Assembly (NCBI GenBank): GCA_025360715.1 | Contig: JANYBS010000148.1 | Coordinates: 1 to 35,141 of the forward strand | Reading direction: 5' to 3' | Length of the DNA stretch: 35,141 nucleotides | Source of the DNA: Candidatus Eiseniibacteriota bacterium | GTDB taxonomy: Bacteria > Eisenbacteria > RBG-16-71-46 | Shown here: positions 1 to 35,141 of the stretch, piece after piece | Layout of the letters: every line of letters begins with the position of its first letter | Position numbering within the stretch: position 1 is the stretch's first letter | Position numbers and translations under genes: made by a program | Notes under the pieces: generated by a model | Databases searched by the model: none | Seen by the model: only the letters and a program-made list of their open reading frames with translations | What the model was told of the DNA's origin: nothing

Positions 1-2054
<2,054 letters not shown>

Positions 2055-2092
2055 CCTTCCGCGCAAGCGCAAGCCTGACAACGCGCTGACGC

Positions 2093-2124
2093 CGAGTCGG
2101 GCCTGCGGGCGTCCGCCCGATTCG
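2093..2124 (+). terminator. Possible hairpin terminator after the glucosidase
   Basis: A 10-bp stem (CGAGTCGGGC at 2093-2102 with GCCCGATTCG at 2115-2124, one G-U pair) lies 39 nt after the glucosidase stop. No good T tract follows (only CTTTC near 2148), so it may be a weak or Rho-assisted terminator. Confidence 0.3.
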
Positions 2125-2172
2125 CCGCCGCGCTGGGCGGCCCGGGCTTTCGCCACATGCGGGAGATGTTCC

Positions 2173-2196
2173 AACCTTCCGGGGCAGCGATCCGTC
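2173..2196 (+). promoter_or_regulatory. Candidate ECF-type autoregulatory promoter
   Basis: AACC at 2173-2176 (in CCAACCTTCC) and CGTC at 2193-2196 are 16 nt apart. This matches the AAC -35 and CGTC -10 elements recognised by many ECF sigma factors. Transcription would start near 2203, only a few bases before the sigma factor ATG at 2209, implying a very short or absent leader. ECF factors commonly activate their own operon; that this factor does so is inference. Confidence 0.45.
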
Positions 2197-2208
2197 CAAG
2201 CAGGTGCG

Positions 2209-2784
2209 ATGGCTTATACCGCGACCCTGCAGATGCTTCCTCTGTCCGTGGAACGACCCGCCCTGTCCCCGATCCTCGAGACCAGCGACGTGGCATTGGC
2301 AGCGCGTGGTGACGCGCGGGCTTTCGCACGCCTCTACGAGGACCACAAGGACCGGATCTACGCGCTCGCCTGTCGCATGGCCGGCTATGAGCGCGCCGCG
2401 GAACTCACGCAGGACGTCTTCGTGCGGGCGTGGCAGAAGCTCTCGCTATTTCGCGGCGACTCGCTGTTCAGCACCTGGCTCCACCGCCTGGCGATCAACC
2501 TGATCCTGAGCAAGCGCGCGACCTACGCGACCGAGCGCGCGCGGTTCCTGGCGGACGACGACACGATCGACTTTCTGCCGGCCAAGCCGGCGGGTCGCGA
2601 GAGCCTGATCGACATGGAGACCGCGATGCAGAAGTTGCCCGATGGCGCGCGCACGATCTTCGTGCTGCACGATATCGAGGGTTACCGCCACGAGGAGATC
2701 GCCGGCATGTTGGGCGTGACCAGTGGCACGACGAAGGCGCAGTTGCACCGCGCGCGCATGATGCTGCGCCGCGTGCTGGCCTGA
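2209..2784 (+). CDS. RNA polymerase sigma factor, ECF (sigma-70 family)
   Basis: The 191-residue protein has the two ECF domains. Region 2 is at about residues 35-100 (FARLYEDHKDRIYALACRMAG, ELTQDVFVRAWQKL, FRGDSLFSTWLHRLAINL). Region 4 is at about 135-190 (LPDGARTIFVLHDIEGYRHEEIA, then a TSGTTKAQLHRARMMLR helix-turn-helix). It should direct RNA polymerase to a small set of stress or envelope promoters. The frame is open far upstream (from 1867), but homology begins after ATG 2209; a second Met at 2233 is possible. Neither start has a clear Shine-Dalgarno sequence, which fits the leaderless promoter proposed just upstream. The anti-sigma gene follows after 23 nt and two exported DUF4097 proteins come next, so envelope sensing is the likely role. 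Confidence 0.9.
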   Translation: MAYTATLQMLPLSVERPALSPILETSDVALAARGDARAFARLYEDHKDRIYALACRMAGYERAAELTQDVFVRAWQKLSLFRGDSLFSTWLHRLAINLILSKRATYATERARFLADDDTIDFLPAKPAGRESLIDMETAMQKLPDGARTIFVLHDIEGYRHEEIAGMLGVTSGTTKAQLHRARMMLRRVLA

Positions 2785-2807
2785 GCCGCAAGAAGGGGAG
2801 ATCTCCT

Positions 2808-3536
2808 ATGTACGATCCCATCCGCGACCCGTTCACCGACCTGCTTTCGGATCATCTCGATGGCGAGTTGGACGCCGTGCAGAGCACCGCTCTCGAAGCA
2901 CACCTTGAGAGCTGCGCGGACTGTCGTACGACGCTTGTGGAACTGCGCCGCGTGAGCGATGCGGCGCGCACGCTGGTGGGCCCGTCGGCGCCGAACGATC
3001 TCTGGGCGGGGATCGCGTCTCAGATCGGCACGACGGGCGCCTCCAGCGCGTTTGGAGCCAGCAGTGCGCGTTCCACCGCCACCATCCTCGAATTCCCGCG
3101 CCGGCGCCGCGACAGTTTCGCGCTAACATCGCGCTTCGCGGTCGCGGCGGGCATCGCGCTGCTGCTTGTTGCTGCCGGTGCGGTCTATCTGGCGCGGCCG
3201 GCAATGTTCGGCCACCGAAGTGCGATCGCCACGCGCGATGTGTCGCCCGCGCCCGGCAGCGGCGCCGCGATGCAGCAGGCGTCGTTCGATCCCGTTCAGG
3301 TCGAGAGCGAGATCTCGCAGCTCAAGCGCGCGCTCGAGGCGGGCCGCGGCAAGCTCGACCCCAAAACGGTCACTGTGCTCGAGACCAACCTGGCCATCAT
3401 CCAGAAGGCGACCGAGGAGGCGAAGTCGGCGCTCGCCAAGGATCCGGCGAATCGTGACCTGCAGGATTACTTTGCCACCAGCGTGCAGCGCAAGCTCGAC
3501 TTCATGAAGCGTACCGCGAAGATGGCGGGGGTCTAG
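2808..3536 (+). CDS. Zinc-finger anti-sigma factor (membrane-anchored)
   Basis: 242 residues. A ZAS/zf-HC2 zinc motif H-x3-C-x2-C is at His32, Cys36, Cys39 within a short helical N-terminal domain (FTDLLSDHLDGELDAVQ). One hydrophobic segment at about residues 110-129 (FAVAAGIALLLVAAGAVYLA) should span the inner membrane. A helical C-terminal part of roughly 110 residues (PVQVESEISQLKRALEAGRGKL onward) would then face the periplasm. The family binds and holds its cognate ECF factor until a signal or proteolysis frees it. The start ATG has a purine-rich AGAAGGGGAG 7 nt before it. It follows the sigma gene by 23 nt and precedes the first DUF4097 gene by 3 nt, so all are cotranscribed. Confidence 0.88.
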   Translation: MYDPIRDPFTDLLSDHLDGELDAVQSTALEAHLESCADCRTTLVELRRVSDAARTLVGPSAPNDLWAGIASQIGTTGASSAFGASSARSTATILEFPRRRRDSFALTSRFAVAAGIALLLVAAGAVYLARPAMFGHRSAIATRDVSPAPGSGAAMQQASFDPVQVESEISQLKRALEAGRGKLDPKTVTVLETNLAIIQKATEEAKSALAKDPANRDLQDYFATSVQRKLDFMKRTAKMAGV

Positions 3537-3539
3537 CGC

Positions 3540-4805
3540 ATGTTCGCGGCCTTGCTCACGCTCACGATGCTCGCTACGGCCGCGCCCTCGACGCCGGTCA
3601 CGCCGGCGGCACCGCCCGCGCCCCAGGCAGCGGTCGATGCGCCCGCGTGCGTGGCGTCGCGCGCGCCCATCGCGACTCCGGCGCTCGGCGAGGGTGACGC
3701 GCAGATCCAGTTACTGGGCGAACTGCGCCGCACGCTCGATTCCTTCCAGCAGCTCAAGGAGCTCAAGCGGCTCAAGATCCGCAAGCTCGAGCGCAAGGCG
3801 CGCGACGAACGCATGCTCGCCATGCCGCGCGCCGAGCAGGCTCTGGAAGCGAGCGATCTGGACGAACAGGAGCGTGACACGCGAGTGGACGCCGATGCCG
3901 CCGCGCATCGCGAAGACACGTTCCACATCGACTCCACGTGGTCGGTCTCCAAGGGCATGGTGCTCAAGCTGAGCAACTTCTCGGGTGTCGTGCTCGTAGA
4001 AGGCTGGGGGCGCGATTTCGTGCGCCTGGAAGCCGACCGGGACCGCCGCGACCGCGTGCGGATCTCGCAGAGCCCGCAGTTGCTCGACCTCTCTACGCTA
4101 AGCCCGATGGGTTTCGCGGAGGTGGACTTCAAGGTGACCGTACCGGATTGGATGCCCGTGCTGGTGAACAGCGTGGAATCCGATGTGACCGTCAAGGGCA
4201 TCAAGGCGGCGGTGCAGGCCAGCTCGATCCGCGGAGACGTGCGATGCACGGGCGGCTCTGGGAATCGCCGGCTCAGTTCCGTGGAGGGCAAGGTGCAGGT
4301 TGCGGATGCCAAGGGCGATGTCACCGCTGGCTCGATCGACAACGACGTGGCCCTCGAGAACATCGATGGGCTCGTGCAGGTCGAGACCGTCAACGGTGAC
4401 GTGCGGCTCGACCGGATCGCGTCCGCCGATGTCGATGCCAGTTCCATGGCCGGTTCCGTCGTGTTCACCGGCCCGTTCCAGAAGAAGGGCCGCTACCGGC
4501 TCGCGTCGCACAGCGGTGATGTGACCGTGGGCGTGCCCGACGGCGCGGACCTCGACGTGTCCGTGGCCACGTTCAACGGCGACTTCTCGAGCGTGCTGCC
4601 GGCGCCGCGCCCGCCGCACGCGCGCGGCCGCCGTTTTGGCTTCACGCTCGGCGCGGGCGGATCGACGCTCGAGCTCGAGTCCTATCAGGGCCTGATCCAG
4701 CTGCTGCGGCCCGCCGATGCCCGTTCGCGGCGTGCGCCTCGCGCACCCATCGCACCGATCGCACCCATCGCGCCGGCGCCGCCGGCCAGGAAAGAGGGCA
4801 GATGA
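3540..4805 (+). CDS. Exported DUF4097-type beta-repeat protein with coiled-coil N-terminus
   Basis: 421 residues. A short hydrophobic N-terminus (MFAALLTLTMLATAAP) looks like a signal sequence, followed by a Pro/Ala linker. A charged, probably coiled-coil helix lies at about residues 55-95 (QLLGELRRTLDSFQQLKELKRLKIRKLE). From about residue 125 to 395 there are short repeating beta strands of the DUF4097 'putative adhesin' kind (SVESDVTVKGIKAAV, SSIRGDVRC, SIDNDVALENIDGLV, ETVNGDVRL). The C-terminus is APIAPIAPIAP-rich and basic. The start sits 3 nt after the anti-sigma stop, with GGGGG as ribosome site, and the stop overlaps the next start (ATGATGA). Function is unknown; membership of the ECF operon suggests an envelope protein that is sensed or induced by the sigma factor. 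Confidence 0.75.
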   Translation: MFAALLTLTMLATAAPSTPVTPAAPPAPQAAVDAPACVASRAPIATPALGEGDAQIQLLGELRRTLDSFQQLKELKRLKIRKLERKARDERMLAMPRAEQALEASDLDEQERDTRVDADAAAHREDTFHIDSTWSVSKGMVLKLSNFSGVVLVEGWGRDFVRLEADRDRRDRVRISQSPQLLDLSTLSPMGFAEVDFKVTVPDWMPVLVNSVESDVTVKGIKAAVQASSIRGDVRCTGGSGNRRLSSVEGKVQVADAKGDVTAGSIDNDVALENIDGLVQVETVNGDVRLDRIASADVDASSMAGSVVFTGPFQKKGRYRLASHSGDVTVGVPDGADLDVSVATFNGDFSSVLPAPRPPHARGRRFGFTLGAGGSTLELESYQGLIQLLRPADARSRRAPRAPIAPIAPIAPAPPARKEGR

Positions 4806-5644
4806 TGACCCTTCGTACCCGTCTATTCGCAACGGCGCTCGCCGCCAGCATGGTGCTCACGCTCGTGGCTGCACATGACGCACACGCGTGGGACCGCAAC
4901 GATCGCGATCTGAAGCACGAGTCGTGGAGCTGGACCGGCGCGCTGGTAGCGGGCCGCACGCTCGCGATCAACGGCGTCAACGGCGCAGTGATCGCCGAGC
5001 CCGGCACCGGCAGCAAGGTCGAGGTCACGGCCGAGAAGACCGGCAAGCACCAGGATCCTTCCAAGGTCGAGATCAAGGTCGTGCAGGATTCGGACGGCAT
5101 CACGATCTGCTCGGTCTATCCGGGCCAGAGCAGCCCGTGCTCCAGCGAGCACAAGTGGGTGTGGCACATGGACAACAACGACGTCGAGGTCGAGTACCAC
5201 GTGCGCGTGCCCGCCGGCGTGCGCTTCCACGCCAAGACCGTGAACGGCTCAGTGAGCGCGCACGACCTGAGTGGTCCGGTCGAAGCGCACACGGTCAACG
5301 GCGCTGTCGACATCGAGACCTCGCAGAGCGGCGAAGCGAACACGGTCAATGGCAGCGTCAAGGCCACGGTCGGCAAGCTCAGGAGCGACGGCGGCCTGTC
5401 GTTCAAGACGGTCAATGGCAGCATCACGCTCAACCTGCCCGACGACACGAACGCCGAGCTCGAAGGCAGCACGGTGAACGGCGGCATGCACACCGACTTC
5501 CCGGTCACGATCAGCGGCGACTGGGGCCCCAAGCACATGCACGGCACGATCGGACGCGGCGGCCCGACCGTGCACCTGACCACCGTGAACGGCGCGATCT
5601 CGGTCAAGCGCGCGAGCGGCAAGTCGGTGACCAAGAGCTTGTAG
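4802..5644 (+). CDS. Exported DUF4097-type beta-repeat protein (TVNG repeats)
   Basis: 280 residues with a clear signal peptide, predicted cleavage after Ala29 (HDAHA|WDRND). The mature part is a run of short beta strands punctuated by a repeated TVNG or GVNG turn (NGVNGAVIAEPG, KTVNGSVSAHDL, HTVNGAVDIET, NTVNGSVKATV, KTVNGSITLNLP, STVNGGMHTDFP, TTVNGAISVKR). This is the DUF4097 pattern and probably forms a beta-helix or stacked sheet. A Cys pair (ICSVYPGQSSPCSS) could form a disulfide outside the cytoplasm. The ATG at 4802 overlaps the previous gene's TGA, so translation is coupled; ATG 4805 is an alternative. It is the last gene of the ECF operon; a terminator follows at 5673. Confidence 0.8.
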   Translation: MMTLRTRLFATALAASMVLTLVAAHDAHAWDRNDRDLKHESWSWTGALVAGRTLAINGVNGAVIAEPGTGSKVEVTAEKTGKHQDPSKVEIKVVQDSDGITICSVYPGQSSPCSSEHKWVWHMDNNDVEVEYHVRVPAGVRFHAKTVNGSVSAHDLSGPVEAHTVNGAVDIETSQSGEANTVNGSVKATVGKLRSDGGLSFKTVNGSITLNLPDDTNAELEGSTVNGGMHTDFPVTISGDWGPKHMHGTIGRGGPTVHLTTVNGAISVKRASGKSVTKSL

Positions 5645-5672
5645 AAGTCCTTCGCCTGACCGGGCGAAGCCG

Positions 5673-5715
5673 ACGCCGCGGTGGTGCGCAAGCACTGCCG
5701 CGGCGTTGTTGTGTT
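5673..5715 (+). terminator. Rho-independent terminator of the ECF/DUF4097 operon
   Basis: A 14-bp stem (5674-5687 with 5692-5705, two G-U pairs) is closed by a GCAA tetraloop at 5688-5691 and followed by TTGTTGTGTT (5706-5715). It lies 29 nt after the last DUF4097 stop. A smaller 7-bp hairpin (CTTCGCC 5650-5656 with GGCGAAG 5663-5669) precedes it. Confidence 0.75.
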
Positions 5716-5856
5716 CGCTCCGCAAGCGTCCGCTTATGGGACGAAGCAATCCCGCCTCCGAACACGCGAACGCCCGAGCAGCGGTAGCGCCGCGCCGCCG
5801 TGCGGGTGCAGTGAGCAAGGCAGTCGCCGGTGTCCACGACTCCCAAGGAGCATCGC

Positions 5857-6910
5857 ATGTCCCTCACCACGAATGAGCCTGCCCCCACGAGCCCTGCTGC
5901 TGCCGCGCGCGTCGCGGCGTCTGCGGTTCCCGCCAGAGCGCTGCTGCGCCTGGACGGCGTCAAGAAGGTCTTCTACACCGAAGAGGTCGAGACGCACGCG
6001 CGCTCGGCCGTGCACCTGGACATCCGCCGCGGCGAGTTCGTGTCGAGCTCGGGCCCCACGGGCTGCGGCACGTCGACACTGCTCAGCATCCTCGGACTAC
6101 TGGATTCGCCCACAGAAGGCCAGTACTGGCTCGACGGCAAGCCCGTCCAGAGTCTGGGCTTCACCGAGCGCGCGCGTATCCGCAATCGTGAGATCGGGTT
6201 CATCCTCCAGAGCTTCAACCTGATCGGCGACCTCACGGTCCACGAGAACGTCGAGCTGCCGCGTCGCAACCCGCGCATCGATCAGATGTTCGTGCCCCAC
6301 GCGCAAAGCCCCAACCAGACCATGGCCTTCGTCGCGCGCACCAGCGGACCGCCTGCCACGCTCGCCGAGCCCATGCGCAGACTGCTGCGCCAGCGCGATC
6401 CCGACTGCCGCTGAATGACGTGCGCACCATGAATATCGATCTCGACCCCATGTCCTGGGAGCCGCGCTTGTACTCCGGCCTCCTGAGCACGTTCTCGATC
6501 CTCGCGCTGATCATCGCGGCGCTGGGGATCCATGGCGTCATGGCGTATACGGTCACACAGCGCACCCGCGAGATCGGCATCCGCAGGGCGCTTGGCGCCG
6601 CGCGCGGCGACGTGCAGCGCATGGTCGTGGGCCAGGCCCTGCGAATGGTCCTGTGGGGCGCCGGCATCGGCTTCGTGGTCGCGTTTCTCAGCACGCGCGC
6701 ATGGGCCGCCTGCTACAGGGGGTGAGCCCATCCGATCCGCCCACCTACGCGACGGTCGCAGCGCTGCTCGCGCTCAGCGGCCTCATCGCCGCGTGGGTGC
6801 CGGCGCGCCGGGCCACGCATGTGGATCCGATGCTCGCGCTGCGGGCGGATTACTCGCGGATCGCTCAGGGTGGAACGCCGGAGTGCAGGTGCGAATTTGA
6901 AACGCCATGA
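5857..6910 (+). pseudogene. Broken MacB-type ABC transporter: ATPase N-terminus fused to permease C-terminus
   Basis: The start is ATG 5857 with AAGGAG at 5845-5850. The first ~130 residues are a LolD/MacB-like ATPase (LLRLDGVKKVFYTEEVETHA, then the Q-loop region FILQSFNLIGDLTVHENVELP). In Walker A (GPTGCGTST, from 6052) the essential Lys is Thr (codon ACG at 6070). At about 6255-6270 the protein switches without a frame break to the periplasmic/C-terminal part of a MacB/FtsX (ADOP-like) permease (MFVPHAQSP, AFVARTSGPPATLAEPMRRLLRQ), so the signature motif, Walker B and the first permease half are missing. One base is lost near 6404 (stop TGA 6412). The permease resumes at 6420 (FSILALIIAALGIHGVMAY, REIGIRRALGAARGDVQRM), shifts frame again near 6699 (stop 6723-6725) and ends at 6910 (PARRATHVDPMLALRADYS). 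A deletion fused two adjacent genes, and decay followed. Confidence 0.85.
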
Positions 6911-6970
6911 CCGCAGGTCATCCGAACTGATGCTAGGCTTGCCGCTCCTCTCCGCCATCCGCTCCATCCC

Positions 6971-6975
6971 GGAGG
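6971..6975 (+). promoter_or_regulatory. Ribosome binding site of the YHS gene
   Basis: GGAGG, 10 nt before ATG 6986. It supports 6986, rather than the in-frame GTG codons near 7118, as the original start of the interrupted YHS protein. Confidence 0.5.
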
Positions 6976-6985
6976 CCCGCTCCCC

Positions 6986-7450
6986 ATGCCCGACTACCCG
7001 AGACTCCGCGCAGCTTGTGCTGCCGTGCTGCTTGCGGCGGGGCTGCTGGCGGCGCCTGCTCAGGCGGCCTCGCGGCAGTTCACCTGAGACGCGCGTTCGG
7101 TCCCGTCGGGGCCGGTAGTGGATTCGGATTGGGCGCTCTTCCATATGCAGCGCGCCCTGTGGGACCCGATCGATCCCACGCGGCTCGGCTCGCTCGCCGA
7201 GGACCTGCACTACCGAGTGAATGGCGAGGTCTACCGCTTCGCCGACGAGAAGGACATGCACCGCTTCATGGACGCGCCGCATCTGTGGTGCGGGCAGTTG
7301 CGTGACCCCATCTCGGGCGAGCGGTTCCTGCCCTCGGGTCAGTCGCCGTGCGCGTACTGGGTGGGCGGGCCGTACTACTTCGCCAGCGACGCGAACAAGG
7401 AAGCCTTCGTCGCCGATCCCAAGAAGTACGAGGTCGTTCGCGCGATGTAG
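6986..7450 (+). pseudogene. Secreted YHS-domain protein interrupted by an in-frame TGA
   Basis: ATG 6986 opens a convincing signal peptide (ACAAVLLAAGLLAAPAQA). After 33 codons the frame meets TGA at 7085-7087, then continues open in the same frame to TAG at 7448. The downstream part is a YHS-like module: YRVNGEVYRFADEKDMHRFM, then a second half DPISGERFLPSG ... PYYFASDANKEAFVADPKKY. YHS domains are small, often metal-associated modules found with copper or heavy-metal proteins; the typical first Cys is replaced here by Asp-Pro-Ile. Restarting at GTG 7118 would give a leaderless protein without export signal, so I call it a pseudogene (single nonsense change) or a sequencing error. Its neighbours on both sides are also broken. 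Confidence 0.7.
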
Positions 7451-7464
7451 CGCAGGCCCCATGA

Positions 7465-7470
7465 TAGGCT
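7465..7470 (+). promoter_or_regulatory. -10-like hexamer TAGGCT, leaderless arrangement
   Basis: TAGGCT ends 7 nt before the ATG at 7478, and no Shine-Dalgarno sequence is present. The same arrangement precedes the genes at 15027 and 16797. No clear -35 is visible. Confidence 0.35.
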
Positions 7471-7477
7471 GCGCCGC

Positions 7478-7909
7478 ATGACGACTGCCGACCGAGCGCC
7501 ACGCCTGCTGATCGCCGATGACGATGTCGACGTGCTGGCTGCGCTCAAGCTGTTGCTGCGCGGCGAGGGCTACGAGCTCGAGACTGCGCTTGCTTTTGGA
7601 GCGCTCGAAGCGCGCGAGTTCGACGCGGCGTTGCTGGACCTGAACTGCAGCGCGCGACACGACGTCGGGCCGCGAGGGGCTCGACCTGCTGGAGCGCATC
7701 CGCTCGCTCGACCCTACGCTGCCGGTGATCGTGATGACCGCGTGGGGCGCGAAGAGGACCTGGCGAGCGGCCTGCGCGTGATCGAGTCCCGCGCGCAGGC
7801 GCTGGGCCGCTTCATGCGCGCCTGCCGCAGCCCGCGCTGGCGTCGGTGCGCATCGCGGAGGCGGTGGAACGCGCTCGCGCCGCGCGAAACGTCCGCGCAG
7901 CGCTGAGCA
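7478..7909 (+). pseudogene. Frameshifted response regulator receiver (NtrC-like)
   Basis: The N-terminus is a receiver domain: PRLLIADDDVDVLAALKLLLRGEGYELETA contains the acidic pocket DDD, and FDAALLDLN contains the phospho-acceptor Asp region. After about 7645 the annotated frame becomes Arg-rich nonsense. The +1 frame instead gives receiver-like SGREGLDLLERIRSLDPTLPVIVMTAWG up to about 7745, then fails again. Short family-like stretches (RAQALGRFMRA; IAEAVERARAARNVRAAL) reappear in other frames up to 7909. At least two indels plus a deletion are needed to explain this. No output domain remains. It ends 36 nt before the convergent minus-strand gene. The remnant suggests a lost two-component system next to the lost ABC transporter. 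Confidence 0.75.
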
Positions 7910-7944
7910 GCCCCGGGGGGAAGGCTTCGAGCGGCCCGCGCCCT

Positions 7945-8832
7945 CTAAAGGTCGAACGCCAGCGCGTTCGCTTGGGGTCGCGCGGAACGCACCAGCAGCG
8001 GCATGACCCAGGTGCGCGCATCGGCGGCCACACGCGGATCGACCAAGCTGCGGCGCGAATAGACCGTCACGCCCACCGAGCGCAGGCCTTCGCCCGTCAC
8101 GTGCAGCGTGGCCTCGAAGTGCGAACCGCCGGCGCTCGTGGCGGCCACGCGCTGGCCTTCGGCGAACACCATCACGACCGCGTCGGGATCGACCCCGCCC
8201 ACCAGCACGTGCACGAACCCGCCGGGCGCTGCGACGGCGCACGTCTGCGGGCAGACCGCGAGTTCGTCGAGGTCCGACAAAACCGATAGGAACCCGTGGC
8301 TGCCGAGCGCGGTGTCGAGGCTCGCGAGCGGCAGCTCGGTGTGGCCCTGCGGAGTGTTCGCGACCATGGCGCTGAGCGTGGCGACGCGCCAGCTGCCATC
8401 CACGGGCGAGCGCAGCAAGTGCACCTCGCGGCAACTGCGGTCGTGCACGTTCTTGGTGAATGCGTGGTGGCCACTGCGGATCTGCAGAGCGCCAGTGAGC
8501 CAGCGCTCGATGTGCACGTCGGCCTGGTCCTGGGCCTCGTCCTGCGCGCAGCCGCGCTTCCACGCGAACGTGAGCTCGGGCTCGCTCGAGTGCACCTGCG
8601 GTGTCACATGCAGGGTGCCGAAATCGGCTTCCTGGCTCGTGCCGGCCAATGCGTCCGAGAGCAGGCCGCTCTGCGCGAGCACGGTGCGGATGGCGGTCTC
8701 GTCGGATGGGTGGTCGCTCGCCGTGGCGGGAGTGCTCGCCGCAAGCGTGACTCCGGCGGGGATCGCAAGCGTGAAGCACGCGAACAAGCAGAAGCGTCGT
8801 CCCTGAGCAAGCACAGCCGGCCTCCGAAGCAT
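7945..8832 (-). CDS. Exported protein of unknown function
   Basis: 295 residues from ATG 8832, chosen because it opens a signal peptide (RRFCLFACFTLAIPAGVTLAAS). The frame is open further upstream to 9006, but that part is Arg/Ala/Pro-rich and looks non-coding. The mature protein has mixed alpha/beta composition and several Cys (RGCAQDEAQDQAD, HDRSCREVH, AVCPQTCAV) that could form disulfides. A beta-rich C-terminal half (FVHVLVGGVDPDAVVMVFAEGQRV, HFEATLHVTGEGLRSVGVTVYSRR) may be an Ig-like or carbohydrate-binding fold. I do not recognise the family. No Shine-Dalgarno sequence precedes the start; instead a small terminator-like hairpin sits directly upstream. It is codirectional with the lipoprotein gene at 9067 but separated from it by a terminator. 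Confidence 0.65.
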   Translation of the reverse strand: MLRRPAVLAQGRRFCLFACFTLAIPAGVTLAASTPATASDHPSDETAIRTVLAQSGLLSDALAGTSQEADFGTLHVTPQVHSSEPELTFAWKRGCAQDEAQDQADVHIERWLTGALQIRSGHHAFTKNVHDRSCREVHLLRSPVDGSWRVATLSAMVANTPQGHTELPLASLDTALGSHGFLSVLSDLDELAVCPQTCAVAAPGGFVHVLVGGVDPDAVVMVFAEGQRVAATSAGGSHFEATLHVTGEGLRSVGVTVYSRRSLVDPRVAADARTWVMPLLVRSARPQANALAFDL

Positions 8833-8840
8833 GAGCGTCG

Positions 8841-8873
8841 AGAAAGAAAAGGCCAGGGAGGATGGGGCTGGCC
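8841..8873 (-). terminator. Terminator-like hairpin just upstream of the 8832 start
   Basis: On the minus strand, GGCCAG (8873-8868) and CTGGCC (8856-8851) form a 6-bp GC stem with a 12-nt pyrimidine-rich loop. TTTTCTTTCT follows at 8850-8841. The T run ends about 8 nt before the start codon. It could be a leader attenuator or a read-through terminator for the gene behind. Confidence 0.4.
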
Positions 8874-9004
8874 GTGGAGCCGAGGTGACGGTGCACAGTG
8901 CAGGCGCTGTGCCACGCACGGCCCTCGTGCGATTTCCGTCATTTGCGCTCGCGGGTGCCATTCCGGCGGAGCGTCCTGCGCGTCTCAGCTGGCTGGCGCG
9001 CGGC

Positions 9005-9040
9005 AAAACGCAACGGGCGGCCCGCCTAAGCGGACCGCCC
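9005..9040 (-). terminator. Rho-independent terminator of the lipoprotein gene
   Basis: On the minus strand an 11-bp stem (9040-9030 with 9025-9015, one G-U pair) and a TTAG loop are followed by GTTGCGTTTT down to 9005. It starts 27 nt past the stop of the 9067-9999 gene. Confidence 0.75.
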
Positions 9041-9066
9041 GCGCGAGTGCGTCGATAGGTGTACGT

Positions 9067-9999
9067 CTAGAAGTGATCGCCCGAAGGCCGCTGCCCGATG
9101 AAGCAGTGCATCAGCCATGCGTTCGAATCATACGGCAGCGCATCGTCGAACAGCGTGCCGTGCGAGAGTGCATTCACGCCGCACCAGCGGTAGCCGCCGT
9201 CGCCATCGTGAATATGCAGCACGCGCGTGTAGGTGCCGTCGCCGTTGTTGCGGAAGCGCTCGCGGCTGTCGTGCCAGTAGCCCACGACCACGTCGTCGGT
9301 GTGGTTCGTGGTCACCGTGAGCGTGATCGAATCGCCCGCAGCAAAGTCGAACGTGCGCGCCAGCGTCCAGTACTGCAGCGGGTCGGTGATCGTCGTGTCG
9401 ACGCTGCCACCTTGAATGTGCAGGCTCTGGATCTGCGTCGTCGCGCCCGCGGACGTGACCAGCGCGCCGGAGACCTTGACCACGCGCCACTCGGTGTGGC
9501 CGGAGTCATCGCTCACCTCACGCACCAGGTGCAGGTGGCGCACCCACATGTCGTCCAGGTTCTTGTGGACGATGTGCGTGCTGTCGAACGCCATGCTGTC
9601 GCCCGGCATGGCCTTGAGGATGTTGAACGTGCCCATGAGGTGGCGCGTCACCACGGCGTCGGCCTGACGCGGGCGGCCCGTGGAGTCGCTGTCGCTGAAC
9701 GCGAACGTGATGTTGCGCGTGGAGTTGGTGATGTTGCGCCAGAAGAACCGCGGCATGATCGCGGCCGCCGGGTCGGACGCGCCGTTCACGCGCGCGCCGA
9801 AGGTGGCGGTGGACGCGGTCGCGCCGAACACGTCGTCGGCGACCAGGTTCGGGTTCGCCGTCATGACCGACGCAGCGAGCGTCTGGTCGGCGGAGGCGTT
9901 GGCACCCGCCGGAGCGCTGGGGCTCTTGCCGCAGCTCGTCAGGGCCGAGACCGCGATGAGGAGCAGCGCGCCCCCCACGATAAGTTTCTGCTTCGTCAT
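9067..9999 (-). CDS. Lipoprotein of unknown function
   Basis: 310 residues. The N-terminus [23 protein letters not shown] is a lipoprotein signal with the lipobox ending at Cys23 (LTSC), so the mature protein should be membrane-anchored outside the cytoplasm. AGGAG lies 7 nt before ATG 9999. The rest is beta-rich with no transmembrane segment and many Asp/His/Thr residues ([60 protein letters not shown]). The repeated HLH, HIH and DGDGG patterns could bind metal, but this is speculation. I do not recognise a family. It is divergent from the carboxylase gene at 10329 across a 329-bp gap and has its own terminator. Confidence 0.75.
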
Positions 10000-10328
10000 C
10001 GAACGTCTCCTTGAGCTTGAGAGGAACAGGACCCATGGGGAGCGTTTCGACCGTGGGGGCCGGGTGCCGGGGTCAGGGTGGCGTAGGAGACTGCAATGGC
10101 CGGGCCAACCGGACCGCCCACAGGGCCGCAACGAGTTGCGGCCGCGGCTCGCGCGAGCATCGTGCATGTTGCGACCGCGCGGGCGGCATCCCGCGCGGCG
10201 GGCGGCCCCGTTGGCGGGCTCCCGTGCGTGTGTTAAGAAGTGGCGACACACGCGAATACCGGGCCGCACGCCCGCAGCTGCTCGCCCGCGGCTCGCGCCG
10301 CACGCCGCAACGGGGAGTCCCGATCGCC
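10000..10328. promoter_or_regulatory. Divergent intergenic region with inverted repeats
   Basis: 329 bp between the divergent lipoprotein and mccB genes, with no plausible gene. It must hold the promoters for both. It contains a near-perfect 20-bp inverted repeat at 10124-10143 (9-bp arms GGCCGCAAC/GTTGCGGCC, centre GA), a 12-bp palindrome GCTCGCGCGAGC at 10147-10158, and 8-bp arms GCGTGTGT (10226-10233) / ACACACGC (10246-10253) 12 nt apart. I could not identify convincing -35/-10 pairs. Confidence 0.4.
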
Positions 10329-11936
10329 ATGGAACGCATCGAGTCGCACATCGATCCACAGAGCGAGGAGTTCCGCGCGAACGCGGCGCACCATCACGCG
10401 CTGGCCGAGGACCTGAGCCGGCGTCTGGCCCAGGTGCGACTGGGCGGCGGCGCCGACCTGGTGGCGCGCCACAAGTCGCGCGGCAAGCTGTTCGTGCGCG
10501 AGCGCGTCGAGCGTCTGCTCGATGCGGGCACGCCGTTCCTGGAACTCTCGCCGCTCGCGGCCAACGGGCTCTACAAGAACGATGCGCCCGCGGCCGGCGT
10601 GATCACCGGCATCGGTGTGGTGCACGGCCGCCCGGTGATGGTCGTGGCCAACGACGCCACGGTGAAGGGCGGCACGTACTACCCGATGACCGTCAAGAAG
10701 CACGTGCGCGCGCAGGAAGTCGCGCTCGAGAACCGCCTGCCGTGCGTGTACCTGGTCGATTCGGGCGGCGCGTTCCTGCCGCTGCAGGCCGAGGTGTTCC
10801 CCGACCGCGATCACTTCGGGCGCATCTTCTACAACCAAGCGCGCATGTCGGCGTTGGGGATTCCGCAACTCGCGTGCGTGATGGGCTCGTGCACCGCGGG
10901 CGGTGCGTACGTGCCGGCGATGAGCGACGAGACGATCATCGTCAAGAACCAGGGCACGATCTTCTTGGGCGGCCCGCCGCTCGTGAAGGCCGCGACTGGC
11001 GAAGAAGTGACCGCCGAGGACCTGGGCGGCGGCGATGTGCACACGCGCATCTCGGGCGTGGCCGACCATCTTGCCGATGACGACGCCGATGCCCTGGAGC
11101 GCGCCCGCGAGATCGTGGCGCATTTGGGTGTGAGACAGCGGGGGAACCTAGCGTTCCGTGAGAGTGAACCGCCTGCGCATGACACGTCGGAGCTTGCGGG
11201 TGTGCTGCCGCGCGACCTGCGCACGCCCTACGACGTGCACGAGGTGATCGCGCGTCTGGTGGACGGCTCGCGCTTTCACGAGTTCAAGGCGCGCTATGGC
11301 ACCACGCTCGTGTGCGGCTTTGCCCACCTGCACGGCATGCCGGTCGCGATCCTTGCGAACCAAGGCATCCTGTTCAGCGAGAGCGCGCTCAAGGGTGCGC
11401 ACTTCATCGAGCTGGCCGCGCAGCGCGGCGTGCCGCTGCTGTTTCTGCAGAACATCACGGGGTTCATGGTCGGCAAGCAATACGAGCACGGCGGCATCGC
11501 CAAAGATGGCGCCAAGCTCGTGCACGCGGTCGCCAATGCGAACGTGCCCAAGATCACCGTGGTGATCGGCGGCAGCTTCGGCGCCGGCAACTACGGCATG
11601 TGCGGCCGCGCATACCAGCCGCGCTTCCTGTTCATGTGGCCCAACAGCCGCATCAGCGTCATGGGCGGCGAGCAGGCCGCCAGCGTGCTCGCGCAGGTCA
11701 AGCAGGCCCAGCTCGAGACGCAAGGCAAACCGATGACGCCCGACGAAGTGGCGGCGTTCAAGCAGCCCACGCTGGATAAGTACGAAGAAGAGGGCAGCCC
11801 CTACTATTCGACCGCGCGGCTCTGGGACGACGGCGTGATCACCCCGGGCGAGACCCGTAACGTGCTGGCACTGGCCCTGGCAGCGTGCCTCGAGGCCCCG
11901 ATCCCGCCGATGAAGTTCGGCGTGTTTCGTATGTAG
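10329..11936 (+). CDS. mccB: Methylcrotonyl-CoA carboxylase, carboxyltransferase (beta) subunit
   Basis: 535 residues, the usual length for the family. It has paired N- and C-terminal carboxyltransferase (crotonase-like) halves. Typical MCC-beta motifs are [37 protein letters not shown] and [17 protein letters not shown] in the first half, and [36 protein letters not shown] and [13 protein letters not shown] in the second. It transfers carboxylate from biotin to 3-methylcrotonyl-CoA in leucine breakdown, acting with the biotin carboxylase and carrier encoded at 16797 and 18299. ATG 10329 has GGGGAG 11 nt upstream; the frame is open further upstream (10011) but without family sequence. It is 4 kb away from its partner subunits, separated by secreted-protein genes. 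Confidence 0.92.
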
Positions 11937-12090
11937 CTCGGATAGTCACACTGAACCGAGCCTGAAATCCGGGCGGGCCGCGGCGATCGGGCGTATCCCG
12001 CGGGGCGACCATTGTGCGTACTGGCTGGGCGGCGCATGTGGTTTCTCTGGCGCTGCCAATCCCCCTGCGTGACATCCCCGGAGGCCGCCC

Positions 12091-13044
12091 ATGCGCTTTG
12101 CCACGCTTGCACCGCTTCGTTCCTCGCGCGTCCACGCCTTCGCCGCCGCATTCGCCCTGGCGTGCACGGCCTTCGCTGCCGCCGCGCCAGCCGCCCACGC
12201 GGTCACCTTGGGTCTGCGCGACCGCTTCAGCGACGGCACCGTGGGCAACTGGCAGGGCGGCACCGCCGCGAGCAATCCCGGCACCGGTGGTGTGGACGGC
12301 CTTGGCGATGGCTACCTGCAGCTGTCGGTCGCCGGACCCTTTGCGGGCAATCTGGGCAACTTCTCCACCGGGCCTCAGTACGTGGGCAACTGGACAGCCG
12401 CTGGGGTCACCGAGGTGCGGCTCTCGCTCAAGGACGTGGGCGCGCCCGACAATCTGGAGATGCACGTCTGCCTGGGCAATGGCGTGACGGGCAACTTCTG
12501 GCAGAGCAACGTCGGCCTGATCCCGCCCGCCAGCGGCTGGCAGGAGTTCCATGTCGAAGTCACGAACGCCGCGAACTTCTCGTTCATCGGCTCGGGCGTC
12601 GGCAACTTCGCCACGGCGCTGCAGAGTGTGGACCGCCTGCTGATCCGTCACGACAAGGCCCCCTACGTGAAAGCCCCTGACGCCGTGATCGGCGATGTGG
12701 GCATCGACGAGGTCTACCTCACGAACGGCATCGCCGGCATCGGCAACCCGTTGCACACGGCGGCCGGCTCGCCGGTGCGCATGGCGCCGGCGGCCCCGAA
12801 TCCCTCGCGTGGCGGCGTGAGCTTTCGCATGGAAGCCCCCGCAGGCGAGGCCGTGCACGTGCAGGTGGTCGATGCGGCCGGCCGGGTGGTGCGCCGCCAC
12901 GAACTGACCGGCGCCGATGGTGGCGTCACCTGGACCTGGGATGGCGCGGATGACCGCGGCATCCGCATGGCGCCGGGTTTCTATCGTGTCCGCGCGTGGT
13001 CGCGTTTCGGCGGCATGAGCCAGCCGATCGTGCGTGTGAACTGA
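12091..13044 (+). CDS. Secreted protein with FlgD-like C-terminal sorting domain
   Basis: 317 residues with a signal peptide cleaved after about Ala37 (PAAHA|VTLG). Residues ~38-220 form a beta-rich domain resembling 'choice-of-anchor'/carbohydrate-binding-like folds (RFSDGTVGNWQGG, STGPQYVGNWTAAGVTEVRLSLKDVG, SGWQEFHVEVTNAANFSFIGSG). No catalytic motif is visible. Residues ~232-317 are the FlgD-like/T9SS-type C-terminal domain (APNPSRGG, AAGRVVRRHEL, TWDGADDRG, APGFYRVRAW), which should direct export across or attachment to the outer membrane. GGAGG at 12079-12083 precedes ATG 12091. It leads a run of three genes (13070 after 25 nt, 13993 after 29 nt) that is probably one operon. Confidence 0.8.
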   Translation: MRFATLAPLRSSRVHAFAAAFALACTAFAAAAPAAHAVTLGLRDRFSDGTVGNWQGGTAASNPGTGGVDGLGDGYLQLSVAGPFAGNLGNFSTGPQYVGNWTAAGVTEVRLSLKDVGAPDNLEMHVCLGNGVTGNFWQSNVGLIPPASGWQEFHVEVTNAANFSFIGSGVGNFATALQSVDRLLIRHDKAPYVKAPDAVIGDVGIDEVYLTNGIAGIGNPLHTAAGSPVRMAPAAPNPSRGGVSFRMEAPAGEAVHVQVVDAAGRVVRRHELTGADGGVTWTWDGADDRGIRMAPGFYRVRAWSRFGGMSQPIVRVN

Positions 13045-13069
13045 TGCCCTTCTTCTGCAGGAGCGCCCG

Positions 13070-13963
13070 ATGACGTTCGTGTCCGCGGCTTCGCGCCGCG
13101 TCGTGATGCTGCTCACGATGCTGCTCACGATGCTACTCACGATGCTGGCTCTCTCGTGCGCGCTGGCGGCAACGCCCGCGAGCGCCAATCTTCTGACCAA
13201 TGGCAGTTTTGAGACGGGCCCCGATCCCGGCACGAGTGTCACCATGGGCGCCGGTGCCACCACCGTCACCGGCTGGTTCCCCACTCGCGCCGGCGCGCGC
13301 TACGTGAGCACGCTGTGGACCGCGGCGAGCGGCTATCGCAGCATCGCGCTCAACACCACGGGCGCCGGTGGCATCGCGCAGACATTCGCGACGTTGCCGC
13401 ACGCGCGCTACAACGTGCGCTTCTATCTTGCCGGGGACCCCGATTCGCAGCCGCTGATCAAGACCATGAGTGTCGCTGCCGCCCACCAACGCGGCGACTT
13501 CACCGCCGACATCACCGGCATGTGGGCGTGGGATCCGGGTTGGAATCCGCACAACTGGTCGTTCCTGGCAGAATCCACATTCACCACGATCGAGTTCTAC
13601 AGCACCATGACCGGTACGACCGGTGCCACGCTGGATTCCGTGAGCTTGGATCTGGTCTCGCTCGCCGCGGTGGGCGATCCGGCGCCATCGCATCTGGAGT
13701 TCTCGGCGCCATGGCCGAATCCCAGCCGCGGCGTCGCGCGGTTCGCGTTCGCGATGCCGCATGCGGCCAACGTGAAGCTCACGGTCCTCGACCTGGCCGG
13801 CCGCGTGGTCCGCGTGCTGCACGACGCGCCGCTGGCGGCAGGCGAACATGAATTGCCCTGGGATGGCCGCGCCGCGGATCGCGCCGCGCCGCCCGGGCTG
13901 TACTTTGCCGAACTGCGCGTGAACGGCGAACGTATCGTCCGTCCGCTCGTGCGCATCGAGTGA
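13070..13963 (+). CDS. Secreted DUF642-like protein with FlgD-like C-terminal sorting domain
   Basis: 297 residues. The signal peptide contains a tandem repeat (MLLT three times, then MLAL), encoded by three 12-bp direct repeats. The mature N-terminus begins NLLTNGSFETGPDPG and continues with TTVTGWF, SIALNTTGAGGIAQTFATLPHARYNVRFYLAGDP, the pattern of DUF642/'choice-of-anchor C' galactose-binding-like domains (about residues 40-195). Residues ~212-297 are the FlgD-like sorting domain (PWPNPSRGVARF, LAGRVVRVL, LPWDGR, PPGLYFAELRV). AGGAG lies 6 nt before ATG 13070. A surface or secreted glycan-binding role is inferred from the fold class only. It is co-oriented and closely spaced with 12091 and 13993. 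Confidence 0.82.
   Translation: MTFVSAASRRVVMLLTMLLTMLLTMLALSCALAATPASANLLTNGSFETGPDPGTSVTMGAGATTVTGWFPTRAGARYVSTLWTAASGYRSIALNTTGAGGIAQTFATLPHARYNVRFYLAGDPDSQPLIKTMSVAAAHQRGDFTADITGMWAWDPGWNPHNWSFLAESTFTTIEFYSTMTGTTGATLDSVSLDLVSLAAVGDPAPSHLEFSAPWPNPSRGVARFAFAMPHAANVKLTVLDLAGRVVRVLHDAPLAAGEHELPWDGRAADRAAPPGLYFAELRVNGERIVRPLVRIE
13106..13141 (+). repeat. Three 12-bp tandem repeats inside a signal peptide
   Basis: ATGCTGCTCACG occurs at 13106-13117 and 13118-13129 and, with one change, as ATGCTACTCACG at 13130-13141. It encodes MLLT repeats in the hydrophobic core of the signal peptide; copy-number change would lengthen or shorten that core in 4-residue steps without a frameshift. Confidence 0.85.
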
Positions 13964-13992
13964 TGCACGTTTCAACGCCCCACGGAGCCTTC

Positions 13993-15000
13993 ATGCGAAA
14001 GTGCTTGCTGCTGTCTGTCGCCGCGCTCTCGCTCGCGGCGCAGCTCATGGCCCAGCCCGCGTCCGCCAACTGCGGCGCCGAGGGTTGCCCGCTCACGCCG
14101 CAGGGCGCCGAGTTCTCCACCGGGCGCTTCTCGTTCGCCATGAACTACCAGTCGTACGTGCAGGATCGTCACTGGAACGGCACGAGCGAGATCAGCGCCG
14201 ACCAGGCGCTCGCGATCGAAGGCGGCCTGGGCCACATCATCGAGCAGGAGACGCGCACCAAGATGTGGACCATGCAGGCGCACGTGCAGTTGGTCCCGCG
14301 CCTGCGGCTCGACGTGTCGCTGCCGTACGTGGACCGCATCCACCGCCATGCGCTGGCGCATCACACGGCGTTCTTCATTCCATCCGAATGGCACATGACC
14401 GGCCTGGGCGACGGCTCGGTACTCGGCAGCTGGACGCTGCCGTGGCTCTCAACGCCGGCGACCGGTGAGTTCACCGTGCAGGCGGGCGTCAAGCTGCCCA
14501 CCGGGCAGACGAACGTGGACGAGGTCGACGGCCAGTCGCCCGAGGCCGCCGCGCGTCCGGGCAGCGGCTCCACCGACCTGCTCGCCGGCGTGCAATACCG
14601 CCGCGGCATCAGCGTTCGCACGTTGCATGGCGATCACGCGACGCTGCCGGTCTCGCTCGCGGCGAGCATGCGCTGGAACGGCCGCGGCACCGATGCGTAC
14701 CGCATGGGCGATGAATGGGACGCTTTCGCCAGCACCGCGTATCCGCTCGCGCGTCACCTGCGCGTGACGGCGCAGGCCACCGCCACGGGTCACGCGCGCG
14801 ACGAGGCGGGCAACACCGACGCCGAGCCGCACAGCACGGGCTCGGTCGCCTTCTACGCCTCGCCCGGACTGATGCTCGACTTGGGGCCGGGCATGGCGGT
14901 CTTCGCGTCGCAGCAGCTGCGGCTCTATGAGCACACGAACGGCGTGCAGCTGGTCTCGCCCTACCACCTGAGCTTTGGTCTGCGCTATGCGCTGAGGTAG
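13993..15000 (+). CDS. Outer-membrane beta-barrel-type protein (transporter-like)
   Basis: 335 residues. ATG 13993 has GGAG 5 nt upstream and gives a standard signal peptide (MRKCLLLSVAALSLAAQLMAQPASA|NCG); an in-frame ATG at 13960 is less likely because it adds a non-signal prefix. The mature start NCGAEGCPLTP has two Cys five residues apart and is followed by about 14 amphipathic beta stretches (FSFAMNYQSYVQDRHW, TMQAHVQLVPRLRLDVSLPYVD, FTVQAGVKLPTGQTN, STDLLAGVQYRR) ending in FGLRYALR, a typical terminal barrel strand. This resembles the 'transporter'/Phenol_MetA_deg-like barrel group; substrate unknown. It is the third gene of the likely operon starting at 12091, so barrel and sorted proteins may work together at the outer membrane (inference). 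Confidence 0.7.
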   Translation: MRKCLLLSVAALSLAAQLMAQPASANCGAEGCPLTPQGAEFSTGRFSFAMNYQSYVQDRHWNGTSEISADQALAIEGGLGHIIEQETRTKMWTMQAHVQLVPRLRLDVSLPYVDRIHRHALAHHTAFFIPSEWHMTGLGDGSVLGSWTLPWLSTPATGEFTVQAGVKLPTGQTNVDEVDGQSPEAAARPGSGSTDLLAGVQYRRGISVRTLHGDHATLPVSLAASMRWNGRGTDAYRMGDEWDAFASTAYPLARHLRVTAQATATGHARDEAGNTDAEPHSTGSVAFYASPGLMLDLGPGMAVFASQQLRLYEHTNGVQLVSPYHLSFGLRYALR

Positions 15001-15014
15001 TGCCTCGCGTGCGC

Positions 15015-15020
15015 TAGTGT
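15015..15020 (+). promoter_or_regulatory. -10-like hexamer TAGTGT, leaderless arrangement
   Basis: TAGTGT ends 6 nt before the GTG start at 15027, which has no Shine-Dalgarno sequence. CTGAGG at 14992-14997, 17 nt upstream, is a poor -35. Confidence 0.35.
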
Positions 15021-15026
15021 GCACGC

Positions 15027-15896
15027 GTGCCGATTCACGTGCTGCTCCTCGTGCTCGCCTCGGCGGGCATCCACGCCACTTGGAACCTGTGGACCAAGCA
15101 GTTGGGCCCCGGCGTGCGCAGCGCGCCGTTGCTGTGGCTGCTCACCGCGATCAGCGCGGTGGCGTATGGCCCCTTCGCGATCGCGCTGGCGCTGCATGTG
15201 CACTGGCGGCCCGATGCTGCGGCGCTGGGATTCATCGCCGCGAGCGGTGCGATCCACGTGGGCTACTTCCTGCTGCTGCTGCGCGGCTATCGCGCGGGCG
15301 ACCTATCGCTCGTGTACCCGATCGCGCGCGGGACCGGGCCCATGCTGTCGTCGATCGGCGCTGTGCTGATCTTTGGCGAGCACCCCACGCCGCTCGCGAT
15401 CGCCGGCACGGTCTTGATCGTGCTCGGGGTGGCGATCCTGACCGCGCGCGATCTGGGGCGCCATCCTCATATGCGCGCCGGTATCCTGTATGGCTTGGGG
15501 ATCGGCGTGAGCATCGCGGTCTACACGCTGTGGGACGGCTGGTCGGTCAAGCGCGTGCTCGTGCCGCCATTGATCTTCTACTGGGGCGGCGAGGTCACAC
15601 GCGTGCTGCTCTTCACGCCGGCCATGCTGCGTGACCGCGCGGGCCTCGCGGCGATCTGGCGCGAGCACCGCCCGCGCGCATTCGGCATCGCGCTACTCAG
15701 CCCGGCTTCGTACATCTTGATATTGCTCGCCATGCAGACGGGCGCGCTCGGGCACATCGCGCCCGCGCGCGAAGTGAGCATCTTGATCGGCGCGTTCCTG
15801 GGCGGCCACGTGCTGGGCGAGGGCGAGAAGCGGCGGCGCCTGGTGGCCGCCGCCGCATTCGCATCGGGAGTGATCGCGCTCGCGCTGGCGAAGTGA
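15027..15896 (+). CDS. DMT/EamA family transporter
   Basis: 289 residues, almost entirely hydrophobic, with about ten predicted membrane spans in two EamA-like halves. The first half includes LLLVLASAGIHATWNLWTKQ, LLWLLTAISAVAYGPFAI, GYFLLLLRGYRAGDLSLVYPIARGTGPMLSSI and TVLIVLGVAILTA; the second begins near GILYGLGIGVSIAVYTLWDGWSVK and ends in ILIGAFLGGHVLGEGEKRRRL. The family exports amino acids, nucleotides or other small metabolites across the inner membrane; substrate unknown. The start is GTG 15027 with no ribosome site; a -10-like TAGTGT immediately before it suggests a leaderless transcript. It lies between the secreted operon and the leucine-catabolism genes. Confidence 0.85.
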   Translation: MPIHVLLLVLASAGIHATWNLWTKQLGPGVRSAPLLWLLTAISAVAYGPFAIALALHVHWRPDAAALGFIAASGAIHVGYFLLLLRGYRAGDLSLVYPIARGTGPMLSSIGAVLIFGEHPTPLAIAGTVLIVLGVAILTARDLGRHPHMRAGILYGLGIGVSIAVYTLWDGWSVKRVLVPPLIFYWGGEVTRVLLFTPAMLRDRAGLAAIWREHRPRAFGIALLSPASYILILLAMQTGALGHIAPAREVSILIGAFLGGHVLGEGEKRRRLVAAAAFASGVIALALAK

Positions 15897-15902
15897 TGCC
15901 AG

Positions 15903-15931
15903 TTGAGCGAGCCGGGATGGCTGCCTATGCT
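15903..15931 (+). promoter_or_regulatory. Sigma-70-type promoter of the hydratase gene
   Basis: TTGAGC (15903-15908), a 17-nt spacer and TATGCT (15926-15931) form the best housekeeping promoter in the window. It would give a leader of about 45 nt that includes GGAGAG before ATG 15982. It starts the downstream leucine-catabolism block. Confidence 0.6.
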
Positions 15932-15981
15932 GCCGGCACCATCGCAAGCACTGCTGCGGTCCTGTCGCCACCGGAGAGTCC

Positions 15982-16773
15982 ATGTCGAACGAGCCATCGC
16001 TGATCCCGATCGAACGTCAAGGCCCGCTCGCGCGCGTCTGGTTCCACCGCCCCGAAGTGCACAACGCGCTCAACGCCGAGCTGGGCGCTGCGCTCATCGC
16101 CGCGCTGCGCGAGTTGGCGCACGACGACAACGTGCGCTGCGTGGTGCTGGGCGGGCACGGGCCGTCTTTTTGCGCGGGCGCGGATATCGGCGCCATGAAG
16201 GCGTCGGCCACCGCCACGTTCGAGGCCAATCTGGCCGAGGCCGAATCGCTGGGCGGCATGTTCGCGGCCTTGGCCGACTTTCCCAAGCCGGTCGTGGCGC
16301 GCCTGCATGGCGGCGTGTATGGCGGCGGCGTGGGCTTCGCCTGCGCGTGCGACATCGCGGTGGCAAGCGACGACGCCAAGTTCGGCCTCACCGAGGTGCG
16401 CTTGGGGATATTGCCGGGCCTGATCTCGCCCTACGTGATCCGCCGGCTCGGCGACCGCTTCGCGCGCGAGTACATGCTCACCGGCGAGCGCTTCGACGCC
16501 GCGACCGCGCTGCGCATCGGCCTGGTGCACCACGTGGTGCCGGCCGCCGAGCTCGACGCCAAGATCGACGAGCGCGTGGGCGAGTTGCTCAAGGGCGGCC
16601 CGCAGGCGCAGAAGCGCGTCAAGATGCTGCTCGAGCTCTGGAGCGACACGGCGTGGGAGGAGTACCGCGCCGCTCTGCCGCGCACGCTGGCCGAGGTCCG
16701 CAGCGGGGACGAGGCGCGCGACGGGCTCGAGGCGTTCTTCGAGAAGCGCAAGCCGCGCTGGATGCAGGACTAA
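15982..16773 (+). CDS. Enoyl-CoA hydratase/isomerase family, probable methylglutaconyl-CoA hydratase
   Basis: 263 residues, full-length crotonase fold. The oxyanion-hole segments are SFCAGADIGAM (about residue 63) and GGVYGGGVGFACACDIAVA (about 113). One catalytic Glu is in FGLTEVRLGILPGLISPYVI; the other crotonase Glu position (GGGxE) is not Glu here, as in LiuC/AUH-like enzymes, and the ISPYV signature also points to that subgroup. It would hydrate 3-methylglutaconyl-CoA to HMG-CoA, the step after MCC in leucine breakdown; context with mccB, the biotin carboxylase and the carrier supports this. CCGGAGAG precedes ATG 15982. The carboxylase gene follows after 23 nt. A generic enoyl-CoA hydratase remains possible. 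Confidence 0.85.
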   Translation: MSNEPSLIPIERQGPLARVWFHRPEVHNALNAELGAALIAALRELAHDDNVRCVVLGGHGPSFCAGADIGAMKASATATFEANLAEAESLGGMFAALADFPKPVVARLHGGVYGGGVGFACACDIAVASDDAKFGLTEVRLGILPGLISPYVIRRLGDRFAREYMLTGERFDAATALRIGLVHHVVPAAELDAKIDERVGELLKGGPQAQKRVKMLLELWSDTAWEEYRAALPRTLAEVRSGDEARDGLEAFFEKRKPRWMQD

Positions 16774-16784
16774 CGCGCTTCGCG

Positions 16785-16790
16785 TAGTCT
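16785..16790 (+). promoter_or_regulatory. -10-like hexamer TAGTCT, leaderless arrangement
   Basis: TAGTCT ends 6 nt before the ATG at 16797, which has no Shine-Dalgarno sequence, so transcription could begin at or next to the start codon. It may add internal expression of the carboxylase within the block. Confidence 0.35.
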
Positions 16791-16796
16791 CCCGCC

Positions 16797-18302
16797 ATGT
16801 TCAAGAAAGTCCTCATCGCCAACCGCGGCGAGATCGCCTGCCGCATCGCCGCCACGCTGCACGAGATGGGCGTGCGTTCGGTGGCGGTCTACTCCGAAGC
16901 CGACCGCGGCGCGCTGCACACGCGCGTGTGCGACGACGCGCGGCTCATCGGCCCGGCCGAGGCGCGCGCGTCGTACTTGAACGTGGACGCGATCCTTACG
17001 GCCGCACGCGAGTCGGGCGCCGAGGCGATCCACCCCGGATTCGGTTTCCTGGCCGAGAATGCCGATTTCGCCGACGCCGTCGAGAACGCCGGCTTTGTTT
17101 TTGTCGGCCCGAGCCCTGCGCAGATTCGCTCCATGGGCGATAAGCGCGCGGCGCGCGCGATCGCCGAGAGGGCGGGCGTGCCGATCGTGCCTGGCGCCGA
17201 GGGTGCCGACCTGGCCGAACTGGTGCGGGCGGCCAAGCGCATCGGCTATCCGGTCATGGTCAAAGCCGCGCTCGGCGGCGGCGGCAAGGGCATGAAGGCC
17301 GTGGCGAATGAGCCCGAGCTGCGCGAGGCGGTGGAATCCGCGCAGCGTGTGGCGCGCTCGGCGTTCGGCGATGCGGCCGTGTACCTGGAGAAACTCGTCA
17401 CGCACGCGCGCCATATCGAAGTGCAGGTACTCGGCGATGGCCAGGGCAACGCCGTGCACCTGTATGAACGCGAGTGCTCGCTGCAGCGCCGTCATCAGAA
17501 GGTGGTCGAAGAGGCGCCGTCGGCTGCGCTCACGCCCGAGCTGCGCGCGCAGATGACCGCGTCGGCGGTGCGGCTGGCCAAGGCCGTGGACTATCGCGGC
17601 GCGGGCACCATCGAGATGCTGCTGTCGCCGGACGGACACTTCTACTTCCTCGAGATGAACACGCGCCTGCAAGTGGAGCACCCGGTCACCGAGTTACTCA
17701 CCGGCATCGACCTGGTGCGCGCGCAGTTGCATGTTGCCGCCACCGGCACGCTGCCGTTCGAGCAATCGCAGATCCATCCCCACGGCCACGCGATCGAAGC
17801 GCGCGTCTATGCCGAGGACGCGGCGCGCGGCTTCCTGCCGCAGGCCGGCACGGCCTCGCGTGTGCGCTGGCCGCATGGCGCGTTCGTGCGCGTGGACCGC
17901 GGTATCGAGGCGGGCGACGAGGTCACGGTGCATTACGACCCCATGCTCGCCAAGGTCATCGCGTTCGGCCCCACGCGTGAGGCGGCGCTGGCGCGCTTGA
18001 TCGGCGCGCTCGATGCCACGCGCGTGCACGGCGTGATCACCAACCTGCCTTTCTTGCGCGCGCTCACCCGCGCGAGCGAGGTCGCGCGCGCCGAGTTCGA
18101 CACGGAATGGATCGAGCGCGCATTCCTGCCCGGCTTCGAAGCCATGCAGCACACGCCGGTGCCCGAGCTGGCGCTGGTCGCTGCGGCGCTCGCCGAAGCG
18201 ATGGGCGTGGGTGCGCCCAAGCGCGTCACGGGCTCTGCGCCAGTGGCCGCGACGCCGTTCGAGACCCTGGGCGCATGGCGCCAGAGCGGACTCACGCCAT
18301 GA
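16797..18302 (+). CDS. Biotin carboxylase (methylcrotonyl-CoA carboxylase alpha, BC part only)
   Basis: 501 residues containing a complete biotin carboxylase: N-terminal Rossmann domain (FKKVLIANRGEIACRIAATL; GAEAIHPGFGFLAENADFA), ATP-grasp with the Gly-rich loop MVKAALGGGGKGMKAV at about residues 155-170, RECSLQRRHQKVVEEAPS, and the active-site stretch NTRLQVEHPVTE at about 288, then the C-terminal domain (HAIEARVYAEDAARGFLPQAG). It carboxylates biotin using ATP and bicarbonate. The C-terminal extension after the BC core (FETLGAWRQSGLTP) is where fused MCC-alpha proteins of ~660 residues continue into the linker and carrier. Here the frame stops at 18302 and the carrier begins in the -1 frame at an ATGA overlap. 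No ribosome site precedes the start; a TAGTCT -10-like box lies 6 nt upstream. Confidence 0.92.
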   Translation: MFKKVLIANRGEIACRIAATLHEMGVRSVAVYSEADRGALHTRVCDDARLIGPAEARASYLNVDAILTAARESGAEAIHPGFGFLAENADFADAVENAGFVFVGPSPAQIRSMGDKRAARAIAERAGVPIVPGAEGADLAELVRAAKRIGYPVMVKAALGGGGKGMKAVANEPELREAVESAQRVARSAFGDAAVYLEKLVTHARHIEVQVLGDGQGNAVHLYERECSLQRRHQKVVEEAPSAALTPELRAQMTASAVRLAKAVDYRGAGTIEMLLSPDGHFYFLEMNTRLQVEHPVTELLTGIDLVRAQLHVAATGTLPFEQSQIHPHGHAIEARVYAEDAARGFLPQAGTASRVRWPHGAFVRVDRGIEAGDEVTVHYDPMLAKVIAFGPTREAALARLIGALDATRVHGVITNLPFLRALTRASEVARAEFDTEWIERAFLPGFEAMQHTPVPELALVAAALAEAMGVGAPKRVTGSAPVAATPFETLGAWRQSGLTP

Positions 18303-18793
18303 AGAGTGACTGGCGCGACGGCACGCGCACGCGCGCGGTGGAACTCACGGCGCTCGGGCCCGGCCGTTGGCGCGCGCGCGTCGATACGGCCGAGTTCGAC
18401 GTGGCGGTCGATACGCTCGAGGACGGCCGCATGCGGCTCACCACCGACGCCGGCGAGATGATCGCCGAGGTCACGGCGGCGGGCGCGCGGCGCTTCGTAC
18501 GCCTGGGCTCGTTCGACTTCGTGCTTGAGCGCGAGGCGAGCGGCCGCAAGTCGCTGCGCGTCGCTGCGGGCGGAAGTCTGGAAGCGCCGATGCCCGGGGT
18601 GCTCACGCGCGTGCTCGCGCAGCCCGGCGACGTGGTCATCAAGGGCCAGCCTCTCGTGGCGCTCGAGGCGATGAAGATGGAGCACCTGATCCGCGCGCCG
18701 CGCGATGGCAAGGTCAAGCGCATCGGCGCCAAGGCGGGCGAGATGGTGCAGGCCGGCGCGGTACTCGCCGAACTCGAGCCGGAAGGGGCGTAG
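18299..18793 (+). CDS. Biotin carboxyl carrier protein (separate from its carboxylase)
   Basis: 164 residues. The C-terminal ~75 residues are a biotinyl domain (LEAPMPGVLTRVLAQPGDVVIKGQPLVALEAMKMEH) with the biotin-accepting Lys126 in EAMKMEH. The N-terminal ~80 residues (WRARVDTAEFDVAVDTLEDGRMRL) match the small BT-like linker domain of fused MCC/PCC alpha chains. The ATG overlaps the carboxylase TGA (ATGA, 18299-18302), so the two proteins are translationally coupled and probably made in equal amounts. Split or fused, it should carry carboxy-biotin between the 16797 and 10329 products. The AI-2E gene starts 1 nt after its stop. Confidence 0.9.
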   Translation: MKSDWRDGTRTRAVELTALGPGRWRARVDTAEFDVAVDTLEDGRMRLTTDAGEMIAEVTAAGARRFVRLGSFDFVLEREASGRKSLRVAAGGSLEAPMPGVLTRVLAQPGDVVIKGQPLVALEAMKMEHLIRAPRDGKVKRIGAKAGEMVQAGAVLAELEPEGA

Positions 18794-18794
18794 C

Positions 18795-19877
18795 ATGACG
18801 AGCGAACCTGCAGAGCGATCCTCCGCGCGTGCCGCGATCATCGGCGTCGGGCTGCTGATCGCGGCGTGGATGCTGTGGTCGCTGCGCTCGGTGCTGTTGC
18901 TCGTGGGCTTCGCCGCACTGCTCGCGTTCGCGCTCGATCCGCTCGTGGCCATGATCGAACGCGTGCGCACTCCGTGGGGGCGTGTTCGCCGCGCCGTCGC
19001 AGCGGCGGTGGTGATGGTCTGCCTGGTCGCCGCGGGCGGGTGGGTGCTCATCTCGGTCCTGCCACGGCTCGCCAGTGAACTCGCGCATTTCGTCGAAGGC
19101 GCACCGGCCTCGCTCGATCGCCTGCTGCTCGGCGTGCGCGTCTTCGCCGTGGAGCGCGGCATGGGCGCATGGCTGGGGCCACTGGGCGGGGACTCGCCCA
19201 TGGACGCCGCCGAGATCCTGCGCCGCTCGGGCGGCGCGCTCATGTCGACCGTGGGCACGATCTTCGGCAGCATCGGCCACCTGATCGGACTGGCGCTGGT
19301 GCCCATGCTCGCGTTCTACCTGCTCGCCGAGCGCGAGGCGGTCGAGGTGAGCGCGCTCGGGTTCGTGCCCGAAGAAGCGCGGCCGCGCGCGCAGCAGGTG
19401 ATCCAGGCGATCGATCGCGCGCTGCGCAGCTATGTGCGCGGCCAGGCAGTGGTCTGCGCCACCATGGGTATCCTTGTCGCGATCCTGCTCGCGCTGCTGG
19501 GCCTGCCGGTGCCTGCGCTGCTCGGCACGGTGGTCGCGCTCGCCGAGGTGATCCCGATTCTCGGCTTCTGGACCGCGTCGCTCGCGGTGGTGCTCGCCGG
19601 CTGGGGCGCCCGCCCGGAGCTGGCGCTCTATGGCTGGCTCGCCTACTTGATCGTGAACCAGGTCGTGAACCTGCTCGTGACGCCGCGCGTGATGGGCCGG
19701 CACATGAAGCTGCATCCGTTCGTGGTCACGGTGAGCATCCTGGCCGGCGGTGCGCTGCTGGGTGCGGCCGGAGCGGTGCTCGCATTGCCGCTCGCGGCGA
19801 CCGTGCAGTCCGTGGTCTCGGAGTTCGCACCGCGCCGCCCTGCCGAAGTGGCGCCGGTCGATGCGATGGAGTCCTGA
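18795..19877 (+). CDS. AI-2E family transporter (PerM-like permease)
   Basis: 360 residues with about eight membrane spans: two near the N-terminus (AAIIGVGLLIAAWML, VLLLVGFAALLAFALDPLV), one at about 75-95, a soluble segment, then a cluster from about residue 160 on (GHLIGLALVPMLAFYLLAERE; a long hydrophobic run after RSYVRGQ; GTVVALAEVIPILGFWTA; YLIVNQVVNLLVTPRVMGRHMKLHPF). The VNLLVTPRVMG...LHP signature is characteristic of the AI-2E/PerM family. Members move small molecules or ions; 'autoinducer' is only the family name and does not establish a substrate. ATG 18795 is 1 nt after the carrier gene stop, with GGAAGGGG 4 nt upstream, so it is cotranscribed with the carboxylase genes. Confidence 0.88.
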   Translation: MTSEPAERSSARAAIIGVGLLIAAWMLWSLRSVLLLVGFAALLAFALDPLVAMIERVRTPWGRVRRAVAAAVVMVCLVAAGGWVLISVLPRLASELAHFVEGAPASLDRLLLGVRVFAVERGMGAWLGPLGGDSPMDAAEILRRSGGALMSTVGTIFGSIGHLIGLALVPMLAFYLLAEREAVEVSALGFVPEEARPRAQQVIQAIDRALRSYVRGQAVVCATMGILVAILLALLGLPVPALLGTVVALAEVIPILGFWTASLAVVLAGWGARPELALYGWLAYLIVNQVVNLLVTPRVMGRHMKLHPFVVTVSILAGGALLGAAGAVLALPLAATVQSVVSEFAPRRPAEVAPVDAMES

Positions 19878-19960
19878 GCCGCGTCGCTGGCCGTTCAGAA
19901 GATCATGAACTCGCCGCGCCGCGCTGCCGAAAACCCGCGTGTCTGAAGTGCGACCGGCCG

Positions 19961-19990
19961 TTGACCCGCTCGCGAACGCTCTGATACGGT
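19961..19990 (+). promoter_or_regulatory. Candidate promoter for the phoH leader
   Basis: TTGACC (19961-19966), an 18-nt spacer and TACGGT (19985-19990); GATACG at 19983 with a 16-nt spacer is an alternative. Transcription would start near 19998 and give a leader of about 210 nt before phoH. Confidence 0.45.
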
Positions 19991-19995
19991 CCGAG

Positions 19996-20178
19996 CGTCG
20001 CAACACGGAAGTCGCGGCACTGAAGCGCCCACGTCACGGAGGGCGGCGACGTTGATCAAGACCCGATCCGATACCGGAATCCAGACGAAACTCCTTCTCC
20101 ATCGTCCAGCCGTCAGCCGGCTCCTGGCCAGGTCCGCTCCTCGGACCGTCATGGTCAGGGGTCTTGTCTTTTTCCGGT
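19996..20178 (+). ncRNA. Candidate structured leader RNA / attenuator upstream of phoH
   Basis: In this 329-bp gap I find several nested complementarities. A 5' domain is closed by CGTCGC (19996-20001) with GCGACG (20046-20051), around CGCCC/GGGCG. A 3' domain is closed by CAAGACC (20057-20063) with GGTCTTG (20160-20166). Inside it lies a long hairpin (20123-20159), and a T-rich run follows. ACCGGAA (20073-20079) is also complementary to TTCCGGT (20172-20178), which overlaps the end of the T run, so an alternative fold that disrupts termination is possible. This is riboswitch- or attenuator-like in layout; no known RNA family is recognised, and pairing was judged by eye. Confidence 0.35.
20123..20173 (+). 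terminator. Terminator-like hairpin upstream of phoH
   Basis: CCTGGCCA (20123-20130) pairs with TGGTCAGG (20152-20159, one G-U). Stacked inside, GGTCCG (20131-20136) pairs with CGGACC (20142-20147) around a CTCCT loop; a GTCA bulge separates the two helices. GTCTTGTCTTTTT follows (20161-20173). It ends 33 nt before the phoH start, so it would act as an attenuator or as the end of a short RNA. Confidence 0.55.
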
Positions 20179-20206
20179 CCAACTCCAGGCACAACGAGGC
20201 AATCGC

Positions 20207-21292
20207 GTGAATGTCCGAAAATTCCCCATCGAGCATCTCGATCCCATCACCCTTTTGGGGCACAACGACTCTCACCTCCGCCAGATCGAACGCGAGATCC
20301 CGGTGCGCATCACGCTCCGGGAGGGCACGCTCACGGTCTCGGGCGACGAATCCGATGTGAAGCCGGCAGCCGAAGCCATCCAACAGCTGGTCGAGCTCGC
20401 GGAGCGCGGCCGCGCCATCGAGGAGAACGACGTGGCGACTGCGATCGGGCATGCGAGAGGCGACAAGAACGGCGGACCGGCGCGGGCTTCACTCGTCGAG
20501 GCGTACGACGGCGCGCCCGGATACCATTTCGACCGCAAGAGCGTGCGCGCCCGCACGCCGACCCAGGCCGTGTACCTGAAGGCCCTCGAAGAGCACGAGG
20601 TGGTCTTCGGCATCGGCCCGGCCGGCACGGGCAAGACCTATCTGGCGGTGGCCGCGGCCGTCTCGGCGCTGCGCCACAAGAAGGTCGATCGCATCATCCT
20701 GGTGCGCCCCGCGGTCGAGGCGGGCGAGAGCCTGGGCTTCCTGCCCGGCGACATGCAGGAGAAGGTCGATCCGTACTTGCGCCCCATGTACGACGCGCTC
20801 GCCGATCTCATGTCATACGACAAGATGCGGCGCTTTCTGGAGCTGGGCGTGATCGAGATCGCGCCGCTCGCATTCATGCGCGGCCGGACGCTGCACAATG
20901 CCTTCGTGATCCTGGACGAAGCGCAGAACACCACCGTGCGGCAGATGAAGATGTTCCTCACGCGCATGGGCGTGAACTCGCGCGCGGTCATCACGGGCGA
21001 TCTCACGCAGATCGACCTCAAGTCGCCGGACCAGTCGGGCTTGGTCCGCATCCAGGCGATCCTCGCCACGGTGCCCGACATCAAGTTCGTCTACTTCCAC
21101 CCCGAAGACATCGTCCGTCATCGATTGGTGCGCGACATCATCCAGGCGTTCGACGCCTACCACGCCCGGCCGGAGTCCCAGCTGGACGACGGCGTGGGCG
21201 AGAGCCTCGATCCGCAGGCCCACCGCGCCCCGGCGCAGGCCCCACTGGCGCCGGAGGCCCGGAAGGCCGAAGATACGGGTTCGGCCGCCTAG
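20207..21292 (+). CDS. phoH: PhoH family protein (ATPase)
   Basis: 361 residues from GTG 20207, with GAGG at 20195-20198 as ribosome site. A small N-terminal KH-like domain (residues ~1-90, FPIEHLDPITLLGHNDSHLRQIEREIPVRIT) precedes the PhoH P-loop ATPase. Walker A is GPAGTGKT at about 137-144, followed by RIILVRPAVEAGESLGFLPGD, Walker B AFVILDEAQNTT, and RAVITGDLTQIDLK. The ~45-residue C-terminal tail is Pro/Ala-rich. PhoH-like proteins are thought to be RNA-related ATPases or helicases and are commonly encoded beside ybeY, as here. The HD phosphohydrolase gene and ybeY follow in the order conserved across many bacteria. The long leader suggests separate regulation. Confidence 0.92.
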   Translation: MNVRKFPIEHLDPITLLGHNDSHLRQIEREIPVRITLREGTLTVSGDESDVKPAAEAIQQLVELAERGRAIEENDVATAIGHARGDKNGGPARASLVEAYDGAPGYHFDRKSVRARTPTQAVYLKALEEHEVVFGIGPAGTGKTYLAVAAAVSALRHKKVDRIILVRPAVEAGESLGFLPGDMQEKVDPYLRPMYDALADLMSYDKMRRFLELGVIEIAPLAFMRGRTLHNAFVILDEAQNTTVRQMKMFLTRMGVNSRAVITGDLTQIDLKSPDQSGLVRIQAILATVPDIKFVYFHPEDIVRHRLVRDIIQAFDAYHARPESQLDDGVGESLDPQAHRAPAQAPLAPEARKAEDTGSAA

Positions 21293-21398
21293 CCCGGTGG
21301 GCCATGGCGGCAACTCGTAGTCCAGGCCTGTTTCCGGAGGTCGTCTGAGTATCCAGGAGTCATCGCCGGTCCCGGCGCTTCCCGATCGCGCCCGCCCG

Positions 21399-23567
21399 GT
21401 GCGCTGGGGTCACTACGCCGCCCGCGTCGCGATGGTCATCGTGCTGTTGGCCGTGGCAGCCGCGCTGCCGACCAGCCACGGCGCCGGCGACCGTCTGCGC
21501 TACCGCGAAGGCGAGATCGCCCGCGAGCGCATCGTCGCCCCGTACGACTTCAGCATCCACAAGGATGACGCCACGATGCGCCGCGAGCAGGAGGAGGCGG
21601 CGCTCGCGGTATTGCCGGTGTTCGTCGCCGACGCCAAGTCGCAGAGCGAGGTGCTCGAGCGTTGGTCGGCTTTCGAGGAGCGCGCGCTCAAGCTGGTGAG
21701 TGATCCCGGCGTGAGCCCCGCCGAGCGCGGGGAGAAACTCAAGCTGCTGGGCGTGCCGCTGCCGCCCGATGCTATCGAGGCGCTTGCGGCGCCCGGCCGA
21801 GCGCGGCGCTGTCTGGGCTCGATGAGCGGCTGGCTCAGCGAGGCGCTGCACTCGGGCGTCGTGGCCGAGAAGAAGGGCGGCTTCATCCTGGGTTACCGCA
21901 CGCTGAACCTGCGCGAGGGCGACTCGGAATCCGCCGCGCCGGCGAGCCGGTTCCTGGAGCAGCGCGAAGCGGTGGAGAGGATCACCGAGCGTGCGCGTGC
22001 TGCCTTTGGCAGCGACCAGCGCAGCGTCCTGCTCGTGACCGCGCTCGCGACACCGTTCGTGCAGCCGACCGTTCTCTATGACCGCGCTGAGACCGAATGG
22101 CGCCGCGTGCAGGCGCAGGGTGCGGTCTCGAGTGTGATCGGCATGGTCAAGAAGGACGAGCTGATCGTGGACGCCAACGAGCGGCTCACGAAGGAGCAGA
22201 TGCTCAAGCTGCATTCCTTGCGCAACCTCGAGGCGTCGCGCACGAACCAGAGCGAGTTCCTGTACCCGCCGGTCGCGCGCATGCTGCTCATGCTGCTGTT
22301 CATCGCGGCGTTCGCCACCTACCTGCGCATGGAGCTGCTTGCCGTCTATCGCGACAACGGCATGCTCGCCATGTTCACCCTGCTGACCATCGCCGTGCTC
22401 GGCTCGGTCGTGGTGCTGGTGCCGGTGCTGAACCTGAGCGAGTTCGCCGTGCCATTGGCGCTGGCGCCGCTCGTGGTGGCGTCGTTGCTCGAGAAGCGCC
22501 CGGCGCTGGTGTTCACGCTCATGCTCGCGATCCTCGCCACCGCGATCGCCGAGTTGCGCGCGCCGTTCGTGCCGGTGGCCATGATGGGCGGCGTCACAGC
22601 TGTGTACTCGGTCGCGCGGCTACGCCATCGCTGGCACTTCGTGCGCGCGTTCTTCGCGATCGGCATGGCGAACCTTGCGGCGATCCTTGCGTGGGACCTG
22701 GCGCGCGACACCTCGGCGCCGGTGCTTCTGCGCGACGCCATGCATGGCGGCCTCAATGCGTTCCTCGCGACCACGCTGGCGTTCCTGCTGCTGCCGCTCG
22801 TCGAGACGTTCTTCCGCCTCACGAGCGACATCACCTTGCTCGAGCTGTCCGACCTGAATCGCCCGCTGCTGCGCCGCATGCAGCTCGAGGCGCCGGGCAC
22901 CTACCACCACAGCATGGTCGTGGGCTCGCTCGCCGAGGCCGCCACCGAGGCGATCGGCGCCAACTCGCTGCTCGCGCGCGTGTCGGCCTACTACCACGAC
23001 ATCGGCAAGCTGGCGAAGCCCGAGTACTACGCCGAGAACGAACCGGCCTCCACGCGCAGCCGTCACGAGAAGCTCACGCCGTCGATGAGCGCGCTGGTCG
23101 TGAAGTCGCACATCACCGAGGGTCTGGAGCTCGCGCGCCGCGAGCGCCTGCCGCGCGCCGTGCGCGATTCGATCCCCGAGCATCACGGCACCATGGTGAT
23201 GGCGTTCTTCTACCACAAGGCGCTCGAAACGGACGAGAGCGCGCGCCGCGAGGACTACAGCTATCCTGGCCCGCGTCCGCGGTCGAAAGAAACCGCGATC
23301 CTGATGCTTGCCGATGGCGTCGAGGGCGCCTCGCGTGCGCTGGCCGAGCCCACGCCGAGCCGCATCCGCGGCTTGGTGCAGCGCATCATCGATGAGCGCG
23401 TGCGCGATGGGCAGCTCGACGACTGCAGCCTCACCCTTCAGGAATTGGCGCGCATCCGCGAGAGTTTCATCCCCGTGCTCACCGCCATCTTCCACGTGCG
23501 CGCGCCCTATCCGGAAGCCCCCAAGCGCGGGAAGACCGAAGCCGACCTGCGCCGCGCGGCGGACTAG
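21399..23567 (+). CDS. 7TM-HD domain phosphohydrolase (PgpH/YqfF family, c-di-AMP phosphodiesterase-like)
   Basis: 722 residues from GTG 21399: one N-terminal membrane helix (VAMVIVLLAVAAALP), an extracytoplasmic 7TMR-HDED domain to about residue 285, seven membrane helices at about 285-470, and a cytoplasmic HD domain. HD-domain motifs are YHHSMVVGSLAEAA (about 502), AYYHDIGKLAKPEYYAENE (about 530), IPEHHGTMVMAFFYHKAL and ETAILMLADGVEGASRAL. The family hydrolyses cyclic-di-AMP. The start is uncertain: GTG 21399 has no ribosome site, whereas a CTG at 21345 in the same frame lies 4 nt after GGAGG (21336-21340) and would add 18 residues. It sits between phoH and ybeY, the usual place for this family. 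Confidence 0.9.
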   Translation: MRWGHYAARVAMVIVLLAVAAALPTSHGAGDRLRYREGEIARERIVAPYDFSIHKDDATMRREQEEAALAVLPVFVADAKSQSEVLERWSAFEERALKLVSDPGVSPAERGEKLKLLGVPLPPDAIEALAAPGRARRCLGSMSGWLSEALHSGVVAEKKGGFILGYRTLNLREGDSESAAPASRFLEQREAVERITERARAAFGSDQRSVLLVTALATPFVQPTVLYDRAETEWRRVQAQGAVSSVIGMVKKDELIVDANERLTKEQMLKLHSLRNLEASRTNQSEFLYPPVARMLLMLLFIAAFATYLRMELLAVYRDNGMLAMFTLLTIAVLGSVVVLVPVLNLSEFAVPLALAPLVVASLLEKRPALVFTLMLAILATAIAELRAPFVPVAMMGGVTAVYSVARLRHRWHFVRAFFAIGMANLAAILAWDLARDTSAPVLLRDAMHGGLNAFLATTLAFLLLPLVETFFRLTSDITLLELSDLNRPLLRRMQLEAPGTYHHSMVVGSLAEAATEAIGANSLLARVSAYYHDIGKLAKPEYYAENEPASTRSRHEKLTPSMSALVVKSHITEGLELARRERLPRAVRDSIPEHHGTMVMAFFYHKALETDESARREDYSYPGPRPRSKETAILMLADGVEGASRALAEPTPSRIRGLVQRIIDERVRDGQLDDCSLTLQELARIRESFIPVLTAIFHVRAPYPEAPKRGKTEADLRRAAD

Positions 23568-23624
23568 GGCGGCTGGCGGCATCTGCGGCTTGCAGTGTGG
23601 ACGCTTCGCACGCACAGTACCGCC

Positions 23625-24284
23625 ATGCCCATCGCCTTGACCTCGCACGAGTCATTCAAGAGTACCGCGCCCGCCCTGCGCGCGCTGATCACCCAGACGC
23701 TGCGCGGCGAATCACGCCGCGTCGGCGAGATCGCCGTGGTGCTCACCGATGACGAAGCGTTGCGCGAGCTCAACCGCGGCTGGCGCGGCATCGATCGCGC
23801 GACCGACGTGATCAGCTTCGCGTACAACGAATACGAACCCGATGCGGCGACCCGTCCGGTCACCGGCGACCTGGTCATCAGCATCGACCGAGTGCGCGAG
23901 CAGGCCAAACGCTACAAAGTCACCGAAGGCGCCGAGCTGGCGCGGCTCGTGATCCACGGCGCGCTGCATCTGGGCGGCCACGACCACGAGCACGCCAGCG
24001 AGCGCAACGTGATGCGAGTGAGCGAGGAACTGGCCATGAAGGCGGCCAAGGCCCTCATCCGCAAGCTCGAGACGGCGTGGCCGAAGGCGGCGATGGCGGT
24101 CAAGCCCGCGATGGCGGCCCCGCGCAAGAAGCTCGCGAAGCCGGCCAAGCCCGCCAAGCTGGCCAAGGCCGCCAAGGCCGCCAAGGCCGCCAAGGCCGCC
24201 AAGGCCGCCAAGGCCGCCAAGGCCAAGAAGCGCCCCGCCAAGGCGGTCGCCATGCGACGTGCCCGGCGCCCCAAGAAGGGCTGA
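23625..24284 (+). CDS. ybeY: Endoribonuclease YbeY with Lys/Ala-rich C-terminal tail
   Basis: 219 residues. The first ~150 form a normal YbeY: LTDDEALRELNRGWRGIDRATDVISFAY, VTGDLVISIDRV, and the zinc motif VIHGALHLGGHDHEH, fitting HGxLHLxGxDH with three His ligands. YbeY matures rRNA 3' ends and acts in ribosome quality control. The last ~65 residues are an unusual low-complexity basic tail, including six KAA repeats and RPKKG, like histone H1 or HU-type tails. ATG 23625 is chosen over an in-frame GTG at 23595 because the family begins there; the ribosome site is weak. It follows the HD gene by 57 nt in the conserved phoH-HD-ybeY order. Confidence 0.92.
   Translation: MPIALTSHESFKSTAPALRALITQTLRGESRRVGEIAVVLTDDEALRELNRGWRGIDRATDVISFAYNEYEPDAATRPVTGDLVISIDRVREQAKRYKVTEGAELARLVIHGALHLGGHDHEHASERNVMRVSEELAMKAAKALIRKLETAWPKAAMAVKPAMAAPRKKLAKPAKPAKLAKAAKAAKAAKAAKAAKAAKAKKRPAKAVAMRRARRPKKG
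24165..24218 (+). repeat. 9-bp tandem repeat encoding (KAA)6 in the YbeY tail
   Basis: Six perfect copies of AAGGCCGCC in frame, with partial units on both sides. Repeat slippage would change tail length in 3-residue steps without breaking the frame. Confidence 0.9.
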
Positions 24285-24415
24285 GCCCGCGCCCCTGCCG
24301 CTGTCCCAGGAGCCCGCCTGCGCCGGGCCGGATTCTCTTCGTGACGGACCGTGCGTGCGGGGGTTCTCTCTGTGCCACGACGCTGTCGCGGCCATCCCCT
24401 GAACCGCCCCCACTC

Positions 24416-24420
24416 GGAGG
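24416..24420 (+). promoter_or_regulatory. Ribosome binding site that fixes a TTG start
   Basis: GGAGG, 6 nt before TTG 24427. The codons after that TTG encode a good signal peptide, so this site decides the non-ATG start of the FG-GAP gene. Confidence 0.7.
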
Positions 24421-24426
24421 TCACCC

Positions 24427-27400
24427 TTGCTGCCTCGTATCCGTTCCTCCCGGGGAGCCGCGCTCACGCCCGCTCTCGGTCTGTTGCTCGCCCTTGGCCT
24501 CGTCGCACCCGCGCACGCCGCGATCCCCGCGATCGCCTCGTTCAGTTCCGAGGCGAATCATGCGAATTCCAAGCGTGGCGTATCGGCCACCACCGCCGGC
24601 GATGTGAATGGTGACGGCTACAGCGATGTGATCGTTGCGGACGATGGCTCCAGCTCCGGCAATTCGGCGGTCTACGTGTATCTGGGCGGCCCGAGCGGCA
24701 ATCTCTTCGACCCTTCGCGTATCACGTTCCAGGTCACCAACCTCACGAACCTGCCCCAGGTCTGCGGGATCGGCGATGCGAATGGCGATGGCTACGATGA
24801 CGTGGCGGTCGCCTTTTCGAATTCCGTGCGCATCTACTACGGCAGCGCGAGCGGTATCGACGCGGTGAACTTCACCTCGAAGACCTTCAATGGCTACCTG
24901 CCTACGCTCTACTCGACGCAACTCGCGCCGGCGGGCGATGTGAATGGCGATGGCTACGCCGACCTGCTCGTGGGCTTCCCGGAGTCGGGCTGCGCCGGTC
25001 AGAGCTCGGGTTCGTTCTCGGTCTTCTATGGGTCCGCCAGCGGCATCAACCTCAACGCCGGCTCCTCGTTCTGCGGCATCTCGGCGTTCGGCTATATGGG
25101 CGGCTCCGTGGGCACCGCGGGCGACGTGAACGCCGACGGCTACGCCGACATCGTGGTGGGCGCCTACGGCGAAGCGCTCGCGGGCCACGCCTATATCTAT
25201 TACGGCTCGGCCGCCGGCATCACCGGCGCTGGCCGCGTCACGCTCACGGGCGACGAGAACGGCTGTGCGTTCGGCGGTTCGGTCGCGACCGCGGGCGATG
25301 TGAATGGTGACGGCTTCGCCGATATCATCATCGGCGCGCCGTCGCATGATTACACCCCCGCGTCCCTCACGGATTGCGGTGCCGCGTACGTCTATCTGGG
25401 CAGCGCCTCGGGCATCTCGACCAGCGCTTCGTGGTTCGAGGTGGGTCCGCACTCCGGCGACCGATTCGGCTCCTCGGTCGCGACGGCGGGCGACGTCGAT
25501 GGTGACGGTTTCGCCGACATCATCGTCGGCGCGCCGCTCTACACGCAGGGCCAGTCGGGCGAGGGGCTCTTCTCGATCTTCCCCGGTTCGGCGGCGGGGG
25601 TGGTGGCTTCGAGCTCGTTCATCGAATCCAACCTGGCCGGCGCGCACCTGGGCCAGGTCGTGGGCACTGCCGGCGACGTGAATGGAGACGGCTTCAGTGA
25701 CGTGATCGTCACCGCGCCCGCGTACAGCAACCCGGAGTTCAGCGAAGGTCTGGTGTCGGTGTACCTGGGCTCCGCCGACCTGCCGGACACCAACAACCCC
25801 TACTACCTGACTTACGGCACGGTCAGCTCGCAGCTCTACGGCAACGCGATCTCGGCGGGAGGCGACTTCAACGCCGACGGCTGGCCCGACATGGTCGTGG
25901 GTTCGCCGGGCTTCACGAACGCCTCGGGCAACACCGGCATGGTCTCGTTGCTCCTGGGCGGGCCCTTCGGACCCTCCACCACAGCGGCGGCGACGTATCA
26001 GCCGAGCGGCGTCGCGGCGACGGGGGCGGCGGTGAGTCTGCAGGGCGATATCGACGGCGACGGCATCAGTGACGTGGTGGTCGGGCTGCCGTCCTTCGTG
26101 AGCACCGGCGGCGTCGTGTTGATCTTCTATGGCAATGGTGGCGCGAAGTTCCTGGGCACCACGGGGCGCGCTCCGGCGCTGCTCACGCCGCCGTTTCCCG
26201 GACGTTTCGGCGCCGCGCTGGCCGTGGGCGACGTGAACGGCGATGGCTATGCCGACCTCATCGTGGGTGCGCCGGACGCGGGCGCGAGCGGCAAGGTCTT
26301 CATCTACCTCTCGAGCGGCCCCAGCGGCATTCCCAGCGGCACCGTGCCGACCAAGCAGATCACGGGCAGCCTCACCGCCTCGCATTTCGGCAGCGCGATC
26401 ACCATCGCCGGCGACGTCAACCGCGATGGCTATCTGGATGTGGTCGTCGGTGCACCGGACTACGTGGGCAAGACCGCATCGCCGCTCGGCCGCTGGAGCC
26501 TCTACCGCGGCTCGAGCGCCGGGCTCGATACCACGTCGAGCATGAATGGGATCGGCTCGCTCACGAACCTGCACATGGGTGCGGCGGTCGCGGGCATCGG
26601 TGACTACAACGGCGATGGCTACTCCGACTTCGCTGCCGGCGCCCCGACCAACAACCTGCTCACCGTCTACAATGGCGGCCCGTCGTTCCCGCTCACCAGC
26701 ACCATCATCCCCGCACCGGGTTCGGGCGGCGGTTTCGGCAGCGCGATCGTGGCGGCTGGCGATGTGAATGGTGACGGGCTTTCCGACTTCCTTGTCGGAG
26801 CCCCAGGCGCCACGCAGTCCTTTGGCGCCGAAGGTGTGGCGTATCTGTACTCCGGTGCGAATATCGCCACCCCGGTCTGGCAGAAGGCCGGCGGCCAGAC
26901 GGGCGCCGCGATGGGGGCCGCGCTCGCGGCCGCGGACTTCAATGGCGATGGCTTCTCGGACCTGGTACTCGGTGCGCCGTACTTCGACTTGCCGGGTCTG
27001 GGCCTGACGGATCCGGGCCAGGTGCAGGCGTTCCTCGGCAACGGCATCGGTACCTTCCGCGACGTCGGCCAGCGCAACGGCGCGAACAACAATGCCGTCG
27101 CGGCCTATGGCACGAGCGGCAGCAACACGAACTTCTGGCTCGGTGGGCTTGGCCGCTCGGCTGCGGGCCGCACCAAGGTGCGTCTGGAGTGGCGCGCCGA
27201 GCGCACGGCGTTCTCGCCGCTCGCGCTCACGGGCAACACCGGCTATACGGACACCGGCGCGGGTGGTCTCTTCTACGGCAGCTCGGTGAGCCTGTTCGCG
27301 AACGTGACGCCGCTCGATCCCGGTGTGCCGTACGCGTGGAGCGCGCGCTATGCGACGAAGTCGCTGTTCTTCCCGCGCACGCCGTGGATGTCGCCCAACG

Positions 27401-27750
27401 CCGGCGGTACGCATGTGTACGACATCCGCACCACGGGTAGCTCGCTCGCGGTCGATCCGCTGGCCCCCGTGACGCTGCTGGCGATGAGCGCGCCGCAGCC
27501 GAATCCCGCTCGCGGCAACATGACCATCGCCTGCGCGCTCCCGCGCTCTGGTGACGTGGAAGTCGTGGTGCTCGACCTGCAGGGCCGTCATGTGCGGACA
27601 CTGGTCAGCGGCCTGCGTACCGCAGGCCGTTTCGAAGCACGCTGGGATGGCCGCGATGAGCAGGGTGGCGTCACGTCGCCCGGCGTGTACTTCGTGCGCC
27701 TGCGCACGGGCGGCGAGCAGGTGGCCCAGCGCGTGGTGCGGCTGAACTGA
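24427..27750 (+). CDS. Giant secreted FG-GAP (integrin alpha-like) repeat protein with FlgD-like C-terminal domain
   Basis: 1107 residues from TTG 24427, with GGAGG upstream and a signal peptide (LTPALGLLLALGLVAPAHA|AIP). From about residue 57 to 855 there are 14 FG-GAP-type repeats carrying a calcium loop D-x-[ND]-x-DG-x-x-D (GDVNGDGYSDVIVA, GDVNADGYADIVVGA, GDVNRDGYLDVVVGA, ADFNGDGFSDLVLGA and others), usually with a preceding FG-like or MG segment. Fourteen blades equal two seven-bladed beta-propellers. About 880-1010 is a beta-sandwich-like domain (TKVRLEWRAERTAFSPLALTGN). The last ~90 residues are the FlgD-like sorting domain (QPNPARGNM, LQGRHVRTLVSGL, WDGRDEQG, SPGVYFVRL). Likely a calcium-stabilised surface adhesin or binding protein; ligand unknown. 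It separates ybeY from the recO-glyQ-glyS block. Confidence 0.88.
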   Translation: MLPRIRSSRGAALTPALGLLLALGLVAPAHAAIPAIASFSSEANHANSKRGVSATTAGDVNGDGYSDVIVADDGSSSGNSAVYVYLGGPSGNLFDPSRITFQVTNLTNLPQVCGIGDANGDGYDDVAVAFSNSVRIYYGSASGIDAVNFTSKTFNGYLPTLYSTQLAPAGDVNGDGYADLLVGFPESGCAGQSSGSFSVFYGSASGINLNAGSSFCGISAFGYMGGSVGTAGDVNADGYADIVVGAYGEALAGHAYIYYGSAAGITGAGRVTLTGDENGCAFGGSVATAGDVNGDGFADIIIGAPSHDYTPASLTDCGAAYVYLGSASGISTSASWFEVGPHSGDRFGSSVATAGDVDGDGFADIIVGAPLYTQGQSGEGLFSIFPGSAAGVVASSSFIESNLAGAHLGQVVGTAGDVNGDGFSDVIVTAPAYSNPEFSEGLVSVYLGSADLPDTNNPYYLTYGTVSSQLYGNAISAGGDFNADGWPDMVVGSPGFTNASGNTGMVSLLLGGPFGPSTTAAATYQPSGVAATGAAVSLQGDIDGDGISDVVVGLPSFVSTGGVVLIFYGNGGAKFLGTTGRAPALLTPPFPGRFGAALAVGDVNGDGYADLIVGAPDAGASGKVFIYLSSGPSGIPSGTVPTKQITGSLTASHFGSAITIAGDVNRDGYLDVVVGAPDYVGKTASPLGRWSLYRGSSAGLDTTSSMNGIGSLTNLHMGAAVAGIGDYNGDGYSDFAAGAPTNNLLTVYNGGPSFPLTSTIIPAPGSGGGFGSAIVAAGDVNGDGLSDFLVGAPGATQSFGAEGVAYLYSGANIATPVWQKAGGQTGAAMGAALAAADFNGDGFSDLVLGAPYFDLPGLGLTDPGQVQAFLGNGIGTFRDVGQRNGANNNAVAAYGTSGSNTNFWLGGLGRSAAGRTKVRLEWRAERTAFSPLALTGNTGYTDTGAGGLFYGSSVSLFANVTPLDPGVPYAWSARYATKSLFFPRTPWMSPNAGGTHVYDIRTTGSSLAVDPLAPVTLLAMSAPQPNPARGNMTIACALPRSGDVEVVVLDLQGRHVRTLVSGLRTAGRFEARWDGRDEQGGVTSPGVYFVRLRTGGEQVAQRVVRLN

Positions 27751-27781
27751 TTCCAGCGCTCACGAGCGCGATCCAACGATT

Positions 27782-27819
27782 CGAAGGGCCACTGCTCGCG
27801 GTGGCCCTTCGGCTTTCTT
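27782..27819 (+). terminator. Rho-independent terminator after the FG-GAP gene
   Basis: A perfect 11-bp stem (CGAAGGGCCAC 27782-27792 with GTGGCCCTTCG 27801-27811) and an 8-nt loop, followed by GCTTTCTT. It lies 31 nt past the stop codon and between convergent genes. On the minus strand the A-rich side before the stem is short, so it serves mainly the plus strand. Confidence 0.85.
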
Positions 27820-27834
27820 CAACGCACTGCGCGG

Positions 27835-28668
27835 CTACCGCGCCGCGCGCTTGATTCGCGCGGGCATGCGCACCTCGCCGGGGTCCGAGGCCGGCTCCGG
27901 GCGCATGAGGTCTGTGCCGACGAGCATGCGCGCGGCGGTCGTGCGGTTCTCCACGCCGAGTTTGATCAGGATGTTCTCGACGTGCTTCTCGACCGTGCGC
28001 GGCTTCATCTCGAGGATCCTCGCGATCTCGGGATTCGTGCGGCCGCGCGCCAGCCACTGTCCGATCTGGCCCTCGCGTTGAGTCAGCCCCAGCGAAGGCA
28101 GCGGCCTCTCCTCGCCATGCCTGCGCGCGCTGCGCTCTTCGGCGGCCACCAGCGCTTGGATGAAGTGCGGACCGAGCATGCGGAACAGTTTCCGGTCGCG
28201 CTCGGTGTAGTCACGAGCATCCAGGCTGCGGCACAGGTTGAGCGTGCCCGCGCGGTTGCCGCGAAAGAATGCCGTCGACAGCATCCGACCGATGCCCACA
28301 TGGCGGTAGACATCTTTGTATAGTTTCGATGCGCGGATCTGCCGCGGCGTCCAGAAATCCGACAATCGTAGTGGTCCCGCGGCCCCGACTTTCATCGTGC
28401 GCGCGGAGAATGGCATCTCGGGCAGCAGTTCGAAGACGCGCTTCAGCAGTCGTGGCGTGAAGCGCCTGGGGCGTTGCCACAGCACGGTGCTGGGAAGAGG
28501 GTCCTTGCCTCCCAACACGCTGCTCTCGCTCCAGAACCAGAACTCGCTCGGGATCGCAGCCATGAGGATCGCGGGTATGGCGGCTTCGAGTTCTTCCAGA
28601 TCGCGAGGCTCGTGAAGCGCGAGCAACGCGAGTTGCAGCGCATGAAGATCCTGTTCGGTCAGGCTCAA
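27835..28668 (-). CDS. LuxR-type transcriptional regulator (orphan)
   Basis: 277 residues from TTG 28668 (GGGGGG about 9 nt upstream); the next in-frame Met is over 30 residues inside, so TTG is preferred. Residues 195-247 are a LuxR/GerE helix-turn-helix (LTQREGQIGQWLARGRTNPEIA, KPRTVEKHVENILIKLGV), which binds DNA as a dimer. The N-terminal ~190 residues have no receiver-type DD/D/K pattern and look like a PAS/GAF-type sensor (FWFWSESSVLGG, FWTPRQIRASKLYKDVYRHVGI, AFFRGNRAGTLNLCRSLDARDYTERD). The last ~25 residues are a basic tail. No kinase lies nearby. A 6-bp-arm inverted repeat lies 41 bp upstream of its start and could be its operator. It is convergent with the FG-GAP gene and divergent from recO. 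Confidence 0.85.
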   Translation of the reverse strand: MSLTEQDLHALQLALLALHEPRDLEELEAAIPAILMAAIPSEFWFWSESSVLGGKDPLPSTVLWQRPRRFTPRLLKRVFELLPEMPFSARTMKVGAAGPLRLSDFWTPRQIRASKLYKDVYRHVGIGRMLSTAFFRGNRAGTLNLCRSLDARDYTERDRKLFRMLGPHFIQALVAAEERSARRHGEERPLPSLGLTQREGQIGQWLARGRTNPEIARILEMKPRTVEKHVENILIKLGVENRTTAARMLVGTDLMRPEPASDPGEVRMPARIKRAAR

Positions 28669-28709
28669 GCCTACTGCCCCCCGGTCGCCGGTGTTCGTGA
28701 GAAATCGAT

Positions 28710-28727
28710 ATACGTAGTTTCACGTAT
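28710..28727. promoter_or_regulatory. Inverted repeat, candidate LuxR-regulator operator
   Basis: ATACGT and ACGTAT arms separated by AGTTTC. The symmetry and 18-bp length suit a dimeric helix-turn-helix protein. It lies 41 bp upstream of the LuxR-type gene's start, in a less GC-rich patch that could also contain its promoter. Confidence 0.4.
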
Positions 28728-28869
28728 TCCCATGGGTGCGTGGACCCACGAGACTATTCGCAGTGCCATGGCATGGGTCGCCGCGTCTGGACCGCGGTAT
28801 GCCTGCTGACATGAAAAGGACCGGAGGTGCCCGGGGGGGCGCAGCCGATCTGCACGGCCGCGGACGATA

Positions 28870-28899
28870 TCACGCGATGCGAAATTTCGCATCGCGTGA
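28870..28899. repeat. Perfect 30-bp palindrome
   Basis: The left half TCACGCGATGCGAAA (28870-28884) is exactly the reverse complement of the right half TTTCGCATCGCGTGA (28885-28899), with no spacer. It directly abuts the long inverted repeat that begins at 28900. Confidence 0.97.
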
Positions 28900-28987
28900 C
28901 GCCGCGGGATCACGGACGATTCACCGACACGGCGCCTCTTCGGGGGAAAGGGCGTCGGGAAGGCCGGACGTCCGTGATCCCGCGGCG
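28900..28987. repeat. 88-nt hairpin with perfect 19-bp outer stem and UUCG-capped inner stem
   Basis: The arm 28900-28918 (CGCCGCGGGATCACGGACG) is the exact reverse complement of 28969-28987. Inside it CCGAC (28924-28928) pairs with GTCGG (28954-28958), and further in CCTC (28935-28938) and GGGG (28943-28946) enclose a TTCG loop. A UUCG tetraloop inside nested stems suggests a folded transcript rather than only a DNA site. No gene overlaps it; it ends 81 nt before the recO start. Confidence 0.9.
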
Positions 28988-29009
28988 AAGTCTGCTGGGG
29001 GGGCAGTGG

Positions 29010-29015
29010 TAGACT
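29010..29015 (+). promoter_or_regulatory. -10-like hexamer TAGACT upstream of recO
   Basis: TAGACT in the same GTAGACTGCGG type of context as before glyQ (CTAGACTCCGC). It would give a leader of about 45 nt. The -35 position (about 28987) overlaps the end of the 19-bp hairpin arm and has no TTGACA-like sequence. Confidence 0.3.
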
Positions 29016-29068
29016 GCGGGCCAGTCCGCGCTGCGGTCCATACGGTTCCGCGCGACGGCCCGCACCCT

Positions 29069-29857
29069 ATGGCCATCGTCACCACCGAAGGCATCGTCCT
29101 CAAGATCCACGCGCTCGGCGACACCAGCCGCATCGTGACGGCTTACACGCGCGATTTCGGCATGACCAAGTTCGTCGCCAAGGGCGCGCGCAAGTCGCCC
29201 TCGCGCTTCGGATTCGCACTCGAGCCGCTGTCGCGCTCGCGCTTCACGTTCTATCTCAAGCCCGATCGCGACCTGCATCTGCTTTCGGCCGCAGAGGTGA
29301 TCGATCCTTTGGGCAGCCGGCTCGGCGATCTCTCGCGGCTCGCGCATGCGCAGGCGGCACTCGAGCTGGTCGACCGCCTGGTGTGGGGCGAGGAGCCGCA
29401 CGGCGAATTGTACGACCTCCTGCGCAACGCGCTTGCCGGCTGTGCCATCGCCCCGGTCGCCTCACTTCCCGCGATCACGCTGGCGTTCCAATTGCAGCTG
29501 GCGGGCGAGCTGGGCTATCGCCCGCGGCTCGACGCGTGCGCGGTCGATGGCCGCCCGGTCTCGCAGCGGCGATTGTTCTCGCCCGGGCGCGGTGGACTGG
29601 TGTGCGACGGCTGCGCGAACCGCGAGGGCGGCGTGATCGTGCTGTCGGCCGAAGCGCTGGCATCGTTCGCGTTGCTGCTGGACCGGCCCGTGGGCGACGC
29701 CGGCGAATACATCGAGATCCAGAGCAGCGGCGAACTGCTGCGCGTGGTCGAGGACTTCCTGCGCACGCACTTTCAACGCTTTCGCGGGCTGCGGTCGTTG
29801 GAAGTGCTCAAATCGCTCGAGACCCCCACCGAACCGCAAGGACCACTGCGCCCATGA
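29069..29857 (+). CDS. recO: DNA repair protein RecO
   Basis: 262 residues from ATG 29069. It has the N-terminal OB fold (VTTEGIVLKIHALGDTSRIVTAYTRDFGMTKFVAKGARKS) and helical C-terminal domain (LAHAQAALELVDRLV, ITLAFQLQLAGELGYRPRLDAC). The zinc-finger region reads CAVDG ... FSPGRGGLVCDGC, so one of the usual four Cys is Asp (Cys-x-x-Asp plus Cys-x-x-Cys). RecO works with RecF and RecR to load RecA at single-strand gaps. The frame runs open upstream from 28736, but that part spans the palindromes and lacks family sequence. The stop overlaps the next gene's start (ATGA). Gene order recO-glyQ-glyS is common in other bacteria. Confidence 0.92.
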   Translation: MAIVTTEGIVLKIHALGDTSRIVTAYTRDFGMTKFVAKGARKSPSRFGFALEPLSRSRFTFYLKPDRDLHLLSAAEVIDPLGSRLGDLSRLAHAQAALELVDRLVWGEEPHGELYDLLRNALAGCAIAPVASLPAITLAFQLQLAGELGYRPRLDACAVDGRPVSQRRLFSPGRGGLVCDGCANREGGVIVLSAEALASFALLLDRPVGDAGEYIEIQSSGELLRVVEDFLRTHFQRFRGLRSLEVLKSLETPTEPQGPLRP

Positions 29858-30447
29858 GCCACGAACCGCTTCTGCTCGAGCCCGCCACCACCGCGCTTGT
29901 ATTGATCGACCTTCAGCAGGGCATCGTCGCGCGTGCCGCCGCGCCGTACGCTGCCGCAGACGTCGTGACGCGCTGCGTGCAGTTGGCGCGCGCCGCGCGC
30001 TCGCTCGCCATGCCGGTGGTGCTCGTGCGCGTGGGTTGGCTGGCCGATCAGCGCGACCGGCTCACGCCGCCCGCCGATGCGGCTGTGCCCAATGCGCCCG
30101 TGCCCGCGGGCTGGATGGATCTGCTGCCCGAGGTCGGCCCCGAGAGCGGTGACATCGTGATCACCAAGCGCCAGTGGGGCGCGTTCTACGGCACCGAGCT
30201 CGATCTGCAACTGCGCCGCCGCGGTACGCGCACGATCATCCTCGCAGGCATCGCCACCAATTTCGGCGTCGAGTCCACCGCGCGCGATGCGTGGGAGCGC
30301 AATTACGCGCTGGTGTTCGCCGAAGACGCCATGACGAGCGTGGACGCCGAACTGCACCGCTTCGCCGTGACGGGCATCTTCCCGCGCTTGGGGTCCGTGC
30401 GCAGCACGGCCCAGATACTCGCCGCGCTGGCGCCAGTGCAGGGCTGA
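29854..30447 (+). CDS. Isochorismatase-like hydrolase (YecD-type)
   Basis: 197 residues with the cysteine-hydrolase fold: [14 protein letters not shown] (catalytic Asp), [23 protein letters not shown] (catalytic Lys) and [34 protein letters not shown]. In the last motif the nucleophilic Cys of nicotinamidase-type members is Gly, as in the isochorismatase EntB and in E. coli YecD, so a hydrolysis mechanism without Cys is expected. Substrate unknown; no isochorismate or siderophore genes lie nearby. ATG 29854 overlaps the recO stop, so translation is coupled. It is inserted between recO and glyQ, which are adjacent in many genomes. Confidence 0.85.
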
Positions 30448-30467
30448 ATCGCGCACCCGGCGCCGGG

Positions 30468-30496
30468 TGCACAGCGCCGCGCCGATGGTCTAGACT
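30468..30496 (+). promoter_or_regulatory. Candidate promoter for glyQ-glyS
   Basis: TGCACA (30468-30473, four of six matches to TTGACA), a 17-nt spacer and TAGACT (30491-30496). It gives a leader of about 45 nt before ATG 30546. Confidence 0.45.
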
Positions 30497-30545
30497 CCGC
30501 CATTCCGATACGTCCTCAAGTGCCTTTCACCCCGAAGCCACCCCT

Positions 30546-31556
30546 ATGACCACCTTGAATCCCCGCGAATCCCTGCAGGCGATGATCCTGGGCCTGGAGC
30601 AGTTCTGGGCCGCGCGCGGCTGCGTGATCCAGCAGCCCTATCCGTCCGAAGTCGGCGCCGGCACATTCAATCCCGCGACGTTCCTGCGCTCGCTTGGTCC
30701 CGAGCCGTGGCGCGTGGCGTACGTGGAGCCGTCGCGTCGCCCCAAAGACGGCCGCTACGGCGAGAACCCGAACCGCTTCCAGCAGTTCTTCCAGTATCAG
30801 GTGCTGCTCAAGCCCGCGCCCGGCGATGTGGTGCAGCAGTACTTCGCGTCGCTCGAGGCGATCCAGATAGACCCGCGCGAGCATGACCTGCGCCTGATCG
30901 AGGATGACTGGGAGTCACCCACGCTCGGCGCTGCGGGGCTCGGCTGGCAGGTGCTCATGGACGGCACCGAGGTCTCGCAGTTCACGTATTTTCAACAATG
31001 CGGCGGCTTGGAACTGCCGGTCGTCTCGGCCGAACTCACGTACGGCTTGGACCGCATCGGCATGATGCTGCAAGCGAAGGCCCGCGTGCAGGATCTGGTG
31101 TGGGCGCCCGGCATCACGTGGGGCGACCTGTGGGTGCGCAACGAGGTGGAGTGGTCGCACTACAACTTCGAACACGCGCCGGTGCCCGAACTCTTCGAGA
31201 TGTTCAAGATCTGGGAGAACGAGGCGAACCGCCTGCTCGACTTGAAGCTGGTGAATCCCGGCTACGACGCGGTGATCAAGTGCTCGCACATGTTCAACCT
31301 GCTCGATGCGCGCGGCGCGATCTCGGTGAGCGAGCGCGTGGGCTACATCGGCCGCGTGCGCAAGATCGCGCGCAAGTCCGCGGTCGCCTATAGCAAGCTG
31401 CGCGAAGAGCTGGGCTATCCGCTCATCAAGGACGAAGCCGAGCGCGCGAGGTGGGTGAAGCCGGCGCCCGAGGCCGCGCCCGGCGTCGCGCCCGACGTCG
31501 CGCCCCACGCAGCCGCCGAACCGGCGGCGTCAGCGATGAAAGGCCCCGCCAAGTGA
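30546..31556 (+). CDS. glyQ: Glycine--tRNA ligase alpha subunit
   Basis: 336 residues. Class II catalytic-core motifs of the bacterial alpha2beta2 enzyme are present: [105 protein letters not shown] and [11 protein letters not shown]. It activates glycine and, with GlyS, charges tRNA-Gly. After the usual end (about residue 300, [13 protein letters not shown]) there is a ~32-residue Pro/Ala-rich tail. ATG 30546 has no clear ribosome site, but family alignment starts there. The stop overlaps glyS (GTGA). Confidence 0.95.
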
Positions 31557-33685
31557 CCCGCGACCTGTTGTTCGAGATCGGTATCGAGGAACTGCCGGCG
31601 GGCTACGTGCAGCCGGCCCTCGATCAGCTGGAGCGCGGTGTACGCGCTGCGCTTCAGGAATCGCGCCTCGCGTTCGATGACGTGGTCACCTATGGCACGC
31701 CTCGGCGGCTCACGGTGTTCATCGCCGACGTGAGCGAGACGCAACGCGACTTCGACGAAGACGCCATGGGGCCGGCGGCCAAGGTGGCCTTCGACGCCGA
31801 GGGCAAGCCCACACGTGCCCTCATGGGCTTCTGCGCCGGCAAGGGCGTGGACGTGAGCAGCGTGAGCCGCGTCGAGACGCCCAAGGGCGAGTACGTGGCC
31901 GTGACCGTGCATCACAAGGGCGCGCCTGCGGCCGACGTGCTGCCGTTGCTGCTCGGCGCCGTCGCCACCAAGCTGCAATACCCCAAGAGCATGCGCTGGG
32001 ATGGCGGCGACTATCGCGCCGGCCGCCCGGTGCGCTGGCTCGCCGCGCTCTTCGGCGATGCGGTGCTGCCGGTGAGCGCGTTCGGCCTCACTGCCGGCCG
32101 CACCACATACGGCCACCGCTTCCTGCACCCGGCCACGCTCGAGATCCCCAGCCCGCGCAAGTATGTCGAAGCGTTGCTGGGCGCCCAGGTGTACGCCGAC
32201 CACCGCGCCCGCCGCATGCGGCTCGATGAACAGATCGCCAGTCAAGCACACGCGGCCGGAGGCCGAGTCGTGGCAGATGAAGAGTTGACGGACATCAACA
32301 ACTTCCTGCAGGAGTTCCCCACCGCATTCACCGGTCACTTCGACGCCAAGTACCTGGACCTGCCGCGCGAGGTGATCGTGACCGCGCTGCGCGAGCACCA
32401 GCGCTTCTTCGCGGTCGAGAAGACCGACGGCACGCTGCTGCCATGCTTCGTCGCCGTGCGCAATGGTGATGAGCGTGGGCTCGACATCGTGCGCCGCGGC
32501 AACGAGGGCGTGCTCGTCGCGCGGCTGGAAGACGCGAAGTTCTACTGGGACACCGACCTCAAGGTGGGCCCGGCCGACCTGGTCGAGAAGCTCGATCACG
32601 TCGTGTGGATGGAAGGCTTGGGCTCGCTGCGCGCCAAGGCCACGCGCTTGGAATCGCTCACCGCATGGCTGGCCGAACGTATCGCCCCGACCGCACAGGT
32701 TGCGGCCCAGCGGGCCGCGTTGTTGGCCAAAACAGACCTGCTCGGCGAGATGATCGGCTCGGGCAAGGAATACGCGAGTCTCGAAGGCATCATGGGCGGC
32801 TACTACGCGCGCCGCCATGGTGAGAGCGAGGCCGTCGCCACTGCGATCGCGGAGCACTACCTGCCGCGTGGCGCCGGCGATCCGTTGCCCACGACGCCGG
32901 CGGGGCTCGTGCTGTCGCTGGCCGACAAGCTCGACCACGTGGCCGGCGCATTCGTGGCCGGCAAGTCGCCCACGGGCTCCGAGGATCCCTACGGCGTGCG
33001 CCGCGCGGCCAATGGCGCGATCCGCCTCGTGATCGAGCAAGGTGCGGCGCTCGATCTGCGCGCCGCCGCCATGGAGATCACGCGGCCATTCTTCGCGAAT
33101 GATCCCGACCTGCCGCAGGCCGAGATCATGAAGAAGCTCGGCGAGTTCCTGCGCGGCCGCGTCGACACTGCGTTGGACGAGCGCGGGGTTCCCTACGACT
33201 CGCGCGAAGCGGCGCTCGAGGCGCGCATCGTCATGGGCAACGCGACGCGCCCCGGCTGGTGCGATGCCGCCGATGCGCTCGCGCGGGCGCAGACATTGGT
33301 GGCGCTTCGCGGCGAGTCGCACTTCACGCCGCTCGTGGTGCTCTTCAAGCGTGTCGCGAACATCCTCAAGGCCGCGACCGAACCGCTTCCGGGCCAGGTC
33401 GACGCCGCGCGTCTCACCGAACCGGCTGAGCAGGCGCTGCTCGCGGCGCTCCAGAAGGCTCGCGCCACAACCGAGCCCTTGTGGGAGAAGCACGCGTATC
33501 GAGGCATCCTGCTCGGGCTGCTCGGCATGGAGAACGCCATCCACGGGTTCTTCGATGGCGTCATGGTCAATGCCGAAGACGCGGCGGTGCGCGCGAACCG
33601 CTTGCAGTTACTGGCCGAGGTACGCGACTTGTTCCTGCGCGGCTGGGACCTCTCGAAGGTGGTCGTCGAGGGCGAAAAGAACTGA
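31553..33685 (+). CDS. glyS: Glycine--tRNA ligase beta subunit
   Basis: 710 residues from GTG 31553, overlapping the glyQ stop by 4 bases. It begins with the standard [15 protein letters not shown] and continues with [71 protein letters not shown], an HD-like helical domain ([55 protein letters not shown]) and the C-terminal anticodon-binding domain ([12 protein letters not shown] to about 705). It binds tRNA-Gly and completes the synthetase. Full length, no anomalies. Translational coupling should keep alpha and beta equal. Confidence 0.95.
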
Positions 33686-33707
33686 CATTCGCCAACATGC
33701 ATGCATG

Positions 33708-33734
33708 AGGCCCGGGGCGCTGCGCTCCGGGCCT
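33708..33734. terminator. Hairpin between convergent glyS and membrane acyltransferase gene
   Basis: A 13-bp GC-rich stem (33708-33720 with 33722-33734, one G-U pair) lies 22 nt after the glyS stop and 17 nt past the convergent gene's stop. Neither strand has a good T tract, so it may terminate weakly on both. A CATGCATGCATG run precedes it at 33696. Confidence 0.5.
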
Positions 33735-33751
33735 TGGTGTACGCGGTTCGG

Positions 33752-34912
33752 CTACAGATAGTGCAGCATCGAGTCCCGCCGGCGTTCCTTCTGCTGACGG
33801 TACCACCGCGCCATCGGCACGAGCGGCACCAGTCCGGCCGCGAACGCCAGCAGGTAGCGCGCGGTGATCGGCAGGCCGCCCAGCGGCAAGCGATCGAGCC
33901 CCCATGCGACGCCGCGATAGATAAGCAGGTGCGCGAAGTACAAGAACAGCGACGCTCGCCCCAGCGTGACGAACACGCGCAGCAGGCTGCGCTTGAATGC
34001 CGGTTCGACCGCGAGCGTGAACGTCGCGAGCAGCATGCTCAAGCCCAGGTTGAAGCTCATGTAGTCCAGACCCACGGGGCCCTTGCTCATGATGAGCCAG
34101 CCCCGCCAGCCGTCCTGGATACGGTAGGGCGAGAACGAGCCGTAGTTGCTCACACGCGAAAGCGCCCAGATCACGAACAATACGCTCGCAGCGCCGAGGG
34201 CATCGACGGGACGCGGCTTGAGGCCGCGGCCGATGCGGCGGCCGATCCACACGCCCAGCACGGTGATGGGGAACCAGCCCAGGATCGGGAAGACGATCGA
34301 CGGCCGGGTGTCGGAGCCGAAGCGGATCCACGCGCGCACCAGCACGGGTGCGTGCGCGAGTGCGTCGTGCGCCCATGCGGCGACCGGCGCGTGCAGCAGC
34401 GCGAGCGCGGCGGCAAGTACCGGCAGCACGCGCTCGGGCGACTGCAGTAGAGCGTAGGCAAGCAACATGTTCACCGCGAGGCTCGAGAGCAGGCCGAAGT
34501 CGTAGCTGTACACGTACGGATGCCACGAGTTCCACAACGGTGAAGTGAGCGTGGCGTCAGCGACCACCAGCAGCGCCGCGCGTACGAGCACGAAGCGCAG
34601 CGTGCGTCCGCGTGCCTCGGGACGGCGCTGCTCGCCTGCCGACATGAGCGCGATGCTCAGGCCGGAGAGAAACCAGAACGTCGGCGCGGCCAGGTTCGTG
34701 AGCATGCCGATGTACAGCCGCAGTCCCAGCGCGATGCGCACGGGGCGGTCCGAGTACGTCTCGGTGGTCACGTTCGTGCTCGTGAAGAATCCGCAGTGAT
34801 CCAGTGCCATGAGCGTGACGGCCATGCCACGCAGCGCGTCCACGGCAAGGAAACGCTTGGGGCCGGACGCGGCTGGGCTCGTCACAGTCGCTGTGGCGCT
34901 ATCGGGGTCCAT
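33752..34912 (-). CDS. Membrane acyltransferase-like protein (DUF1624/HGSNAT-like)
   Basis: 386 residues, multi-spanning membrane protein with about 10 helices. The N-terminal signature FLAVDALRGMAVTLMALDHCGFF, then LTNLAAPTFWFLSGLSIALM, fits the heparan-alpha-glucosaminide N-acetyltransferase/DUF1624 group, in which a membrane enzyme acetylates sugars. Further helices include FGLLSSLAVNMLLAYALL, FPILGWFPITVLGVWIGRRIGRGL and LRVFVTLGRASLFLYFAHLLIYRGVAWGLDRLPLG. Function in bacteria is largely uncharacterised; modification of an envelope glycan is plausible. ATG 34912 is chosen because the family begins shortly after; the frame is open to 35116 without family sequence. A TATTCT -10-like box on the minus strand at 34967-34962 may be its promoter. 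It is convergent with glyS. Confidence 0.8.
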   Translation of the reverse strand: MDPDSATATVTSPAASGPKRFLAVDALRGMAVTLMALDHCGFFTSTNVTTETYSDRPVRIALGLRLYIGMLTNLAAPTFWFLSGLSIALMSAGEQRRPEARGRTLRFVLVRAALLVVADATLTSPLWNSWHPYVYSYDFGLLSSLAVNMLLAYALLQSPERVLPVLAAALALLHAPVAAWAHDALAHAPVLVRAWIRFGSDTRPSIVFPILGWFPITVLGVWIGRRIGRGLKPRPVDALGAASVLFVIWALSRVSNYGSFSPYRIQDGWRGWLIMSKGPVGLDYMSFNLGLSMLLATFTLAVEPAFKRSLLRVFVTLGRASLFLYFAHLLIYRGVAWGLDRLPLGGLPITARYLLAFAAGLVPLVPMARWYRQQKERRRDSMLHYL

Positions 34913-34971
34913 GCGCCTGTCCAGGGGGGAGAGTGGGCAGCGTGGGGGAGAACGGGGAGGCAGAATAGCAG

Positions 34972-35096
34972 CTTCGCGCGCTACCACACGTCTATTCGTC
35001 AGTTTGTGTAGCGAAGAATGTGGATGGCATGAGTACTGCGGTGGCACTCGGTCATGTCCGAGACCGCCGCAGCCTTCTGCCCGCCCTTCTGCCCGC
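34972..35096. repeat. Two hairpins and a 12-bp tandem repeat at the right edge
   Basis: CTTCGC (34972-34977) with GCGAAG (35011-35016) closes an imperfect hairpin containing CTAC/GTAG-like arms. CTGCGG (35036-35041) with CCGCAG (35067-35072), enclosing CTCGG/CCGAG, forms a second. CCTTCTGCCCGC then occurs twice in tandem (35073-35084, 35085-35096). No gene is evident after 34912; the continuation is outside the window. Confidence 0.6.
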
Positions 35097-35141
35097 GAAA
35101 GCGGTGCAAGCAGCACACTTCCAAGACCGGCTTCCGCTGGG

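Follow-up and report, generated by a model that had tools for sequence, protein, structure and literature searches.

Long intergenic hairpins sharing one tip: a small, previously undescribed set in a single genus of uncultured bacteria

The luxR–recO gap and its hairpin

The window, i.e., the whole stretch of 35,141 nucleotides that was analyzed, contains a 400-bp gap flanked by genes on opposite strands. On one side, on the − strand, lies a gene for a luxR-type regulator with a GerE domain (27835–28668; Pfam PF00196), a neighbor common to the genomes G000, G001, and G003. On the other side, on the + strand, lies recO (29069–29857), which is followed by glyQ and glyS (Pfam PF02565, PF11967, PF02091, and PF02092 for this run of genes). 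Within the gap, positions 28900–28987 form an 88-nt hairpin, of which the + strand is the likely RNA sense. Its 19-nt arms, at 28900–28918 and 28969–28987, are exact complements and give a stem of 19 bp, just as the earlier note on this DNA had described. The part of the left arm conserved between species is CACGGACG, in the region of 28912–28919, and the conserved tip, CTTCGGGGGAA, occupies 28938–28948. The direct repeats of CGGACGAT that the same note had pointed out are likewise present, at 28861–28868 and 28913–28920.

The interior of the hairpin had been drawn as nested CCGAC/GTCGG and CCUC/GGGG stems, the latter with a UUCG cap, but the favored fold pairs CGGCGCCU with GGGCGUCG and ends in an apical UUC-GGGG-GAA hairpin; in each of the six copies of the element examined, folds that could accommodate a UUCG cap come out 2.7–4.7 kcal/mol worse. 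On the + strand, the 88-mer is predicted to fold at −65.1 kcal/mol; shuffled versions average −37.7 (z −8.2). Folding energy alone was abandoned as a criterion because it does not discriminate in this GC-rich genome, 0.97 Mb of which holds 8575 local hairpins with at least 24 pairs. As stable long folds are this common, weight was placed on the perfect arm and on conservation, not on energy alone. Inverted repeats of at least 60 nt scoring at least 15 number only about 10, the hairpin included, in the approximately 906 kb of the same genome that were sampled by stretches.

Sequence comparison suggests a promoter on either side of the hairpin. A probable extended −10 box of luxR, TGATATCGT (28864–28872, − strand), lies between the hairpin and the gene; the form TGnTAnnnT is common to the luxR genes of the window, G001, and G003, and the first CGGACGAT repeat overlaps the box on the opposite strand. 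Toward recO, a probable −10 box, TAGACT (29010–29015, + strand), has similar counterparts before recO in relatives, and in G003 a −10-like TAACAT precedes glyQ, with the hairpin on its far side. Because these predicted boxes flank the hairpin on both sides, it is probably contained in neither of the neighboring mRNAs. A reading of the hairpin as a luxR leader was rejected for the same reason, as the probable luxR −10 box falls between it and the gene.

A perfect palindrome of 30 bp (28870–28899) abuts the hairpin and overlaps the probable luxR promoter. It was considered as a shared operator and discarded, since it occurs only in its own genome and is absent from every relative or other genome searched. 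The 118-bp unit proposed in the earlier note therefore falls apart into a conserved hairpin and a palindrome found nowhere else. A further palindromic box, TACGTGnnnCyACGTA on the − strand (28711–28726), just before luxR, is common to G000, G001, and G003 and is possibly an operator or a leader hairpin.

Homologues and further copies

In DNA-level searches, the hairpin appears to be a singleton. No second copy was found in its own genome, no convincing match in 59 relatives (two weak matches are attributed to chance), and no copy in phages and plasmids; the arm-pair pattern, too, was absent from the collections of genome contigs and viral contigs. The conserved neighbor is not recO: in relatives, the region upstream of its orthologues is mostly occupied by other genes. 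When these orthologues were used as a guide to homologues of the hairpin, they led to an unrelated hairpin family in G011.

Close homologues of the luxR gene were found only within the genus, and a homologous hairpin is present in the luxR-side gap of two other species, G001 and G003. The order CACGGAC(G)...CTTCGGGGGAA...(C)GTCCGTG is kept at similar spacing in the window, G001, and G003, and both the base CACGGAC/GTCCGTG and the tip are invariant across these three luxR-locus copies. Alignments of the luxR gaps of G000 with G003 and of G001 with G003 scored above all 1000 shuffles, and the score for G000 with G001 was reached by 1 shuffle in 1000. The three-sequence alignment contains 33 consensus pairs, with 91.8% of cells paired and double changes in 12 of the 33. 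Shuffled and slid controls for covariation were far lower, and on four of five measures no shuffle was as good. These compensatory stem changes support the secondary structure from three sequences, the orthologous sets comprising at most three each; the base pairs of the tip are not proven by them, because the tip never varies. Downstream of the hairpin, glyQ is the next gene in G003 and comes one gene later in G001, and in the window recO leads into glyQS. Thus, the non-conserved singleton that the earlier note had named as evidence against the element is what a DNA search seems to return, yet homologues exist in the genus. In GC-rich genomes, homologues that escape BLAST can be recovered from a short tip combined with structure.

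Searching with the 13-mer GCTTCCCCCGAAG revealed two more hairpins, on the contigs G002:C78 and G003:C20. Their 18-nt tip, GATGCCTTCGGGGGAAGC, is identical to that of the G001 and G003 luxR copies; their arms are unrelated to those of the luxR copies and are still paired. These two copies are mutually orthologous and both lie downstream of an ECF sigma factor gene (PF07638), in a gap where the hairpin is the stretch most alike between G002 and G003. The G002 copy precedes the start of a putative sucC (named from its first residues only), and the G003 copy lies between converging genes, with none following on its strand.

Across the family searched, CTTCGGGGGAA occurs at 24 sites. Only 6 of them are part of a long hairpin with z ≤ −3.3, each in the genus. 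Of the 24 sites, the genus holds 14, against 3 of the reversed pattern, and outside it the two numbers are about equal. The copies are intergenic in every case, and CTTCGGGGGAA is invariant in all five firm ones. The sixth candidate (G000:C61:865), in the gap that precedes an aldehyde dehydrogenase-like gene, is a doubtful member because it is not recovered by R1, a covariance model built from the four non-window copies. The best match of R1 in the window is 28924–28966 on the + strand, at 20.6 bits; across 896 kb of the window's own genome this copy also ranks first, the next match reaching 14.7 bits. Matches scoring below the four model sequences in a class-wide search with the model were dismissed as chance, being weak and with folds unlike the element. 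The luxR gap of G001 additionally carries, near the predicted luxR start site (the L171:1407 region, G001:C15:7885), a second and shorter CTTCGGGGGAAGC hairpin, which is not long and has a z of −0.9.

The long hairpins described here are thus homologous, share a conserved tip, display compensatory changes in their stems, and occupy two unrelated gene settings. They form a small, previously undescribed intergenic set in one genus of uncultured bacteria, a restriction that holds as far as the genomes examined show.

A proposed structured RNA and competing explanations

For each of the six copies, the better fold is that of the GGGGG strand, which is the + strand in the window. That strand has 28 G-U pairs and the other 5, a difference with a composition-adjusted p of 0.003 among copies that are related to one another; for the luxR locus alone, the p for the excess is 0.23. 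Together, the wobbles and the folding energies favor an RNA on the + strand of the window, divergent from luxR. No convincing promoter was recognized before the hairpin on this strand, and the sequence after the window copy, GAAGTCTGCTGGGG, holds no U tract.

Overall, what the hairpin resembles most is a small structured RNA, putatively transcribed. Our preferred explanation, in which we place about half of our confidence, is that it is one copy of a small, genus-restricted family of structured RNAs, which would be transcribed divergently from luxR on the + strand of the window, giving a short RNA that either stands alone or is processed. Each copy combines a long stem, the letters of which are free to vary while pairing stays, with a fixed tip, UUC-GGGG-GAA, usually accompanied by a bulged C and a GC/GC step. 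A fixed tip on freely changing paired stems is the pattern expected if the tip is recognized and the stem is a scaffold. The tip would accordingly be what a protein or a second RNA contacts, and the stem would provide stability or act as a scaffold; we can only infer such a partner, as well as any influence on luxR or the genes around it. The difference in gene neighbors between the luxR and ECF loci counts against a family of RNAs. The new small RNA that the earlier note suggested as a possibility is strengthened in part, through the luxR-gap homologues with compensatory changes, the two copies elsewhere, and the lack of any Rfam match at threshold. That these hairpins represent a new class of small bacterial RNA, in which a long stem free in sequence presents a fixed GGGG loop, is a speculative extension that we consider improbable.

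One potential target was noticed in G001, where 13 nt of the predicted luxR leader, GCTTCCCCCGAAG, are exactly complementary to the tip. In that species, the tip could conceivably form a loop-loop contact with the luxR mRNA, which is read divergently. As a rule, such pairing was rejected, because the corresponding match is short elsewhere: 7 nt in G003 (p 0.09) and only 6 nt (p 0.5) in the window.

The main rival to an RNA is an element acting at the level of DNA, i.e., a cruciform-prone or protein-bound hairpin between divergent promoters, in which the site recognized is either the tip, TTCGGGGGAA, or the base, CACGGAC/GTCCGTG. We regard this as a real possibility, to which perhaps a quarter of the weight belongs. 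It would account for the location between probable divergent promoters (luxR on one side, recO or glyQ on the other), for the finding of neither a promoter nor a terminator belonging to the hairpin, and for the perfect 19-bp outer arms of the window copy. DNA pairing, however, would not favor G-U wobbles on one strand, and the ECF copies are not flanked by divergent promoters.

It is unlikely that the hairpin is a palindrome of a mobile or repetitive kind, such as a REP or a MITE, of which only a few copies survive. A tip common to two or more unlinked loci and the presence of other dispersed long hairpins in the same genomes are compatible with such an origin. Nevertheless, the REP- or MITE-like character proposed in the earlier note is hard to reconcile with one copy in the genome and none in the 59 relatives by DNA search, which is far from REP-like abundance; moreover, the loci share the tip and not the arms, and orthologous copies stay in place across species.

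We consider a transcription terminator or insulator very unlikely, strong as the hairpin is. Three of the six copies do follow a gene of their own strand, and the ECF copy of G003 is followed by CTGTTTTCC; the other copies have no U tract, however, the three luxR-locus copies have no upstream gene on that strand, and termination needs no invariant tip. Least credible, and given hardly any weight, is a 5′ leader controlling the + strand glyQS or recO genes: glyQ does follow on the same strand, directly in G003 and one gene later in G001, and recO in the window starts the run to glyQS, but probable promoters separate the hairpin from recO or glyQ (TAGACT at 29010; TAACAT in G003), on that strand the ECF copies are followed by a putative sucC or by no gene, and there is no T-box match.

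Known systems and other hairpins

The statement in the earlier note that the hairpin cannot be assigned to a known family is borne out by Rfam 15, in which no family matches at or above its gathering threshold. Matches to mir-3179 and MIR4387 were set aside as sub-threshold hairpin artefacts (34.7 against a cut-off of 90); these are eukaryotic families, and the likeness is a chance one of long, near-perfect hairpin shape. A closer comparison is offered by the 104 candidate structured RNA motifs of bacteria obtained by comparative genomics (PMC2864571). Like those motifs, the present hairpins are intergenic, combine a conserved tip with a covarying stem, and have a narrow taxonomic range; unlike them, they are represented by very few sequences (three plus two, and one doubtful) and have no match in Rfam 15 at threshold.

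REPs are 20–40 bp in length and usually of high copy number, with more than 100 per genome according to PMC2817692. REPs and REPINs (PMC2817692, PMC3116915, PMC3733652) resemble the hairpin in being intergenic, hairpin-forming palindromes, but REPs share their stem sequence at high copy, whereas here a genome has no more than one or two copies, and the arms are not shared. The hairpin is therefore not a REP of the type described in PMC2817692 and PMC3733652. A check for MITEs returned no near-identical copy in the own genome or the 59 relatives. Intrinsic terminators also have a GC-rich stem-loop; the present hairpins differ in mostly having no U tract, in their conserved loop, and in their wrong position for termination at the luxR locus. 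A literature text search for the letters of the motif gave no paper on bacterial RNA among the matches listed, and no paper was found on such RNA families in this lineage, which is probably Eisenbacteria-like. If transcribed, the hairpins would constitute an undescribed RNA family, arising from sequence that a DNA similarity search calls a non-conserved singleton.

Several other hairpins and repeats were noticed. A separate dispersed family of about 150–170 nt has the ends CTAGTGTCCCG...CGGGACACTAG and the core GCAAGGCGCGACGACGA...GAGGAGGAGCAACGCAGC, with sites at L013:2255–2424, L066 (G000:C40:1879–2026), L065, and L067–L073. Its arms differ between copies with complementarity kept; matches occur in 29 of 59 genomes, with 15 matches in G017, and Rfam contains no match. 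In the window's own genome, a repeated long hairpin of 183 nt, CTAGCCCGGACTATTCATGA...TCATGAATAGTCCAGGCTAG, lies at L109:18762–18944, L144:3006–3146, and L105:3653–3703. A 163-nt hairpin with near-perfect arms of 42 nt (L095:14704–14866) occurs only once in the 906 kb sampled, and a 76-bp perfect inverted repeat (L153:5917–6139) sits at the very end of its contig, perhaps as an assembly fold-back. Finally, ACTCGGTTTGAACCGAGT...ACTCGGTTCAAACCGAGT, an inverted palindrome pair, is present in two 63-nt copies that are 90% identical, at L100:17500–17562 and L134:235–297.
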